Below, piece by piece: positions 1 to 64,000 of a stretch of 64,000 nt of DNA. The position numbers and the translations under genes are program-made. The notes beneath the pieces were generated by a model. The model worked only from the letters and a program-made list of their open reading frames with translations. It was not told where the DNA came from and searched no databases. The DNA is taken from positions 2,750,501 to 2,814,500 of the forward strand of contig NZ_JACHMZ010000001.1 of the NCBI RefSeq assembly GCF_014205165.1. Reading direction: 5' to 3'. Position 1 is the stretch's first letter; every line of letters starts with the position of its first letter. The DNA comes from Micromonospora carbonacea. GTDB lineage: Bacteria > Actinomycetota > Actinomycetes > Mycobacteriales > Micromonosporaceae.

Positions 1-86
1 CCACGACGGGCGGTGTCCCCGCAACCGTGTTTACGGTAAAAGCGAAGGCAATTTCAACGTAGATCTGCCGGCGAAGCGAGGAACAC

Positions 87-1370
<1,284 letters not shown>

Positions 1371-1385
1371 CGCGCCCCGTGCGCT

Positions 1386-1439
1386 GTTAAGAAGGGCCCC
1401 CTGCTATGCAGAATGCGTTAACAGGGGGCCCTTCCTTGC
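1386..1439. terminator. GTTAA/AAGGGCCC hairpin repeat, copy 1
   Basis: Perfect 13-bp arms GAAGGGCCCCCTG (1391-1403) and CAGGGGGCCCTTC (1422-1434), each preceded by GTTAA. It lies between the convergent citrate synthase and glycosyltransferase genes, so it can serve both as a terminator. Related copies occur at 24360-24402, 27960-28015 and 55347-55392. Confidence 0.8.
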
Positions 1440-1442
1440 GCC

Positions 1443-2861
1443 TCAGCGCAGGCCGGCGGCGGCGAGCAGGTTGCCCTCGGCGACCCGCCGCGGGGCGTCG
1501 CCCCCGCTCATCCGCCGCTCGGCGCGCTCGGCGGTGAACGCCGGGGCCTTGGCGATCGCCGAGGCGTACGCGTCGGCCGTGCGGCGCGCGATGGCGGCCC
1601 AGCCGTACTGCTCGTGGACCATCCTCCGGGCCCGGCGGGCCAGCGCCCGGGCGCGTTCGGTGTCCGACAGCAGGGCGTGCACCGCCTCGGTCAGCCCCGC
1701 CGGGTCCTGCGGGGCGAACGTCATCCCGGTCACGCCCGGCTCGACGATCTCGGCCAGGCCGCCCGTCGAGGCGACCGCCAGGGGCGCGCCGGCCGCCGCC
1801 CCCTCCAGGGCGACCATGCCGAACGGCTCGTAGATGCTCGGCACCGCGAAGCAGTCCGAGGCGGCCATCACGGCGGGCAGGTCGGTGCCGCCGAGGAAGC
1901 CCGGCATGCTGACCGTGCCGCCGAGGCCGAGCCGGTGCACCTCGGCCTCCAGCGCCGGCTTGTACGGCCCGTCGCCGACGATCACCGCGCGCAGCCCGGG
2001 GTGCCGCTCCCGCAGCCGGGGCAGCCCGGCGAGCAGGTGCTGCACGCCCTTCTCGTAGACCAGCCGGCCGGCGAAGGTGACCAGCGGGCCGTCCCCGGCG
2101 AACCGGGCCCGCGCCGAGGCGACCGCCGACGTCGGCACCTTCCAGCGGTGCGGCTCGACCCCGTTGGGCACCACGTCGACCCGTGCGGCCGGCACGTCGA
2201 ACAGCGCGCCGACCTCGTCGCGCATGTAGCCCGAGCAGACGATGACCCGGTTGGACTCGGAGCTCAGCCACTGCTCGACGCCGTGGATGGTGCGGTTCAT
2301 CTCCTGCGGCAGCCAGCCCTGGTGCCGGCCCGCCTCCGTGGCGTGGATCGTGCTGACCAGCGGCACGTCGAGGTGGTCCCGCAGCGTCATCGCGGTGTGC
2401 GCGACGAGCCAGTCGTGGGCGTGGACGACGTCGTAGCTGCCGGATTCGGTGGCGCGCAGGGCGGCGCGGGTGAGGGTGTGGTTGAAGGCCATGGTCCAGG
2501 CGAGGAGGCTGCCGGTGGCCAGGGGGAAGGCGACCGGGTCCTCGGCGGCGCGCAGGACGCGGACGCCGTCGGCGTACTCCTCCAGGGGCGCGCCGTCGGC
2601 GTGGCGGGTGACGACGGTGACCTCGTGGCCGGCGGCGGCGAGGGCGACGGAGAGGGCGTGCACGTGGCGGCCGAGGCCGCCGACGAGCACCGGCGGGTAC
2701 TCCCAGGAGAGCATGAGGATGCGGCGGGTCTGCGGGGGCACCCCGGAGCCGACGGGCTGCGGGAGCGCAGGCTGCGGGGTCTGGGACCGTGAGGTGGTGC
2801 TGGGCCGGCAGAGCCGGTCCGTGGCGGTGGCGGTCTGCTCGCCGGCCCGCAGGGTCGTCAC
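1443..2861 (-). CDS. GT4 alpha-glucosyltransferase, Rv3032-like
   Basis: GT-B fold glycosyltransferase expected to extend alpha-1,4-glucan chains from a nucleotide-glucose. The N-terminal signature SWEYPPVLVGGLGRHVH (about residues 52-68) and the C-terminal EPFGMVALE retaining-GT4 motif are clear. The segment VHAHDWLVAHTAM and the following STIHATEAGRHQGW closely recall mycobacterial Rv3032, which elongates methylglucose lipopolysaccharide and contributes to glycogen. It is more distant from GlgM. The GTG start was chosen because GGAG lies 6 nt upstream; it adds a 47-residue Ser/Thr/Pro-rich leader before the conserved RRILMLSWEYPP. It is divergent from treX, which consumes alpha-glucans, so the two sides may balance the same pool. 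The start could also be nearer the conserved core. Confidence 0.85.
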   Translation of the reverse strand: MTTLRAGEQTATATDRLCRPSTTSRSQTPQPALPQPVGSGVPPQTRRILMLSWEYPPVLVGGLGRHVHALSVALAAAGHEVTVVTRHADGAPLEEYADGVRVLRAAEDPVAFPLATGSLLAWTMAFNHTLTRAALRATESGSYDVVHAHDWLVAHTAMTLRDHLDVPLVSTIHATEAGRHQGWLPQEMNRTIHGVEQWLSSESNRVIVCSGYMRDEVGALFDVPAARVDVVPNGVEPHRWKVPTSAVASARARFAGDGPLVTFAGRLVYEKGVQHLLAGLPRLRERHPGLRAVIVGDGPYKPALEAEVHRLGLGGTVSMPGFLGGTDLPAVMAASDCFAVPSIYEPFGMVALEGAAAGAPLAVASTGGLAEIVEPGVTGMTFAPQDPAGLTEAVHALLSDTERARALARRARRMVHEQYGWAAIARRTADAYASAIAKAPAFTAERAERRMSGGDAPRRVAEGNLLAAAGLR

Positions 2862-3183
2862 ATCGAACTCCGTCCGTGCAGGGTGGAACGCGCCGGCAAC
2901 GATGGCGGCGTGACAGGGCAAGGTGGGGTGGCCGAGGGCCGAGCGGGAACGCGCGCCTCCGCACGCCCCCGCATCAAGGAAAGGGCATCCGGGCCCGAAC
3001 CGCATCCTGAGAGGGCCCAAGGTGACGGACACCACCCAAAGGTCCAGTCGGCATCAGGCGGGCGGAATCGGTTACGGCACCAACGGGTGGATTGGGCCGA
3101 CCGGCGGCGGGGCATTAGCGGCGTGCGCACCCGGCGGGCACGGCCCCGTCCGGGGCGATCATCATCATGGGCTGAGGAGCGAC
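2862..3183. other. Divergent intergenic region between glucosyltransferase and treX
   Basis: About 320 bp that must carry the promoters of both divergent genes. I see no convincing small gene, operator palindrome or standard -35/-10 pair in it. Open frames run into it from both sides but lose family similarity upstream of the chosen starts. Confidence 0.5.
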
Positions 3184-5304
<2,121 letters not shown>

Positions 5305-5308
5305 GCCG

Positions 5309-7666
5309 ATGCCCGACACTCCCCGCATTCCCGTCGCCTCGACCTACCGGGTGCAGGTCCGCCCCGGCTTCGACCTCGACACGACCGCCGGCCTCACCGG
5401 CTACCTGGCCGACCTCGGCGTCACCCACCTCTACAGCGCCCCGCTGCTCACCGCGACCCCCGGCTCGCAGCACGGCTACGACGTCGTCGACCACCGGGCG
5501 GTCAACCCCGAGCTGGGCGGGGAGGCCGCCCGGGTGCGGCTGGTGCGGGCGCTGCGCGCCGCCGGGCTCGGCCTCGTCGTCGACATCGTGCCCAACCACG
5601 CCGGGGTGGCCCGGCCGGCGGCCAACCCCGCCTGGTGGGACGTGCTGCGCCGGGGCCGCGACTCGGCGTACGCGCGCTGGTTCGACATCGACTGGGACCG
5701 GGGCCGGCTGCTGCTGCCCGTGCTCGCCGACACCCCCGACGCCCTCGACGACCTCACCATCGCCGACGGGGAGCTGCGCTACCACGAGCACCGCTTCCCG
5801 ATCGCCGACGGCACCGGCGACGGCAGCCCCCGGCAGGTGCACGACCAGCAGCACTACGAGCTGGTCTCCTGGCGGCGCGGCGACCGCGAGCTGACGTACC
5901 GCCGGTTCTTCGCCGTCGCCGACCTCGCCGGCCTGCGCGTGGAGGACCCGGAGGTCTTCGCCGCCACCCACGCCGAGGTCCTGCGGTGGGCGGCGGCCGG
6001 CGACGTCGACGGCATCCGCGTCGACCACCCCGACGGGCTGCGCGACCCCGCCGGCTACCTGGCCCGGCTGCGCGCCGACGCGCCGCAGGCGTGGCTGCTG
6101 GTGGAGAAGATCCTGGAGTACGGCGAGGAGCTGCCCGACTGGCCGGTCGACGGCACCACCGGCTACGACGCCCTCGCCGCCGTCGGCGGCCTCTTCGTCG
6201 ACGGTGCCGCCGAGGCCGACTTCACCGCCCTCGACGCCCGGCTCACCGGCCGGCACACCTCCTGGCAGGACCTCACCCACGCCACCAAGCTGGAGGCCGC
6301 CACCCGGCTGCTCGCCGCCGAGCTGACCCGGCTCGCCGCCCTCGCCCCCGAGCTCGCCCCCGACTCCGCCCGCGCCGCCCTGGCGGAGCTGGCCGCCTGC
6401 TTCCCCGTCTACCGGGGCTACCCGCCGCACGGGGCCCGCCACCTCGCCGCCGCCCGCGCCGAGGCCGGCCGCCGCCGCCCCGACCTGGCCCCCGCCCTCG
6501 ACGCGGTCACCCGCCGGCTCCGCGACCCCGACGACGAGCTGGGCGTACGCTTCCCGCAGCTCTCCGGCGCGGTGATGGCCAAGGGCGTCGAGGACACCGC
6601 CTACTACCGGTGGAGCCGGTTCGTCGCCCTCAACGAGGTCGGCGGCAGCCCCGCCCACTTCGGCACCCCGCCGGCCGAGTTCCACCGGTTCGCCGCCGCC
6701 CGGCAGGTGCGCTGGCCGGCGGCCATGACCACCCTCTCCACCCACGACACCAAGCGCGGCGAGGACGTCCGGGCCCGCCTCGCCGTGCTCTCCGAGCTGC
6801 CCGGGCGCTGGGCCGAGCGGGTCACCCGGTGGACCGCCGCGGCGCCGCTGCCCGATCCGGCGTTCGCCCACCTGCTCTGGCAGACCGCCGTCGGCGCGTG
6901 GCCCATCGAGCGGGAGCGGCTGCACGCGTACGCCGAGAAGGCCGCCCGGGAGGCGTCGGTGGCCACCAGCTGGGCCGACCCCGACCCCGGCTTCGAGCGC
7001 GCCATGCACGCCCTGGTCGACCGCATGTACGACGACCCGGAGCTGCACGCCGAGCTGACCGCGTTCGCCGCCGAGATCACCCCCGCCGGCTGGTCCAACT
7101 CGCTGGGGCAGAAGCTCGTCCAGCTCGCCATGCCCGGGGTGCCCGACACCTACCAGGGCACCGAGCTGTGGGACAACTCCCTCGTCGACCCCGACAACCG
7201 CCGCCCGGTCGACTTCGGCGTACGCCGGGAGAAGCTGGCCCGGCTCGACGCCGGCGCCCGGCCAGCGGTGGACGCCTCCGGCGCGGCGAAGCTGCTCGTG
7301 GTGTCGCGGACGCTGCGGCTGCGCCGCGACCACCCGGAGCTGTTCGCCGGCTACCGCCCGGTGCCCGCGCACGGCCCCGCCGCCGCCCACGTCGTCGCCT
7401 TCGACCGGGGAGCCGCCGACCGGGGCGGCTCTTCTCCCGGCGGGCCGCACCGCGCCGGGGCGGTCGCCGTGGCCACCCGGCTGCCGCTGCGGCTGGCCCG
7501 CGCCGGCGGCTGGCGGGGCACCCGGCTGTCGCTCGGCGGCCACACTGTTACCGACGTGTTCACCGGGCGGGTCTACAGTGGCAGTGAGCTGCTGCTGGAC
7601 GATCTGCTCGACACTCTCCCCGTCGCCCTCCTCGCACCCGCCGACTCCGTGGAGGCTGCCGCATGA
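5309..7666 (+). CDS. treY: Maltooligosyl trehalose synthase TreY
   Basis: GH13 intramolecular transglucosidase converting the reducing-end alpha-1,4 bond of maltodextrins into an alpha,alpha-1,1 bond. The 785-residue protein starts with the family hallmark STYRVQVRPGFDLD and contains VDIVPNHAG (about 91-99), Asp239 in DGIRVDHPDG (nucleophile) and Glu266 in LLVEKIL (acid/base). LYSAPLLTATPGSQHGYDV at about 41-59 is also typical. The region around residues 325-420 is Ala/Arg/Glu-rich, as is common in actinobacterial TreY. The start is 4 nt after treX and the end overlaps treZ by 4 nt (ATGA), so translation is probably coupled. Confidence 0.95.
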   Translation: MPDTPRIPVASTYRVQVRPGFDLDTTAGLTGYLADLGVTHLYSAPLLTATPGSQHGYDVVDHRAVNPELGGEAARVRLVRALRAAGLGLVVDIVPNHAGVARPAANPAWWDVLRRGRDSAYARWFDIDWDRGRLLLPVLADTPDALDDLTIADGELRYHEHRFPIADGTGDGSPRQVHDQQHYELVSWRRGDRELTYRRFFAVADLAGLRVEDPEVFAATHAEVLRWAAAGDVDGIRVDHPDGLRDPAGYLARLRADAPQAWLLVEKILEYGEELPDWPVDGTTGYDALAAVGGLFVDGAAEADFTALDARLTGRHTSWQDLTHATKLEAATRLLAAELTRLAALAPELAPDSARAALAELAACFPVYRGYPPHGARHLAAARAEAGRRRPDLAPALDAVTRRLRDPDDELGVRFPQLSGAVMAKGVEDTAYYRWSRFVALNEVGGSPAHFGTPPAEFHRFAAARQVRWPAAMTTLSTHDTKRGEDVRARLAVLSELPGRWAERVTRWTAAAPLPDPAFAHLLWQTAVGAWPIERERLHAYAEKAAREASVATSWADPDPGFERAMHALVDRMYDDPELHAELTAFAAEITPAGWSNSLGQKLVQLAMPGVPDTYQGTELWDNSLVDPDNRRPVDFGVRREKLARLDAGARPAVDASGAAKLLVVSRTLRLRRDHPELFAGYRPVPAHGPAAAHVVAFDRGAADRGGSSPGGPHRAGAVAVATRLPLRLARAGGWRGTRLSLGGHTVTDVFTGRVYSGSELLLDDLLDTLPVALLAPADSVEAAA

Positions 7667-9396
7667 CCGAATTCACCGTGTGGGCGCCCGAGGCCGCCCG
7701 GGTCCGGCTGCGGCTGGCCGGCGACGCCGACCACGAGATGCGCCCCGAGCCGGGCGGCTGGTGGCGGGTCGAGGTGCCCGGCGCGGGCCCCGGCACCGAC
7801 TACGCGTTCGTCCTCGGCGACGACGACCGGGCCCTGCCCGACCCGCGCTCGCCCTGGCAGCCCGCCGGGGTGCACGGGCCGAGCCGCCGCTACGACCACG
7901 CCGCCCACCGCTGGGGCGACGCCGGCTGGACCGGCCGGCAACTGCCCGGCAGCATCCTCTACGAGCTGCACATCGGCACCTTCACCCCCGAGGGCACCTT
8001 CGACGCGGCGATCGAGCGCCTCGACCACCTCGTCGACCTCGGCGTCGACCTGGTCGAGCTGCTGCCGGTCAACGCCTTCAACGGCGAGCACAACTGGGGG
8101 TACGACGGGGTCTGCTGGTTCGCCCCGCACGAACCGTACGGCGGCCCGGACGGGCTGAAACGGTTCGTCGACGCCGCCCACGCCAAGGGGCTGGGGGTGA
8201 TCCTCGACGTCGTCTACAACCATTTCGGGCCCTCCGGGGCCTACGCGCCGATGTTCGCGCCGTACCTGACCGAGCGGAGCAACACCTGGGGCCGCACCGT
8301 CAACCTCGACGGCCCGCACTCCGACGAGGTGCGCCGCTACATCGTCGACAGCATCGTGATGTGGCTGCGCGACTACCACGTCGACGGCCTGCGCCTCGAC
8401 GCCGTGCACGCCATGCCCGACACCCGCGCCACCCACCTGCTGGAGGAGATCGCGGTCGCGGTGGAGGCACTGTCGACCCGGCTCGGCCGGCCGCTGTCGC
8501 TGATCGCCGAGTCCGACCTCAACGACCCGCGGCTGGTCACGCCCCGCGAGGCCGGCGGGTACGGCCTGCACGCCCAGTGGAACGACGACGCCCACCACGC
8601 CCTGCACACCCTGCTCACCGGGGAACGGCAGGGCTACTACGCCGACTTCGGCTCGCTGGAGTGCCTGGCGCAGGTGCTGACCGGCGGGTTCTTCCACGCC
8701 GGCACCTGGTCCAGCTTCCGCCAGCGCAGCCACGGCCGGCCCGTCGACCGGCAGCGCGTGCCGGGGCACCGCTTCGTGGCGTACCTGCAGAACCACGACC
8801 AGATCGGCAACCGGGCCACCGGCGACCGGATCTCCGCGACGCTGTCCCCGGCGCTGCTGCGCGTCGGCGCGACGCTGCTGCTCACCGGCCCGTTCACCCC
8901 GATGCTGTTCATGGGGGAGGAGTGGGCGGCCAGCACCCCGTGGCAGTTCTTCACCAGCCACCCCGAGCCGGAGCTGGCCACCGCCGTGGCCGCCGGCCGC
9001 AGGCGCGAGTTCGCCGCGCACGGCTGGCCGCCCGGCGACGTGCCGGACCCGCAGGACCGGCAGACGTTCGTGCGCTCCCGGCTCGACTGGGCCGAGCTGG
9101 ACAAGCCCGAACACCGCCGGATGCACGAGTTCTACCGGCGGCTCATCGCCCTGCGCAAGAGCGACCCCGACCTGTCCGACCCCCGGCTCGACGCCGTCGA
9201 CGTGCGGCACGGCGACCAGTTCCTGGTGATGCGCCGGGGCGAGCGGATGGTGGTGGCGAACCTGGCCGGCCGGCCGCAGCGGATCACCCTGCCGGGGGTG
9301 GCGCGCCGGGTGCTGCTGACCACGGAGGAGGGCGTCTCGGTCACCCGCGACCGCATCGAGCTCCCCCCGGAATCGGCGGCGGTGGTCGCCCTGTAG
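7663..9396 (+). CDS. treZ: Maltooligosyltrehalose trehalohydrolase TreZ
   Basis: GH13 enzyme that cuts the alpha-1,4 bond next to the terminal trehalose unit, releasing trehalose. The 577 residues begin with a CBM48-like domain (TEFTVWAPEAARVRL), followed by the family motif ILYELHIGTFTPEGTFDAA. Asp246 in DGLRLDAVHAM is the nucleophile and Glu283 in LIAESDLND the acid/base; LQNHDQIGNRA carries the third carboxylate. The ATG overlaps the treY stop. As the last gene of treXYZ it completes trehalose synthesis, used by actinomycetes as a compatible solute and spore reserve. An imperfect hairpin follows at 9419-9483. Confidence 0.95.
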   Translation: MTEFTVWAPEAARVRLRLAGDADHEMRPEPGGWWRVEVPGAGPGTDYAFVLGDDDRALPDPRSPWQPAGVHGPSRRYDHAAHRWGDAGWTGRQLPGSILYELHIGTFTPEGTFDAAIERLDHLVDLGVDLVELLPVNAFNGEHNWGYDGVCWFAPHEPYGGPDGLKRFVDAAHAKGLGVILDVVYNHFGPSGAYAPMFAPYLTERSNTWGRTVNLDGPHSDEVRRYIVDSIVMWLRDYHVDGLRLDAVHAMPDTRATHLLEEIAVAVEALSTRLGRPLSLIAESDLNDPRLVTPREAGGYGLHAQWNDDAHHALHTLLTGERQGYYADFGSLECLAQVLTGGFFHAGTWSSFRQRSHGRPVDRQRVPGHRFVAYLQNHDQIGNRATGDRISATLSPALLRVGATLLLTGPFTPMLFMGEEWAASTPWQFFTSHPEPELATAVAAGRRREFAAHGWPPGDVPDPQDRQTFVRSRLDWAELDKPEHRRMHEFYRRLIALRKSDPDLSDPRLDAVDVRHGDQFLVMRRGERMVVANLAGRPQRITLPGVARRVLLTTEEGVSVTRDRIELPPESAAVVAL

Positions 9397-9418
9397 CCGC
9401 CGTGGTGGGGGAGGCGCC

Positions 9419-9483
9419 GTGATCGTCTGCTGCTCACCGGCACGACACGCCGGAGGAGTTGCCGGTCAACAACAAACGATCAT
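9419..9483. repeat. Imperfect 24-bp inverted repeat downstream of treZ
   Basis: Arms 9419-9442 and 9460-9483 match at 19 of 24 positions (shared core GATCGT...ACCGGCA) around a 17-nt spacer. It may act as the treXYZ terminator, or be the scar of an old insertion, because the lower-GC accessory stretch begins here. The mismatches are mostly transitions, as expected for an ageing repeat. No transposase is near. Confidence 0.5.
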
Positions 9484-9567
9484 GCTCGGTGCGGCTCCCG
9501 CAACGATCAGTCCTGCCGGGTTGGTTGTCCGGGGCCCGACGGCCGTCAACGTGGGGAGTGGAGCCGA

Positions 9568-9942
9568 ATGTTGGATCAAGCGTCGGTTCTGGCGATGTTC
9601 CGAAACCACCGGACCCCCGACCGGAGGTTGGCCGATCTGATCGCCCACGTCGTCGGAGCCGAATCGGTGCCAGCCGAGGTGCAGGTCACGGTGATGCCGG
9701 GGGAGTCGATCTACTACATCTATTTCGGGCGCCGCATTACCGCCGGCGAGGCCGGGATCGAGGTGGTCGGCATCGACTCCTTTATGGAGGTGATGAGCGG
9801 TCATCGGGGCCGGGAGGTGGGTCTGTTCCGCGTCGGCAGTGAGCGGGGCTGGCTCCTCGCCGCCTTCGATCTGGAGGCACGAGAGCTGCTGGCCTGCGTC
9901 GGGAAGTTCACTACTGAAAAAGACGTACCGCTTGCGCGGTAG
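9568..9942 (+). CDS. Hypothetical protein, 124 aa
   Basis: I do not recognise this family. The product is soluble, with no signal peptide or membrane segment. The start MLDQASVLAMFRNHRTPDRRL is followed by an alternating hydrophobic pattern (VQVTVMPGESIYYIYFGRRI) that suggests a small alpha/beta domain. The ATG has GGAG about 8 nt upstream (gtggagccga). GC content drops here compared with treZ, and codons such as TTT, ATT and GAA appear, so the gene may belong to the accessory patch that also holds the two small GntR regulators. Confidence 0.6.
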   Translation: MLDQASVLAMFRNHRTPDRRLADLIAHVVGAESVPAEVQVTVMPGESIYYIYFGRRITAGEAGIEVVGIDSFMEVMSGHRGREVGLFRVGSERGWLLAAFDLEARELLACVGKFTTEKDVPLAR

Positions 9943-10106
9943 GAGTGTCGCGAGCAGTCTCTCGCGCGCCACGCTCTCCTTCTGGGTGGCGAGGTGGCGT
10001 GGGTCTTCGTGCGCGCACTACGGCTCGTCGGTGGCAGCCGCGACGGCGTCAGTGGAAGATCATGGAATCCCACGGGCGGTGAGGCGAACATCGCCTGCCC
10101 TGGCAC
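9943..10106. other. Gene-free spacer in the accessory patch
   Basis: I see no gene, RNA or strong repeat here. A short inverted element (GCGAGCAGTCTCTCGC region, about 9961-9976) could form a small hairpin after the 124-aa ORF. Confidence 0.35.
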
Positions 10107-10340
10107 TCAGGGGCGATCGACGACATAGTTGCCGCGTCCGGTGAATGTCACGACCATGCCGCGATCTCGGAGCGCCCGGATGGCGGCCCGTACGGTTCCC
10201 CGGCTCCCGCCGTACTGCTGTTGAAGATGGCTCTCGCTCGGCAGCGGCTGGCGGGGATTCAGCCTTCCTGCCTCGAGCTCCTTGGCGAGGAGGACTGCCG
10301 GCTGCACGTTGAACGCCAGCGGGGACATCTCGTCAACCAT
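10107..10340 (-). CDS. Minimal GntR-type DNA-binding protein, 77 aa
   Basis: Consists of little more than the GntR winged-helix domain: LAKELEAGRLNPRQPLPSES, then the recognition-helix region GGSRGTVRAAIRALRDRGMV and the wing TGRGNYVV. No effector-binding or oligomerisation domain is present, whereas normal GntR regulators have about 240 residues. Single-domain GntR proteins of this size are often found on actinobacterial integrative elements. It is followed on the same strand by no obvious partner, and the second mini-GntR lies upstream at 10427. Target and ligand are unknown. Confidence 0.7.
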   Translation of the reverse strand: MVDEMSPLAFNVQPAVLLAKELEAGRLNPRQPLPSESHLQQQYGGSRGTVRAAIRALRDRGMVVTFTGRGNYVVDRP

Positions 10341-10426
10341 GTGCCGGACCTTAGCGCGGGCGGCTTTGTGGACCCTGTTCGGTCGGTCGCCCTGCCGGTG
10401 CGCGCCGTCGTATTGAGACGAGGAGG

Positions 10427-10663
10427 TCAGGAGGCCTCCGGCATTTTTCCGGTTACGTAAGTCCCCTTACCTTGTCGGCCCTGAAGTTCGCCGGTGATTT
10501 GAAGATGCTCGATCGCGCGTCTTACCGTTCCGATGGAGCAATCGTACTTTTCTGCGAGTTCTGGCAGGGAGGGGAGCTTGTCTCCCTCCTTGAGTTGCCC
10601 CGAAGCTATCGACTTCCTGATGTCGTTGATGACGACTCGGAAGGTCGGGATGTAGCCGCTCAT
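10427..10663 (-). CDS. Minimal GntR-type DNA-binding protein, 78 aa
   Basis: Second single-domain GntR protein. The wHTH is complete: VINDIRKSIASGQLKEGDKL, then LPELAEKYDCSIGTVRRAIE and the wing RQGKGTYVTGK. The ATG at 10663 is preceded by AGGGTG; a GTG directly before it is an alternative start. It is divergent from the ORF at 10789, and the space between holds a CTAGTAGA motif at both edges (10668-10675 and 10743-10750), a plausible operator set for this protein. Codon use includes several AT-ending codons not seen in neighbours, consistent with horizontal origin. Confidence 0.7.
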   Translation of the reverse strand: MSGYIPTFRVVINDIRKSIASGQLKEGDKLPSLPELAEKYDCSIGTVRRAIEHLQITGELQGRQGKGTYVTGKMPEAS

Positions 10664-10667
10664 CACC

Positions 10668-10750
10668 CTAGTAGATCAGTGTGCACCGATGACCATGTCC
10701 AGTATGTCACTTCTTTCAGCAGTGATAACTCTGTCTACTCTGCTAGTAGA
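10668..10750. promoter_or_regulatory. AT-rich divergent control region with CTAGTAGA repeats
   Basis: CTAGTAGA occurs at 10668-10675, next to the GntR start, and again at 10743-10750. The second copy forms a palindrome TCTACT-N5-AGTAGA (10734-10750). The stretch between is unusually AT-rich for this genome. Small GntR proteins bind short palindromes of this kind, so autoregulation and control of the rightward ORF are likely, but not shown. Confidence 0.5.
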
Positions 10751-10788
10751 GTGGGCTGCGCCAGGATGGATGCTCAGCAAGGAGCGGT

Positions 10789-11064
10789 ATGCCCAGATGG
10801 AAGTGGTACCAGCGCCCCGGTAGGCCCGTTGACCACGTGGCAGGTGCACCGAGCGTCAAAGGGCAGTCGGGCGACGCCCTACGGGCGCGGCGAGACCAAC
10901 CCTTGCCGCTGGGGCAGGCACGTGAGGGTCGCAACCAGAGGTGGGCCGTGGTGCCCCCGCAGAGGCGACCAGAGTCATCGTTAGAGGCGGAAGCCCCGCA
11001 GCGTGATCTGCCGCCATCGAAGCCCCTGATGCGCCGCCCTGACGGAGGCACCCATGCGTGGTGA
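10789..11064 (+). CDS. Possible small hypothetical protein, 91 aa
   Basis: Open frame with a GGAG site about 4 nt before its ATG and placed directly behind the GntR control region. The product is basic and Pro/Arg-rich (MPRWKWYQRPGRPVDHVAG) without recognisable domains. Third-position GC is only moderate, so coding is uncertain; it may be a transcribed leader. It overlaps the next small ORF by 11 nt. Confidence 0.35.
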   Translation: MPRWKWYQRPGRPVDHVAGAPSVKGQSGDALRARRDQPLPLGQAREGRNQRWAVVPPQRRPESSLEAEAPQRDLPPSKPLMRRPDGGTHAW

Positions 11065-11218
11065 CGAACCTACGGTGAGCTGGGGAGAGCGGATCGAGGA
11101 GGCCGAGCGGGAGGCGGCCAGGCAGCGACTGCTCGCCCTGGCCGAGGCGGAGCGCGTACCCGTGGAGGAGACCACGCGGGCGGTCCCCGACCGGCGGTGG
11201 CGGCGTGACCAGCGGTGA
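11054..11218 (+). CDS. Small helical protein upstream of XRE regulator, 54 aa
   Basis: MRGDEPTVSWGERIEEAERE begins a short, highly charged helix-forming peptide that ends in an Arg-rich tail. Its ATG follows a GGAGG about 5 nt upstream. The stop overlaps the GTG start of the XRE/TPR gene by 14 nt, which points to translational coupling. Function is not known; it may be a partner or leader of the regulator. Confidence 0.55.
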   Translation: MRGDEPTVSWGERIEEAEREAARQRLLALAEAERVPVEETTRAVPDRRWRRDQR

Positions 11219-12380
11219 CGAGCCGATCGGTCGTCGGGTTGCCCGCTGGCGGGCGCGGCGGCGGCTGACCCAGCAGATGCTCGCCGACCGGCTCGGCCGG
11301 TCGAAGAGCTGGGTGGACAAGGTCGAGCGGGGCGTGCGCGCGCTGGACCGGTATGCGGTGATCCAGGAGGTCGCCGAGGTGCTGCGGGTCGACCCGCTGG
11401 TGCTGCTCGGCGAGCGCCGCCCGCTGCCGTCGACCGGGGCCGGCCGGCTGGACGGGGTCGACGGGATCCGGGCGGCCCTCGCCCGCTACGACGTGCCGCA
11501 CCCGACGGGGTCCGTGGCGGAGACGGGTCGGCACGTGGGGCACGCCTGGCTGACGTTCCAGCACGCGCGGTATGACCAGGTGATTCGCCTGCTGCCGAGG
11601 CTGCTGCACGCCGCACAGGGTGTGCGGGCGGCGGAGCCGGAGCTGCTGGTGCAGGCGTACCGGATCGCGTCGTCGGTGCTGGTGAAGCTCGGCGAGGCCG
11701 ACCTCGGCTGGCTGGCCGCCGACCGGGCGGTGGCCGCGGCCGGCGGCGACCGCGTGCTGGCCGGGGCGGCGACCATCTCGGCAGCCCAGGCGCTGCGCGC
11801 GCTCGGCTACGACCGGCTGGCGCTGGTGGCGGCGCTGGCCGCCGCGCACCGCATCGCGCCCGCGCCTCCGCCCGGGCCGGAGACGTCACCGGAGGGGCCG
11901 GCGGTGCACGGGACGCTGCTGCTCCAGGCCGCGCTCGCCGCCGCCGGCTGCGGCGACGCGCACCGCGCCGGGGAGCTGACCGCCCGGGCCGCCGAGGTCG
12001 CCGCCCGGGTCGCCGCCGATGACCCGCACCGCACCGGCTTCGGGCCGGTCGTCGTCGAACTGGCCGAGGTGGTGGCGGCGGTCGAGCTGGGCGAGGCCCG
12101 GGCGGCCGTGGTCCGGCACGAGCAGGTGGTACGGCGGGACGCGTGGCGGCTGCTGCCCGCCGAGCACCGCGCGGCGTACCTGGTGGACGCCGCGCGGGCG
12201 TACCTCCAGGTTGGCGACCCGGGTGGGGCCGGGCGGGCGCTGGTTGACGCGGACGGCGTCGCGCCGGCCGAGGTCCGGTGCCGGCCGGTGGCGCGTACGG
12301 TGCTCGCCGAGGTGGCGTCGGCGCGCCCGGCGCCGGCCGGCGTGGCGCGGCTGGCGACGCTGGTCGGCCTGTCCCGGTGA
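11205..12380 (+). CDS. XRE-family regulator with TPR-like C-terminus
   Basis: The N-terminal helix-turn-helix (about residues 8-65) reads IGRRVARWRARRRLTQQMLA, then DRLGRSKSWVDKVERGVRAL. The remaining 320 residues are Ala/Leu-rich helical repeats (LTFQHARYDQVIRLLPRL; VQAYRIASSVLVKLGEADLG; LLQAALAAAGCGDAHRAGEL) of TPR type. This architecture is common in Streptomyces and Micromonospora, where such proteins are numerous and mostly uncharacterised. GTG was chosen because it overlaps the preceding small ORF and opens directly into the HTH. The DNA target and the ligand of the repeats are unknown. Confidence 0.85.
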   Translation: MTSGDEPIGRRVARWRARRRLTQQMLADRLGRSKSWVDKVERGVRALDRYAVIQEVAEVLRVDPLVLLGERRPLPSTGAGRLDGVDGIRAALARYDVPHPTGSVAETGRHVGHAWLTFQHARYDQVIRLLPRLLHAAQGVRAAEPELLVQAYRIASSVLVKLGEADLGWLAADRAVAAAGGDRVLAGAATISAAQALRALGYDRLALVAALAAAHRIAPAPPPGPETSPEGPAVHGTLLLQAALAAAGCGDAHRAGELTARAAEVAARVAADDPHRTGFGPVVVELAEVVAAVELGEARAAVVRHEQVVRRDAWRLLPAEHRAAYLVDAARAYLQVGDPGGAGRALVDADGVAPAEVRCRPVARTVLAEVASARPAPAGVARLATLVGLSR

Positions 12381-12403
12381 CCGCCGAAGCCCGGTGGCCT
12401 CCG

Positions 12404-12430
12404 CTCTTTCCCTGATCGAGCACGATCTTC
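12404..12430. repeat. Solo arm of the GATCGAGCACGATCTTC palindrome family
   Basis: This 27-nt segment matches 45806-45832 at 25 of 27 positions, with the core GATCGAGCACGATCTTC identical. At 45765-45831 the same sequence is one arm of a large hairpin, whereas here only a single arm is present. The core is itself partly palindromic (GATCGAGCACGATC). It sits in the 220-bp gap between the XRE gene and the pentapeptide gene. Confidence 0.55.
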
Positions 12431-12601
12431 GCCCGACATCGACTCTCGACCCGGCCGTGTGCCGACGGGCGGGGCGCAGGTCCCGATTCCCCGGTGCCCC
12501 CGCCGGTGTCGGCCGTTGCGGCTATCCTGCGCCGGCGCGTCGGGGCCGGCCCAGCGGCGGGGCCGGTGTGCGTGGCGGCCACCGGGCGCGGAGGGGGTCA
12601 C

Positions 12602-14266
12602 GTGGTGGACGATGCGACGGCTGCCGAGGAGTGCCGGGCGGCCGGCCGGCAGGTCCTGGCGGCGGCGGGCGCGCAGCGGGAGACCGCCCTGCGGCGGCTG
12701 GCGCACCTCGGCGCGGCCCACCCCGCCCTGCGGCAGGACGCCGCAGACGCCGTGTGCGGATACCTGCGTACGCCGGCTGACGGTCCTGCGGGCCTTGAGG
12801 CCGGCGGGCGGCGGGCGGCGGTCCGGGTCCTTGCCGGACTGCTCCGGCCCGACGCGGGCGTGCCGGCGGTCGGCGTCGACCTGGCCGGGGCGACCCTCGT
12901 CGACGCCGACTTCGGCGGCTGCGAGCTGGCCGGGGCCCGGTTCGACGACGCCCGGTTCATCGGGGCGACCTCGTTCGACGGGGCCCGGTTCGCCGGCGAG
13001 GCGATCTTCGCCCGCGCGCTCTTCCACGACGGGGCCCGCTTCGACGGGGCCCGCTTCGCCGCCGACGCCGTGTTCGGGCGGGTCCGGTTCCGGGGGCCGG
13101 CCAGCTTCGCGGGCGCTGACTTCGGCGGGATGGCCTGGTTCGGGCGGGGCGAGGAGGAGCTCTGGGAGGACGACCCGGCCTGGGACACCATCGAGGAGGT
13201 CCGGCCCGCCGAGTGGGACGAGCCGAACGAGGACGACCCCGGCTGGCCCGTCGCGGTGCTGATGGGCGACTACCAGGAGTGGACCGAAGGCGGCGACGGG
13301 GCCCGCTTCGTCGGCCCGGTGTCGTTCCGTCGGGCCCGCTTCGCCGGCCCGGCCTGGTTCTACCACGCGCGCTTCGGCGCGGAGGCGACCTTCGGCGGGG
13401 CGTGGTTCGGCGGGCCGGTGCACCTGGACCAGCCGGCCGTGGACCTCACCGCAGCCCGGTGGGCCGGCTCGGCCGACGACGAGCCGGTGTGCTGGCCCCT
13501 CGGCTGGACGCCGGGCCCCGCCCCAGACGGCGCGAACGGGCTGGTCAGGGCGGAGGAACTGGCCGCCGCGTCGGCCGCTCCGGAGGGTTCGGCCGCCCCG
13601 GGCGGCGCGGTGCTCGTGCCCGACGGCTCCGTCGCGCCGTACGCCCGCCAGCTCGCCGACCCCGATCCCGACGTGCGGCGGGTCGGTCTGCGCGTCCTCG
13701 GCGAGTTGGGCGATGCGCGACCGGAGCTGCGCCAACGGGTCGTGGACGCCGTCTGCGGCTACCTGCGTGCCCCGCTGCCGTTCCCCGTGGCCGGCGACCT
13801 GACCGCCGCGCAGGCCGGCGAGGTGGAGCTGCGCCGCGCCGCCCAGCGACTCCTCGCCGCCCGCCTGCGCCCCGGACCGGGTGGGCTGGGCGAGCGGGGC
13901 GGGCCGAACGAACCGGGTGGGCTGGGCGAACCGGGCGAACCGGGCGGGTCGGCTTCGGGGGCGGTGCACTGGGCGGGCATGAGCCTGTCGCTGTGCGGCG
14001 CGACCCTGGTCGACCTCGACCTCAGCGGCTGCGTGGTGGACCACGCCGACTTCACGGCCGCCCAGTTCCACGGGGTCACCCGCTTCGACGGGGCCACGTT
14101 CCAGGGCGCGGCGTTCCGCCTCGGCGGCCCGGAGGGGCGCGCCTCCTTCCACGGCGCGGCCACGTTCGCGGGCGCGCGCCTCGACAGGTTCCGCGCCCCG
14201 GCGGAGATCCTCGCCGGGGTGGCCTTCCACACCCCCCACGACCTCCCCACCCCCACCCCGTCCTGA
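12602..14266 (+). CDS. Pentapeptide-repeat protein with duplicated HEAT-like/pentapeptide halves
   Basis: 554 residues built from two similar halves. Each half starts with a helical unit ending in the same phrase (DAADAVCGYLRTP; RVVDAVCGYLRAP), followed by pentapeptide repeats A(D/N)LXX. The first half has VDLAGATLVDADFGGCELAG and ARFDGARFAADAVFGRVRF; the second has MSLSLCGATLVDLDLSGCVV. Pentapeptide repeats fold into right-handed beta-helices that mediate protein contacts or mimic DNA. The GTG start is supported by GGAGGGGG 7 nt upstream. Between the halves lies an acidic stretch (EEELWEDDPAWDTIEEV). There is no membrane segment. Cellular role unknown. Confidence 0.8.
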   Translation: MVDDATAAEECRAAGRQVLAAAGAQRETALRRLAHLGAAHPALRQDAADAVCGYLRTPADGPAGLEAGGRRAAVRVLAGLLRPDAGVPAVGVDLAGATLVDADFGGCELAGARFDDARFIGATSFDGARFAGEAIFARALFHDGARFDGARFAADAVFGRVRFRGPASFAGADFGGMAWFGRGEEELWEDDPAWDTIEEVRPAEWDEPNEDDPGWPVAVLMGDYQEWTEGGDGARFVGPVSFRRARFAGPAWFYHARFGAEATFGGAWFGGPVHLDQPAVDLTAARWAGSADDEPVCWPLGWTPGPAPDGANGLVRAEELAAASAAPEGSAAPGGAVLVPDGSVAPYARQLADPDPDVRRVGLRVLGELGDARPELRQRVVDAVCGYLRAPLPFPVAGDLTAAQAGEVELRRAAQRLLAARLRPGPGGLGERGGPNEPGGLGEPGEPGGSASGAVHWAGMSLSLCGATLVDLDLSGCVVDHADFTAAQFHGVTRFDGATFQGAAFRLGGPEGRASFHGAATFAGARLDRFRAPAEILAGVAFHTPHDLPTPTPS

Positions 14267-14306
14267 CCCCCGCGCCCCGCCCGCGCCCCGCCCGCACCCC
14301 CGTCCT

Positions 14307-14381
14307 CCGCGATCTTGCACTTGCGGCCCCCGCATAACGGCTATAACGGGCGAAACGGGGGCCACAAGTGCAAGATCGCGG
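14307..14381. terminator. Large CGATCTTGCACTTG palindrome
   Basis: Two 26-nt arms (14307-14332 and 14356-14381) pair at all but one position around a 23-nt loop. The stem reads GCGATCTTGCACTTG plus a GGCCCCCG block. It lies 40 nt after the pentapeptide gene and can terminate it. It shares the GATCTTG(C/G) theme with the elements at 45765-45831 and 45890-45935. Confidence 0.75.
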
Positions 14382-14443
14382 GGGTTGGCCGGGGCTGGCC
14401 GGGGCGGGCCGGGGGGCGGGGACGGGGTGGGTATCTTCTCGGT

Positions 14444-15007
14444 GTGACGGGTGATCGGGGCGAGGGGCTGTTGCTGGGGCGGATCGCCGGCGAGGCGTGG
14501 ATCGTCGACCTGCTGCGCCGGTTCGACTTCGACCTGGACCGGGCGGCCGACGGGCCGCCGGAGGCGGTGCACCTGCCCGGCGGCGAGCCCCTGGAGATGA
14601 TCGCCGGCGACGCCTCGGGTGGGGCGTTCATGCTGGTGGGCGACGGAGTCACCCGGCCCGTGCTGTACGTCGGCTCGGAGGGGGAGGGCGGGCTGATCGC
14701 GACCGACCTGCGCGCCGCCCTCGCCCTCGTCGTCGGGCTCTCCAGCATCCACGACGCGACGAGCGTCCCGTACGGTGACGACGGCGGCGCGCGGCTGCGG
14801 GAGTGGCTGGCCCGCACCGACGAGGAGATCCGCGAGGACTGGCCGGAGCTGGACGCGGAACGGGCGCGGCTGCGGCAGGCGCTCGACCTGCCGGAGGCCG
14901 ACGGGCTGCTGGAGGCGCTGCACCGCCTGGCGGCCGACGAGGACTACCGCCCGGTCAGCGGCGCCGGCGACCGGTACGAACCGATGGTCGACGTGCCCGG
15001 GGCGTAG
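14444..15007 (+). CDS. Hypothetical acidic protein, 187 aa
   Basis: Not recognised with confidence. The product is acidic and helical, with a central beta segment (GGAFMLVGDGVTRPVLYVGS, then EGEGGLIATDLRAALALVVG), a pattern also seen in small SMI1/KNR4-like and related immunity-type proteins. GTG at 14444 was chosen because similarity to ordinary coding sequence begins there; upstream translation is low-complexity Gly/Arg. A GGGTAT lies 10 nt before the start, which would be compatible with a leaderless transcript, but no -35 box is visible. The neighbour at 15107 is convergent. Confidence 0.6.
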   Translation: MTGDRGEGLLLGRIAGEAWIVDLLRRFDFDLDRAADGPPEAVHLPGGEPLEMIAGDASGGAFMLVGDGVTRPVLYVGSEGEGGLIATDLRAALALVVGLSSIHDATSVPYGDDGGARLREWLARTDEEIREDWPELDAERARLRQALDLPEADGLLEALHRLAADEDYRPVSGAGDRYEPMVDVPGA

Positions 15008-15106
15008 CCGCCGGAGGCACCGCCCCTTCGAATCGCCCGCGCCGTCAGGCCGCCGAAGCGCCGACCGACGCCGGCCAGCCCGTCGCCACCGGGGAGGGCC
15101 GACCCG

Positions 15107-15529
15107 TCAGGTCATCCCGTAGCCGAGTTCCTCGGCGGCCACCGACCAGAAGCGGTTCTCGTGGTCCACCGACGCCGGGTCGAGCTGCCGGAACCGGTCG
15201 GTGAGCCGCTCGCCGACCGCCTCGAGGTCGTCGTCGGCGTCGTCGGGCAGCGCGTGGGCCTCCGCACGGGCGGCCAGGTACGCCTCCGCGCAGGCGACGA
15301 GCGCGGCGAGGGTGGAGTTCACCGGCTCGGATCCGTCGTCGTCGACGAGGGAGACGGCACCCGTGGCCGGGTCGACGACGAGGCGGGACAGCCCCTCGTC
15401 CTCGGCGAGGACGACCCCGGTCGAGTCGGCGCGGGCGGCCGGGAGCCAGTCCCCGGGGTAGGGAAGCTGCTCCCCGAGGGACCGCAGCCGGGCGAGGGCG
15501 ACGTCGATCGCCGCGTCGGTGTTCGGCAC
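15107..15529 (-). CDS. SUKH-4-like protein, 140 aa
   Basis: The order of motifs, LVVDPATGAVSLVD, then VNSTLAALVACAEAYLAA, then RFRQLDPASVDHENRFWSVA and a terminal EELGYGM, resembles SUKH-4 (SMI1/KNR4 superfamily) proteins of actinobacteria. Members of this superfamily often act as immunity proteins to polymorphic toxins, but many are free-standing and of unknown role. No toxin gene is visible next to it. The ATG is the only good start. Upstream lies a 33-bp tandem repeat array. Confidence 0.6.
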   Translation of the reverse strand: MPNTDAAIDVALARLRSLGEQLPYPGDWLPAARADSTGVVLAEDEGLSRLVVDPATGAVSLVDDDGSEPVNSTLAALVACAEAYLAARAEAHALPDDADDDLEAVGERLTDRFRQLDPASVDHENRFWSVAAEELGYGMT

Positions 15530-15553
15530 CGCCCCACCCTAGCCCCGGCCGTC

Positions 15554-15849
15554 GGGCCCGCCGGGCGGGGCTCTGGGCCTGGTCCCGGGCCCGCCGGGCG
15601 GGGCTCTGGGCCTGGTCCCGGGCCCGCCGGGCGGGGCTCTGGGCCTGGTCCCGGGCCCGCCGGGCGGGGCTCTGGGCCTGGTCCCGGGCCCGCCGGGCGG
15701 GGCTCTGGGCCTGGTCCCGGGCCCGCCGGGCGGGGCTCTGGGCCTGGTCCCGGGCCCGCCGGGCGGGGCTCTGGGCCTGGTCCCGGGCCCGCCGGGCGGG
15801 GCTCTGGGCCTGGTCCCGGGCCCGCCAGGCGGGGCTCCGGGCCCGGGCC
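15554..15849. repeat. 33-bp tandem repeat, eight exact copies plus a degenerate ninth
   Basis: The unit starts GGGCCCGCCGGGCGGGGCTC and ends with TGGGCCTGGTCCC. Copies begin at 15554, 15587, 15620, 15653, 15686, 15719, 15752 and 15785 and are identical; the ninth (15818-15849) carries substitutions. Each unit holds short palindromes (GGGCCC, GCCCGCCGGGC) and can form hairpins. The array fills the spacer between the SUKH-like gene and the GCS2 gene. There are no spacers, so it is not a CRISPR array. Confidence 0.9.
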
Positions 15850-15856
15850 CGGCCGG

Positions 15857-17335
15857 TCAGGGGATCGGCCACTCGTGGACGGGGCGGTTGCTGTGCATCA
15901 GCTCCACGTAGTGGCGGACGACCTCGCGCAGCGCCTCGGGCCGGTCCAGGTGGTCGGCGGACTCCAGCCGGTGCAGGGTCTCCACCTGCCAGGTCGCGCC
16001 GTTGCGCCCGGTGAGGCAGCGCTGCTCGATGATCCCGAGCAGCCGGTCCCGCTCGGCCGGGTCGAGCCCCCACCGGTCGAGGCCGTGGTGGGCCAGTGGC
16101 AGCAGCCGGCGCAGCACCAGCTCGGTGACCGGCAGGTAGCCGAGGCCGGGCCAGAAGACCTGGGCGTCGATGCCGTGCCGGGCGCAGGCGTTGAAGTTTT
16201 CCTCGGCGGCGCTGAAGGACATCTGCGACCACAGTGGCCGGTCCGACTCGGCGAGGGCCCGGACCAGCCCGAAGTAGAACGCGCCGTTGGCGACGGTGTC
16301 GAGCACGGTGGGGCCGGCGGGCAGCACCCGGTTCTCCACCCGCAGGTGGGGCCGGCCCTTGTGGACGTCGTACACCGGCCGGTTCCAGCGGTAGACGGTG
16401 CCGTTGTGCAGCCGCAGCTCGGCGAGCTTCGGCACGTCGCCCCGGGCCAGGGCCTCGGCCGGGTCCTCCGGGTCGCACACCGGCAGGAGGGCGGGGAAGT
16501 AGCGCACGTTCTCCTCGAACAGGTCGAACACGCTGGTGATCCAGCGTTCGCCGAACCACACCCGTGGGCGTACCCCCTGGGCCTTGATCTCTTCCGCCCG
16601 GGTGTCGGTGGCCTGCTGGAACAGCGGGATGCGGGTCTCGCGCCACAGTTCCCGGCCGAACAGCAGCGGCGAGTTCGCGCCGAGGGCCACCTGGATGCCG
16701 GCGACGGCCTGGGCGGCGTTCCAGTGGTCGGCGAACTGCGTGGGGCTGACCTGGAGGTGGAACTGGGTGCTGGTGCAGGCCGCCTCCGGGGTGATGGTGT
16801 CGGCGGTGACCGCGAGCCGCTCCACCCCGCTGATGGAGATCCGCAGGTCCTCGCCGCGCGCGGCGAAGATCTGCTCGTTGAGCAGCTTGTAGCGCGGGTT
16901 GGCCGACAGCGTCTCGGCGGTCAGGTGCTCCGGGCGCAGCGTCGGCAGGATGCCGATCATGACCATGTGCGCGCCGACGTCCCGGGCCTTGGTCTCGGCG
17001 GCGTTGAGGCTGGCCCGCACGTGTTCCTCGAACGCGGCGGTGCCCGTGCCGGCCAGCCGGCGCGGCGCGACGTTGATCTCCACGTTGAACTGACCCAGCT
17101 CGGTCTGGAAGCTCGGGTCGGCGATCGCGGCGAGCACGTCGGCGTTGCGCATCGCCGGCAGGGACCCGTCGTCGACCAGGTTCAGCTCGATCTCCAGGCC
17201 GGTCATCGGCCGTTCCACGTCGAAGCGGGACTCCCGGAGCATCTCGGCGAAGACGTCCAGGCACCGGTGCACCTTCTCCCGATAGCGCGCCCGGTCCTCC
17301 CGACTGAAGGTGCGCGCCGCGACTTCCTCGCCCAT
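15857..17335 (-). CDS. GCS2-family glutamate-cysteine ligase
   Basis: Carboxylate-amine ligase expected to join glutamate and cysteine (or a related amine) with ATP. The 492-residue protein is a typical actinobacterial GCS2 member: MTGLEIELNLVDDGS and FQTELGQFNVEINVAPR contain the acidic metal/glutamate-binding residues, and TSTQFHLQVSP, GANSPLLFGRELWRETR and WITSVFDLFEENVRY follow in the usual order. Actinobacteria make mycothiol, so the gamma-glutamyl product may instead feed ergothioneine or be a minor thiol; no egt genes are next to it. The ATG at 17335 was chosen because conservation starts at MGEEV. It is divergent from the DUF3817 gene. Confidence 0.85.
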   Translation of the reverse strand: MGEEVAARTFSREDRARYREKVHRCLDVFAEMLRESRFDVERPMTGLEIELNLVDDGSLPAMRNADVLAAIADPSFQTELGQFNVEINVAPRRLAGTGTAAFEEHVRASLNAAETKARDVGAHMVMIGILPTLRPEHLTAETLSANPRYKLLNEQIFAARGEDLRISISGVERLAVTADTITPEAACTSTQFHLQVSPTQFADHWNAAQAVAGIQVALGANSPLLFGRELWRETRIPLFQQATDTRAEEIKAQGVRPRVWFGERWITSVFDLFEENVRYFPALLPVCDPEDPAEALARGDVPKLAELRLHNGTVYRWNRPVYDVHKGRPHLRVENRVLPAGPTVLDTVANGAFYFGLVRALAESDRPLWSQMSFSAAEENFNACARHGIDAQVFWPGLGYLPVTELVLRRLLPLAHHGLDRWGLDPAERDRLLGIIEQRCLTGRNGATWQVETLHRLESADHLDRPEALREVVRHYVELMHSNRPVHEWPIP

Positions 17336-17515
17336 GGTCACCGCCCTGTCACCGTTGGTTCCCCCAACCTCGCACGCGGCGGCGGCCCGGGGAAGACCCG
17401 AAGGTCCCTCTACGTACCCACCTGTGGCCCGCGTGATCCCCGTCGCCTCCGCCTCCCGGTCGGCCGGGCCGTCGGGCGGGCTGGTTAGCATGGCCGGCAA
17501 CCGGTGGGGGAGACG

Positions 17516-17854
17516 ATGCGCGAGAAGATCACGAAGCTGTTCGTCGCGGCGGCGGTCGCCGAGGCGTGCTCCTGGCTGGCCCTGCTGGTCGGCATGGCCG
17601 TCAAGTACGGCCCGCCGGGCAACGAGATCGGCGTGAAGATCTTCGGCCCGATCCACGGCGGCCTGTTCGTCGCGTACGGCGTGCTGGTGCTGGCCGTCGC
17701 GCGGCTGCACCGGTGGCGGGCGTGGCCGACCCTCGTGGCGCTGGCCTGTTCGGTGCCGCCGTTCGCCACCCTGGTCTTCGAGCGCTGGGCGGCCCGCCGG
17801 GGCATGCTGCGCACCGCGCCGGCCCCGGAGCGCCCCCGTACCCCGGTCGGCTGA
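17516..17854 (+). CDS. DUF3817 small membrane protein
   Basis: 112-residue integral membrane protein with three hydrophobic segments: LFVAAAVAEACSWLALLVGM (about 8-27), IFGPIHGGLFVAYGVLVLAV (about 43-62) and a third near VALACSVPPFATLVF. The motif EACSWLALLVGM..KY and GPIHGGLFVAY are the signature of DUF3817, which has no known function. The ATG at 17516 follows GTGGGGGAG; an in-frame GTG at 17504 is possible. A short 3' duplication follows at 17861-17948. Confidence 0.8.
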   Translation: MREKITKLFVAAAVAEACSWLALLVGMAVKYGPPGNEIGVKIFGPIHGGLFVAYGVLVLAVARLHRWRAWPTLVALACSVPPFATLVFERWAARRGMLRTAPAPERPRTPVG

Positions 17855-17860
17855 CCGCCC

Positions 17861-17948
17861 GGCGCGCTTCCCGTCGGGCGGCGCGGGGCTCAGGCGAGCA
17901 GGACCGGCGCGCCTCCCGTTGGCGGCGCACGCTCAGGTGAGCAGGATC
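17861..17948. repeat. Tandem duplication (45/43 bp) at the 3' end of a gene
   Basis: Segment 17861-17905 and segment 17906-17948 share the order GGCGCGC-TCCCGT-GGCGGCGC-CTCAGG-GAGCAGGA, with a few substitutions and one 2-nt gap. The right copy carries the last codons and stop of the leftward membrane protein gene, so the left copy is a duplicated 3' end. Confidence 0.6.
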
Positions 17949-18469
17949 GCCGCGCCGATCACGAGGACCAGCAGCGCCCCCAGGACGGCCTGGAGCAGCA
18001 GCGGCGGCCCGAGGTGGCTCCACAGGGTGGCGTGGCGGGGGCGCAGGAGCTGCCCGGTGGTGAGGTTGACGATCTGCTCGACGCGCGGCGGCAGGTCGGG
18101 ATCCTGCGGCTTGAGGGTGATCTGCACCCAGTCGGCCGGGTGCAGCGCGCTCTGCGCCAGGTGCCCGTGCAGCTCCACCTCGCACAGCTGGTCGTTGGAG
18201 TCGCGCAGCCGCAGCGGGGTGACCAGGAACTCCGGCCCCTTGCGCAGCTCCTTCCAGGTGCGCCGGGCGCCGCCACCGCCGCTGGACAGCAGCGAACGGA
18301 ACGCCAGCAGCAGCAGCCCCATCACGCTGGCGGCCGTCACCACGGCGACGAGCACGGGCTGGCCGATCTTCAGCTCACGCGGGTAGCCGTCGAGCAACCG
18401 GACGACGCGGCCGGTGACGATCCGCTGCGTCGGGCGGGCGATCCGCCGGTAGTCGAGGTCGCCGTCCAT
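17933..18469 (-). CDS. Two-TM membrane protein of unknown function
   Basis: 178 residues. One membrane segment lies near residues 37-57 (PVLVAVVTAASVMGLLLLAF), and another at the C-terminus (LLLQAVLGALLVLVIGAAIL). Between them is a domain of about 90 residues with a beta-rich pattern (FLVTPLRLRDSNDQLCEVEL; DWVQITLKPQDPDLPPRVEQ) that could be extracellular and OB-like. I do not recognise a named family. ATG at 18469 has GGTGG upstream; GTG codons at 18496 and 18493 would add 9 residues. The 3' end is duplicated downstream. Confidence 0.65.
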   Translation of the reverse strand: MDGDLDYRRIARPTQRIVTGRVVRLLDGYPRELKIGQPVLVAVVTAASVMGLLLLAFRSLLSSGGGGARRTWKELRKGPEFLVTPLRLRDSNDQLCEVELHGHLAQSALHPADWVQITLKPQDPDLPPRVEQIVNLTTGQLLRPRHATLWSHLGPPLLLQAVLGALLVLVIGAAILLT

Positions 18470-18695
18470 TGTCCACCACCGAGAGTCGTTCACCACGGAG
18501 AGTCCGATTCGCTACACCGATCGTATCCGCCGGGGCGGCCGAACGACATGAATGAACGCGAGTCATGTTCGTGGCGGGTCGCGGCGGCGGGAGCCGACGC
18601 CGGACGCCGGCGGGAGCAGCAGGCCAGGCGACCGGGCCAGGTGACAAGGCGACCGGCGCGGGTAAGCGGGGGGCCGAGCCGGAAAGGGGTCGAGC

Positions 18696-19820
18696 ATGCA
18701 GCTGTCCTTCCTGCGTCCGCTCTACGACCGTCCCGGGCCGTGGTGCTCGGTCTACCTGGACGCCTCCCGGGACACCCACGACGCCCGCCCCGCGCTGGAC
18801 CTGCGGTGGCGGGCCATCGAGGGGCGACTGCTGGAGCAGGGCGCCGACGCGCCGACCGTGGACGCCGTCGAACGCGTCGTCCGCGGCCACGACCCGATGC
18901 CGGGCGACTACGGCATCGCCGTCTTCGCCACCCGGGGCCGGGCGGTGCTCACCGAGTACCTGTCCGCCCCGCCGCTGCGGGACCTGGCGACCGTGTCGGA
19001 GCTGCCGCACACCATGCCGTTGCTCGCCCAGCGCGGCGAGCAGGTCGCCTGGGTGCGGGTGCTGGCCGACCGCAGGGGCGCGGACGCCGTGGCCGTCAGC
19101 GCCGGCGGGGTGCCGCGCCGCGCCCACGTCACCGGCCGGGAGGACTTCCCGCTGCGCCGCGTCAACGCGGGCGGCTGGTCGCACTCGCGCTACCAGCGGG
19201 CCGCCGTGGAGGCCTGGCACCACAACGCCGGCGACGCGGCGGCGGCCACCGTGGAGCTGGCCGAGAAGGTCGGCGCGGAGGTGGTGGTGGTCGCCGGCGA
19301 CGTGCGGGCCACCGGCATGATCGCCGCCCAGCTTCCGGAACGCTGGCAGGACGTGCTGGTGCGCACCGACGCCGGGTCGCGGCACGCCGGGGCGGACCCG
19401 GCGCTGATGGACGACGTCACCGTGCAGACCATCGCCGAGGTGGCCGACCAGCGGGTCACCGCCGCGCTGGACCGCTTCGGCGTCCAGGAGGACGTCGGGG
19501 CGGGCCTGGACGCCGTCGTGTCGGCGCTGCGCCGCAACCAGGTCGACACGATGCTGATCGTGGACGACCCGTCGTCGACGGCCCAGCTCTGGGTCGGCCC
19601 CGAGCCGACCGACATCGCCACCGACGCGGGCCAGCTCACCGCCGTCGCGGTGGCCGACCCCCGGCGGGTACGCGCCGACGCGGCCCTGGTGCGGGCGCTC
19701 GTCGGCACCGACGCGGAGCTGACCGTGCTCGCGCCGGACGAGGCGCCCGAGCTGACCGACGGGGTGGGCGCGGTGCTGCGCTACGTCGACGCCGCCACGC
19801 CCGGCCGCTCACATGGCTGA
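18696..19820 (+). CDS. Vms1/baeRF2-type eRF1-fold protein, Rv2629-like
   Basis: 374 residues with the layout of bacterial archaeo-eukaryotic release-factor-like proteins: an N-terminal domain (YDRPGPWCSVYLDASRDTHD; ALDLRWRAIEGRL), a middle domain around RRVNAGGWSHSRYQ and a C-terminal domain ending VDTMLIVDDPSSTAQLWVG. The same organisation occurs in mycobacterial Rv2629, known from dormancy and ribosome-associated studies, and in Vms1-like peptidyl-tRNA hydrolases. The GGWSHSRYQ segment occupies the place of the catalytic GxxQ loop. AAAGGGG lies 7 nt before the ATG. It overlaps the following ThDP enzyme gene by 8 nt. Role in ribosome rescue or hibernation is inference. Confidence 0.75.
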   Translation: MQLSFLRPLYDRPGPWCSVYLDASRDTHDARPALDLRWRAIEGRLLEQGADAPTVDAVERVVRGHDPMPGDYGIAVFATRGRAVLTEYLSAPPLRDLATVSELPHTMPLLAQRGEQVAWVRVLADRRGADAVAVSAGGVPRRAHVTGREDFPLRRVNAGGWSHSRYQRAAVEAWHHNAGDAAAATVELAEKVGAEVVVVAGDVRATGMIAAQLPERWQDVLVRTDAGSRHAGADPALMDDVTVQTIAEVADQRVTAALDRFGVQEDVGAGLDAVVSALRRNQVDTMLIVDDPSSTAQLWVGPEPTDIATDAGQLTAVAVADPRRVRADAALVRALVGTDAELTVLAPDEAPELTDGVGAVLRYVDAATPGRSHG

Positions 19821-21573
19821 GCGTACGGTCGCCGACCTGGTGGTGGAGCGGCTGCGGGCGTGGCGGGTGCCGCGCGCCTTCGGGTGCCCGGGCCCCGCCG
19901 TCGCCCCGGTCGTCGCCGCCCTCGACCGCGCGGGCGGGGACCCCGCGTTCGTCCCCGCCCGGCACGAGGAGACGGCCTCGTTCATGGCCAGCGGGCACGC
20001 CAAGTTCACCGGCGAGATCGGCGTCTGCCTGGCCACCCAGGGCCCCAGCGCGGTGCACCTGCTCAACGGCCTGTACGACGCCAAGCTGGACAGCAAGCCG
20101 GTGGTGGCGATCGTCGGCGAGGACATCGACGGCCCGCTCGGCGGGGCCCACGAGGAGATCGGCCTGAGCCGCCTCTTCGGCGACGTCTGCAACCAGTTCG
20201 TCCGCTACGGGCGCACCCCGGGCCAGGTGCCGGCCGTGCTGGACCAGGCGTTCCGCACCGCCGCCGCCACCCGCAGCCCGACCTGCGTGGTGCTGCCCCG
20301 CGCGGTGCAGGTCGCCCCGGTGCCCGACCTGGTCCCGCAGTTCGCCGGCGTCGTGTCGGCGACGCCGGGGGAGCCGCTGGCGCGGGTGCTGCCGCACGAC
20401 GCCGACCTGGCCGCCGCCGCCTCCCTGCTCGGCATCGGCGACCGGGTCGCGATCCTGGTCGGGCAGGGCGGGCACGGCGCGGCCGCCGAGATCGTGGCGC
20501 TGGCCGACCGGCTCGGCGCGGGGGTGGCCGCCAGCCTGCTCGGCAAGCCGGTGCTCGACGAGCGGCTGCCCTTCCACGCCGGCGTGCTCGGCGAGGTGGG
20601 CACCACCGCGGCGGCGCAGCTCATGGGCGGCTGCGACACCCTGCTGCTGGTCGGCACCAACGACCCGTGGACCGACTACTACCCGCTGCCCGGCCAGGTC
20701 CGCACCGTCCAGATCGACATCGACGGCCGGCGGATCGGCAACCGGTACCCGGTGGACGTGCCGCTGGTCGGCGACGCCACCGAGACGCTGCGGGCCCTGC
20801 TGGCGCGCGTCCCGGACCGGCCGCGGCGGGCATGGCGGGAGACGGTGGAGGCATCGGTGGACCGGTGGCGTCGGGCGGCGGCGGCCCGCGCCGCCGAGCC
20901 CGCCGGGCCGGTCAACCCGCAGCTCGTGCTGCGCGAACTCTCCGCCCGGCTGCCCCGGGAGGCGGCCGTCGCCGTCGACGTGGGCTCGATCGTCTACTGG
21001 TACGCCCGGCATCTGGAGCTGCCGCCCGGCGTCACCGCCCACCTCTGCGGCACCCTCGGGTCGGCCGGCTGCGCCCTGCCGTACGCGGTGGCGGCGAAGC
21101 TCGCCCGCCCCGACCGGCCGGTGCTCGCCCTCGCCGGCGACGGCGCGATGCAGCTCAACGGGCTGGCCGAGCTGATCACGGTGGCCCACCACTGGCGGGA
21201 GTGGCCGGATCCCCGGCTGGTCGTGCTGGTGCTCAACAACCGCGACAACTCGGGCGTGGGCGACGGCCGCCCGCCGTCCGGGGTGGCCGACCGGCGTCCC
21301 GACGTCCCGTATGCCGGCTGGGCCCGCCTGCTCGGCCTGCACGGGGTCCGGGTGGACCGGCCGGAGCTGATCGGCGCGGCCTGGGACGAGGTCCTCGCGG
21401 CGGACCGGCCGAGCGTGCTGGAGGCCGTGGTCGACCCGACCGTGGCGCTGCGCCCCCCGGAGCCGGCCCTGGCGGACCTGCGCGGCCTCTTCGCCGACGG
21501 CGAGGCGGCCCGGCGGGTGCGCGGTCGGATGCTCGACAACCGGGTCGCCGTCGAGGCGGAGGACCTCGTGTAG
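19813..21573 (+). CDS. ThDP-dependent oxidase/decarboxylase, PoxB-like
   Basis: 586-residue three-domain enzyme of the acetolactate synthase/pyruvate oxidase superfamily. The N-terminal Pyr domain has the catalytic glutamate in ARHEETASFMASGHAKFTG (Glu52/53). The central domain (about 190-330) binds FAD or its remnant. The C-terminal PP domain has the ThDP-Mg motif GDGAMQLNGLAEL ending at NNRDNSGV. VVAIVGEDIDGPLGGAHEEI and LPRAVQ resemble quinone-dependent pyruvate dehydrogenases (pyruvate to acetate plus CO2). It lacks a recognisable membrane-binding tail. Substrate is inferred; a related 2-oxo acid is possible. Translation is coupled to the baeRF gene by an 8-nt overlap. Confidence 0.8.
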   Translation: MAERTVADLVVERLRAWRVPRAFGCPGPAVAPVVAALDRAGGDPAFVPARHEETASFMASGHAKFTGEIGVCLATQGPSAVHLLNGLYDAKLDSKPVVAIVGEDIDGPLGGAHEEIGLSRLFGDVCNQFVRYGRTPGQVPAVLDQAFRTAAATRSPTCVVLPRAVQVAPVPDLVPQFAGVVSATPGEPLARVLPHDADLAAAASLLGIGDRVAILVGQGGHGAAAEIVALADRLGAGVAASLLGKPVLDERLPFHAGVLGEVGTTAAAQLMGGCDTLLLVGTNDPWTDYYPLPGQVRTVQIDIDGRRIGNRYPVDVPLVGDATETLRALLARVPDRPRRAWRETVEASVDRWRRAAAARAAEPAGPVNPQLVLRELSARLPREAAVAVDVGSIVYWYARHLELPPGVTAHLCGTLGSAGCALPYAVAAKLARPDRPVLALAGDGAMQLNGLAELITVAHHWREWPDPRLVVLVLNNRDNSGVGDGRPPSGVADRRPDVPYAGWARLLGLHGVRVDRPELIGAAWDEVLAADRPSVLEAVVDPTVALRPPEPALADLRGLFADGEAARRVRGRMLDNRVAVEAEDLV

Positions 21574-21768
21574 CCCGCCGGGCCACGCGCGCGACCGACG
21601 GCACGCCGGGCGGCGTGGCGGTTCCCGGGATGCCGGAGGCCGCCGCGCCGCCCGGCGTTCGCGCGCCGGACGGCGACCCGTGGTCCCGGCTCCGGACGAC
21701 CCGCCCAGCGGGCACGCGCGGTGGCGGACGCCCCGTTTAGACCCCATCGGGACGGGAAGCCGGGCCGC

Positions 21769-23211
21769 GTGGTGAGCGAACGAGGCGGGTCCGGACCGAC
21801 GCACACGGCGCGCCGGGACCTCATGGCGGACGGGGCCGGACTTGCCGGCGACCGGGTGATGACGGCGGGCAGCACGGCCCGGATCATGGTCGCCGCGGCG
21901 GTGCGGGCGCTGCGCGGGGAGGACTGCGCCGACCTGCGGAACCCGGGCGCGCCGTCCCGCTTCACCGGGGCCCCCGAGCCGGTGCGCCGCGGCGCGGCGG
22001 CGCGGGCGGCCGGACGGGTCGCCCTCACCCCCGCGCAGGCGGCCGAGGTCGACGCCGAGCGGGTCGCCCGGTGGATCGTCGACCAGTACCCGCGCCGGTG
22101 CTACCCGGGCGTGGTGCTCGGGTCGCCGCACGGCGCGGCCGTGCACCTGGCGGTCGCCCTCGGGGTGCCCTGGCTGCCGGCCGCGTTCGAGACGACGGTG
22201 CACTGGAGCGGCGGCGCGGTGGACCGGCCCGCCGCCGCCCTCGACCACGGCGCCGCGCTCGCCGGCCGGCTGCTGGCCGGCAACCCGGACGTGCACGTGC
22301 GCCAGGTGCACTGCCCGGCCAGCCGGGGCCCGTTGTCCGGGGCGACCGTCTCCCTCCTGGTGCGCTGGCAGTCGCTGCCGGCGGCGTACGCCCGGTTCCT
22401 CGCCGACCGCCTCGCGCCCGACGGCCCGGTGCTGCTGCTGCGCGACGCCCGCACCTGGCCGGTGTACGACGCCGGGCGGGGGCACAGCTTCCAGGCCGGC
22501 TCCCCGGCCAGCGGCCTGGACCCGGTGGACTTCGACCCGGACTCGCACGCCCTGCGCCAGGTGCTCCGCTCCGTCGGCGGCGACGGGGCCCGCTGGCAGC
22601 CCCCGGCGGTCTCCTGCCCGCTGGGATACGCCGAGCACGGCGTGGAGCCCGGCTTCGAGCTCGCCGTCCGGGACTGGGCCGGGCGGCGCGGGAACGGGGT
22701 GCACCGGGTGCTCGTGCCCCGGCCGGAGGCGCTCAGCGCCGCCGTGGCCGACCTGTACCGGGGATGGCTGCGGCGGGCCGGCAAGACGGGCGACCGCCTC
22801 GTGGTGGAGTGCGGGCGGCTGCTCGACCCGTGGCAGGTGGTGCGGGCGGGGCTGGTGCCGTACTGGTGCGAGAACGCCACCCGGCGCAGCGTCGACGCCG
22901 CCGAGTGGTGGCTGGCCGGCAGCGAGCCGTTCAGCTCCGTGGACGTGCTCCCGGAGTCGCCCGGGATGCGCTCGCCGGCCCTCGCGGGCCTGCCGCAGTG
23001 GCTGGCCGTGGCCGCGTTCGGCCGCCGCCGCCGGGCCCTGGACCGCACCGCCGCCCGGGGCTACCCGGTCGCGGCGGTGCCGACCCGCCGGGCCACCGAG
23101 GTGCTCCGCGCCCAGCCGTACGACCTGCCGGCCCCGCCGCCGCTGCCCGCCGCGACCGCCGTCGAGGCGTTCCGGGTCGGCGGCGCCCGGCAGGGCCTGG
23201 TGGTCGGCTGA
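21769..23211 (+). CDS. Conserved hypothetical protein, about 480 aa
   Basis: I do not recognise a named family. The protein is soluble and mixed alpha/beta. It has segments such as VARWIVDQYPRRCYPGVVLG and GAAVHLAVALGVPWLPAAFE that recall an N-terminal nucleotide-binding or esterase-like fold, and a C-terminal helical part with FGRRRRALDRTAARGYPVAA. Conserved-looking motifs include VLLLRDARTWPVYD and DRLVVECGRLLDPWQVV. GTG 21769 has GGGAAG about 10 nt upstream; ATG 21823 or GTG 21721 cannot be excluded. It stands alone after the ThDP enzyme with a 195-bp gap. Confidence 0.6.
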   Translation: MVSERGGSGPTHTARRDLMADGAGLAGDRVMTAGSTARIMVAAAVRALRGEDCADLRNPGAPSRFTGAPEPVRRGAAARAAGRVALTPAQAAEVDAERVARWIVDQYPRRCYPGVVLGSPHGAAVHLAVALGVPWLPAAFETTVHWSGGAVDRPAAALDHGAALAGRLLAGNPDVHVRQVHCPASRGPLSGATVSLLVRWQSLPAAYARFLADRLAPDGPVLLLRDARTWPVYDAGRGHSFQAGSPASGLDPVDFDPDSHALRQVLRSVGGDGARWQPPAVSCPLGYAEHGVEPGFELAVRDWAGRRGNGVHRVLVPRPEALSAAVADLYRGWLRRAGKTGDRLVVECGRLLDPWQVVRAGLVPYWCENATRRSVDAAEWWLAGSEPFSSVDVLPESPGMRSPALAGLPQWLAVAAFGRRRRALDRTAARGYPVAAVPTRRATEVLRAQPYDLPAPPPLPAATAVEAFRVGGARQGLVVG

Positions 23212-23496
23212 CCGGTCCGTCCGCCGGGCCGCCGGCCGCTGCGCCACCGGCGCGCCGCAGTCGCCCGCACCGACCGGCCGAAACATCCTCGCGAACCCGG
23301 GCCGGCGTGATTGAGTACCTACGGAGCGGGAACACCGCTGGCTGCGACGGCCCGGCCCGGCCAGGCTGCGCAGCCCGCCGTCGCCGCTCCTCGACGGATC
23401 CCGTCATGTGACCCACTTCCGGCCCGGTGCGTGGCTCGACCACGCGCACGTCCGGTTTCCCGACCCGGGCGGGGGACCTTCCTGAGGGAGGCGCGG

Positions 23497-24351
23497 ATGT
23501 TCGGACAACCCAGCACGACCACGGCACCACCCCCCACCGACCGGGGGCTGGAGGATCTCGACGCGGCGGCGCTGGCGTACGCGGCGCGGATCGAGGGCCT
23601 GCCCCCCGAGCGGCGGCAGGAGGCCCGCGACGACCTGGTGCGCTTCGCGTTGCCGTTCGCCGGGCGGCTCGCCCGCCGCTACCGGGGGCGGGGCGAGCCG
23701 CTGGAGGACCTGGAGCAGGTGGCCCGCCTCGGGCTGGTCAACGCGGTCGACCGGTACGACCCGGAGCGGGGCTCGTTCACCGCGTACGCGGCGATCACCA
23801 TCGTCGGCGAGATCAAACGCCACTTCCGGGACCGGACGTGGGGGGTGCACGTGCCCCGCCGGCTGCGCGACCTGATCCTGGAGGTGGGCCAGGCCACCGC
23901 CGCGCTGACCAGCGAGCTGTCCCGGGCCCCCACCGTCGCCGAGCTGGCCGAGCGGCTGGAGACCCCGCAGGAGGAGATCCTCGCGGCGCTGGAGTCGGCG
24001 GCCGGCTACAGCCCGGCCTCGCTCAACGCGCCCGTCGGCGGGGAGAGCTCCGCCGAGTTCGGCGACCTGGTCGGCGAGAGCGACAACGCGCTGGAGTCCG
24101 TCGACGACCGGGTGACCGTCAGCGGGCTGCTGCACCGGCTGCCCTGGCGGGAGCGGCGGATCCTGGCCATGCGCTTCTACGGCAACCAGACCCAGGCCGA
24201 GATCGCCGCCCGGTTCGGCATCTCCCAGATGCACGTCTCCCGGCTGCTGTCGCGGGCGCTGACCTGGCTGCGGCAGGCGATGCTGGCCGACGCCCCGCCG
24301 CCGTGGCAGAACGGCCCGGCCGAGACGGAACCGGTGACCAAGCGCGGCTGA
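23497..24351 (+). CDS. SigB/SigF/SigG-type RNA polymerase sigma factor
   Basis: 284-residue group 3 sigma-70 factor. Region 2 is GLVNAVDRYDPERGSFTAYA followed by ITIVGEIKRHFRDRTW, the diagnostic SigF-family sequence. Region 3 is RAPTVAELAERLETPQEEIL, and region 4 contains LPWRERRILAMRFYGNQTQA plus the helix-turn-helix EIAARFGISQMHVSRLLSRA. The ATG follows GGGAG with 6-nt spacing. Such factors recognise GTTT-N14-17-GGGTA promoters and are held by RsbW-type anti-sigma factors. No partner is adjacent, but a STAS-HATPase fusion with such a promoter is encoded at 26572-27303. A hairpin follows. Confidence 0.92.
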   Translation: MFGQPSTTTAPPPTDRGLEDLDAAALAYAARIEGLPPERRQEARDDLVRFALPFAGRLARRYRGRGEPLEDLEQVARLGLVNAVDRYDPERGSFTAYAAITIVGEIKRHFRDRTWGVHVPRRLRDLILEVGQATAALTSELSRAPTVAELAERLETPQEEILAALESAAGYSPASLNAPVGGESSAEFGDLVGESDNALESVDDRVTVSGLLHRLPWRERRILAMRFYGNQTQAEIAARFGISQMHVSRLLSRALTWLRQAMLADAPPPWQNGPAETEPVTKRG

Positions 24352-24353
24352 GG

Positions 24354-24406
24354 CGCAAGGAAGGGCCCCCTCTTAACGCCTGAGGTAGAGAGGGGGCCCT
24401 TCTCAC
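24354..24406. terminator. AAGGGCCC hairpin repeat, copy 2
   Basis: Perfect 14-bp arms GAAGGGCCCCCTCT (24360-24373) and AGAGGGGGCCCTTC (24389-24402), with TTAAC in the loop. It lies between the convergent sigma factor and ctaD genes and can terminate both. Confidence 0.8.
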
Positions 24407-24430
24407 ACCACCCCTTCGCTTGGGGCGGGC

Positions 24431-26437
24431 TCAGCGCTCCGTCGAGTCGCCGCGGCTGTGCGGGTGGCGCCACCGTTCGTTCTCCTGCGGGGCCCGATCC
24501 ATCGCGTCCGGCCCGCCCGGCTCCGGGGCGTCGGACTCGTCGAAGCTGGGCCGGCGGACCTCTTCCGGCTCCGGCACGTCCACCGGCCGCGCGCCCGACT
24601 GCGGCGCCGGCTGGTACGCGACGGCCTCGCGGGCGCCGTGCGCGCCCTCGGCCGCCGGCGACTCGGGCAGGTGCCGCTCGTGGTGCAGCTCCTCGGCGAG
24701 GCTCTGCGGCGGCTTCGTGGTCCGCTGCGGCAGGTCCCGGCCCAGGTCGGCGACGAGGCGGCCGTACTTGGCGTCGAATGCGGGGCGCTCGGAGCGGATC
24801 CGGGGCATCCGGTCGAAGTTGCGCAGCGGGGGCGGGCAGGTCGTGGCCCACTCCAGCGAGTTGCCGAAGCCCCACGGGTCGTCGACCGTCACCATCGCCC
24901 CGTACCGCCAGGACTTCCACACGTTGTAGATGAAGAACAACGTGGACGCGCCGAGCACGAACGACCCGACCGTGGAGATCATGTTGAGCGTGGTGAAGCC
25001 GTCACCGGGCAGGTAGTCGGCGTACCGGCGGGGCATGCCCTCGGCGCCGAGCCAGTGCTGCACCAGGAACGTGGCGTGGAAGCCGACGAACATCGTCCAG
25101 AAGTGCAGCTTGCCCAGCCGCTCGTCGAGCAACCGCCCGGTCATCTTCGGGAACCAGAAGTAGACCCCGCCGAACGCGGCGAAGACGATGGTGCCGAACA
25201 GCACGTAGTGGAAGTGCGCCACCACGAAGTACGAGTCGGTGACGTGGAAGTCGACCGGCGGGCTGGCCAGCAGGACCCCGGTGAGCCCGCCGAGCAGGAA
25301 CGTGACCAGGAAGCCGACGGCGAAGAGCATCGGCGTCTCGAAGGTGAGCTGCCCCTTCCACATGGTGCCGATCCAGTTGAAGAACTTCACCCCGGTGGGC
25401 ACCGCGATCAGGTAGCTCAGGATGCTGAAGAACGGCAGCAGCACCTGGCCGGTGGCGAACATGTGGTGCGCCCAGACGCTCATCGACAGCACGGTGATCG
25501 CGACCGTGGCCAGCACCAGCCCGGTGTAGCCGAAGATCGGCTTGCGGGAGAAGACCGGGATGATCTCGGTGATGATGCCGAAGAACGGCAACGCCACGAT
25601 GTAGACCTCGGGATGGCCGAAGAACCAGAACAGGTGCTGCCACAGCATCGGGCCGCCGGTGGTCGGGTCGAACACGTGCGCGTCGAGCAGCCGGTCGGCG
25701 GCCAGGGCGAACAGGGCGGCGGCCAGCAGCGGGAAGACCAGGATCACCAGGACGCTGGTGAGCAGCATGTTCCAGGTGAAGATCGGCATCCGGAACATGG
25801 TCATGCCGGGGGCGCGCAGGGTCAGGGTGGTGGTGATCAGGTTGACCGCGCCGAGGATGGTGCCGAGACCGGAGACGGCCAGGCCGACGATCCACAGGTT
25901 TCCGCCGATGCCGGGGGAGTGCTCCATCCGGCTCAGCGGCGTGTACGCCGTCCAGCCGAAGTCGGCGGCCCCGCCCGGGGTGGCGTAGCCGCCGACGACC
26001 ATGGTCCCGCCGAACAGGTAGAGCCAGTACGCGAAGGCGTTGAGCCGGGGGAACGCCACGTCCGGCGCGCCGATCTGCAACGGGACGATGTAGTTGCCGA
26101 ACGCGAACACCAGCGGCGTCGCGAACAGCAGCAGCATGATCGTGCCGTGCATGGTGAACGCCTGGTTGTACTGCTCCGGGGAGAGGAACTGTAGGCGCGG
26201 CCGGGCCAGCTCGGCCCGCAGCAGCAGGGCCAGCACCCCGCCGATGAGGAAGAAGACGAACGAGGTGACCAGGTAGAGCAGGCCGATCTGCTTGGCGTCT
26301 GTCGTCCCGAGCAGCTTGATCAGCTTCGCGCCGGGCAGCGCCGGGCGGACCGGGCCGGGAAAGCCGCCGAAGCGGGCCGGCGCGAGGATCGCGGGCCCCC
26401 GGTCTCGGGCAGGCTCCGTGGTTACCCGCTTGGGCAT
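24431..26437 (-). CDS. ctaD: Cytochrome c oxidase subunit I (orphan, C-terminally extended)
   Basis: Catalytic heme-copper subunit of aa3 oxidase; reduces O2 and pumps protons in the cytoplasmic membrane. The 668-residue protein has the twelve-helix core. Heme and CuB ligands are visible in [35 protein letters not shown] and [10 protein letters not shown]. The PEVY motif carries the His-Tyr pair. After [20 protein letters not shown] the protein runs on for about 110 hydrophilic residues rich in Glu, Pro and Arg, longer than usual. The gene is not next to ctaC, ctaE or qcr, so it is probably an additional copy. ATG is supported by GGTGAGA 4 nt upstream. Confidence 0.95.
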
Positions 26438-26571
26438 GCTTCTCACCCCGTCGGTGGCGACAGAAAGGGACGGGCGTGCCTACCCGCCCCTCTCCCTATG
26501 TAACCAGGCGAGAGCGGTAATTTCGGTCAATTCGCGGGCGACGCGGGTCGACGGCCGCCGGCACAGTCGCC

Positions 26572-27303
26572 TCAGGTGGCGGGCAGCATCGCCCAGACCA
26601 CCTTGCCGTCGACCACCGGCGCGCTGCCCCAGCGCTGGGTCAGCTCCCGCACCAGCAGCAGGCCCCGGCCGCCCTCGGCCCGCAGGTCCGTCCGGGTCGC
26701 CGCCCGCGCCGCGGCCCGGCTGCCGTCGGCGACGGCCACCTGCAGGTACGGCCGGCGCAGGGTCAGCGTGACCTGCATCGGGGTGCCCGCATGTCGTACC
26801 ACGTTGCCGACCAGCTCGCTGAGCACCACCGAGGCGGGGCCGACCAGGTCCGGCAGGTGCCACCGGCCGCACGCGTCGGCGACCAGCTCCCGGGCCCGCC
26901 GGCACGCGCCCGCCACCGGCTCCAGGCGCATCCGCAGCCGGGGCGCGGCGGCCGCCCCCGCCGTCCGGGCCGCCTCGGCGCAGTCCCGCTGCACCGGCAG
27001 CCCCCGGCACGCTGCCGACCCGGTCAGCCAGCTCGCCGCGCGCGCCGGTGGCGCGCAGAGCACGACGGGCACCGCCGGCCAACCGGCCGCCCGGCGGGCC
27101 GCGGCGGCGAAGACCGACAACGCGAGCCCGTCACGCACGGTGAGGTCGTGGAGGTCTACCACCAGCGCGTCCGGCTGGGCGGTGAGGCAGCGGTCGAGCA
27201 CCCGGTGCACCGTCCGCATGGTCGCCAGGTCGAGCGCGCCGGCGACGCGTACGACGGTCACCGGCGACTCGTCGCGGACCTCGCAGGTGATCCGGCTCGG
27301 CAT
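26572..27303 (-). CDS. STAS-HATPase fusion regulator (anti-sigma antagonist plus anti-sigma kinase domains)
   Basis: 243 residues. Residues about 1-105 form a STAS domain (SPVTVVRVAGALDLATMRTV; ALVVDLHDLTVRDGLALSVF), although the usual phosphorylatable Ser of DLSxxxFxDSxG is replaced (DLHDLTVRDGLAL). Residues about 125-240 form an RsbW-type GHKL ATPase with the N box VLSELVGNVVRHAG and the G box EGGRGLLLVRELTQRW. These two activities are normally on separate proteins. The ATG has GAGGA 7 nt upstream, and a SigF-type promoter ends 37 nt before it, suggesting a feedback loop with the sigma factor at 23497. Partner specificity is inferred. Confidence 0.85.
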   Translation of the reverse strand: MPSRITCEVRDESPVTVVRVAGALDLATMRTVHRVLDRCLTAQPDALVVDLHDLTVRDGLALSVFAAAARRAAGWPAVPVVLCAPPARAASWLTGSAACRGLPVQRDCAEAARTAGAAAAPRLRMRLEPVAGACRRARELVADACGRWHLPDLVGPASVVLSELVGNVVRHAGTPMQVTLTLRRPYLQVAVADGSRAAARAATRTDLRAEGGRGLLLVRELTQRWGSAPVVDGKVVWAMLPAT

Positions 27304-27340
27304 TGCGCGGTCCTCGTTTCCGTCTCGGGGTGACCCGGAC

Positions 27341-27367
27341 GTACCCGGCGCGACGCCGGGCGAAACG
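27341..27367 (-). promoter_or_regulatory. SigB/SigF-type promoter before the STAS-HATPase gene
   Basis: On the minus strand CGTTT (27367-27363), a 16-nt spacer and GGGTAC (27346-27341). This matches the known GTTT-N14-17-GGGTA(C/T) pattern. The ATG is 37 nt downstream, an ordinary leader length. Confidence 0.7.
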
Positions 27368-27403
27368 GGACTGCTGACGGGTGCAGCGGGACGGCGGGCG
27401 CGG

Positions 27404-27868
27404 TCAGCGGCGTCGGCGGTCACGCGTGGTGAGCACGCCCAGCGCGATCATGCCGGCGCCGAGGAGCAGGTGCAGCCAGTTGTCGGCGTCGTTGACGGGG
27501 ATGAAGTTGGCGCCGCTGCCGTGGTCGACGACCAGGCCGTAGAGCCACAGCACGAGGTAGACCGCCCCGCCGCCGATCAGGAACGTCCGCGCCCCGGCCC
27601 AGGTGCGCGACAGCGCCAGGCCGGCCAGCCCGAAGGCCAGGTGCACGGCGTTGTGCAGGACGGAGACCTGGAACACCCCGAACAGCTTCGCCCCGGAGCC
27701 GTGCCCGGCGAAGCGCAGGTCGCCGAAGTCGGTGGTGACCCCCGGGACGAAGCCGAGCAGCCCGACCAGGAGGAAGACCACGCCGACGGTCGCGGCGGCG
27801 CGCCGCACCGGCGCCCGGCCGTCGGCCGGGTTGCGTCGGGCCCGCGCGTGGGCCATCGGACCGGCCAC
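27404..27868 (-). CDS. DUF4383 membrane protein
   Basis: 154 residues with four membrane segments: ATVGVVFLLVGLLGFVPG, HNAVHLAFGLAGLALS, FLIGGGAVYLVLWLYGLV and HLLLGAGMIALGVL. VLHNAVHLAFGLAGLA and the final NWLHLLLGAGM are the DUF4383 signature; the family is of unknown function. An AGGAGG box overlaps the region just upstream, giving best spacing to the GTG at 27868; GTG 27871 and ATG 27856 are alternatives. It lies directly downstream of a degenerate hairpin repeat copy. Confidence 0.8.
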   Translation of the reverse strand: MAGPMAHARARRNPADGRAPVRRAAATVGVVFLLVGLLGFVPGVTTDFGDLRFAGHGSGAKLFGVFQVSVLHNAVHLAFGLAGLALSRTWAGARTFLIGGGAVYLVLWLYGLVVDHGSGANFIPVNDADNWLHLLLGAGMIALGVLTTRDRRRR

Positions 27869-27959
27869 CACGACCTCCTCACCGCCGGGTGAAGAGCCCG
27901 GCCGGGCCGCGGGTTCCCGCCGCCGCCCAGCGCAAACGCGCGGATCGGGCGGCCGCGGT

Positions 27960-28015
27960 GTTGACAGGGGGCCCCTGCGCTACCGGAAGCGTGAACAGGG
28001 TGCCCTTCCTTGCTC
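27960..28015. repeat. AAGGGCCC hairpin repeat, copy 3 (degenerate)
   Basis: Follows the order of copy 1 (GTTGACAGGGGGCCCC, loop, GTGAACAGGGTGCCCTTCC) but with altered arms, so pairing is weaker. It lies between the start of DUF4383 and the end of the glycosyltransferase gene, both on the minus strand, and could terminate the latter operon. Confidence 0.6.
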
Positions 28016-28020
28016 CGGCG

Positions 28021-29175
28021 TCAGGCGGGTTGCAGGGGGCGGGTCGCGGTCTGCCGAACCCTCTCGTACAGCCCGACGTACGCGCGCGCCATCACCGCCG
28101 GGGTGAACCGGGTCGCCGCCTCCCGGCGGCACTCGTCGCCGTCGAGCACGCTCGCGGCCAGCAGCAGGTCGGCCAGCTCGTCCTCGTCGGCGGTGAGCAG
28201 CCCGGTGCGGCCGTGCTCGATCAGCTCCGGCAGGCAGCCGCGGGCCGTCGCCACGACCGGGGTGCCCAGCGCCAGGGACTCGACCACGGCCGTGCCGCCG
28301 GGTTCCTCCCAGCGCAGCGGGAACAGCGCGGCGCGGGCCCCGGCCAGCAGGTCGTCGCGGTCCCGCCCGGCGACCGTGCCGACCCAGCGGACCAGGTCGC
28401 CGTCGACGTGCGGGGCCACCTCGTCGTAGAAGAACCGCACGTCCGGGTTCTGCCGGGCCTCGTCGCCCGCCGCGGCCAGGTCCTGCGGCCGGTGGTACGG
28501 CCCGACCGGACCGGCGAGCACCAGCGGCACGCCGACCCGCCGCGCCAGCCGCGCGCCGACGTCCTGGCCCTTGCCCGGGTTGATCCGGCCCAGGATGACC
28601 AGGTGGTCGCCCTTGTCCGGCCGGGGCCGCCGGTCGGCGTCGACCGCGAGCGGGGTGGACAGGTGCACGTGGCCGACCGAGTGCTCCCGCAGCGCCCGGG
28701 GCGCGCGGGCCAGCTGTGCGGCGGAGACCCCGTTGACCCGCACCCGGTCGCCGCCGTCGAGGTTGCCGTACAGGTCGGGGTGCTTGGCCAGGTCCCAGTG
28801 CAGGGTGTGCAGCACCGGCGGGCCCTGCGGGCCCATGGCCGCGAGGGTGGCCAGGCCGACGGCCTCCACATGGTCGTGCACCAGGTCGATGTCGTCGCGG
28901 GCGTGCAGCGCGCGCACCACGCCGCCCAGGTGCGCCTGGGAGATGCCGCAGACCTGGTTGTACGGCCGTTGCAGCGCGGGGAACTGGCCGTCGCCGAAGA
29001 CCGCGATCTTCTCGTCGACGGGCAGGGTGCTGCTCTCCACGGAGGCGAGGACCACCCGCACGCCCAACCTGCGCAGCTCCGGCACGAGGGTGGCGATCAC
29101 GTTCTCGATCCCGCCGTAGCCGGGCGGCGGCACGGACAGCCACGGGCCGGCGTTCATCAGGACGGTGAGGCTCAT
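28021..29175 (-). CDS. GT4-family glycosyltransferase
   Basis: 384 residues, GT-B fold. The N-terminal LMNAGPWLSVPPPGYGGIEN and ATLVPELRRLGVRVVLASVE form the acceptor domain; LVILGRINPGKGQDVGARLA opens the donor domain. The segment RWEEPGGTAVVESLALGTPV holds the EX7E retaining signature. It lies immediately downstream of the glucosyl-3-phosphoglycerate synthase gene with an ATGA overlap of 4 nt, so both should be translated together. A role in extending or tailoring glucosylglycerate-type molecules is inferred from this coupling. The donor and acceptor are not shown by the sequence. Confidence 0.85.
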   Translation of the reverse strand: MSLTVLMNAGPWLSVPPPGYGGIENVIATLVPELRRLGVRVVLASVESSTLPVDEKIAVFGDGQFPALQRPYNQVCGISQAHLGGVVRALHARDDIDLVHDHVEAVGLATLAAMGPQGPPVLHTLHWDLAKHPDLYGNLDGGDRVRVNGVSAAQLARAPRALREHSVGHVHLSTPLAVDADRRPRPDKGDHLVILGRINPGKGQDVGARLARRVGVPLVLAGPVGPYHRPQDLAAAGDEARQNPDVRFFYDEVAPHVDGDLVRWVGTVAGRDRDDLLAGARAALFPLRWEEPGGTAVVESLALGTPVVATARGCLPELIEHGRTGLLTADEDELADLLLAASVLDGDECRREAATRFTPAVMARAYVGLYERVRQTATRPLQPA

Positions 29176-30185
29176 GCGGGCACCCGACGCCGGGGCACCC
29201 GGTGCCGCAGCTCCGCCAGGGGCGGGCGCTCCTCGACCGAGACGTCGCTGACGACGATCTCCCGGTCGAGGTTCGGCAGCGCGTCGGAGCCGCCCCGCCG
29301 GAACTGGGTCAGCAGGGCGGCCGGCACGGCGTCGGGGTTGGCCCAGCCCCGCCGCTGCAACCGGGACCAGGCGGTCAGCATGATCTGCGCCGACATCCGG
29401 CCCAGCGCCGCCGTGTCCTGGTGCCGGTGCCGGCGCTCGCCCAGGTCCACCTGGGCCAACGCGTCCAGGCCGAGCAGGTCGAGCAGGTCGATCAGCATCG
29501 CCGTCTCCACCCCGTAGCCGGAGACGAACGGCACCCGCTCCAGCACGTCGCGGCGGCCGGCGTACTCGCCCGCGAGGGGCTGGACGAAGCCGGCCAGCTC
29601 CGGCCAGAACAGGTTGAGCAGGGGGCGGGCCATCAGCTCGGTGACCCGGCCGCCCCCGTCGGCCTCCACGCTGGCCGTCCCCACCAGCGGCCGGTGGTAG
29701 AACCCCTTGACGAAGTCGACCGTCGGGTCGGTCAGCAGCGGCCCGATCAGGCCGGTGACGAAGTGCGGGCGGAACTCGTGCAGGTCGGCGTCGACGAACG
29801 CGACCACGTCGCCCTCGGCCGCCGCCAGCCCGGCCCACAGCGCGTCGCCCTTGCCGGTCAGCCGGGGCAGCCCCCGCGTCATCTCGTCCTGGCCGACGAC
29901 CTCCGCGCCGGCGGCCCGGGCCACCTGCGCGGTCCGGTCGGTCGACCGGGAGTCGACCACGATCAGCTCGTCGACCAGGGCCACCCGGTCCATCAGGTGC
30001 TCGCGGATGGTCGACACGATCGCGCCGACCGTCGCCTCCTCGTTACGCGCCGGCAGGACCACGCTGACCCGGCTGTCGCCCTTGGCGCGCAGCAGCCGCC
30101 GCGACGTCCACTCGGCCGCCGAACTGGTCCGGTATGTCGCCCATGCCTCCACCACCGGTGTCACACTCGCCTCTGCATCCCGCAC
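29172..30185 (-). CDS. gpgS: Glucosyl-3-phosphoglycerate synthase
   Basis: Transfers glucose from an NDP-glucose to 3-phosphoglycerate, the first step of glucosylglycerate or methylglucose lipopolysaccharide synthesis. GT81 features: VSVVLPARNEEATVGAIVST, IVVDSRSTDRTAQVARAAGA, GKGDALWAGLAAAEGDVVAF and the metal-binding VDADLHEF. GYGVETAMLIDLLDLLGLDA and the following Q(V/I)DLGERRHRHQ are also typical. The 337 residues fit the family. GTG 30185 is chosen because GGGGGT lies 6 nt upstream. Together with the Rv3032-like enzyme at 1443 it suggests a polymethylated-glucan-like pathway. Confidence 0.9.
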   Translation of the reverse strand: MRDAEASVTPVVEAWATYRTSSAAEWTSRRLLRAKGDSRVSVVLPARNEEATVGAIVSTIREHLMDRVALVDELIVVDSRSTDRTAQVARAAGAEVVGQDEMTRGLPRLTGKGDALWAGLAAAEGDVVAFVDADLHEFRPHFVTGLIGPLLTDPTVDFVKGFYHRPLVGTASVEADGGGRVTELMARPLLNLFWPELAGFVQPLAGEYAGRRDVLERVPFVSGYGVETAMLIDLLDLLGLDALAQVDLGERRHRHQDTAALGRMSAQIMLTAWSRLQRRGWANPDAVPAALLTQFRRGGSDALPNLDREIVVSDVSVEERPPLAELRHRVPRRRVPA

Positions 30186-30381
30186 TGACGCACCCCCAGA
30201 TCGTGGTGGAAGACGCGGAGTACGGGATTCCCAATCCCGCCCGCGCGCTAACCGGATTGTCGCTAACAGCTTGATCACGGGCCGCGCCCCCACCGGTTTT
30301 GGGCAGGTGAACGTTTGATTGCGCGCCCACCGGGCAGTGTCCGTCGCGCGGAAGGCGAAAGCGTGGCGAAGGGACGTGCCG

Positions 30382-31407
30382 ATGCGCGGATGCCGGGTGG
30401 GACTGGTCGGGGCCGGCGGGGTGGCGCAGCGCCACGCCCGGGTGCTGGCCGGCTTCGACGACGTCGAGCTCCTCGGCGTGACCGACGTGGCGCGCGACGC
30501 CGCGACCGCCCTGGCCGACGCGCACGGGGCGCGGACGTTCCCCGACGTCGGCGAGCTGCTCGCCGCCGGCCCCGACGCGGTGTACGTCTGCGTGCCGCCC
30601 TTCGCGCACGGGTCGGTGGAGGAGGCGGTGATCGCCGCCGGGGTGCCCATGTTCGTGGAGAAGCCCGTCGCGGTGGACCTGGACACCGCCGAGCGGATCG
30701 CCGACCTGGTGGCCCGGCGCGGGCTGCTCACCGGCGTGGGCCACCACTGGCGGTACCTGCACGTGGTGCAGCGGGCGCGCGAGCTGCTCGCCGACCGGCC
30801 GGTGCGGATGGTCGGCGGCGCGTGGCTGGACAGGGTGCCCCCGGTCGCCTGGTGGGCGCGGCGGGACCGCTCCGGCGGCCCCGTGGTCGAGCAGGCCGCG
30901 CACGTGCTCGACCTGATGCGGGTGCTCGCCGGTGAGGTGACGGAGGTGACCGCGTACGGCGACGGTGCCCCGCCGCCCGTCGACGACGCCGACATCGACT
31001 CGGTGACCACCGCCGCCCTGCGCTTCGCCAGCGGGGCGGTGGGCACCGTCTCCGCCGCCTGCGTCCTGGGCTGGAAGCACCGGGCCGGGCTGGAGGTGCT
31101 GGCCGACGGCCTCGCCCTGAGCCTGACCGAGGACGGCCTCACCGTCCGCGACGCCGACGGCGAGCGGCACCTGCCGGCCAGCCCCGACGGGGCCCGCGTC
31201 GCCGTCGACCGGGCCTTCGTCGACGCGGTCCGGGGGGTCGGCGACGACGTGCGGGTCCCGTACGCCGAGGCGCTGCGCACCCAGCGGCTGGCCCTCGCGA
31301 TCGCCGAGAGCGCCCGCACCGGGCGACCGGTGTCCCTGCCGACCGGTCCCGCCGCGGCCCCCCGCGTGCCGGTGCCGGCCACGACGCCGGTGGGCGTCGA
31401 TGCGTGA
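30382..31407 (+). CDS. Gfo/Idh/MocA-family oxidoreductase
   Basis: NAD(P)-dependent dehydrogenase of 341 residues. The Rossmann motif is RVGLVGAGGVAQRHARVLAG at the N-terminus; the catalytic EKPVA motif occurs in MFVEKPVAVDLDTAERI, and the C-terminal half has the expected GGPVVEQAAHVLDLMRVLAG with a conserved His. Substrates of the family are sugars or cyclitols. AAGGGA lies 7 nt before the ATG. The stop overlaps the start of the next gene by 8 nt, so it forms a pair with the MDR-type dehydrogenase. It is divergent from gpgS. Confidence 0.88.
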   Translation: MRGCRVGLVGAGGVAQRHARVLAGFDDVELLGVTDVARDAATALADAHGARTFPDVGELLAAGPDAVYVCVPPFAHGSVEEAVIAAGVPMFVEKPVAVDLDTAERIADLVARRGLLTGVGHHWRYLHVVQRARELLADRPVRMVGGAWLDRVPPVAWWARRDRSGGPVVEQAAHVLDLMRVLAGEVTEVTAYGDGAPPPVDDADIDSVTTAALRFASGAVGTVSAACVLGWKHRAGLEVLADGLALSLTEDGLTVRDADGERHLPASPDGARVAVDRAFVDAVRGVGDDVRVPYAEALRTQRLALAIAESARTGRPVSLPTGPAAAPRVPVPATTPVGVDA

Positions 31408-32488
31408 CCGGGTGGTGGTGGTCAGCGGCCCGGGGCGGGTCGAGCTGGTCGAGCAGGACGCCGACGAGCTGCGCGACGGCACCTTCCGGGTGCGGACCCT
31501 CTACAGCGGGGTCTCCGCCGGCACCGAGCTCAGCTTCGTCAAGGGCACCAACCCCTACCTCCACGCCACCTGGAACGCCGGCCTGGGGCTGTTCCAGCCG
31601 GGCGGGGCGGGCAGCCCGTACCCGGTGACCCGGCTCGGCTACATGCAGGTGGGGCGGGTGGTGGACAGCCGCACGCCGGCCGTCGCCGTCGGCACGGTCG
31701 GTGCGATGACCTACGGCCACCGCACCTCCCACGTCGCCGACCCGCTCACCGAGCGGTTCGTGCCGCTGCCCGACGACCTCGACCCCCTGCTCGGCGTCTA
31801 CGTCGCGCACATGGGCCCGATCTGCGCCAACGGGCTGCTGCACGCCGCCGCCGACCTGCGCGGCACCGACGTGCGCTCCCTCGGCGACGGCGTCGCCGGC
31901 CGCCGGGTCGCGGTGGTCGGCGGCGGCGTGGTGGCCCTGCTCACCGCCCTGTTCGCCCGCCACCACGGCGCGGCGTCGGTGGTGGTGCTCGACCCCACCC
32001 CGCAGCGGCGGGCGGTCGCCGAGGCGCTCGGGCTGGCGACCCTCGACCCGGACGCCGACGACCCGGCCGTGGTGCTGAAGACCCGGTGGCACCACGCCCC
32101 GGGCGACCGGGGCGCCGACGTCGTCTTCCAGTGCCGGGGCCAGGCGTGGGCGTTGCAGCTCGCCCTGCGCCTGCTGCGCCCCCAGGGCGTCGTGATCGAC
32201 CTGGCCTTCTACCAGGGGGGCGCGGACGCCGTCCGCCTCGGCGAGGAGTTCCACCACAACGGGCTGTCGCTGCGCTGTGCCCAGATCGGGCGGGTGCCGC
32301 GCGGGCTCGCCCCGACCTGGGACCGGGAGCGGCTGTCGGCCGAGACCGTCGACCTGCTGCGGGCGTACGGTGACCGGATCCGCACGCGTCTCGTGTCGGC
32401 GGTGGTGCCCTTCGACCAGGCCCCGGAGCTGCTCACCGACCTGGCCGAACGCCGGCGACAGGAGTTGCAGGTGGTGTTGACCGGCTGA
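31400..32488 (+). CDS. MDR-family dehydrogenase without obvious zinc ligands
   Basis: 362 residues of the medium-chain dehydrogenase/reductase superfamily. The GroES-like part starts RVVVVSGPGRVELVEQDADE, and RTLYSGVSAGTELSFVKGT is a distinctive motif. The Rossmann fold is VAVVGGGVVALLTALFARHH. The catalytic Cys/His pattern of classical zinc alcohol dehydrogenases is not seen. Similar pairs of Gfo/Idh/MocA and MDR proteins (bi-domain threonine dehydrogenase-like) occur in polysaccharide clusters. Coupled by an 8-nt overlap to the upstream oxidoreductase. The substrate is unknown. Confidence 0.8.
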   Translation: MRDRVVVVSGPGRVELVEQDADELRDGTFRVRTLYSGVSAGTELSFVKGTNPYLHATWNAGLGLFQPGGAGSPYPVTRLGYMQVGRVVDSRTPAVAVGTVGAMTYGHRTSHVADPLTERFVPLPDDLDPLLGVYVAHMGPICANGLLHAAADLRGTDVRSLGDGVAGRRVAVVGGGVVALLTALFARHHGAASVVVLDPTPQRRAVAEALGLATLDPDADDPAVVLKTRWHHAPGDRGADVVFQCRGQAWALQLALRLLRPQGVVIDLAFYQGGADAVRLGEEFHHNGLSLRCAQIGRVPRGLAPTWDRERLSAETVDLLRAYGDRIRTRLVSAVVPFDQAPELLTDLAERRRQELQVVLTG

Positions 32489-32531
32489 CCGGGCCGCACG
32501 ATCGGGCCCGGGTCGCGTACCGTTGCGGCTC

Positions 32532-34826
32532 ATGGGTGTGTCGCAACGGTTGAAGAGCAGGTTCCGTCGGTTCCTCCAGCGCCCGGGCACCACGGTCGAC
32601 CTGGGCCCGCTGGAGAAGTTGCTGCCGGCCATCGAGGCCCGTGAGGAGGAGCTGTCGGCGCTGACCGACGCCGAGCTCACCGAGGCCGCCGGCTCCGCCA
32701 CGGGCTACGAGGAGATCTGCGCGATCGGCCGCGAGGCCGCCCGGCGCGGGCTGGACCAGCGGCCGTACGACGTGCAGTTGCTCGGCGCGATGGCCCTGCT
32801 CTCCGGCAAGGTCGCCGAGATGGCCACCGGTGAGGGCAAGACCCTGACCGCCGCGATCGCCGCGTACGGGCACGTCCGGCTCGGCAACGGCCCGGTGCAC
32901 GTGCTCACCGTCAACGACTACCTGGCCCGCCGCGACGCGCGCTGGATGGAGCCGGTCTACGCGCTGCTCGGGCTGAGCGTCGGCTGGGTCAACGAGGCGT
33001 CCACCCCGCAGGAGCGCCGCGACGCCTACGCCTGCGACGTCACCTACGTCTCGGTCAGCGAGGCCGGCTTCGACTACCTGCGCGACCAGCTCGTCACCGA
33101 CCTCGACGACCGGGTCCAGCCGGCGCTGCGCACGGCGATCGTCGACGAGGCCGACTCCATCCTGATCGACGAGGCCCGGGTGCCGATGGTCCTCGCGGGC
33201 GCGGTCGGCGGCGAGCAGGACCCGGTGCACGCCGCCGCGGCGCTGGTGCGCGGCCTGCGCAAGGGCAAGCACTTCACGGTCGCCGAGGATGGCCGCAGCG
33301 TCGCGTTCACCTCCGCCGGCCTGGCGGCCGTGGAGGCCAAGCTCGGCGGCATCGACCTCTACGACACCGAGCACGTCGGGCAGCTCTCCGCCGTCAACGT
33401 GGCCCTGCACGCGTACGCCCTGCTGCACCGCGACGTCGACTACATCGTGCGGGACGGCTCCGTGGAGCTGATCGACGAGATGCGCGGCCGGGTGGCCCAG
33501 CGCCGCCGCTGGCCCGACGGCCTCCAGGCGGCCGTGGAGGCGAAGGAGGGGCTCGACGCCACCGCCGAGGGCGAGGTGCTGGGCACGATCGCCGTGCAGG
33601 CGTACATCGCGCTCTACCCGAAGGTGTGCGGCATGACCGCCACGGCGGTGCTGGTCGGCGACCAGCTGCGCGAGTTCTTCGGCCTGGAGGTGGCGGTGAT
33701 CCCGCCGAACACCCCCTGCGTGCGCGAGGACGAGCCGGACCGCATCTACGCCACCCGGGCCGAGAAGGACGAGGCGCTGGTCGACGAGATCAGGCGCTGC
33801 CACGACAAGGGCCGGCCGGTGCTGGTCGGCACCCTCGACGTCAAGGAGTCCGAGCAGCTCGCCGTCGGGCTGGAGGCCGCCGGGGTGCCGTGCGTGGTGC
33901 TCAACGCCAAGAACGACGACGACGAGGCGGCGATCATCGCCGAGGCCGGCGCGTACGGCGCGGTCACCGTCTCCACCCAGATGGCCGGGCGGGGCGTCGA
34001 CATCCGGCTCGGCGGCAGCGACTCGGCCGACGCGGAGCGGGTCGCCGAGCTGGGTGGCCTCTACGTCATCGGCAGCGGCCGGCACGACAGCCGCCGCGTC
34101 GACGACCAGCTGCGCGGCCGGGCCGGCCGGCAGGGCGACCCGGGCGGGTCGGTGTTCTTCGTCAGCCTGGAGGACGACCTCGTGGTCCGGCACGCCGGAG
34201 ACGCCATCCCGGCGTCGCCCCGGATGAACGCCGACGGCCTGGTCACCGACCCGCAGGTCGACTATGCCGTGGAGCACGCCCAGCGGGTCGCCGAGGGCGT
34301 CAACCACGAGATCCACCGCAACACGTGGCGCTACAGCGTGGTGATCGAGCAGCAGCGCAAGGCCCTCGCCGAGCGGCGGGAGCGGCTGCTGACCAGCGAC
34401 ATCGCCGCGCTGATGCTGCTGGAGCGGGTGCCGGAGAAGGCCGAGGAGATGGACGAGGACCTGCTGGCCCGGGCGGCCCGGTCGATCGCCCTGTTCCACC
34501 TCGACCGGCTGTGGGCCGAGCACCTCGCCGAGCTGTCCGAGGTGCGCGAGGGCGTGCACCTGCGCGCGCTGGGCCGGCTCGACCCGCTCGACGAGTTCCA
34601 CCGGGCGGCGGTGCCGGCGTTCAACGCGCTGGTGCCGGAGATCGAGGCGCGCACCATCGCCACGTTCGACGAGACCGAGTTCGACGAGGACTGGGAGCCG
34701 GACGCCTCGACGCTGGTGCGGCCGTCGGCGACGTGGACGTACCTCGTCCACGACAACCCGTTCGGCTCGGAGCTGGACCGGCTCATCGCCTCGGTGGGGC
34801 GTCGACTCAGCGCCGCCCCGCGCTGA
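32532..34826 (+). CDS. secA2: Accessory preprotein translocase ATPase SecA2
   Basis: 764-residue SecA paralogue; canonical SecA1 is about 900 or more. The motor is complete: Q-motif region RPYDVQLLGAMALL, Walker A MATGEGKTL (about 97-105), LTVNDYLARRDA, DEAD-like IVDEADSILIDEARVP, TVSTQMAGRGVDI and GRAGRQGDPGGS. It ends shortly after the helical scaffold, lacking the C-terminal linker and zinc-binding SecB site. SecA2 proteins export a small subset of substrates. The ATG at 32532 has no strong ribosome binding site. No secY2 or accessory secretion gene is next to it. Confidence 0.92.
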   Translation: MGVSQRLKSRFRRFLQRPGTTVDLGPLEKLLPAIEAREEELSALTDAELTEAAGSATGYEEICAIGREAARRGLDQRPYDVQLLGAMALLSGKVAEMATGEGKTLTAAIAAYGHVRLGNGPVHVLTVNDYLARRDARWMEPVYALLGLSVGWVNEASTPQERRDAYACDVTYVSVSEAGFDYLRDQLVTDLDDRVQPALRTAIVDEADSILIDEARVPMVLAGAVGGEQDPVHAAAALVRGLRKGKHFTVAEDGRSVAFTSAGLAAVEAKLGGIDLYDTEHVGQLSAVNVALHAYALLHRDVDYIVRDGSVELIDEMRGRVAQRRRWPDGLQAAVEAKEGLDATAEGEVLGTIAVQAYIALYPKVCGMTATAVLVGDQLREFFGLEVAVIPPNTPCVREDEPDRIYATRAEKDEALVDEIRRCHDKGRPVLVGTLDVKESEQLAVGLEAAGVPCVVLNAKNDDDEAAIIAEAGAYGAVTVSTQMAGRGVDIRLGGSDSADAERVAELGGLYVIGSGRHDSRRVDDQLRGRAGRQGDPGGSVFFVSLEDDLVVRHAGDAIPASPRMNADGLVTDPQVDYAVEHAQRVAEGVNHEIHRNTWRYSVVIEQQRKALAERRERLLTSDIAALMLLERVPEKAEEMDEDLLARAARSIALFHLDRLWAEHLAELSEVREGVHLRALGRLDPLDEFHRAAVPAFNALVPEIEARTIATFDETEFDEDWEPDASTLVRPSATWTYLVHDNPFGSELDRLIASVGRRLSAAPR

Positions 34827-34842
34827 GGTGCTACTTTTCGGC

Positions 34843-34869
34843 CGTTTCGACCCGGCTTGCCGGGGGTAC
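34843..34869 (+). promoter_or_regulatory. SigB/SigF-type promoter before the GAF-ANTAR gene
   Basis: CGTTT (34843-34847), 16-nt spacer, GGGTAC (34864-34869). Transcription would begin near 34876, which makes the ATG at 34883 an unlikely start and supports the internal GTG at 34970. Confidence 0.7.
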
Positions 34870-34904
34870 TAGCGCGCGTCGAATGAATCGGGAGAGCACA
34901 GACG

Positions 34905-34973
34905 ATGAGACAGCGCAGGGGCGGCACGGGGCGTCGCCGGCCGGCGTTCCCGGCGGGGGCAGTGGCCCGGTGA
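34905..34973 (+). CDS. Possible 22-aa leader peptide
   Basis: MRQRRGGTGRRRPAFPAGAV is a short basic ORF starting with ATG; a GGAG lies 10 nt upstream. Its TGA overlaps the GTG start of the GAF-ANTAR gene (GTGA). It could couple translation, or be chance. Confidence 0.3.
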   Translation: MRQRRGGTGRRRPAFPAGAVAR

Positions 34974-35710
34974 ACCTGGAGACGCGGGTCGCCGGCACCG
35001 AGACCCTGAGCGTGCTGGAGACGGCGGCGCTGCTGCGGGAGCTCACCGCCGGCCTGATCGCGGTGACGGATTTCGACACGGCGCTCGTCCGGTTGGTCGG
35101 GATCGCCCAGGCGGCCGTCGCCGGGGTCGCCTGGTGCGGCTTCACGGCGCTGCGGGCCGGCGAGCCGGCCGGGGTGGCCGCCTCCGACCCGGCCCTCGCC
35201 GGCCTGGACGACCTGAGCGACGGCCCGGACACGCCGGCGCTGAGCGCCATCCACCGCCGCGAGATGGTCCTCGCCGAGGACCTCGGGCGGGAGTCGCGCT
35301 GGCCGGACTGGACGGCCCGGGCCCGGCGGGTGGGGGTGCGCGGCGTCATCTCCGCGCCGGTCGACGTCGACGAGCAGGTCATCGGGGCGATCAACCTCTA
35401 CGCCTCGACGCCGGACGCGTTGACCACCCGGCACCAGCTCACGGCGATGCTCCTCGCCGAGCACGCCGGGCTGCTGCTGGCCGCCGTCCGGAACCGGGAG
35501 CGGTGGGCCGCCGAGGCCAGCGAGCGGCACGCGGCCCTGCTCGGCGAGGGGGTGGTCGGGCAGGCGATCGGCGTCATCATGACCCAGCGCGGCTGCCCCG
35601 CCCCGGAGGCCCTGGAGGTGCTCCGCAGCGCGGCGAGGTCGCTGGCCATCCCGCTGCGCGAGGTCGCCGAACGCCTGGTGGCCACGGTCGCCCGCCCCCG
35701 GGAGGGCTAG
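34970..35710 (+). CDS. GAF-ANTAR regulatory protein
   Basis: 246 residues. An N-terminal GAF sensor (about 20-165; DFDTALVRLVGIAQAAVAGV, then GVISAPVDVDEQVIGAINLY) is followed by an ANTAR RNA-binding domain at the C-terminus (LLGEGVVGQAIGVIMTQRGC; PAPEALEVLRSAARSLAIPL; REVAERLVA). ANTAR domains bind paired RNA hairpins and antiterminate transcription. The GTG start overlaps a leader ORF; an upstream in-frame ATG (34883) would add 29 residues, but its codons are atypically AT-ending. A SigF-type promoter precedes it, so stress control is likely. The RNA targets are not visible here. Confidence 0.85.
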   Translation: MNLETRVAGTETLSVLETAALLRELTAGLIAVTDFDTALVRLVGIAQAAVAGVAWCGFTALRAGEPAGVAASDPALAGLDDLSDGPDTPALSAIHRREMVLAEDLGRESRWPDWTARARRVGVRGVISAPVDVDEQVIGAINLYASTPDALTTRHQLTAMLLAEHAGLLLAAVRNRERWAAEASERHAALLGEGVVGQAIGVIMTQRGCPAPEALEVLRSAARSLAIPLREVAERLVATVARPREG

Positions 35711-35763
35711 CCGGGCCGGGCGGGCCGGCGCGCCGGCCACCGGTCTGTCGGCGATCCGACGGC

Positions 35764-35790
35764 CGTTTCCCTGCGGCGGCCGGCGGGTAG
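35764..35790 (+). promoter_or_regulatory. SigB/SigF-type promoter before DUF2231 gene
   Basis: CGTTT (35764-35768), 16-nt spacer, GGGTAG (35785-35790), 42 nt before the ATG. Confidence 0.6.
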
Positions 35791-35832
35791 CACCCTGGAC
35801 CGGTGAGCTGACGCGACCAGGGGAGGGCCACG

Positions 35833-36333
35833 ATGGAGAGCCGACTGCGGGTGCACGGGCATCCCATCCAACCGATGCTGGTGACGTTCCCGTTCGGGCT
35901 CTTCGTCAGCGCCACCGTCTTCGACCTGGCCGACGTGGTCGGGGGGCCCGCCTTCCTCGGCGAGGTCGGCTACTGGACGTCCGTCGCCGCCCTGGTGGCC
36001 GCCGCGCTGTCCACCGTCGCGGGGATGGTCGACCTGTGGGACGCCGCGGGCGACCCGACCCGCCGCCTGAAGATCACCTTCAACCTGGTCAACGCGGCGA
36101 TGGCCGCGCTGTTCCTGCTGACCTGCCTGATCCGGGCGCACTCGCCGCAGCGCGGCGCGACGGGCGTCATGCTCGCCGCCGAGCTGGTCGCCCTCGGGCT
36201 GGGCGGGGCCGGGGTGTGGCTCGGCGCCCGCCTGATGCGGCAGTTCGAGTCCGGGCGCGCCGAGGCGGGCACCCTCGACGCGCTGGGCCCGGTGGCGGGC
36301 TCCACCGTGGAGATCGTCCGGCCCCGCGCCTGA
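35833..36333 (+). CDS. DUF2231 membrane protein
   Basis: 166 residues, four membrane segments. RVHGHPIQPMLVTFPFGLFV at the start, with its His-Pro near the membrane, is the family hallmark. It is followed by SVAALVAAALSTVAGMVDLW, NLVNAAMAALFLLTCL and VMLAAELVALGLGGAGVWLG. Function is not established; the conserved histidines suggest heme or metal binding. GGGAGG lies 6 nt before the ATG. A SigF-type promoter is upstream. The methyltransferase gene follows 43 nt downstream and may be co-transcribed. Confidence 0.85.
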   Translation: MESRLRVHGHPIQPMLVTFPFGLFVSATVFDLADVVGGPAFLGEVGYWTSVAALVAAALSTVAGMVDLWDAAGDPTRRLKITFNLVNAAMAALFLLTCLIRAHSPQRGATGVMLAAELVALGLGGAGVWLGARLMRQFESGRAEAGTLDALGPVAGSTVEIVRPRA

Positions 36334-36376
36334 AACCGGTTGTCCCGGCGGCCGGGCGCGGCGATGCTATCCGCCC

Positions 36377-37153
36377 ATGAGCGGAAAGCGGGGATTCGAG
36401 GAGCTGGTCGCCGAGGGCGCGTCCGTGCCCGTGCAGGGCTGGGACTTCTCCTGGCTGCACGGGCGGGCCAGCGAGGAGCGGCCGCCGTGGGGCTACGCCC
36501 GCCTCGTGGCCGACCGGATGGCCCGGGCCGACGCGGCGCTGGACGTCGACACCGGCGGCGGGGAGGTCCTCGCCGAGGTGCCCCGCCCGCCCCGGGTCCT
36601 GCTGGCCACCGAGGCGTGGCCGCCCAACGTGGAGGTGGCCCGGCGTCACCTGCGCCCGGTCGGCGCGACGGTGCTCCAGGTCGCCGAGGGCGGCGGCCTG
36701 CCGGTGGGCGACGCCACCCTGGACCTCGTGGTGAGCCGGCACCCCGTGCGCACCCGCTGGGACGAGGTCGCCCGGGTGCTGCGGCCCGGCGGGACGTTCC
36801 TGTCCCAGCAGATCCGCGGCGGCACCGTCCGGGAGCTGAGCGAGGCGATGCTGGGCCCGCTGCCTCCGCCTCGGCGGCAGCTTCCCGGCCAGGCCGTCGC
36901 CGCCGCCGAGGCGGCCGGGCTGCGGGTGCTCGACCTGCGCGAGGCGAGCCTGCGCACGGTCTTCCACGACATCGCGGCGGTGGTCTACTTCCTGCGCAAG
37001 GTGGTCTGGACGGTGCCCGGGTTCACCGTCGAGGGCTTCCGGCCGCAGCTCGCCCGCCTGCACGACCGGATCGAGGCCGACGGGCCGTTCGTGGCCCACG
37101 CCCGCCGGTTCCTGATCGAGGCGGTCCGGCCGAAGCTCGCCGTCAGGTCATGA
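36377..37153 (+). CDS. Class I SAM-dependent methyltransferase
   Basis: 258 residues. The SAM-binding motif I appears as ALDVDTGGGEVLAEV, followed by an acidic end of strand 2 (RVLLATEAWPPNVEVARRHL) and the motif-III-like EVARVLRPGGTFLSQQIRGG. This is a small-molecule methyltransferase of the UbiE/type 11 class; the substrate is unknown. The C-terminus has VYFLRKVVWTVPGF, seen in many uncharacterised actinobacterial homologues. Its stop overlaps the end of the convergent amidohydrolase gene by 6 nt. Confidence 0.85.
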   Translation: MSGKRGFEELVAEGASVPVQGWDFSWLHGRASEERPPWGYARLVADRMARADAALDVDTGGGEVLAEVPRPPRVLLATEAWPPNVEVARRHLRPVGATVLQVAEGGGLPVGDATLDLVVSRHPVRTRWDEVARVLRPGGTFLSQQIRGGTVRELSEAMLGPLPPPRRQLPGQAVAAAEAAGLRVLDLREASLRTVFHDIAAVVYFLRKVVWTVPGFTVEGFRPQLARLHDRIEADGPFVAHARRFLIEAVRPKLAVRS

Positions 37154-38194
37154 GAGCGCTGTCGCGGCGGGGGTGTCGAGGTGCCCGGTCAGGCGCTCCC
37201 AGTTGCCCGAGCCGATAGCGATCTTCTCCTCGTGGGTGAACGGCGCGTCCACCAGGAAGGAGCGTGCGACCCCGTTGCTGGTGTCGAGGAACGGGAACCC
37301 GCCGGGTCGGGTGCCGAACGTGTAGGGGTAGTCGGTGGAGTAGACCATGCGTTCGGTGCCGACGATCTCCGCCGTCCAGCGCAGGTACCGCTCGCTGACG
37401 GTGCCGCTGCCGGCGATCCAGAAGTTGTGCTTGAAGTAGTCGAGCAGGGGTCGTTGGAGCTTGGCGTTGTGGGCGAGGATTCCGGTGTGGTCGAGGTAGA
37501 AGAGCACGAGCTCGCCCCAGTGGCCGGCCACGATCTGCAGGTCGGGGTGGCGGTCGAACACTCCTGAGAAGATCATGCGCAGGTACTGCACGCCCAGGTC
37601 GTAGTACCAGCCGAGCCCGGCTGTCGCCAGCCCCATGCCGGCCGCCCCGAGGCCGGAGTAGTAGGCGGCGACGACGGTTCGGGTGGGCGTCTGCGGGTGG
37701 AAGTGCAGCGGCACGCGTAGGCGTTCCGCCGCCGCGTAGAGGTCGTCAAAGGCGGGGTGGTCGGCCAGGTCCTCGCCGGTGCGTCCGTACAGCATCGCGC
37801 CCCGCAGACCCAGCTTGGTGACCGCGTACTCCAACTCGTGGACGGCTGCGACGGGGTCCGGGGTGGGGACGGCCGCCCACGCCTGGAAGCGGTCCGGGTG
37901 TTCTGCAACCGCGGCGGCCAGTTGTTCGTTGGCCTCGCGCGCGACCGCGACGGAGTCCGCGGGCCTGAGGTTCTGCACGCCGGGTGAGTTGAGGGACAGC
38001 ACGGCGACGTCGACGCCCTGGTTGTCCATGTCGGCGATGCGTTCCTCGCCGAGGCTGCGCAGCCGACGGGCAAAGGGGTCGTCTCCGTAGCCCAGGTGCG
38101 GGTTCGTCGGGATGCCGCCCCTGACCCATCCCTCCAGGTTGGCGGGGAGTGCGACGTGCTCTTCGAGAGCGACGATCCTGATTCTGCCTGACAT
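37148..38194 (-). CDS. ACMSD/LigW-type amidohydrolase (probable aromatic acid decarboxylase)
   Basis: 348 residues of the amidohydrolase_2 family, which includes gamma-resorcylate and 2,3-dihydroxybenzoate decarboxylases. Metal-site motifs in order: ALEEHVALP (Glu11-Glu12-His13, the EEH variant), PLHFHPQTP (His164/166), IVAGHWGEL (His225) and YSTDYPY (Asp288). This pattern supports a non-oxidative decarboxylase or hydratase acting on a phenolic acid. It is divergent from a TetR regulator and a copy of the shared operator lies about 50 nt upstream, so induction by an aromatic substrate is likely. Codon usage is slightly less GC-biased than in neighbours. Confidence 0.85.
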   Translation of the reverse strand: MSGRIRIVALEEHVALPANLEGWVRGGIPTNPHLGYGDDPFARRLRSLGEERIADMDNQGVDVAVLSLNSPGVQNLRPADSVAVAREANEQLAAAVAEHPDRFQAWAAVPTPDPVAAVHELEYAVTKLGLRGAMLYGRTGEDLADHPAFDDLYAAAERLRVPLHFHPQTPTRTVVAAYYSGLGAAGMGLATAGLGWYYDLGVQYLRMIFSGVFDRHPDLQIVAGHWGELVLFYLDHTGILAHNAKLQRPLLDYFKHNFWIAGSGTVSERYLRWTAEIVGTERMVYSTDYPYTFGTRPGGFPFLDTSNGVARSFLVDAPFTHEEKIAIGSGNWERLTGHLDTPAATALS

Positions 38195-38243
38195 GTGGTG
38201 CCGTCCTTCCCGGGTGGCGGCACCACCGCCCAGCCCGTCATAA

Positions 38244-38260
38244 TGTTTCCGTTGAAAACG
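38244..38260. promoter_or_regulatory. TetR operator candidate, site 1
   Basis: TGTTTCCGTTGAAAACG. It shares TGTT-NN-CGTTG-NN-AACG with site 2 and is an interrupted palindrome (GTTT...AAAC). Lies 50 nt upstream of the amidohydrolase start. Confidence 0.65.
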
Positions 38261-38301
38261 ATGGAACCGTATCAGTGGTCCTAACGCTGAATCAACACAT
38301 C

Positions 38302-38318
38302 TGTTATCGTTGCTAACG
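38302..38318. promoter_or_regulatory. TetR operator candidate, site 2
   Basis: TGTTATCGTTGCTAACG, 13 of 17 positions identical to site 1, with palindromic ends GTTA...TAAC. Its last base is the first base of the tetR GTG start, which suits autorepression. Confidence 0.65.
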
Positions 38319-39052
38319 TGAGGAAGGTCGACACCAGCTCCGGGCGCGACGTGGTCCGCGCCAAGATCGTCGAAGCCGCTGCGCAACTGCTCAGCGAGGG
38401 CGGCGCACGGGCCGTCACGACCCGGGCCGTCGCGGAGCGGGCGGGCGTGCAGGCACCCACGATCTATCGCCTCTTCGGCGACAAGGACGGCCTGGTCGAA
38501 GCGGTCGCCGAGTCGGTCATGCGGGACTACGCCTCCGCGAAGGCCGCCGACCTCGACGACGACCTGGACCCCGTCGGCGCGCTCCGCGCGGCCTGGCAGC
38601 GGCACATCGACTTCGGGCTGTCGAACCCCGAGCTGTACGTGATGCTGAGCGTCCACCCGAACGCGGACCCCTCCCCGGCGACCATCGACGGCATCCAGGT
38701 CCTGCGTCGGCACGTCGCCCGGATGGCCTCCGCAGGGCTCCTCGTCGTCAGCGAACGGCGAGCAGTCGACATGATCCACGCGACCGGCAGCGGGACGGTC
38801 CTCGCGCTCCTCGCCCAATCCTCCGATGTTCGCGACCATGGCCTCGCCGATGTCGTCTTCGGCGCCGTGCTCGCGGCGATCAGCGACCTCCGTCCCGCTG
38901 GCGTTGACCCCCGGCAGGACACGCTGGCGGCCCTGGTCCGGATCGGTGCGGTCGTCGGCGACCTCACCCCGCTCACCGCCCAGGAACGCGGGCTGCTGAC
39001 CGAGTGGATCGAACGCTGCATACGGGCGTTCGAAGCATCCACCGCGACGTGA
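38318..39052 (+). CDS. TetR-family regulator
   Basis: 244 residues. The N-terminal HTH is textbook: KIVEAAAQLLSEGGARAVTT, then RAVAERAGVQAPTIYRLFGD and KDGLVEAV. The C-terminal domain (LSNPELYVMLSVHPNADPSP) belongs to the TetR_C_33-like group and should bind an effector. The GTG start leaves no space for a conventional ribosome binding site beyond the operator, and may be used in a near-leaderless transcript. It shares a 123-bp control region with the divergent amidohydrolase, which it most likely represses. Confidence 0.88.
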   Translation: MRKVDTSSGRDVVRAKIVEAAAQLLSEGGARAVTTRAVAERAGVQAPTIYRLFGDKDGLVEAVAESVMRDYASAKAADLDDDLDPVGALRAAWQRHIDFGLSNPELYVMLSVHPNADPSPATIDGIQVLRRHVARMASAGLLVVSERRAVDMIHATGSGTVLALLAQSSDVRDHGLADVVFGAVLAAISDLRPAGVDPRQDTLAALVRIGAVVGDLTPLTAQERGLLTEWIERCIRAFEASTAT

Positions 39053-39175
39053 GCCCGCGGCAGGGCCTCGCGCGGAACCTCCCCGGGTGCCGTCGCTGAG
39101 GTGCTCCAGGGGCCGACTGACGTGCCCACCCGCAGCCGCCAGCTTCCCGCCCTCGCGGTCCGCGGGCATCTCCGG

Positions 39176-40126
39176 TCAGTCGTGCGCCTCGGCGTGGTGG
39201 GCGGCGAGCACGTCCGCGCCGAAGTCGCTGGCCGGGCGGCGCAGCACGGTGTGGGCGTGGTTGCCGTCGTCGGCGGTGTTGTCGTACTCGATCAGCAGGT
39301 CGTCGCCCTGCACCCGGTAGTAGTGGCGCTGCCCGGGCCCGGTGGGACCGGCCCAGGCGAAGTGCAGCGCCCCGCCGGCGAGCCGGCGGGCCTCCCGGGC
39401 GGCGAGCTGCGGCGGCAGCCGGTCCAGGTACACGGCGACGAGCTGGTCGAGCAGGGCCCGGCCGGTGGGGCCGAGCCGGTCGGCGGCCACCCCCAGCGGC
39501 GCGATCTGCCCGGCGACGCGCGGGCGGGTGGCGCTGACGATGTCGGCGGGCGCCTCGTCGGCGACGATCGCCGCCGCCCGTCCCGCCGGGCCGATGGCGT
39601 CGAGCAGGGCCCGGCCCAGGTCCTCCTCGACCCCGAGCGGCCGGGACACCGGGTGCCCGGCGTGCCGGACGGCGGCCGGGTTCGCGCCGAGGAAGACGGG
39701 GGCGGGGGAGACCCGGTCGTCGACCACGGTCATGCTCACCGACAGGTGGTGCCCCTCGAACCGCCAGGCCCACCGGTCGTCGCGGCCCGGGTCGCCGAAG
39801 ACCGCCACCCAGTAGTCGCCGCTGTGCCGCCCGCGCCGCCAGCCCTCGGCCCGGTCGAGCACCTCCTCCAGCGCCACCACGGCCATCGCCTGCGCGTACG
39901 CCGCGGGGCTCAGCGCCGTGGCCAGCAGCCGGTGCGCGGCCTTGCGGCCCGCCCGGTCCAGGTCGGCCAGGCAGACCCCGGGGCGCGGCCGGGGACGGTA
40001 CTCCAGCCACCGTCGGGCCGCGTCGTCGTCGAACCGGTGGCTGGCGCGGTCCCGCGCCGGCCCGTCCAACGCGCCGAGCAACGCGGCGCCGGCCGCGCGC
40101 ATCTGTCGGGGCAGGGGATCGTCCAC
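39176..40126 (-). CDS. DUF3500 protein
   Basis: 316 residues matching DUF3500: RHSGDYWVAVFGDPGRDDRW, WAWRFEGHHLSVSMTV, PVFLGANPAAVRHAGH and GGALHFAWAGPTGPGQRHYY, ending in EYDNTADDGNHAHTVLR. The many conserved His and Asp residues suggest a metal-dependent enzyme, but no reaction is known to me. GTG 40126 is chosen because family similarity begins soon after. It is convergent with the TetR gene and divergent from the small cupin gene. Confidence 0.8.
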   Translation of the reverse strand: MDDPLPRQMRAAGAALLGALDGPARDRASHRFDDDAARRWLEYRPRPRPGVCLADLDRAGRKAAHRLLATALSPAAYAQAMAVVALEEVLDRAEGWRRGRHSGDYWVAVFGDPGRDDRWAWRFEGHHLSVSMTVVDDRVSPAPVFLGANPAAVRHAGHPVSRPLGVEEDLGRALLDAIGPAGRAAAIVADEAPADIVSATRPRVAGQIAPLGVAADRLGPTGRALLDQLVAVYLDRLPPQLAAREARRLAGGALHFAWAGPTGPGQRHYYRVQGDDLLIEYDNTADDGNHAHTVLRRPASDFGADVLAAHHAEAHD

Positions 40127-40219
40127 CGACCCTGTATACCCCGGCGGCGCGCGGTCAGGGTGCCGCGGGCGGGGTCGGCGCGCCGCCTGGTAGCTTGCCG
40201 GGCCGGTGCGGGAGGGGCG

Positions 40220-40603
40220 ATGGGCGACGACAGGGTGTACGTGGGCAGGGCGGACGTGGACGGCCCCCGGGAGGGCGGCTGGCTGCTGGGGCACTTCATG
40301 CCGGCGGGCGATCCGCGGCACAGCGGCGACGTGGAGGTGAAGTGGGGCGTGCACGCGGCGGGGGAGGCCCGCTCCCGGTGGGCCACCGGCGAACGGCGCA
40401 CGGCGCTGCTGGTGCTGGTCAGCGGCGGCCGCTTCCGGGTCGAGCTGCCGGATCGCACGGTGCTGCTCGCCGAGCCGGGTGACTACGTGGTGTGGGGGCG
40501 GGGCGTGGACCACTCCTGGTACGCCGAGCGCGAGTCGGTGCTGCTGACGGTGCGCTGGCCGTCGGTGCCGGGCTACCGGGTGGCCCCGCCGGTGCGCCGC
40601 TGA
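40220..40603 (+). CDS. Small cupin-fold protein
   Basis: 127 residues with a single beta-barrel pattern: DVEVKWGVHAAGEARSRWAT, TALLVLVSGGRFRVELPDRT, then VLLAEPGDYVVWGRGVDHSW. The GDYVVWGRGVDHSW segment is the second cupin motif with one His; the first motif lacks the usual His pair, so a metal site is doubtful. Homologues in actinobacteria are sometimes mislabelled as signal peptidase. GGAGGGG lies 3 nt before the ATG. Role unknown, possibly sensing or binding a small acid. Confidence 0.7.
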   Translation: MGDDRVYVGRADVDGPREGGWLLGHFMPAGDPRHSGDVEVKWGVHAAGEARSRWATGERRTALLVLVSGGRFRVELPDRTVLLAEPGDYVVWGRGVDHSWYAERESVLLTVRWPSVPGYRVAPPVRR

Positions 40604-40640
40604 GCCGTGCGCGGGTCCACCGGTCGCCTCCCAGCATGTG

Positions 40641-40678
40641 GTATTACCTACTAAACCTATAGGCTTTACCTTCTATGC
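40641..40678 (+). promoter_or_regulatory. AT-rich control region with CCTATAGG palindrome
   Basis: A strikingly AT-rich 40-bp block, unlike the surrounding sequence, with TAAACCTATAGGCTTTA at its centre (palindromic core CCTATAGG with AAA/TTT flanks). It precedes the cysteine dioxygenase-like gene by about 40-75 nt, so a sulfur-responsive regulator may bind here. The identity of that regulator is not shown. Confidence 0.5.
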
Positions 40679-40715
40679 TGTCCGGGCACGCTCCGCCCGA
40701 TCCCGTGAGGTCCGC

Positions 40716-41177
40716 ATGGTAGTCAGCCGCCGTCCCGAGTCCGACCTGCTCGCCGTCGCCGCCCGGTGGGCGGCCGACCCGGCCGGCTGGCCGGTGCCGC
40801 TGCGCTTCGACCCCACACAGCGCTGGTACGCGCGCCTCGCGGCCGCCGCCGACCACGAGGTCTGGGCGCTGAGCTGGCTCCCCGGCCAGGGCACCGACCT
40901 GCACGACCACGGCGGCTCCTCCGGGGCCTTCCTGGTCGTGGACGGCGTCCTCACCGAGGAGACCGTCAGCGGCGGACGGCTGCGCCCGCACCGCCTCGCC
41001 GCCGGCGCCGGCCGCCGCTTCGGCGTCCGCCACGTGCACGTGGTCACCAACCGCGGCGACCAACCGGCGGTGAGTGTGCACGTCTACCGCCCCGCGCTGA
41101 CCCGGATGACCCGCTACCGCCTCGTCGACGGCCGGCTGCGGGCGGCCGAGGTCGCCGAGGCCGGCGTCGCGTGGTGA
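40716..41177 (+). CDS. Cysteine dioxygenase-like cupin protein
   Basis: 153 residues. The cupin metal site of cysteine dioxygenases is visible: LHDHGGSSGAFLVVDGVLTEE gives His63 and His65, and RHVHVVTNRGDQPAVSVHVY gives the third His. The enzyme would oxidise cysteine to its sulfinate, or a related thiol, with Fe(II) and O2. GTGAGG lies 5 nt before the ATG. The rhodanese-like gene follows, which fits sulfur disposal. An AT-rich palindromic control region is upstream. Confidence 0.82.
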   Translation: MVVSRRPESDLLAVAARWAADPAGWPVPLRFDPTQRWYARLAAAADHEVWALSWLPGQGTDLHDHGGSSGAFLVVDGVLTEETVSGGRLRPHRLAAGAGRRFGVRHVHVVTNRGDQPAVSVHVYRPALTRMTRYRLVDGRLRAAEVAEAGVAW

Positions 41178-41263
41178 CACCCTTGACGGCGTCCCCGGCT
41201 CCGACGACCCCGACGACCCCGACCGGGCGGACGACCGCCCGGCGTCCCTGGAAGGACCCGACA

Positions 41264-41761
41264 ATGCCGCACCACCCCGCCCCCGCCCAGGGCTGTCCCC
41301 TTCCCGTGCCGCCCCCCGGCTCCCGGGGCATCGACGAGATCCTCGCCGAGGCGCGCACCCGGCTGCGGCGGCTCGACCCCGAGCAGGCGCACCTGGCGTG
41401 CCGGGAGGGCGCGCTGCTGGTCGACATCCGGCCGGCCGCGCAACGCGCCGCGCACGGCACGGTGCCCGGCGCCCTGGCGATCGAGCGCAACGTCCTCGAA
41501 TGGCGCTTCGACCCCCGGTGCGCGGCCCGGCTGCCCCAGGCCGTCGGCTACGACGTGCCCGTGGTGGTGCTGTGCCAGGAGGGCTACACCTCCTCGCTCG
41601 CCGCCGCCGCGCTCCAGGACATCGGCCTGCGCCGCGCCACCGACGTCGTCGGCGGCTTCGCCGCCTGGCGCATCGCCGGCCTGCCCACGCTCGGCCCCAC
41701 GCCCCCGCCCCGTTCCCCGTCCGTCGCGCCGCCGGTGACCGCCGGCCGGGCGCACCACTGA
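41264..41761 (+). CDS. Rhodanese-like sulfurtransferase
   Basis: 165 residues, one rhodanese domain: [20 protein letters not shown] contains the first signature and [20 protein letters not shown] the active-site loop with catalytic Cys followed by [21 protein letters not shown] closes the domain. The tail is Pro/Ala-rich. It should handle persulfide sulfur next to the cysteine dioxygenase-like enzyme. GAAGGA precedes ATG 41264. A GTG at 41174, overlapping the upstream stop as GTGA, would add 30 low-complexity residues and cannot be excluded. Confidence 0.85.
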
Positions 41762-41813
41762 CCGCCGCGCCCCACCGGACGCGGCGGCCGGCCCCGCCAT
41801 CCCAGGAGGCACC

Positions 41814-42521
41814 ATGTCCGCCGTCGCCATCTCCTCGCGCCCCCACCCGCCCGGCCGGGCCGACCGGGCCCCCCAGTACCGCGCCGACCGCGCGCCCGCG
41901 GGCCGGGTCGACCGGGTCCCGCCGCCGGGACACGCCCGGTCCGTACCGACACTGACCGTCACCGTCGAGCTCGCCCCCGGCCAGCTGACGCCGCGCCTCG
42001 CCCGCCTGGTCGAGCTGCTGAGGGAGCTGGCGGAGTCGGGCGAGGGCACGCTGCTGGCGGGCCCCGCGGAGCCGGACCTCCGCGCGCCGCAGCCGTGGGC
42101 CCCGGCGGAGCGCCGGCCCAGCCCGGTCGAGTTCCGGTCGGCCCAGGCCGACCCGGCCGGGCCGCAGCCGGTCGTGCCCCGGGTCCCGGCCGCCGCCCCG
42201 CCGCCCCCCGAGGACCCCGAGGAGGTGCGCATCCTGGCCGCCTCGCGGGTGGTGCGGCAGGGCCCGCGGGTCGTCCCGCTGACCCGCATCGAGTTCGACC
42301 TGCTGCACTTCCTGGCGGAGAACCCCCGCCGGGTCTTCACCCGGACGCAGCTGCTCAGCAACGTCTGGGGCTACGAGCACGCCATCGCCCGCACCGTCGA
42401 CGTCCACGTCCGCCGGCTGCGCGCGAAGCTCGGCCTCGGCACCCCGGTGGTCACCACCGTCTACGGCGTCGGCTACCGGCTCGCCGACGAGGCGCGGGTC
42501 AGCGTCGACCCGCACCGCTGA
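41814..42521 (+). CDS. Receiver-less OmpR-type winged-helix protein, paralogue 1
   Basis: 235 residues. The C-terminal 100 form a complete trans_reg_C domain ([64 protein letters not shown]). Instead of a phosphoacceptor receiver domain there is a Pro/Arg-rich leader and a short helical segment [20 protein letters not shown]. It therefore cannot be phosphorylated in the usual manner. GGAGG lies 5 nt before the ATG. A strong terminator follows and then a second paralogue. Target unknown. Confidence 0.88.
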
Positions 42522-42541
42522 GACGCCGCCGTGCCGTCGGC

Positions 42542-42577
42542 GACGCGGCGCACCCCGTCCTCGGGGTGCGCCGCGTC
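42542..42577. terminator. Strong hairpin terminator
   Basis: Perfect 15-bp stem GACGCGGCGCACCCC (42542-42556) and GGGGTGCGCCGCGTC (42563-42577) with a 6-nt loop, 20 nt after the first winged-helix gene. Confidence 0.85.
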
Positions 42578-42850
42578 CGCGTGTCGGACGCCCGCGCCGC
42601 CTGGCCGGTCATCCTGCGCCCGGACCGCGATCGATGGGCCGTCCGGGTACCCCCCGTATCCCACGATCATGGCGACTCTGCTGTAATCATCAGGCCTCGT
42701 ACGCAGAGCGAGCATCCGGCTCCGATGTGTTCGTCAATTGTCACATTCATGCAACGTAGCCGCCCCTTGACCGCCAGGTGGGCGCCGGGAAGCATCGATG
42801 CAGCGGCGTCCCGGGCCGTGGGGAGATACCCGGACCAGCCAAGGAGGACC
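42578..42850. promoter_or_regulatory. Control region of the second winged-helix gene
   Basis: Contains a locally AT-rich part (about 42655-42760; CTGTAATCATCAGG and GTCAATTGTCACATTCATGC) that stands out from the genome average and probably holds the promoter and binding sites. No further gene is seen. Confidence 0.45.
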
Positions 42851-43456
42851 ATGTCGGTCAGCCCCGCATCGCCGCGCGCCGGATGGCATACGTCCCAACC
42901 CGCGGTTCCCGGTCGACCCCCCGGCGGCCAGCGCCGTCCCGTCAACGGCACCACGCCCGTGCTCACCGTGACCCTCAGCATCCCCCTGGTGGCCGAGGAG
43001 ACCCTGACGCCCGCGGCCCGTCGGCTCCTCGACGCGGCGCGGGAGATGCTGGAGCGGGGCGAGGGCGTCGTCACCGCCGGCCCCGCCCCCGACCGGCGAC
43101 CCGACCAGGTGCCCGCCGGGCGCACGCCGCCCCGCCCCCTGGCCCCGACCATCCCGGCGCTGCACATCCTGGCGTCGTCCCGGTCGGTGCTGCGCGACAA
43201 CGAGCCGCTGCCCCTGACCCGGCTGGAGTTCGACCTCCTGCTGCACCTGGTCGCCCACCCCCGGCGGGTGTTCACCCGGCTGCAACTGCTCAACGCCGTC
43301 TGGGGCTACGAACACGCCGGGGTCCGCACCGTCGACGTGCACGTGCGCCGGCTGCGCGGCAAGGTCGGCGTCGACGTGCCGCTGGTCACCACCGTCTACG
43401 GCGTCGGCTACCGGCTCGCCGACGACGCCCGGGTGACCATCGACCGCAGCGGCTGA
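42851..43456 (+). CDS. Receiver-less OmpR-type winged-helix protein, paralogue 2
   Basis: 201 residues, the same plan as the gene at 41814: a Pro-rich N-terminus, the shared segment [40 protein letters not shown] in place of a receiver, and a C-terminal wHTH ([56 protein letters not shown]). It clearly arose by duplication. AAGGAGG lies 3 nt before the ATG. The conserved [13 protein letters not shown] region is common to both. No histidine kinase is nearby. Confidence 0.88.
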
Positions 43457-43545
43457 CGGCCCCACCGGCCGGGCCGGCCGGCCCTCCCGCCCGGCCCCAC
43501 CCGCCCGGCCCGCGTCGCGCCCCGGCGACCGGGCACGATGGTCGG

Positions 43546-44184
43546 ATGCGCGTGCGCCCCATCACCCCCGAGCGGCTCGTCGCCGAGCTGGCCGAGCGGC
43601 TCGTCGCCGCCGACCCGCCCGGCCGGCTCCGCGTCGCGGTCGACGGCGCCCCGGCGGCGGCCCCCGACGAACTGGCCGCCGCGCTGGTCGACCCGCTGCG
43701 CGCCCTCGGCCGCCCGGTGCTGCACGTGCGGGCCGAGGACTTCCTGCGTCCGGCCTCCGTCCGGCTGGAGTACGGGCGGACCAACCCCGACGCCTACTAC
43801 GAGGGCTGGGTCGACGAGCCCGGCCTGCGCCGCGAGGTCCTCGACCCGGCGGGGCCCGGCGGCTCGGGCCGGATCCTTCCCTCCCTCTGGGACCCCCGCA
43901 CCGACCGGGCCAGTCGGGCCGGCTACGTCACGCTGCCGCCCCACGGCGTCGTCCTGGTCAGCGGGGCGCTCCTGCTCGGCGGCGGGCTCCCCGTCGACCT
44001 CGCCGTGCACCTGGAGCTCTCCCCGGCCGCCCTGGCCCGGCGCACCGACCCCGCACGGCAGTGGACCCTGCCGGCCTTCGCCCGCTACGCCGAGGAGGTC
44101 GCCCCGGCCAGCTTCGCCGACGTGGTGGTCCGCGTCGACGACCCCCGCCGCCCCGCCCTCGTGGAGCCGGACGACGGCCGGTGA
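43546..44184 (+). CDS. Uridine kinase-family protein lacking the P-loop lysine
   Basis: 212 residues with the order of motifs of actinobacterial uridine kinase homologues: RLRVAVDGAPAAAPDELAAA, PVLHVRAEDFLRPASVRLEY, NPDAYYEGWVDEPGLRREVL and VLVSGALLLGGGLPVDLAVH. The Walker A position, normally GxxxxGK(S/T), reads GAPAAAPDE, without Gly-Lys-Ser. Kinase activity is therefore doubtful, although the rest of the fold is preserved. ATG 43546 follows a weak site. A 15-bp repeat array starts just after the stop. Confidence 0.75.
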   Translation: MRVRPITPERLVAELAERLVAADPPGRLRVAVDGAPAAAPDELAAALVDPLRALGRPVLHVRAEDFLRPASVRLEYGRTNPDAYYEGWVDEPGLRREVLDPAGPGGSGRILPSLWDPRTDRASRAGYVTLPPHGVVLVSGALLLGGGLPVDLAVHLELSPAALARRTDPARQWTLPAFARYAEEVAPASFADVVVRVDDPRRPALVEPDDGR

Positions 44185-44188
44185 CACC

Positions 44189-44260
44189 GGGCCGCACGGC
44201 CTCGGGCCGCACGGCCTCGGGCCGCACGGCCTCGGGCCGCACGGCCTCGGGCCGCGGGCC
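44189..44260. repeat. 15-bp tandem repeat, four copies
   Basis: GGGCCGCACGGCCTC repeated at 44189, 44204, 44219 and 44234, then a truncated copy. Each unit contains GGCC palindromes. It begins 4 nt after the upstream stop codon. Confidence 0.9.
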
Positions 44261-44280
44261 GGAGGCTCCGGAAAATCGGT

Positions 44281-44307
44281 GGTTTGGCGCGACCGAACGC
44301 GGGGTAA
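44281..44307 (+). promoter_or_regulatory. SigB/SigF-type promoter before the DksA-like gene
   Basis: GGTTT (44281-44285), 16-nt spacer, GGGTAA (44302-44307); about 98 nt before the ATG at 44405. Confidence 0.65.
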
Positions 44308-44404
44308 TCGCCCGGCTCACAGAGCGCGAGTGATCTCCACCCGCGTCACGCAGCGACCGGGCCGGGCCCCACCCCGGCGCACCAGCCAGGAAAGGCAGGC
44401 AGCG

Positions 44405-44803
44405 ATGCTCGTCCACGACACGGTAGCCACCGGCCGATCGCAGGCGGACACCGACCAGATCCGGGCGTCCCTGCGGGCTCGCTACGACGAGCTCTCCGCC
44501 GAGTACGAGCAGGCGGTGCTCCAGAGCCAGGTGCTGCGCCTGGTGGAGGTCGGCGACACCGCCGGCGACGACCAGGCCGACAGCGGCACCAAGACGGCCG
44601 AGCGGGACACCGCGCAGTCGCTGCTGCGCACCATCCTCGACCGCCGGGCCCAGTTCGAGCGTGCCCTGGGCCGGCTCGACGAGGGCACCTACGGCTTCTG
44701 TGAGGGCTGCTCGGCCCCGATCCCGGTGGAGCGGCTGGAGATCTTCCCCTCCGCCACCGCCTGCGTCACCTGCAAGCAGAGCCGGGAGCGGCGGGCCGCC
44801 TGA
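44405..44803 (+). CDS. DksA/TraR-type C4 zinc finger protein
   Basis: 132 residues: an N-terminal coiled coil (ADTDQIRASLRARYDELSAE; DTAQSLLRTILDRRAQFERA) and a C-terminal zinc finger CEGC-x17-CVTC around APIPVERLEIFPSA. LDEGTYGFCEGC is the family signature. DksA/TraR proteins insert the coiled coil into the secondary channel of RNA polymerase; the acidic tip here (VGDTAGDDQADSGTKTAERD) lies between the helices. A SigF-type promoter precedes it, fitting a stress role. A GGAAAGGCAGG stretch lies 6 nt before the ATG. Confidence 0.88.
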   Translation: MLVHDTVATGRSQADTDQIRASLRARYDELSAEYEQAVLQSQVLRLVEVGDTAGDDQADSGTKTAERDTAQSLLRTILDRRAQFERALGRLDEGTYGFCEGCSAPIPVERLEIFPSATACVTCKQSRERRAA

Positions 44804-44853
44804 GGCGGACCCCTCCGGTCGCCGGTCGGTAGTGGACGCGGTGCGCGCCGCCC

Positions 44854-45729
44854 ATGGGTGAGATCCGGGTGGGCACCGCGTCCTGGACCGACCGGACCCT
44901 GCTCGACTCCGGCTGGTATCCGCAGACGGCGGACACCCCGGAGCGGCGGCTGTCCTACTACGCGAGGCAGTTCCCGCTGGTCGAGGTCGACGCCACCTAC
45001 TACTCGCCGCCGGCCGAACGCACGGCGCGGCTGTGGGCCGAGCGCACCCCGGCCGGGTTCACCTTCAACGTCAAGGCGTTCAGCCTGCTGACCGGGCACC
45101 CGACGCGGGTCTCGGCGCTCTACAAGGACCTGCGGCCCGACACCGACAAGCGCAACGTCTACCCCGGCGACCTGCCCGCGCAGGCGTACGAGGAGGTGTG
45201 GACCCGGTTCCTGTCCGCCCTCGACCCGCTCGTCGAGGCGGGCCGGCTCGGCGCGCTGCTGTTCCAGTTCCCGCCGTGGTTCACCATCAAGCGGGACAAC
45301 AAGCAGTACCTGCTGGAGGTGGCCCGCCGGTGCGCGCCCCTGCGGCCGGTGTTCGAGTTCCGCCACGCCTCCTGGTTCGCCGGGGACAACCGCGACGAGA
45401 CGCTCGGCTTCCTGCGCGAGCACGAGCTGGCGTACGTCTGCGTGGACATGCCGCAGGGCCACCGCTCGTCGGTGCCGCCGGTGCTGGCGGCGACCGCCGA
45501 CCTGGCCGTGGTCCGCTTCCACGGCCACAGTGCCAGGTGGACCAGCAGGGACATCCACGAGAAGTTCGGCTACGACTACTCCGACCGGGAGCTGCGCGCC
45601 TGGGCCCCGAAGCTGCGCACGCTCGCCGACGAGGCGCGGGAGACGCACGTGCTCATGAACAACTGCTACCGCGACTACGCGCAGCGCAACGGCCAGCGAC
45701 TCCAGTCCCTCCTGGCCGCCGGCCCCTGA
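44854..45729 (+). CDS. DUF72 family protein (YecE-like)
   Basis: 291 residues. The family pattern is clear: IRVGTASWTDRTLLDSGWYP, FPLVEVDATYYSPPAERTAR, GFTFNVKAFSLLTGHPTRV, LLFQFPPWFTIKRDNKQYLL, EFRHASWFAGD, VVRFHGHSARWTSRD and MNNCYRDYAQRNGQRL. This is a TIM-barrel family with phosphoesterase- or xylose-isomerase-like features and no firmly established function. ATG 44854 is near GCGCCGCCC without a clear ribosome binding site. Confidence 0.9.
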   Translation: MGEIRVGTASWTDRTLLDSGWYPQTADTPERRLSYYARQFPLVEVDATYYSPPAERTARLWAERTPAGFTFNVKAFSLLTGHPTRVSALYKDLRPDTDKRNVYPGDLPAQAYEEVWTRFLSALDPLVEAGRLGALLFQFPPWFTIKRDNKQYLLEVARRCAPLRPVFEFRHASWFAGDNRDETLGFLREHELAYVCVDMPQGHRSSVPPVLAATADLAVVRFHGHSARWTSRDIHEKFGYDYSDRELRAWAPKLRTLADEARETHVLMNNCYRDYAQRNGQRLQSLLAAGP

Positions 45730-45764
45730 CGCCGGCTGGTGTGCTGCGGCGGACCCGGGCATGC

Positions 45765-45831
45765 AAGATCGTGCTCAATCAGGAAACACCTTGTCTTGGA
45801 GGCCACTCTTTCCGCGATCGAGCACGATCTT
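45765..45831. repeat. Intergenic palindrome with AAGATCGTGCTC arms
   Basis: Left arm 45765-45786 (AAGATCGTGCTCAATCAGGAAA, here cited by its ends AAGATC and GGAAA) pairs with 45809-45831. The right arm is nearly identical to the solo element at 12404-12430. Lies 36 nt after the DUF72 stop and may terminate it. Confidence 0.65.
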
Positions 45832-45889
45832 CCGTGCTGTCCCGCCCCGCCCCTGCGTCGCCGCCACGCCGCCCCGCCGCGAGTAGGAG

Positions 45890-45935
45890 ATCTTGGAAGC
45901 GGATGGCCCCTCCAGGGGCCGAAATCTTCCAAGAT
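45890..45935. repeat. Intergenic hairpin ATCTTGGAAG ... CTTCCAAGAT
   Basis: Outer arms ATCTTGGAAG (45890-45899) and CTTCCAAGAT (45926-45935), inner arms GGCCCCT (45905-45911) and AGGGGCC (45914-45920). A two-part stem with an internal loop, in a 266-bp gene-free gap. Confidence 0.75.
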
Positions 45936-45995
45936 TCGCCCCGGCTCGTCGCCGTAGCCTTGAAGGGCACCTGCGGGCAGGGGGCCTGAGTCGGG

Positions 45996-46100
45996 TCAGC
46001 CCGCCTCGACGCCGCCGGCCCGGAGGATCTGTCTGACCCTCTCGCGGGTGTAGCCGGTGGCCCGGACGATGTCCACCTGGCGCATGCCGTTGCGACCCAC
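45996..46100 (-). pseudogene. HTH fragment or tiny HTH protein
   Basis: A 34-residue frame containing MRQVDIVRATGYTRERVRQI followed by LRAGGVEAG and a stop. This is a helix-turn-helix of the kind that ends small actinobacterial regulators, but the N-terminal part is missing. Upstream the frame continues as a low-complexity Ala/Gly stretch into the end of the ABC permease gene without a good start. It is best read as the remnant of a truncated gene; a GTG at 46100 would be the only start. Confidence 0.4.
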
Positions 46101-46165
46101 GCCCGCCGCGCCGGCCCCGGAGGTCGCCCCCGCAACCGGCGCGGCCGCCCCTGACGGGGCCGGGG

Positions 46166-46876
46166 TCAGCTCGTCTCGCCGGCCACGCTGAACGAGCGGA
46201 GCCGGTCGATCGCCAGCGCGGTGAAGCCCACGCTGATCAGCACGCTCATCACCGCCGCCACCGGCACCGAGACGTCGCCCAGCAGCAGCTCGGTGGGCGC
46301 GATCCGGTCGGCGAGGGCGATCACGTACTGCTGGATGGAGAGCACCCGGGTGCCGCTCACGACGCTGCCGAGCAGGCCCTCCCAGATCAGCACGTAGACC
46401 AGGCCGAGCAGCACCGGCCGGCGGGTGAGCAGGCTGAGCGCCAGGAACAGCGCGGAGTACGCCAGCGCGCCGACCGCGGAGGCGGCGGCGAGCGCCAGGC
46501 CGAGCCGGGCGGAGTCGGCCAGCAGGCCGGCGGCGAAGATCGGCACGGCGACGGTGATGCCGGTGACGGCGGTGGCCACCGCCAGCTTGGGCAGCACGAT
46601 CTGCCAGCGGGGCAGCGGTTTGGTCAGGATGTGCACGACCGTGCCGTCGTCGATCTCGGCGCCGAGCACACCGGTGCCGACGATCAGGGCGATGACCGGA
46701 AGGACCACGGCCAGGCCGAGGCCGACCAGCACCGGCGGGCCCCAGTCGCGCGGGGCGACCCCGAGCGACCGGGAGAGCACCGCCAGGAGGACCAGCACGA
46801 CGGGCAGCGGCAGCAGCAGGAGGAAGCGGCGACGCCCGAACAGCCCGCGCAGGGTGAGCCAGGAAACGGTAGACAT
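46166..46876 (-). CDS. ABC-2 type transporter permease
   Basis: 236 residues, six hydrophobic segments starting with FLLLLPLPVVLVLLAVLSRS. The cytoplasmic segment GVLGAEIDDGTVVHILTKPL PRWQIVLPKL is typical of ABC-2 permeases. Last gene of a four-gene operon (ATPase, permease, ATPase, permease) read right to left. The second ATPase gene ends 6 nt upstream. Substrate unknown. Confidence 0.88.
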   Translation of the reverse strand: MSTVSWLTLRGLFGRRRFLLLLPLPVVLVLLAVLSRSLGVAPRDWGPPVLVGLGLAVVLPVIALIVGTGVLGAEIDDGTVVHILTKPLPRWQIVLPKLAVATAVTGITVAVPIFAAGLLADSARLGLALAAASAVGALAYSALFLALSLLTRRPVLLGLVYVLIWEGLLGSVVSGTRVLSIQQYVIALADRIAPTELLLGDVSVPVAAVMSVLISVGFTALAIDRLRSFSVAGETS

Positions 46877-46881
46877 GGGGT

Positions 46882-47847
46882 TCAGGCCTCCACCAGGTAG
46901 GAGAAGACGCTCTCCAGGGACTCGTCCTCGGGCACCAGTTGGCGCACCCGGACGCCCTCCCGCAGGGCGATCTTCGGCAGCGCGCGGGTGAACGCGCCGT
47001 AGTCGCCGGCGCGCACCGTCAACCCGGCGCGGCCAAGCTCGACGCCCGCCACCGACGCCTCGGCCATCAGCGCCACGGCGAGCGCCCGGTCGTCGGTGGA
47101 GCGCACGGTGAACACGTGCGGCCGGTTGGTCATCAGCCGTCGGATGGTGCGGAAGTCACCGGAGGCGGCCAGCCGGCCGGCGACCATCACCTGGACCGTC
47201 CCGGAGACCTGCTCGACCTCCTCCAGGATGTGCGAGCTGAACAGGATGGTGCGGCCGGCGTAGCCGAGGCGGTGCAGCAGCTCCATCATGTGCAGCCGCT
47301 GCCGGGGGTCCATCCCGTTGAACGGCTCGTCGAGCAGCAGCACCTGCGGCTCGTGCACCAGCGCGGCGGCCACCCGGGCGCGCTGCCGCATGCCCTTGGA
47401 GTAGGTGCCGATCCGGCGGTCCTGCGCGCCCTCCAGCTCCACCAGGGCGATCGCCCGGCGGGCCGCGGCGGCCGGGTCCGCGAGCCGGTGCAGCTTCGCG
47501 CTGGCCAGCACGAACTCGTACGCGGTGAGGAAGGTGTGCACCGCCTCCCGCTCGCTGACCAGGCCGAGCCGGCGGTAGACCTCGGGGTTGCGCCAGGTGG
47601 GCCGCCCGCCGAGGGTCACCATCCCGCGCGACGGGGCCAGGAAGCCCGCCATCATGTGCAGCAGGGTCGTCTTGCCCGCGCCGTTGGGGCCGAGCAGCCC
47701 GGTGACCCCGGGGCCGAGGCGCATGCTGACGTCGTTGACGGCCACCACGTTGCCGTACCAGCGGGAGACGCCCGCGAGGTCGAGGTCGAGGGTGCCGGGG
47801 TCGGCCGTGGGTGCCGCCGCCGGCGGGGCGGCGCTGGTCGTGGTCAT
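46882..47847 (-). CDS. ABC transporter ATP-binding protein
   Basis: 321 residues. Walker A is GLLGPNGAGKTTLL, the signature is YSKGMRQRARVAAALVHEP, Walker B is VLLLDEPFNGMDP, and the H-loop is FSSHILEEVEQ. A C-terminal 90-residue domain (VFTVRSTDDRALAVALMAEA) is as in drug-exporter type ATPases. Start chosen at ATG 47847, which overlaps the preceding permease stop by 4 nt (ATGA). Powers the permease at 46166 or 47844. Confidence 0.93.
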   Translation of the reverse strand: MTTTSAAPPAAAPTADPGTLDLDLAGVSRWYGNVVAVNDVSMRLGPGVTGLLGPNGAGKTTLLHMMAGFLAPSRGMVTLGGRPTWRNPEVYRRLGLVSEREAVHTFLTAYEFVLASAKLHRLADPAAAARRAIALVELEGAQDRRIGTYSKGMRQRARVAAALVHEPQVLLLDEPFNGMDPRQRLHMMELLHRLGYAGRTILFSSHILEEVEQVSGTVQVMVAGRLAASGDFRTIRRLMTNRPHVFTVRSTDDRALAVALMAEASVAGVELGRAGLTVRAGDYGAFTRALPKIALREGVRVRQLVPEDESLESVFSYLVEA

Positions 47848-48725
47848 CGGGCGGCCACCTTCCGGTATCGACGCAGCAGCAGGGCGACGCAGCCGGCCAC
47901 GAGCAGCACGGCGACGACCGCGTAGACGGGGCCGAAGCCGCCGACCGGGACGCCCTGCTGGTCCTCGGTGACCAGCAGGTCGCCGAGCGCCCAGGAGCCC
48001 ACGCCGCCGACCAGCGTCGACGGCGAGGCGAGGAAGGCCAGCTCGTTGACCGTCCGGGAGGGCATGACCGACAGGGTGCCGACGATCGGCGTGGTCATCA
48101 GGAACACGGCCACGATCCCACCGGCCGCGAACGCCCGCTTGCCGGTGAGGGAGGCGACGAGCAGCCCGACCGAGGCGAAGACCGTCGCCCACAGCCCGGC
48201 GTAGAGCAGGCTCGGCAGCAGGTCGAGCAGCTCGTCGGCGACGCCGCCCATGCCGTCGCCGGTGCTGAAGGCCGCGCCGAGGAACATCACGAGCTGCGGC
48301 CCGCCGAGCAGCAGCCAGAGCGCGGTCGCCAGCGCCAGCAGCTTGGCCAGCGGGTAGTCCGCGCGCGGCAGCGGCCGGGAGAAGTAGAGCGGCAGCACCC
48401 CGCTGCGCAGGTCACGGGAGACCAGCTCGGGCGCGGCCACCGCGACGAAGAAGATGACCAGCCAGCTCATGTTGTCGGCGAACTGGGCGTACGTCATCAC
48501 CGCCTCGCCGATCTGGGCGCGGATGGCGGTGAGGGCGGCGGCGACCGCCGTGACGATGCCGACCACCAGCCACGGGAAGATCTTGGCCTTCGCGCTGCGC
48601 CCCAGCCCGAACGCCGTCCGCAGGCCGTGCAGGTAGAGCGCGCCGAAGACGGCCCGGCGGCCGAGCCGGGGGCCGGTGTACCGCTGGTAGCCGATGTCGT
48701 GGATGACGCCGGTCGGCTCAGGCAT
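47844..48725 (-). CDS. ABC-2 type transporter permease
   Basis: 293 residues. The N-terminal GVIHDIGYQRYTGPRLGRRA is a motif found in permeases of this exporter group, followed by six hydrophobic segments including IFPWLVVGIVTAVAAALTAI and MSWLVIFFVAVAAPELVSRD. LRSGVLPLYFSRPLPRADYP is the conserved cytoplasmic region. Overlaps the upstream ATPase gene by 8 nt and the downstream one by 4 nt. Confidence 0.9.
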   Translation of the reverse strand: MPEPTGVIHDIGYQRYTGPRLGRRAVFGALYLHGLRTAFGLGRSAKAKIFPWLVVGIVTAVAAALTAIRAQIGEAVMTYAQFADNMSWLVIFFVAVAAPELVSRDLRSGVLPLYFSRPLPRADYPLAKLLALATALWLLLGGPQLVMFLGAAFSTGDGMGGVADELLDLLPSLLYAGLWATVFASVGLLVASLTGKRAFAAGGIVAVFLMTTPIVGTLSVMPSRTVNELAFLASPSTLVGGVGSWALGDLLVTEDQQGVPVGGFGPVYAVVAVLLVAGCVALLLRRYRKVAAR

Positions 48726-49632
48726 GGCTGGGCTCCCTCGTGGCGAAGAGTTCGGCCACCCGGTGCCGGCGCTGGTCCAGCCGGTGCAGCGGCAGGTCCA
48801 GCTCGGCGACCGCGCCGAGGATCAGGTCGTAGGTGGCGTCGTCGACGAGCTCGACGAGCAGCAGCCGGCCGTCCCGGCGCACCGGCAGGCCGAGCGCGCC
48901 CAGCCGGGCGGCCAGCTCCTCGGTGCCCTCGCTGACCTCCACGGCGAGCACGTCGGTGGCGGAGGTCATGGCGGAGATGTGGTCGGCGCGCAGCAGCCGC
49001 CCGCCGTCGATGGCGACGAGGGTGTCGCAGATCCGCTCCACCTCGCCCAGCAGGTGCGAACAGACCAGCACGGAGATGCCGAACTCGGTGCCGATGCGGT
49101 GCACCAGCGTCAGCATCGCGTCCCGGCCGGCGGGGTCGAGGCCGTTGGTCGGCTCGTCGAGCAGCAGCAGGTCGGGGTCGTGCACGAGGGCCTGGGCCAG
49201 CTTCACCCGCTGCTTCATGCCCGTGGAGTAGCCGCCGACGGGCCGGTAGCGCTCCTCGTAGAGGCCGACGTGGCGCAGCGCCTCGGAGGCCCGCTCCCGG
49301 GCGACCGTACGCGGCAGGCCGCTGACCCGGCCCAGGTGGGTGACCAGTTCCGCGGCGGAGAGGTCGGGCGGCAGCGCGTCGTGTTCGGGCATGTAGCCGA
49401 CCCGGGCGCGGACCCGGGCGGAGTCCGTGGTCGGGTCGAGGCCGAGCACCCGGGCCCGGCCGCTGGTCGGGGTGAGGAGGCCGAGCAGGATCTTGATCAG
49501 GGTGGATTTGCCGGCGCCGTTCGCGCCGACCAGCCCGATGATCCCCGGTTCGACCGCGACGGTCAGGTCGGCCAATGCCGTGACCGCGCCCCCGTACGTC
49601 TTGGTCAGCGACTCGGTCGCGATGAGTGTCAC
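48718..49632 (-). CDS. ABC transporter ATP-binding protein
   Basis: 304 residues. Walker A GLVGANGAGKSTLIK, signature YSTGMKQRVKLAQALVHDP, Walker B LLLLDEPTNGLDP, and H-loop VCSHLLGEVERI. The start VTLIATESLTKTYGGAVTAL begins exactly at the conserved first strand. GTG 49632 lacks a strong ribosome binding site, so this first gene of the four-gene operon may be translated from a short leader. Two non-identical ATPases and two permeases suggest a heteromeric exporter or two related ones. Confidence 0.92.
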   Translation of the reverse strand: MTLIATESLTKTYGGAVTALADLTVAVEPGIIGLVGANGAGKSTLIKILLGLLTPTSGRARVLGLDPTTDSARVRARVGYMPEHDALPPDLSAAELVTHLGRVSGLPRTVARERASEALRHVGLYEERYRPVGGYSTGMKQRVKLAQALVHDPDLLLLDEPTNGLDPAGRDAMLTLVHRIGTEFGISVLVCSHLLGEVERICDTLVAIDGGRLLRADHISAMTSATDVLAVEVSEGTEELAARLGALGLPVRRDGRLLLVELVDDATYDLILGAVAELDLPLHRLDQRRHRVAELFATREPSHA

Positions 49633-50132
49633 GCCGTACAGCGTAGGGACCGGGGGTCGCCTGTGGCCGGCGCACCACCCCGGGCGGATCCCTGAACTTC
49701 CCGGCCGGCTCCCCCTAGGGTCCCGCAGCCACGCCGGCCGGCCCGGGGCCCCGCCGGGCGGGAAAGTCACCCGGACCGGGTGAGCCGGCCTCATCCCCGC
49801 CGGGCGCAGCATGGCCGTGTGCGTCTCCGGGTTCCGTGGCCGCCGCGGCGGGTTCGGCCGCGTCGGCGCTCGGCGGGAGACGGCCGCGACAGCGCAGGCA
49901 GCAGGCGGGCGAAAGGTGGGGAGCATGACGGTTCGGGACACGACGGTCCGGCGGCGCGGCGGCGTGCTGCACGTGGTCGGGTCACCCGGTGGCCCACGCC
50001 CCGGTCGGGCGTGGCCGGGCCGCCGGGGCCTCACCGCGCAGCGGCACGGCCCGGCCGGTCCGCCGCGCCGCGACGACGACCGCCGGTGACGGGCACCGGC
50101 ACCGGACACGACAGACCTACGGGGGTGGGCAG
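49633..50132. other. 500-bp region with little coding evidence
   Basis: Separates the divergent ABC operon from the DUF2267 gene. It holds one possible small ORF (49925-50089). I see no tRNA, no clear operator and no convincing promoter boxes. A GGGTT-N16-GGGTTC sequence near 49829-49855 is a weak SigF-type candidate. Confidence 0.4.
49925..50089 (+). CDS. Possible small basic protein, 54 aa
   Basis: MTVRDTTVRRRGGVLHVVGS begins a short basic frame preceded by AAAGGTGGGGAG. The rest is Arg/Pro/Gly-rich without recognisable structure, so it may be non-coding. Ends 43 nt before the DUF2267 gene. Confidence 0.3.
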   Translation: MTVRDTTVRRRGGVLHVVGSPGGPRPGRAWPGRRGLTAQRHGPAGPPRRDDDRR

Positions 50133-50561
50133 ATGGCTGAGCAGCTGATCTCGGCGTTCGAGAGCTCGCTGGACAAGACCAACCTGATCCTGAAGGACAT
50201 CGAGGCCGCGTACGGCTGGCCCAAGGAGCAGCGCAACCAGTCGTACGCGGCCCTGCGCACGGTGCTGCACCTGCTGCGCGACCGGATGCCGGTGCAGGAG
50301 AGCGTGGAGTTCGCCGCGCAGTTGCCGGTGCTGCTGCGGGGCATCTACTTCGACGGCTGGCAGCCGTCGGACGTGCCGATCAAGCTGAACCGCGACGACT
50401 TCCTCTACGAGGTCCGCCAGGGCTTCCCGTACGACGTCGAGGGCGGCCCGGAGCGCGTGGTCCAGGTGGTGCTGGACACCCTGCGCCGGCACGTCACCCA
50501 GGGGGAGTGGGAGGACGTCCGCTCCACCATGCCCGGGGACCTGGCCCAGCTCGTTCCCTGA
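50133..50561 (+). CDS. DUF2267 protein
   Basis: 142 residues, helical. The family signature is present: WPKEQRNQSYAALRTVLHLL, RDRMPVQESVEFAAQLPVLL, RGIYFDGWQPS and a second similar half (GGPERVVQVVLDTLRRHVTQ). DUF2267 proteins are widespread in actinobacteria and associated with stress responses, but the mechanism is unknown. GGGGGTGGGC precedes the ATG. A bidirectional terminator follows. Confidence 0.88.
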   Translation: MAEQLISAFESSLDKTNLILKDIEAAYGWPKEQRNQSYAALRTVLHLLRDRMPVQESVEFAAQLPVLLRGIYFDGWQPSDVPIKLNRDDFLYEVRQGFPYDVEGGPERVVQVVLDTLRRHVTQGEWEDVRSTMPGDLAQLVP

Positions 50562-50581
50562 CGGGTCCCGACCGTCGGCCG

Positions 50582-50623
50582 GCCGCTCCCGACAGCGGCC
50601 GGCCGGCCGCTGTCGGGAGCGGC
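50582..50623. terminator. Bidirectional hairpin terminator
   Basis: Perfect 19-bp stem: GCCGCTCCCGACAGCGGCC (50582-50600) and its complement at 50605-50623, 4-nt loop, between the convergent DUF2267 and MFS genes. Confidence 0.9.
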
Positions 50624-50625
50624 GG

Positions 50626-51906
50626 TCACGCCCGCGCCGGGCGGTCGGGCCGGCCGACGGGCGGTCGGGTCGGCGGGCGGTCGTCGACGGTGAGGCCGTG
50701 CAGCACCGCCACGGCGGCGAGCGGGAACAGGGCGGCGACGGCGAACCCCGGCCCGAAGCCCAGCCCCGCCACCGCCAGCCCGAACAGCGGCGGGGTGGCC
50801 GTGGCGGCCACGTTCTGCAGCACGGTCTGTGCGCTGGTGGCCCGGCCCGCCCAGCTCGCGGGGGCCACGTCCGCGACGGCCGCGTACGCCACGCCGTGCC
50901 AGCTGACCGTGGCGACGAGGGCGACCAGCAGCAGCGGGGCCGCCGGCGGGGCGTGCAGCGCCTCGGCCACGGCGAGGGCCCCGAGGGCGGCGGCGGTGCC
51001 GGCGGCGATGATCCGCAGCGGCCGTAGCCGCTGGCTGGACCGGTCGGACCAGCGGCCGGCGAGCACCCGCGTCGCCGCCGCCACGAGCTGCGCCCCCGCG
51101 ATCAACGGCCCGGCGGTGCGCACCGGCCAGCCGCGTTCGGTGACGAGGTAGTCCAGGGCGTACGCGCCGACGACGAACTGCGCCACGACCAGCAGGGCAC
51201 TCGCCCCGTGCACCCGCCACAGCGTCGGTGACCGGTACGGCGACGGCACCCGCGCCCCGCCCGTGCCGGTTCCGCCCGAGCCCGCACCGCCCGAGCCCGC
51301 ACCGCCCGTGCCGGCGGCGGCCGGGGCCACGCCGGTGCCGGGCCGTGGCCCGTCGACCAGCAGCAGGGCGGCCACGATCCCGGTCAGCGCGCAGACCGCG
51401 GCGGCGGCCAGCAGCGCCAGCCGGGGGCCGCCGCCGGAGTCGGCCAGGACCGGCAGTGCCGCCGAGGCCGCCGCCACGCCCAGCGGCTGCGACGTCTGCC
51501 GGATGCCCATCGCCAGGCCCCGCTCGCCGGGCGCGAACCAGCCGGTCACCACCCGGCCGCTGGCGGCGTACACGGCGGAGCCGGCCGCCCCGGCGAGGGT
51601 CAGCAGCACGAACAGGGCCGGCCCGGCGGCGTGGGCGGCGGCGGCCAGGAACGCGGCCCCGCCGGTCAGGCCGAGGCCGATGACGAGGCGCTCGCCCCGC
51701 CGGTCGGCGACGACGCCCCAGCCGATGAGGGCGAGCACCATGCCGAGGCTGGGGCAGGCCACCAGCAGCCCCAGCTCCCACAGCGGCAGGCCGGTGGCGC
51801 GGCGTAGCGCGGGCAGCAGGAACGGCAGCCCGTAGAGGTAGAGGGTGCCTGCGGTCTGCGCGGCGGTGCCGATGCCGAGCATGACCCAGCGGCGGGAGTC
51901 GGCCAT
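50626..51906 (-). CDS. MFS transporter
   Basis: 426 residues with twelve predicted membrane segments. The MFS motif A is seen as GWGVVADRRGERLVIG between TM2 and TM3, and RVLAGRWSDRSSQRLRPL is the equivalent in the second half. The central cytoplasmic loop contains a Gly-rich stretch (GTGGAGSGGAGSGGTGTGG), apparently repeat-expanded. The start MADSRRWVMLGIGTAAQTAG is near an interrupted palindrome in the promoter region. The substrate is unknown; small-molecule import is as likely as efflux. Confidence 0.88.
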   Translation of the reverse strand: MADSRRWVMLGIGTAAQTAGTLYLYGLPFLLPALRRATGLPLWELGLLVACPSLGMVLALIGWGVVADRRGERLVIGLGLTGGAAFLAAAAHAAGPALFVLLTLAGAAGSAVYAASGRVVTGWFAPGERGLAMGIRQTSQPLGVAAASAALPVLADSGGGPRLALLAAAAVCALTGIVAALLLVDGPRPGTGVAPAAAGTGGAGSGGAGSGGTGTGGARVPSPYRSPTLWRVHGASALLVVAQFVVGAYALDYLVTERGWPVRTAGPLIAGAQLVAAATRVLAGRWSDRSSQRLRPLRIIAAGTAAALGALAVAEALHAPPAAPLLLVALVATVSWHGVAYAAVADVAPASWAGRATSAQTVLQNVAATATPPLFGLAVAGLGFGPGFAVAALFPLAAVAVLHGLTVDDRPPTRPPVGRPDRPARA

Positions 51907-51926
51907 GGGGCGAGGCTAGCCGCCGT

Positions 51927-51962
51927 CCCGAAATAAGAGACGATTATCCCGCTATTCGGGAG
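51927..51962. promoter_or_regulatory. Interrupted palindrome upstream of the MFS gene
   Basis: CCCGAAATA (51927-51935) pairs with TATTCGGG (51953-51960) across an AT-rich spacer containing GACGATTATCCC. It lies 21-54 bp before the MFS start and could be an operator or part of its promoter. Confidence 0.45.
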
Positions 51963-52020
51963 ATGGGTGCGGTGGCGCGGCGTTCCGGCCGCCGGGGCCC
52001 GGATGCGGCGCACCGTCCGG

Positions 52021-52065
52021 TTGACGATGGGTGTCGATGCTGACAGGATATCGGGAGCGCTCCCA
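52021..52065 (+). promoter_or_regulatory. Promoter and CebR-like operator of the xylanase gene
   Basis: TTGACG (52021-52026), a 17-nt spacer and CAGGAT (52044-52049) form a housekeeping-type promoter. Immediately downstream is CGGGAGCGCTCCCA (52052-52065), which differs by one base from the known Streptomyces CebR box TGGGAGCGCTCCCA. A LacI-family repressor bound here would block initiation and be released by cello- or xylo-oligosaccharides. Confidence 0.8.
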
Positions 52066-52115
52066 TCGTCTCGTCGTCGCCGTGGCTGGCGACCCGTACG
52101 AAGGACAGGGAACGC

Positions 52116-53600
52116 ATGCGCATCCACCACATCGGCCGGCGCGGCCGGTCCGGCCTGCTGGCCGGTCTGCTCGCCGCCGCCAGCGCGCTCGCCATGGGCG
52201 TCGCTATCGCCCAGCCCGGCACCGCCGAGGCCGCCGCCAGCCTGAGGAGCCTCGCCGACGCCAAGGGCCGCGACATCGGCTTCGCCCTGGACCCCAACCG
52301 GCTCTCCGAGGGCCCGTACAAGCAGATCGCCGACGCCGAGTTCAACCTCGTCGTCGCCGAGAACGCGATGAAGTGGTCCGTCACCGAGCCGAACCGCAAC
52401 CAGTTCTCCTTCGGCCAGGGCGACGCGGTCGTCAACTACGCCGTGGGCAGCAACAAGAAGGTGTACGGCCACACCCTCGTCTGGCACAACCAGATGCCCG
52501 GCTGGACGTCGAACCTCTCCGGGTCCGACCTGCTCGCCGCGATGAAGAACCACATCGCCGGGGTGGCCGGCCACTACAAGGGCAAGGTGTTCGCCTGGGA
52601 CGTGGTCAACGAGGCGTTCGCCGACGGCGGCTCCGGCGGACGCCGCGACAGCATCCTCCAGCAGCGCATCGGCAACAGCTGGATCGAGGAGGCGTTCCGC
52701 GCCGCCCGCGCCGCCGACCCGGGCGCGAAGCTGTGCATCAACGACTACAGCACCGACGGCATCAACGCCAAGAGCACCGCCATCTACAACCTGGTCCGGG
52801 ACTTCAAGTCCCGGGGCGTGCCGATCGACTGCGTCGGCTTCCAGGCGCACCTGATCGTCGGCCAGGTCCCCGGCGACATGCAGGCCAACCTCCAGCGCTT
52901 CACCGACCTCGGCGTCGACGTGCGGGTCACCGAGCTGGACATCCGGATGTCCACCCCGGCGAACTCGTCGAAGCTGGCCACGCAGGCCGCCGACTACAAG
53001 AAGGTCTTCAACATCTGCCTCGCCGTGGCCCGGTGCCAGGGCGTCACCGTGTGGGGCATCACCGACAAGTACTCCTGGATCCCGGGGACCTTCCCCGGTG
53101 AGGGCGCCGCGCTGATCTGGGACGACAACTACGCCCCGAAGCCCGCGTACCAGGCGGTCGCCGAGGCCCTCGGCAGCGGCACCAACCCCACCACTCCGGC
53201 CCCGACCACGCCGGTGCCGACCACCCCCGTGCCCACCACGCCGGAGCCCACGACGCCCGCCCCGACCACGCCGGCCCCGAACGGCAGCTGCACGGTGACC
53301 TACGTGCCGAACTCCTGGGGCAACGGCTTCACCGCCGAGATCCGGATCCGCAACGACGGCCCCGACGCCGTCACCGCCTGGAGCTTCGGCTTCTACTTCA
53401 CCGCCGGCCAACAGGTCACCAACGCCTGGAACGCCACCGTCAGCCAGTCCGACACCCAGGTGCTCGCCCGCAACGCCAGCTACAACGGCGCGGTGCCCGT
53501 CGGCGGCACGGTGAGCTTCGGCTTCCAGGGCACCCACACCGGGTCCAACCCGTCGCCCACCAGCTTCACGTTCAACGGCAGGGTCTGCGCCAACGGCTGA
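52116..53600 (+). CDS. Secreted GH10 endo-beta-1,4-xylanase with CBM2
   Basis: 494 residues. A signal peptide with twin arginines ([20 protein letters not shown]) and an Ala-rich end near AEAAA is followed by a GH10 catalytic barrel. Glu166 in WDVVNEAF is the acid/base and Glu273 in RVTELDIRM the nucleophile; [15 protein letters not shown] is also characteristic. A Thr-Pro linker ([18 protein letters not shown]) leads to a C-terminal CBM2 ([32 protein letters not shown]) that binds cellulose or xylan. Depolymerises plant xylan outside the cell. Controlled by the adjacent CebR-like operator. Confidence 0.96.
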
Positions 53601-53667
53601 CCGCCCGCGTCCCGCCGGCACACCGGGCGAAACCGGGCGTGCCGGCGGGACGCGCCGTCTACGGTGT

Positions 53668-53694
53668 GGTTAGAGAAGATCGCGCCGGGGGTAC
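53668..53694 (+). promoter_or_regulatory. SigB/SigF-type promoter before the repeat peptide gene
   Basis: GGTTA (53668-53672), 16-nt spacer, GGGTAC (53689-53694), 62 nt before the ATG. Confidence 0.6.
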
Positions 53695-53756
53695 CACCCG
53701 TCGCACGACGAACCCCCGCCGCGCGGCGGGGCGGGAACTTGGCGAGGGAGCACCGC

Positions 53757-54062
53757 ATGGCACTCAACGACGACGACATCCAGACGACCAGCGGCGGTGG
53801 CCTGGAGGGCCCGGCCGACGGCGGCGCGACCCCCGGTCAGCAGGACGGCGGGGCCGACGGTGGCGCGGAGGGCCCGGCCGACGGCGGTGCCACCCCGGGC
53901 CAGCAGGACGGCGGGGCCGACGGCGGTGCCGAGGGTCCGGCCGACGGCGGCGCGACCCCCGGTCAGCAGGACGGCGGGGCCGACGGTGGCGCCGAGGGTC
54001 CGGCCGACGGCGGTGCCACCCCGGGCCAGCAGGACGGCGGCGCCGACGGCAGCGCCGTCTGA
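53757..54062 (+). CDS. Asp/Gly-rich repeat peptide (candidate multi-core peptide substrate)
   Basis: 101 residues. A 16-residue leader MALNDDDIQTTSGGGL is followed by four copies of a 21-residue repeat (residues 17-37, 38-58, 59-79, 80-100) that read EGPADGGATPGQQDGGADGG plus Ala. There is no Cys, Lys, Arg, His or aromatic residue. At DNA level copies 1 and 3 share one set of silent choices and copies 2 and 4 another, so a 126-bp pair was duplicated while the protein was conserved. GGGAG lies 7 nt before the ATG. The JmjC oxygenase gene starts 9 nt downstream. No signal peptide is seen. A modified-peptide precursor role is inference. Confidence 0.8.
   Translation: MALNDDDIQTTSGGGLEGPADGGATPGQQDGGADGGAEGPADGGATPGQQDGGADGGAEGPADGGATPGQQDGGADGGAEGPADGGATPGQQDGGADGSAV
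53805..54056. repeat. 63-bp tandem repeat, four copies in an A-B-A-B order
   Basis: Copies start at 53805, 53868, 53931 and 53994. Copies 1 and 3 contain GCGACCCCCGGTCAGCAGG, while 2 and 4 contain GCCACCCCGGGCCAGCAGG. Confidence 0.9.
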
Positions 54063-54071
54063 CGCCTCGCG

Positions 54072-55346
54072 ATGACGATCACCGACCCGCCGGGCGGCCA
54101 CGGCCGCCCGGCGGTCCCGTCTGCCGCCGCCCGCGCCCTCGCGCGGTGCGTCGCCGTCGAGCCGGGCAAGTTCGCCGCCGCCCACTGGGGCCGGTCGCCG
54201 CTGCTGTCCCGCGCCGCCGAGCTGCCCAACGCCGACGGCTTCGCCGACCTGCTCAGCCCCGCCGACGCCGACGAGCTGCTCAGCCGGCGCGGGCTGCGTA
54301 CCCCGTTCCTGCGCGTCGCCAAGGACGGCCAGCTCGTGCCCGCGGCGCGCTGGACCGGCGGCGGCGGCGCGGGCGCCGAGATCGGCGACCAGGTCCTCGA
54401 CGAGCGGATCCTGGAGCTGTACGCCTCCGGCGCGACCCTGGTGCTCCAGGGCCTGCACCGCACCTGGCCCGCCCTGATCGACTTCGCCCGCGACCTCGGC
54501 GCGGCCCTCGCCCAGCCGTTGCAGGTCAACGCCTACCTGACCCCGGCCGGCAGCCAGGGCTTCGCCACCCACTACGACACCCACGACGTCTTCGTGCTCC
54601 AGGTCGACGGGCGCAAGCACTGGCGCATCCACCCGCCAGTGCTGCCCGACCCCCTCGAACGCCAGCCGTGGGGCGGCCGGGCCGACGAGGTCTCCGCGAC
54701 CGCCCAGGGCCCCGCCGCGCTCGACGTGGTCCTCGAACCGGGCGACGCGCTCTACCTGCCGCGCGGCTGGCTGCACAGCGCCCAGGCCCAGGACAGCAGC
54801 TCCCTGCACCTGACCGTCGGCATCCGGGCGCTGACCCGGTACGCCATCGTCGAGGAGCTGCTCGCCCTCGCCGCCGCCGACGCCCGGCTGCGCGCCGGCC
54901 TGCCGTTCGGCACCGACGTGGCCGACCCCGACGCGATCGAGCCGGAGCTGACCGAGACCGTCGAGGCGCTGCGGGACTGGCTGCTACGCGCCGACCCGGC
55001 CGCCGTGGCCGCGCGGCTGCGGGAACGGGCCTGGCCGGCCGCCCGGCCCGCCCCGATCCGGCCCCTCGCCCAGGCCGCCGCGCTCGCCGCCGTCGACGCC
55101 GACACCCGGCTCGCGGCCCGGCCGGGGCTGCGCTGGCGGCTCGACCCGGCCGGCGACGACAGGGTCGCGCTGCGCGTGTTCGACCGGGTGCTCACCCTGC
55201 CCGCAGGATGCGGGCCGGCGCTGCGCGCGCTGCTCACCGGCGCGGTGAGCCGGGTGGGCGACCTGCCCGGCCTCGACGACGACGCCGACCGGGTCGTCCT
55301 GGCCCGCCGGCTGCTGCGCGAGGCGATCGCCGTCCCTGCGGAGTAA
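54072..55346 (+). CDS. JmjC/cupin_4 2-oxoglutarate-dependent oxygenase
   Basis: 424 residues of the ribosomal-oxygenase-type (YcfD/NO66/MINA53) family. Fe(II) ligands: His167 and Asp169 in FATHYDTHDVFVLQVDG and the distal His235 in GDALYLPRGWLHSA; RKHWRIHPP provides the 2-oxoglutarate-binding Lys region. A C-terminal helical/winged-helix part follows, as in the family, with AGCGPALRALLTGAVSRVGD. Known relatives hydroxylate Arg or His of ribosomal proteins; here the gene sits 9 nt after the Asp/Gly repeat peptide, so that peptide is the likely substrate and Asp a plausible target. No strong ribosome binding site, which fits coupling. A hairpin overlaps its end. Confidence 0.88.
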   Translation: MTITDPPGGHGRPAVPSAAARALARCVAVEPGKFAAAHWGRSPLLSRAAELPNADGFADLLSPADADELLSRRGLRTPFLRVAKDGQLVPAARWTGGGGAGAEIGDQVLDERILELYASGATLVLQGLHRTWPALIDFARDLGAALAQPLQVNAYLTPAGSQGFATHYDTHDVFVLQVDGRKHWRIHPPVLPDPLERQPWGGRADEVSATAQGPAALDVVLEPGDALYLPRGWLHSAQAQDSSSLHLTVGIRALTRYAIVEELLALAAADARLRAGLPFGTDVADPDAIEPELTETVEALRDWLLRADPAAVAARLRERAWPAARPAPIRPLAQAAALAAVDADTRLAARPGLRWRLDPAGDDRVALRVFDRVLTLPAGCGPALRALLTGAVSRVGDLPGLDDDADRVVLARRLLREAIAVPAE

Positions 55347-55396
55347 GGAAGGGCACCCTGTTAACGCCTTCGGTATAGCAGGGGCCCCTTCCTAAC
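55344..55396. terminator. AAGGGCCC hairpin repeat, copy 4
   Basis: Arms GGAAGGGCACCCTG (55347-55360) and CAGGGGCCCCTTCC (55379-55392) with two mismatches and GTTAAC in the loop. Begins at the TAA of the JmjC gene and can terminate the peptide/JmjC unit. Confidence 0.75.
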
Positions 55397-55467
55397 CACG
55401 CGGGCGGCGCGCGGGGCGGATCCCGGGGGCGGCGGCGACAGCGAGCCTCGTGGGCGGGGAGGAACGG

Positions 55468-56133
55468 TCAGCGGGCGATGACCAGCAGCACGCCGGTCGT
55501 CACCACACCCGCCACCAGGACGACCGTGATCGGCCGGGGCGACAGCACCGCGTGCCGACGGTCGGCGAGCCGCTTGGCCAGGGCCAACCCGACCAGCGGG
55601 CCGAGCAGGGTCACCACCAGCGCCAGCACCGGCAGGCCCACCGCCAGGTCCCCGCCGTTGCGGGCCCCCAGCGCCCGCGCGCCCAGGCCGAGCGCGAACA
55701 TCAGCGCCGCGCCCACCACCCCGCACAGCGCGAGCAGCGGGTTCGCCGAAGCGGGCAGCTCGCCGGGCTGCCGGGTGCGGTCCAGCAGCCCGCGCACCCC
55801 GTGCAGCAGCAGCAGCGGGTCGCCCGAGGCGTCCCGGGCCGGGCCGGGCGGGTCGCCGAGCCGGCGGGCCCCCGAGCCCAGCCGGGCCCGCAGCTGCTGC
55901 CACAGGTGGGCCGCCTCGGCGTCCACCCGCTCCACCAGCTCCCGCGCGTCGGCCGCCTCCCGCTCGGCCTCGCGCAGCTGCTCGGCGGCCTCGGCGACGG
56001 CCCGTTCGGCGGCGGCGCACTGCTGCTCGTGCCAGGCGTGGGCCTCGGCGCGCTGGGTGCGCACCCGGTCGGTCAGCTCGGCCAGCCGCCGCACCTGCGC
56101 CGCGTACGTCTCACTGGTCACCGGTTCGTTCAC
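55468..56133 (-). CDS. Coiled-coil membrane protein of the FtsK-like module
   Basis: 221 residues. Residues about 1-95 are a charged coiled coil (AQVRRLAELTDRVRTQRAEA; AVAEAAEQLREAEREAADAR ELVERVDAEA). The C-terminal half has membrane segments ALCGVVGAALMFALGLGARA, VGLPVLALVVTLLGPLVGLA and TVVLVAGVVTTGVLLVI. It is coupled to the upstream FtsK-like gene by a GTGA overlap. It could anchor the ATPase to the membrane. No named family recognised. Confidence 0.75.
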   Translation of the reverse strand: MNEPVTSETYAAQVRRLAELTDRVRTQRAEAHAWHEQQCAAAERAVAEAAEQLREAEREAADARELVERVDAEAAHLWQQLRARLGSGARRLGDPPGPARDASGDPLLLLHGVRGLLDRTRQPGELPASANPLLALCGVVGAALMFALGLGARALGARNGGDLAVGLPVLALVVTLLGPLVGLALAKRLADRRHAVLSPRPITVVLVAGVVTTGVLLVIAR

Positions 56134-58814
56134 GCCGACGGTCCGTAGGGGATGATGACCTGCCCGGTGCGGTGCGCCGCCCGGTCGAAGAAGAGCCCCC
56201 GCCACGGCCGGGGATACCAGTCGGGGCCGCCGGAGCCCGGGTAGAGCGACGAGCCCAGCTCGCCGCCCTGCACGTCGAGGGCCACCCACGCGCCGATCTG
56301 GTCGGTGCGGGCGGCCGGCCCGCCGAGGTCGACCCGCATCCGGGCCACGCCGCGCCACCAGGCCAGCACGTGGGTGCGCCGCTCCGGGCCGTCGTGCAGG
56401 ATGCGCCGCAGGTGCTCCAGCCCGGTGCGCCCGCCAGAGCGCGCGGCCAGCCGGCCGGCCGCCGCGTCGACCGCGTACAGCAGCAGGTAGTGCGGGGTGG
56501 CGGGGGTGCCCGGCCGGTCCAGGGCCGCGGCCGTCTCGGCCATCAGCTCCGGCACGGTCTCGTCGTCGTACCAGGCGGCGTCGTCGGCCAGGTCGGCGTA
56601 GAGCTCCCGGGCGGCCGGGTCGGCGTCGGGGTCGAGGCAGGCGATGGAGTACCGGGCCGCGCCGGGGCGGTGCTGGCGGGCCAGCGACCGGGCGGCGGCG
56701 TCCAGCACGGCGCACGCCTCGTCGACGCGGGTGCCCAGCACGGCGAGGTTGCGCCCGGGGGCCCGGGGCAGCCGCAGCGCCGCCGAGCGGGCCTGCACGT
56801 CGATGATCTCCCCGAGCAGGGCCACCGGGCTGCGCGGCGTCCCGTCGCCCTCGGGCGGGGTGAGCGCCCGGAAGTCCGGGGCGTCGGCGAGCCGGGGGAT
56901 CGCGTCGCCGTCGAAGAGGCGGGCGGGCTTCGCGTCGGCGGGGCGCATCCGCCACAGCCGGTGCTGCAACTCGCTCCACTCGTCCCAGTCGCTGGCCGAC
57001 GGGATGCGCGCCACCTCGTTGCCCTCGACCAGGCCCGACTCGGCGTTGACCACCGCGTGGTGGCGGGGCAGCGACTGGGCGGCGTCGTTGCGTTCGGCGA
57101 GGATCCGCAGCGCCTTGGGCAGCGCGATGCGCAGGGTGAACTGGGCGACCAGCGCCGGCCGCCCCCACAGCGCCTCGATGCCGCGCACGTCCTGCGAGGC
57201 CAGCACCAGGTGGATGCCCTGGGAACGGCCCCGGCGGGCCAGGTCCTCCAGCAGGTCGGCGGCCTCCCGGGCGACCACGTCCCGCCCGGCCAACAACGCC
57301 TGGAACTCGTCGACCACGGCGACGATGCGGGGCCAGTGCCCGGTCGGGTCGACCGCCCGCAGCTCGGCCAGCTTGGTCACCTCGTGCTTCTTCGCCGCGT
57401 CGGCCCGCCGGCGCAGCTCCTCGGCGAGGAACCGCAGCAGCGCGAGCCCGAACTCCCGGTCGGTGTTGACGTTGATCCCGACCAGCCGCATGTGCGGCAG
57501 CCAGCTCGGGTCCCGCCGACCCTGGGCGAACCGGGCGAAGGACACCCCCTCCTTGAAGTCGAGCAGGTAGAACTCCAGCTCGGCGGGGGAGTAGCGGGAG
57601 GCCAGCGCCCCGATCCAGGCGAAGATCAGGTTGGTCTTGCCGGTGCCGGACGGGCCGCCGATCAGCGCGTGCGGCGGGTAGTCGCCGAGATTGAGCAGCA
57701 CCGGGCGGCCGTGCGGGCCCTCGCCGATGGGCGCGGTCAACCCCGTCGAGGAGTCCTCCCGCCACATCTGCTCCGGCGGCGGCAGCAGGTCGGTGAACGG
57801 GGTCGGCGGGGGGCCGGCGTTGACCCGGGCGGCGACCTGCCGGCAGGTCTCGGTGACCAGCGTGGCCGGCGGCGGCGGGTCCAGGGTCACCGGCAGGCCG
57901 GGCGGGACGCCCACCCGGGCGCCGTCGGGGCCCACCACGACGCGGGTCACCGTCGGGTCGTCCGGCACCGGCACGCCGCGGACGACCAGGTGCACCCCGC
58001 AGGCGGCGCCGGTGCGCACCACCCGGTCGAGCTGGCCGCGCTCGTGCCGGGACAGCTCGTCGCCGCCGAGCAGCACCGCGACCCGCCACGGCTCGGGGCG
58101 GCGGCCGGTCGCGGCGGCCAGCTCCCGCAGCGAGCGGTACTCCCCGGCGAGCACGGTCTCGTTGATCCGGCGGATCTGCTCCACCAGGTCGTCCAGCAGC
58201 CGGCCCAGCCCGCCGGGGCCGACGAAGGTGAGCAGCCCGGCGGTGCCCAGCGGGGCGAAACCGGCCAGGCCGCCCCCGAGACGCTCCGGGTCGTAGCCGA
58301 ACAGCCGCACCGCGCCCGGGTCGGCCCGGCCCAGGCTGCGCAGCAGCAGCGCCGGCACCACGGCCGCCCCGCCGTCGGCCCCGGCCCCGGACAGGTGCAC
58401 GTGCCCGGCGTCGAGCAGCGGCACGAGCGCCGGCACCGGTTCCGCGCCGGGGATGCGCACCGTGCCGACGCGTACGGCGCCGGGGGTCTCGCCGCGACCG
58501 GCCGGCGTCGCGGTCCACTGCGCCCAGTCGGCGCTGGCCGCGCCCGGCGCCTCCCGGCGGGCGGCGTCGACGGCCCGGCGGGCCAGCTCGGCGATCCGCG
58601 CGGTGTGCCGGGCGTCGATCTCGGCGAGCCGCCGGTCCCGCTGCGCCCCCACCTTCGCCGGCACGGCCGCCGCGGCGCGCTGCACCCGGGCCAGCCGGTC
58701 CCGGGCGGCGGCCAGCTCGGCGTCGGCGTCGGCGAGCCGGTGCCGGGTGGCGCCCAGCGCCTCGGAGAGCATGCCCCGCACCCTGGTCACCAGCTGGGTG
58801 CGGCGGTCAGCCAT
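56130..58814 (-). CDS. FtsK/SpoIIIE-type ATPase with N-terminal coiled coil
   Basis: 894 residues. Residues about 1-85 form a coiled coil (RHRLADADAELAAARDRLAR); 120-350 are a degenerate ATPase-like domain without a P-loop; 370-620 are an FtsK/SpoIIIE motor with Walker A GGPSGTGKTNL (386-396) and Walker B RIVAVVDEFQALL (Asp502-Glu503); HLVLASQDVRGIEALWG is the sensor. The final 250 residues resemble a third, degenerate ATPase module. It has no membrane segments, unlike FtsK and EccC, and no gamma DNA-reading domain. It lies between a membrane coiled-coil protein and a large helical protein, in a cluster that also has a WXG100-sized protein. Substrate (protein or DNA) is unknown. Confidence 0.85.
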   Translation of the reverse strand: MADRRTQLVTRVRGMLSEALGATRHRLADADAELAAARDRLARVQRAAAAVPAKVGAQRDRRLAEIDARHTARIAELARRAVDAARREAPGAASADWAQWTATPAGRGETPGAVRVGTVRIPGAEPVPALVPLLDAGHVHLSGAGADGGAAVVPALLLRSLGRADPGAVRLFGYDPERLGGGLAGFAPLGTAGLLTFVGPGGLGRLLDDLVEQIRRINETVLAGEYRSLRELAAATGRRPEPWRVAVLLGGDELSRHERGQLDRVVRTGAACGVHLVVRGVPVPDDPTVTRVVVGPDGARVGVPPGLPVTLDPPPPATLVTETCRQVAARVNAGPPPTPFTDLLPPPEQMWREDSSTGLTAPIGEGPHGRPVLLNLGDYPPHALIGGPSGTGKTNLIFAWIGALASRYSPAELEFYLLDFKEGVSFARFAQGRRDPSWLPHMRLVGINVNTDREFGLALLRFLAEELRRRADAAKKHEVTKLAELRAVDPTGHWPRIVAVVDEFQALLAGRDVVAREAADLLEDLARRGRSQGIHLVLASQDVRGIEALWGRPALVAQFTLRIALPKALRILAERNDAAQSLPRHHAVVNAESGLVEGNEVARIPSASDWDEWSELQHRLWRMRPADAKPARLFDGDAIPRLADAPDFRALTPPEGDGTPRSPVALLGEIIDVQARSAALRLPRAPGRNLAVLGTRVDEACAVLDAAARSLARQHRPGAARYSIACLDPDADPAARELYADLADDAAWYDDETVPELMAETAAALDRPGTPATPHYLLLYAVDAAAGRLAARSGGRTGLEHLRRILHDGPERRTHVLAWWRGVARMRVDLGGPAARTDQIGAWVALDVQGGELGSSLYPGSGGPDWYPRPWRGLFFDRAAHRTGQVIIPYGPSA

Positions 58815-59853
58815 CGGACCCCCGGCCGGCGGCTCGCCCGGTGGGCGGTGCGGGCGGCACGGGAGGCAGGCCCTGCGCGGCCCGCTCCCGGGCGGCGCGT
58901 TCGCGGTCCGCCCGTTGCCTGGTCGCCTCGTCCCAGGCGTCGCGCTCGGCCTCGCGGCGCTTCTGCTGCGCGGGCCCGTTCTCCCTGCCGGCCTGCCCCT
59001 CGTCGCGGGGCAGGTCCCTGCCGAGGCGGTCCAGCAGCACGGCGGTGACCACGCCGGCGGTGACGGCGGCGTCGGCGGCGTGCGGCTGCTCCTCGCCGCT
59101 GCCGCGCGGCGGCGGGGGCATCCGGCAGACCCGGGTCAGCAGCGTCTCCAGCACCGGCGGGGGGAGCCCGGGCAGCAGGTCGCGCACCCGGCCGTCCAGC
59201 TCCCGGCGCAGCCGGGGCAGGTCGTCGGCGCGGGGCGGGTGCCCGAGCAGCTCCCCGGCCAGCTCCCGCAGCAGCGGCGGGGCGAGCGCGGCCAGGCCGA
59301 GGCCGACGTCGGCGTGCGCGGCGCGCAGCTCGCGGTGCAGCCGCTCCCGGTCGCCGCCGCGGACCCCGTCGGCGACCCGGCGCAGCAGCTCCCGGGAGTC
59401 GCCGATCCGCTCGTCCGGCTCGTCCGGCGCGCCCTCCCGGCCGCCGGTCAGCTCCGCGACCCGCACCGCCCACCAGCGGCGCAGCACCGGGTTGTCGTCC
59501 GGCGCCGGGGGCGGCCCGTCGCCGGCGGCGGGCGGCGCGTCGCGCGGGGCGTCGTGCACCTGCCGGTCGCCGGCCGGGCGGGCCGGTGGCGCGCCGTCGG
59601 GGGCCAGGCCGATGGCCGCGAGGTACGCCGACAACTGCTCCTGGGCCACCCGCAGCGCGTGCCCGGCGGACTCGGCGTGCTCGACGGCCGCGGAGAGCTC
59701 CGGCACCCCCATCGGGTTGGCCGACTCCTGCCGCACCCAACGCAGCCGCTCCGTGGCCTGGCCGAACTTCTCCAGCGCGAGGGCGAGCTGGGCCAGCGGG
59801 AACTCCTCCGCTGCGGCCCGCACCTGGGCCCCGACGTCCTCGATGATCGACAC
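58807..59853 (-). CDS. Helical protein of the FtsK-like module
   Basis: 348 residues, unrecognised. Three parts: an N-terminal helical domain (LAQLALALEKFGQATERLRW; VPELSAAVEHAESAGHALRV) similar in size and pattern to WXG100-type helical hairpins; a Pro/Asp-rich linker (about 90-120); a long helical, charged C-terminus with DAWDEATRQRADRERAARER. It ends 8 nt into the FtsK-like gene. The GTG start lies 8 nt after the small helical gene at 59862. A role as substrate adaptor or partner of the ATPase is inferred only from the position. Confidence 0.7.
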   Translation of the reverse strand: MSIIEDVGAQVRAAAEEFPLAQLALALEKFGQATERLRWVRQESANPMGVPELSAAVEHAESAGHALRVAQEQLSAYLAAIGLAPDGAPPARPAGDRQVHDAPRDAPPAAGDGPPPAPDDNPVLRRWWAVRVAELTGGREGAPDEPDERIGDSRELLRRVADGVRGGDRERLHRELRAAHADVGLGLAALAPPLLRELAGELLGHPPRADDLPRLRRELDGRVRDLLPGLPPPVLETLLTRVCRMPPPPRGSGEEQPHAADAAVTAGVVTAVLLDRLGRDLPRDEGQAGRENGPAQQKRREAERDAWDEATRQRADRERAARERAAQGLPPVPPAPPTGRAAGRGSDG

Positions 59854-59861
59854 GCCCGGCC

Positions 59862-60122
59862 CTACAGGGTCGAGACGTAGAGTTGCGCCTGCTCCACCGC
59901 GACGAGGGTGGCCGCGAGGCACTCCTCGAGCTCCTGGCTGGCCTGGGTCAGCGAGGCCTGCGCCGCCTCGACGGTCTCGTGCCCGCTGCCCTCCAGCGCC
60001 CCGGCGAGGGTCTGCTGCGCCTCGGCCAGCTTCTCGCCGGCCGCCTGCACTGCGGTCTGCCCGTCACCGATCTGTTGCAGGGCGACATCGATGGCTGCCT
60101 TCAGCTCGGCGACGCTCGCCAC
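59862..60122 (-). CDS. WXG100-sized helical-hairpin protein
   Basis: 86 residues, almost entirely helical: AELKAAIDVALQQIGDGQTA and then VQAAGEKLAEAQQTLAGALE, a turn at GSGHET, and VEAAQASLTQASQELEECLA with a final VEQAQLYVSTL. Length and two-helix layout match ESAT-6/WXG100 proteins, but the WXG turn is replaced by GSG. Such proteins are secreted by type VII systems together with FtsK-like ATPases. AGGAGG lies 5 nt before the GTG, the best ribosome binding site of the cluster, as expected for an abundant product. One Cys near residue 68 is unusual for this kind. Secretion is not shown. Confidence 0.75.
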   Translation of the reverse strand: MASVAELKAAIDVALQQIGDGQTAVQAAGEKLAEAQQTLAGALEGSGHETVEAAQASLTQASQELEECLAATLVAVEQAQLYVSTL

Positions 60123-60332
60123 GGGGACCTCCTGGGGGCGGGGAGATCTCCATTACAACCCATCCCCCGTGGGGAGAGAACATCCGCCCTGTCGGTGTTG
60201 CTGCCCGGCTGTCCGATTACGTCACTGAGGTGCGCAAACCCCACCCACCTGTCTCACCTGCGCGTCACCCGATCCCACCGACAGGACTCCCTGCCCGCGC
60301 TCCCGCCCCGCCGTCCCCCGCCCCGGGTGGGG
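60123..60332. other. Gap upstream of the FtsK-like module
   Basis: Contains the promoter of the leftward module. A short hairpin ATCCCCCGTGGGGAG (60162-60176 region) and an AT-richer stretch lie here. No gene seen. Confidence 0.4.
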
Positions 60333-60710
60333 TCAGGCGGGCAGCCAGCGGGGGCCGTGCACCTCGGCGCCCAGCGCGCCGACCCGGGAGCGCAGCTCAC
60401 GGTCGGCGGTGACCACGAGCCGGCGGCGGCCCGGGGCGGCCCCGACGAGGTCGACGATCGTGTCGTCGCCGGACCCGGGGGCGGCGACCACCCGCACGCC
60501 CGGCACCGCGGGCACGCCCCGCGCGGCTCCCTCCACCACCAGCACCACCTCCGCCGGGCCGGCGAGCTGCGGCGGCACCCCGGAGTCGGCCAGCGGGACG
60601 AGGGCGTCGCGCAGCCGGGCGGTGGCACCGGCCCGGTCCCGCCACCATCCGTCGGGGCGCGAACCCACCACGTTGGCGGCGTCCACGATCAGCAGCGGCG
60701 TCGGCTCCAT
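60333..60710 (-). CDS. NYN/PIN-like nuclease domain protein
   Basis: 125 residues. LLIVDAANVVGSRPDGWWRD carries the first acidic residue of a PIN-like active site; EVVLVVEGAARGVPAVPGVR, GSGDDTIVDLV (second and third acidic residues) and RLVVTADRELRSRVGALGAE follow in the order of NYN/YacP-type RNases. The domain stands alone. GGGAG lies directly before the ATG. RNA or DNA target unknown. Confidence 0.8.
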   Translation of the reverse strand: MEPTPLLIVDAANVVGSRPDGWWRDRAGATARLRDALVPLADSGVPPQLAGPAEVVLVVEGAARGVPAVPGVRVVAAPGSGDDTIVDLVGAAPGRRRLVVTADRELRSRVGALGAEVHGPRWLPA

Positions 60711-60762
60711 GCTCCCAGCCTGCCACCGCCGTGCGGCCGTCCCCGCCCGCCCCCGCCGCCTG

Positions 60763-60788
60763 CGTTTGTCGCGCCGACCGCCGGGTAG
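60763..60788 (+). promoter_or_regulatory. SigB/SigF-type promoter before the ClpC-type ATPase
   Basis: CGTTT (60763-60767), 15-nt spacer, GGGTAG (60783-60788), 64 nt before the ATG. Confidence 0.55.
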
Positions 60789-60852
60789 CCACCGCCGACC
60801 GTGCCGGCGGCGACCGCACCGGCGAGCGTGCCCGACCCGCGGGAGGACAGCG

Positions 60853-63408
60853 ATGATGGGACCCGGCGACCTCGGCTCCGACCCGTGGGACGAGTTCCTG
60901 GCCCGGTACTTCGGCCGGGGCGAGGGGGGACGCCGGCCGGCGCACCGGGTCGACATCACCCGGCTGATGACCGCCGACGCCCGGGAGATGCTGGCCGACG
61001 CGGCCCGCCGGGCGGCGCAGCGGCACAGCAACGACCTCGACACCGACCACCTGCTCTGGGCGGCGTTGCAGCGCGAGGCGCTGCGCGACCTGGTGCGTCG
61101 GGCCGGCGCCGACCCGGACGCCCTGGTCAACGCCCTCGGCGGGCGCGGCGAGAGCGCGCCGCAGGGCGAGGTGCCGCCGAACCTGTCGCTGACCCCGGCC
61201 GCGAAGCGGGCGCTGCTCGACGCCCACCAGCTCTCCCGCGCGATGGGCGCCAACTACATCGGCCCCGAGCACATCCTGATGGCGCTGCCGCTGAACCCGG
61301 AGTCGCCGGCGGGCCGGATGCTGGCGGCCGGCCGGATCCAGCCCGAGTCTTTGCAGGCGGCCAGCGCGGAGCGCGGCCCGATGTCCGGCGCGAAGCCCGA
61401 CCACGGCACCCCGACCCTCGACCAGTACGGCCAGGACCTCACCGAGCTGGCGCGCAACGACCAGATCGACCCGGTGATCGGGCGGGCCGCCGAGATCGAG
61501 CAGGCCGTGGAGATCCTGTCCCGGCGGACGAAGAACAACCCGGTGCTCATCGGCGAGGCCGGCGTCGGCAAGACCGCGATCGTGGAGGGCCTGGCCGAGC
61601 GGATCTGCGACGGCGACGTGCCGCAGACGCTGATCGGCAAGCGGGTGGTGCAGCTCGACCTGGCCGGCCTGGTCGCCGGCACCCGCTACCGGGGCGACTT
61701 CGAGGAGCGGCTCAAGAAGGTCATCGAGGAGATCCGCGCCCACCGCGACGAACTGATCATCTTCCTGGACGAGATCCACACCCTGGTCGGCGCGGGCGGG
61801 GCGGGCAGCGAGGGCGGCATGGACGCGTCCAACATGCTCAAGCCGGCGCTGGCCCGCGGCGAGCTGCGGGTGATCGGCGCGACCACCCTGGACGAGCACC
61901 GCCGCAGCATCGAGAAGGACGCCGCGCTCGCCCGCCGGTTCCAGCCGGTGCTGGTGCCCGAGCCCACCGTCGAGGACACCGTCGCCATCCTGCGCGGCCT
62001 GCGGGACCGCTACGAGGCCCACCACCAGGTCCGGTTCACCGACGAGGCGCTGGTCGCCGCCGCCGAGCTGTCCGACCGGTATGTCACCGACCGGTACCTG
62101 CCCGACAAGGCCATCGACCTGATCGACCAGGCCGGGGCCCGGGTGCGGCTGCGCACCCGCACCCCCGCCTCCGACGTGCGGGAGCTGGAGCAGCAGCTCG
62201 ACGAGGTGCGCCGGGACAAGGAGCAGGCGGTCGCCGACGAGCAGTACGAGCGGGCGTCGGCCCTGCGCGACCGGCTCGCCGAGCTGGAGGCGCAGATCAG
62301 CCGGGCCAAGGGCGACGACGGCAGCGGCTCCCAGGTCCCCGCCGTCGGCCCGCAGGAGATCGCCGAGGTGGTGTCCCGGGCCACCGGCATCCCGGTCGCC
62401 CAGCTCACCGAGGAGGAACGCGACCGGCTGCTGCGCCTGGAGGGGCACCTGCACCAGAAGGTCGTCGGCCAGGACGACGCGGTCGGCGCGGTCGCCGAGG
62501 CGGTGCGCCGCTCCCGCACCGGGCTGGCCGACCCGAACCGGCCGATGGGCAGCTTCCTCTTCCTCGGCCCCACCGGCGTGGGCAAGACGGAGCTGGGCCG
62601 GGCCCTGGCGGAGGCGCTGTTCGGCGAGGCCGACCGGATGATCCGGCTGGACATGAGCGAGTTCCAGGAGCGGCACGCCGTCGCCCGGCTCGTCGGCGCG
62701 CCCCCCGGCTACGTCGGCTACGAGGAGGCCGGTCAGCTCACCGAGGCGGTGCGCCGCCGCCCGTACGCGGTGGTGCTGCTCGACGAGATCGAGAAGGCCC
62801 ACCCGGACGTGTTCAACATCCTGCTCCAGGTGCTCGACGACGGCCGGCTCACCGACAGCCAGGGCCGGACGGTGAACTTCAAGAACACCGTACTGATCAT
62901 GACGAGCAACCTGGGCTCGGAGCTGATCACCGGCAGCCAGCGCGCCGTGGGCTTCGGCGCGGGCGAGCCCGGCACCGAACGGGAGAGCGACGAGCTGCGC
63001 GAGCGGCTGATGCGCCGGCTCCAGGAGAACTTTCGCCCGGAGTTCCTCAACCGCATCGACGAGGTGATCATCTTCCGGCGGCTGGAGCAGCAGCAGCTGC
63101 GCCAGATCACCGAGCTGCTGCTGGAGGAGACCCGCCGTCGCCTGCACGCCCAGGACATCGACGTCGCGTTCACCGTCGCCGGGGTCGACTGGCTCGCTGA
63201 GCACGGCTACCAGCCGGAGTTCGGTGCCCGCCCGCTGCGCCGGGTGATCCAGCGCGAGGTGGACAACCGGCTGTCCCGGATGCTGCTGGAGAGCGCCGTC
63301 TCACCGGGGCAGCGGGTCACCGTGGACGCCCGTGACGGCGCGCTGGCCTTCGAGGTGGGCGCCGGCGACCGGGGCTACACCGCCGCCGCGACGTCCCATC
63401 CCCGGTGA
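60853..63408 (+). CDS. ClpC-type AAA+ unfoldase
   Basis: 851 residues. An N-terminal Clp_N double repeat follows a short leader containing [23 protein letters not shown]1 has Walker [16 protein letters not shown] and Walker [15 protein letters not shown]; a UVR-type coiled coil ([18 protein letters not shown]) is between the modules; AAA2 has [20 protein letters not shown] and [15 protein letters not shown]. The tripeptide VGF in QRAVGFGAG sits where ClpC/ClpA/ClpX bind ClpP, so it probably works with a protease rather than as a ClpB disaggregase. GGAGG lies 6 nt before the ATG. A SigF-type promoter precedes it. Two small genes follow. Confidence 0.92.
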
Positions 63409-63425
63409 GCGGGCGGAGGCCGCAG

Positions 63426-63599
63426 ATGACCGAGCCCGAGGAAGCCGCCGGGGAGACCGGGACCGACCCGGACCGCAGCGAGCCGATCGAGGCGCCGCCG
63501 ACGGCCAACCCCGCGCGGGTGCGGGTGCCGCCGGAGGGCCTGGGTTCCCACACCGGCGACCCGGAGCCGTCCGGGCCGCCGTCCGCAGAGGAGGCGTGA
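63426..63599 (+). CDS. Small acidic Pro-rich protein, 57 aa
   Basis: MTEPEEAAGETGTDPDRSEP starts a disordered, acidic peptide. GGAGG is 6 nt before the ATG. Its TGA overlaps the next ATG (TGATG), so it is coupled to the DUF3140 gene. No known function. Confidence 0.65.
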   Translation: MTEPEEAAGETGTDPDRSEPIEAPPTANPARVRVPPEGLGSHTGDPEPSGPPSAEEA

Positions 63600-63949
63600 T
63601 GGTACGCGAGGCGCGACTCGATCCCGAGGTCGAAGTGCTCTGGGAGGACTTCCACGCCGAGGTGAACGTCACCTCCGAGCAACTGCGTAGTTGGCTGCTC
63701 ACCCGTGGCTCGGGCACGGAGTCGTTCGGGGCGGGCCCCGACCTCGACCTGCCCGAGCCGGGCCGGCAGATCCTGGCCGTGCTGCGCAAGCGCAAGGTCG
63801 ACCTGACCCGCGACGACATCGAGGTGATGCGGGAGGCGGTCGACCGGATCCGGTCGCTGACCGCCGCCCGCCCGGCCGACGGCGTCGCCGACGACGAGTG
63901 GCGGCGCGCCCTGCTGGACCTGGGCCACGACGCCCTCGTCGAACGCTGA
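63599..63949 (+). CDS. DUF3140 protein
   Basis: 116 residues matching the DUF3140 pattern: EVEVLWEDFHAEVNVTSEQL, RSWLLTRGSGTESFGAGPDL, QILAVLRKRKVDLTRDDIEV and WRRALLDLGHDALVER. The family is small, helical and of unknown function. The ATG overlaps the preceding stop. It is the last gene of a clpC-type ATPase, small acidic protein, DUF3140 group. Confidence 0.85.
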   Translation: MVREARLDPEVEVLWEDFHAEVNVTSEQLRSWLLTRGSGTESFGAGPDLDLPEPGRQILAVLRKRKVDLTRDDIEVMREAVDRIRSLTAARPADGVADDEWRRALLDLGHDALVER

Positions 63950-64000
63950 CCGCCCGTCGTCGGCGCGCCGGGCCCGCGCGCGACGGACCCGACCGGCGAG

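Follow-up and report, generated by a model that had tools for sequence, protein, structure and literature searches.

An Asp/Gly-rich repeat peptide encoded beside a NO66-like JmjC oxygenase in Actinomycetes: a candidate peptide-modification system

The 64,000-nucleotide stretch of the Micromonospora carbonacea genome analysed here (hereafter the window) encodes an acidic repeat peptide followed directly by a JmjC oxygenase of the NO66 type, and the pairing of the two genes in other genomes is beyond chance. The oxygenase is provisionally identified as a dedicated hydroxylase of the adjacent peptide, which would β-hydroxylate the aspartate residues of the repeats, with a probability of about 0.57. 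We infer that the peptide serves as the substrate and Asp as the target residue, and likewise propose a mode of recognition and a metal or redox role for the product.

The genome containing the window consists of a single contig of 7.5 Mb. The peptide ORF and its parts are located as follows:

53757..54062, plus strand: Asp/Gly repeat peptide of 101 residues, candidate precursor and substrate (ORF, homologues and Micromonospora profile matches)
53757..53804, plus strand: 16-residue leader MALNDDDIQTTSGGGL (alignment of 28 Micromonospora peptides; AF2 tandem model)
53805..53867, plus strand: repeat 1, EGPADGGATPGQQDGGADGGA
53868..53930, plus strand: repeat 2, EGPADGGATPGQQDGGADGGA
53931..53993, plus strand: repeat 3, EGPADGGATPGQQDGGADGGA
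53994..54056, plus strand: repeat 4, EGPADGGATPGQQDGGADGSA

This ORF bears out the initial annotation, which was made from the nucleotide sequence alone, as to the 101 residues, the 16-residue leader and the four repeats of 21 residues. The claim that the cores are identical holds at the protein level for repeats 1–3 but not for repeat 4, where DGSA replaces DGGA at the end and a terminal valine follows. The peptide has a net charge of −19, with 12 Asp residues in its four blocks, and a GAGGGAG sequence (53744–53750) lies 5' of its ATG. The JmjC gene begins, as annotated, after a gap of 9 nt (peptide stop codon, 54060–54062; JmjC ATG, 54072), the two ORFs sharing one frame, and no evident ribosome-binding site was seen by eye at the JmjC start.

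Seven nucleotides distinguish repeat 1 from repeat 2, all of them at synonymous third positions. For 28 Micromonospora peptides (30 loci minus L227 and L232, where the search pattern yielded no peptide), pN/pS is 0.10 between repeats of the same genome and 0.47 for the leader compared across genomes, and the repeats are under purifying selection. Leader residues L3, N4, D5, D6, D7, Q9, G13 and G15 are unchanged in all 28 peptides. A search for homologues returned 165 at E ≤ 0.001 from 7988 candidates scored, and among the 120 matches listed all organism-named ones are actinobacterial, while no family in Pfam or NCBIfam matched the peptide at E ≤ 0.1. Some homologues carry the label 'BatC protein', a name for which a literature search gave no lead.

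Upstream of the peptide gene, two elements stand out in the alignment of Micromonospora upstream regions:

53668..53682, plus strand: conserved box GGTTAGAGAAGATCG, candidate promoter or operator (upstream-region alignment)
53688..53699, plus strand: GGGGTACCACCC, 3' of the box (same alignment)

Each base of the box is kept in at least 95% of the 24 aligned regions (from 30 Micromonospora loci), and the box is present in a single copy genome-wide when one mismatch is allowed. Together with the following GGGGTACCACCC it may form a promoter or operator, as judged from its conservation; a simple scan of the locus for terminators and for promoters of the sigma-70 type gave no match. The short ORF might instead be an attenuation leader peptide, which controls translation or transcription of the JmjC gene and is not a substrate, as it lies directly upstream and in frame, with a JmjC start whose lack of an evident ribosome-binding site resembles translational coupling. 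This reading is very improbable, since an attenuator is expected to preserve its codons and RNA structure and not a protein motif in several copies, whereas here the protein sequence is kept while synonymous change runs free, repeat number and length differ widely among taxa, and the simple scan gave no terminator-like site.

The second gene of the pair and its predicted functional regions are as follows:

54072..55346, plus strand: NO66-like JmjC oxygenase of 424 residues (PF08007, E = 8e-30)
54570..54578, plus strand: metal ligands H167 and D169 of the H-x-D motif (sequence; invariant in alignment)
54774..54776, plus strand: metal ligand H235 (sequence; invariant in alignment)
55062..55343, plus strand: C-terminal region (residues 331–424), in the place of the winged-helix domain of NO66, MINA53 and YcfD (model secondary structure; domain label from the available part of PMC6006756)

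The enzyme is presumably Fe(II)/2-oxoglutarate dependent, and its ligands His167, Asp169 and His235, which the initial annotation had described as intact, are invariant among 45 aligned sequences, including that of the window. Its predicted fold places it in the ROX/NO66 family, as it contains PF08007 and the H-x-D...H iron ligands of that fold family, and its predicted structure has a full-length NO66-like fold (the NO66 alignment spans model residues 12–424) with the JmjC, dimerisation and winged-helix architecture of ROX enzymes. The closest relatives are from Micromonospora, including M. haikouensis (95–96% identity). Bacterial relatives of this enzyme are commonly annotated as 'cupin' or 'NO66'. 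In an AF2 model of an artificially joined read-through tandem, leader residues 1–10 have a mean pLDDT of 64, which is low, with a strand at residues 9–12, and the rest of the peptide has a pLDDT of about 30–35. The C-terminal region (residues 331–424) of the enzyme is a candidate leader-binding site.

The initial annotation had made its reading depend on co-occurrence of the two genes in other genomes, and the pair does recur. Among 295 Actinomycetes genomes, the peptide profile matches 41 and the JmjC search 99 (E ≤ 1e-10), and in all 41 peptide-bearing genomes a JmjC match lies downstream on the same contig and strand, at a distance of −38 to 296 bp from the peptide match. The Fisher test of this association takes no account of relatedness among the genomes. 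A close JmjC gene is present in 47 genomes, in 41 of which the profile detects the peptide; four of the six profile-negative genomes (G021, G023, G144 and G249) encode degenerate repeat peptides, and a different acidic ORF replaces the peptide at two of the 47 close JmjC loci (genomes G062 and G236; loci L081 and L086). A scan of named genomes through JmjC alone confirmed at least 590 stretches, and 76 of the 80 that were read contain the peptide. Fewer than 300 bases are available upstream in three of the four peptide-negative named loci; the remaining one (L188, Arsenicicoccus) is identical with G236. The two samples overlap, as L186, L188 and L218 of the named loci correspond to G144, G236 and G060, and one of the 80 named records (L199) is labelled Bacillus sp. 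AZ43, UNVERIFIED_ORG. The genera bearing the pair include Streptomyces, Arthrobacter, Nocardioides, Blastococcus, Janibacter, Terrabacter and Brevibacterium. Within Micromonospora, the two genes come near to being part of the core genome, as the peptide profile matches 60 of 61 genomes and the JmjC search 56 of 61 (E ≤ 1e-60), and the five JmjC-negative genomes are assemblies of 420 to 990 contigs.

The peptides upstream of 101 JmjC loci (the window and 100 others) fall into four classes, whose counts are descriptive, since the regular expressions that define them were written after viewing the same loci. Class A, characterised by GGADGG, comprises 45 loci, and class B comprises 9 loci with an LxDDDM/ITT-type leader and DADGTDGDATD-type repeats. 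Class C (17 loci) contains short peptides of about 35 residues with the sequence VTSRD...GDSDGTDSSSDFI, MDPIEVEVEDLAEVTSRDITAGGDSDGTDSSSDFI and variants, while class D (14 loci) has an LVVAVEDI-type leader and a SDGGGTGRSDTND-type core. The other 16 loci have none of these classes. These counts include three hand corrections (L104 to B, L142 to D, and L138 from D to none), and the 101 loci do not count 14 weaker JmjC matches of the 295-genome search, one of which lies within L095. All peptide classes are rich in Asp, and L105 combines features of classes A and B (EGPADSVEG with DGDGSDGDATD). The patterns of classes A, B and C have no other occurrence on either strand of the 2.79 Mb covered by the 101 loci, and that of class D, which is loose, has 14 matches elsewhere in it. 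Ten proteins, comprising precursors of classes B, C and D and three other upstream ORFs, gave no match above the curated cut-off.

Peptide class tracks JmjC clade. In a maximum-likelihood tree of 96 JmjC proteins, from which five rows of less than 300 residues were left out, class A together with the two exceptions that have another acidic ORF forms one branch (99/97), class B one branch with the single unpaired row L102 (100/100), and class C one branch that also includes L114, a locus whose contig breaks off shortly upstream (100/100), while class D forms two branches. The five labels, 'none' included, require 9 changes on this tree of 96 proteins against 48.3 when shuffled. This agreement between class and clade supports handling of the peptide by the enzyme. 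It bears on a second reading, in which the JmjC protein is a ribosomal oxygenase with a ribosomal protein as its substrate, and the repeat ORF, though in the same operon, encodes a structural or regulatory peptide unconnected with it. The nearest solved relatives are indeed ribosomal oxygenases, and a pair that is near-universal in Micromonospora would suit a housekeeping enzyme. Nevertheless, a separate role is unlikely, as the concordance over four peptide classes is hard to explain without peptide handling, and the four JmjC genes of another clade in the same order (L096, L101, L111 and L124) have no such peptide. For NO66/RIOX1, MINA53/RIOX2 and YcfD, which are JmjC enzymes of PF08007, the available part of PMC6006756 gives His or Arg residues of ribosomal proteins as substrates, whereas the JmjC gene described here neighbours one for an Asp-rich repeat peptide, and the clade of the enzyme goes with the class of the peptide.

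The residue targeted by the enzyme may be narrowed down by comparing the cores. The repeats had been described as free of Cys, Lys, Arg, His and aromatic residues, which is true of the window peptide but not of the family, as His is present in 102 of 121 related cores. In these class A cores (n = 121), P occurs in 113, E in 104, H in 102, S in 88, T in 85 and Q in 43; D, G and A occur in all 121, which is no evidence by itself, because the search pattern demands them. The His usually stands just before DGGADG, and it may be this residue that is hydroxylated in most species, the Gln and Arg forms of Micromonospora being modified weakly, elsewhere or not at all. Besides the frequency of His in the class A cores, the predicted fold, which is that of histidyl hydroxylases, and the action of the nearest characterised enzymes on His or Arg of ribosomal proteins speak for this possibility. 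It is nonetheless quite unlikely, as the position before DGGADG is Q, H or R within Micromonospora, where the JmjC enzymes of the loci concerned are at least 85% identical to that of the window, and His is absent from the window peptide. Moreover, within the limits set by the pattern, four of the 121 class A cores (L069, L171, L196 and L199) have no residues other than D, G, A and S, and that of L069 has only D, G and A. The interchange of His, Gln and Arg and these four cores make Asp the likeliest target, as Asp would be the sole ordinary side-chain target common to all peptides. In the available portions of the sources, β-hydroxyaspartate is a known RiPP modification introduced by other enzyme types (PMC13060819, PMC13097080), and the 2-oxoglutarate hydroxylase FIH hydroxylates an L-Asp residue (PMC9814778).

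Recognition of the leader by the JmjC enzyme is uncertain. All 28 Micromonospora peptides share the conserved leader, but this does not extend to the whole family: a crude pattern for DD(D)[M/I] near the start matches only 34 of the 121 class A peptides, and many other starts occur (e.g. MTNPEQDPNQQ or MSDSSL). Recognition through such a leader therefore cannot be general.

The gene most often found with the pair is a Suc_Fer-like gene downstream of JmjC, which is present in 30 of 45 class A and 6 of 9 class B loci, both counts being lower bounds from BLAST against crude ORF calls, and which follows JmjC in 62 of the 80 named loci; a relative occurs in three class D loci. Four examples match PF06999 with E-values of 1e-15 to 3e-19. 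Suc_Fer-like proteins can be [2Fe-2S] proteins, and FhuF reduces ferric siderophores. In class C, a gene similar to S9 prolyl-oligopeptidase lies upstream in all 17 loci (PF02897/PF00326 in the one tested), and a relative of a gene with the 2Fe-2S C-terminal domain of FhuF (FhuF_C) is nearby in 11 of 17 (PF11575 in the one tested). Most of the loci behind the partner counts of classes C and D have flanks of only about 3 kb. In this form, the cassette comprises an acidic repeat peptide, a ROX-type JmjC enzyme and often a Suc_Fer- or FhuF-like iron-sulphur protein. A search of the window genome gave no Suc_Fer match, so the Suc_Fer-like partner is not obligatory. When the genes of 61 loci were clustered using crude ORF calls, only the peptide, JmjC and the Suc_Fer-like gene, which forms the second cluster (34 loci), recurred at a constant place. 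The T7SS-like genes adjoining the window pair recur only in the three Micromonospora among these 61 loci, and thus represent synteny rather than a part of the system.

The same clustering bears on whether the pair is a classical multi-core RiPP system, in which the leader is cleaved and short hydroxylated cores are exported as signals or antibiotics; its chemistry would be compatible with the preferred reading, from which it differs in processing and role. By gene layout, a ribosomal precursor with leader and core is encoded beside a presumed modifying enzyme, as in RiPPs, and the pair is a candidate RiPP-like class. The multi-core layout proposed initially thus stands as far as the leader, the repeats and the adjacent enzyme are concerned, and the S9 prolyl-oligopeptidase-like gene of every class C locus fits it as well. 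A processed, secreted product is not established, because the peptide is near-universal in Micromonospora without an adjacent protease or exporter: as the initial annotation had stated for the window, neither is adjacent, and the clustering of 61 loci (crude ORF calls) gave none with a recurrent fixed position next to class A. Presence in 60 of 61 Micromonospora genomes is likewise unlike a sporadic secondary metabolite. Export of cleaved cores is therefore doubtful, and a role in core cell physiology is likelier than one as a sporadic antibiotic.

A candidate peptide-modification system, as proposed from the outset, is supported by the linkage (41/41 and 76/80), the repeated cores and the co-evolving adjacent enzyme. 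In the preferred reading of a dedicated aspartyl hydroxylase, the JmjC enzyme would bind the peptide. Binding in Micromonospora may involve the LNDDD[I/M]QTT leader and the C-terminal winged-helix region of the enzyme, while in taxa with other leaders the repeat may be what is recognised. The repeats would then pass the Fe(II) site, where the β-carbon of Asp would be hydroxylated using Fe(II), O2 and 2-oxoglutarate, giving a flexible, strongly acidic, hydroxylated ribbon with up to 12 modified Asp residues. Such a hydroxyaspartate chain may bind iron or another metal, or cooperate with an electron carrier, and would be a constitutive peptide of the cell. A metal or electron-carrier role is suggested by the Suc_Fer-like or FhuF-like gene encoded with the pair in many genera, and carries low confidence because the window genome has no Suc_Fer-like partner. 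A tentative and rather unlikely extension of this reading is that the cassette is Actinomycetota-wide and makes β-hydroxyaspartate chains on a ribosomally made backbone as an intracellular iron-binding or redox-active polymer, the ribosomal counterpart of the hydroxyaspartate siderophores, so that the role of actinobacterial NO66-like enzymes would be modification of peptides and not of the ribosome.

If the enzyme does hydroxylate its neighbour, many actinobacterial genomes (at least 590 stretches with JmjC relatives) would carry undescribed hydroxylated acidic peptides made by NO66-like JmjC enzymes, and a large set of orphan bacterial JmjC proteins would gain a substrate. The core of L069 would be among the simplest possible substrates for the study of Asp hydroxylation, and JmjC chemistry would be tied to a recurrent iron-sulphur partner.

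Several characterised systems share features with this pair, as far as the available portions of the papers describe them. BipG and PbsQ are JmjC/cupin hydroxylases acting on biphenomycin-type RiPP precursors (PMC12707348, PMC12257519), and the pair is like them in combining a JmjC-type oxygenase, here of predicted activity, with a ribosomal precursor. These two enzymes hydroxylate Orn made from Arg, in clusters with MNIO and B12-radical SAM enzymes and an arginase, whereas JmjC is here the sole modifying gene found recurring beside the repeat peptide, and the window peptide has neither Arg nor Lys. PesHI β-hydroxylates Asp21 of its precursor (PMC13060819, PMC13097080), and SmaO, as cited in PMC13097080, is responsible for Asp β-hydroxylation at the N-terminus of a linear graspetide precursor, while the presumed substrate of the NO66-like enzyme has four blocks with 12 Asp residues. 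PMC12710340 reports bacterial JmjC homologues (about 30% identity) of RRE-fused eukaryotic JmjC proteins in RiPP-like contexts, and its JmjC passage contains no Asp-rich repeat precursors, pair, distribution or Suc_Fer-like partner. The pair is not described in the available portions of PMC12710340, PMC13060819, PMC13097080, PMC12707348, PMC12257519, PMC10783134 and PMC6006756, and a literature search, with most subscription papers outside its reach, returned no account of JmjC enzymes paired with Asp-rich repeat precursors.

The cassette is sparse outside the class Actinomycetes, and core-genome in Micromonospora. In a phylum-wide sample, JmjC matches were found in 11 of 246 genomes (E ≤ 1e-60), two of which are outside this class. 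Both of these loci (L251 and L252) contain an Asp/Thr- or Asp/Gly-rich ORF upstream of JmjC, with the leaders TDEQIRTTWRED and EDEDIVTTWRED, and both have a Suc_Fer-like match downstream of it.

The sequence surroundings of the repeat peptide ORF and the JmjC oxygenase gene in the window include one conserved upstream element and two groups of genes on the opposite strand, as follows.

53668-53699: box GGTTAGAGAAGATCG followed by GGGGTACCACCC, 5' of the peptide ORF, conserved in aligned Micromonospora regions
56130-60122, minus strand: EccC/FtsK-like ATPase, a 370-aa protein and an 85-aa protein, neighbours of the pair
46882-51906, minus strand: ORFs resembling two ABC ATPases, a membrane protein and an MFS-type transporter (by eye)

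Both parts of the upstream box are kept 5' of the peptide ORF in an alignment of 24 Micromonospora regions, and the first part was found in a single copy in a search of the genome. This box is perhaps a promoter or operator. At the other end of the pair, an inverted repeat (GGAAGGGCACCC...GGGGCCCCTTCC; 55344-55395) is visible by eye directly 3' of the JmjC stop codon, where the terminator scan made no call. The FtsK-like gene adjoins the pair only in the three Micromonospora loci among the 61 loci clustered, and is absent from this position in the others; of its two companions, the 85-aa protein is weakly WXG100-like, while the 370-aa protein has no match in Pfam. The transporter-like ORFs lie 2 to 7 kb upstream of the pair and are not adjacent to it.

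Class C, a candidate separate RiPP class distinct from the GGADGG repeat type of the window, comprises loci L098-L100, L109, L113, L115-L120, L122, L125, L127, L128, L130 and L131. Its compact cassette contains an S9 oligopeptidase-like gene, a precursor of about 35 aa and the JmjC gene; an FhuF_C-type gene is often present as well, and a relative of PF01648-type phosphopantetheinyl transferases occurs in six loci. An arginine precedes the core of these precursors, which suggests cleavage at this residue. Class D (L108, L110, L112, L123, L126, L129, L132, L134-L136 and L139-L142) has precursors that are short and combine leaders of the LVVAVEDI type with cores of the SDGGGTGRSDTND type. Five of these loci contain a relative of an aldo/keto reductase gene, and six a relative of an HTH-DUF5753 regulator gene.

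Two close JmjC genes (L081 and L086) are preceded by a different, non-repeat acidic ORF with the C-terminus DDPEL.GADL.EDQ..G.GPT.EPGA, apparently replacing the usual repeat peptide. Among the distant JmjC genes, that of L095 adjoins what we take by eye to be a TfuA-type gene, and that of L089 a presumed LanB/thiopeptide-type gene. In one record (P0035), the peptide reads straight on into the JmjC N-terminus, possibly through a frameshift; even so, the record shows the peptide and the oxygenase to be adjacent.
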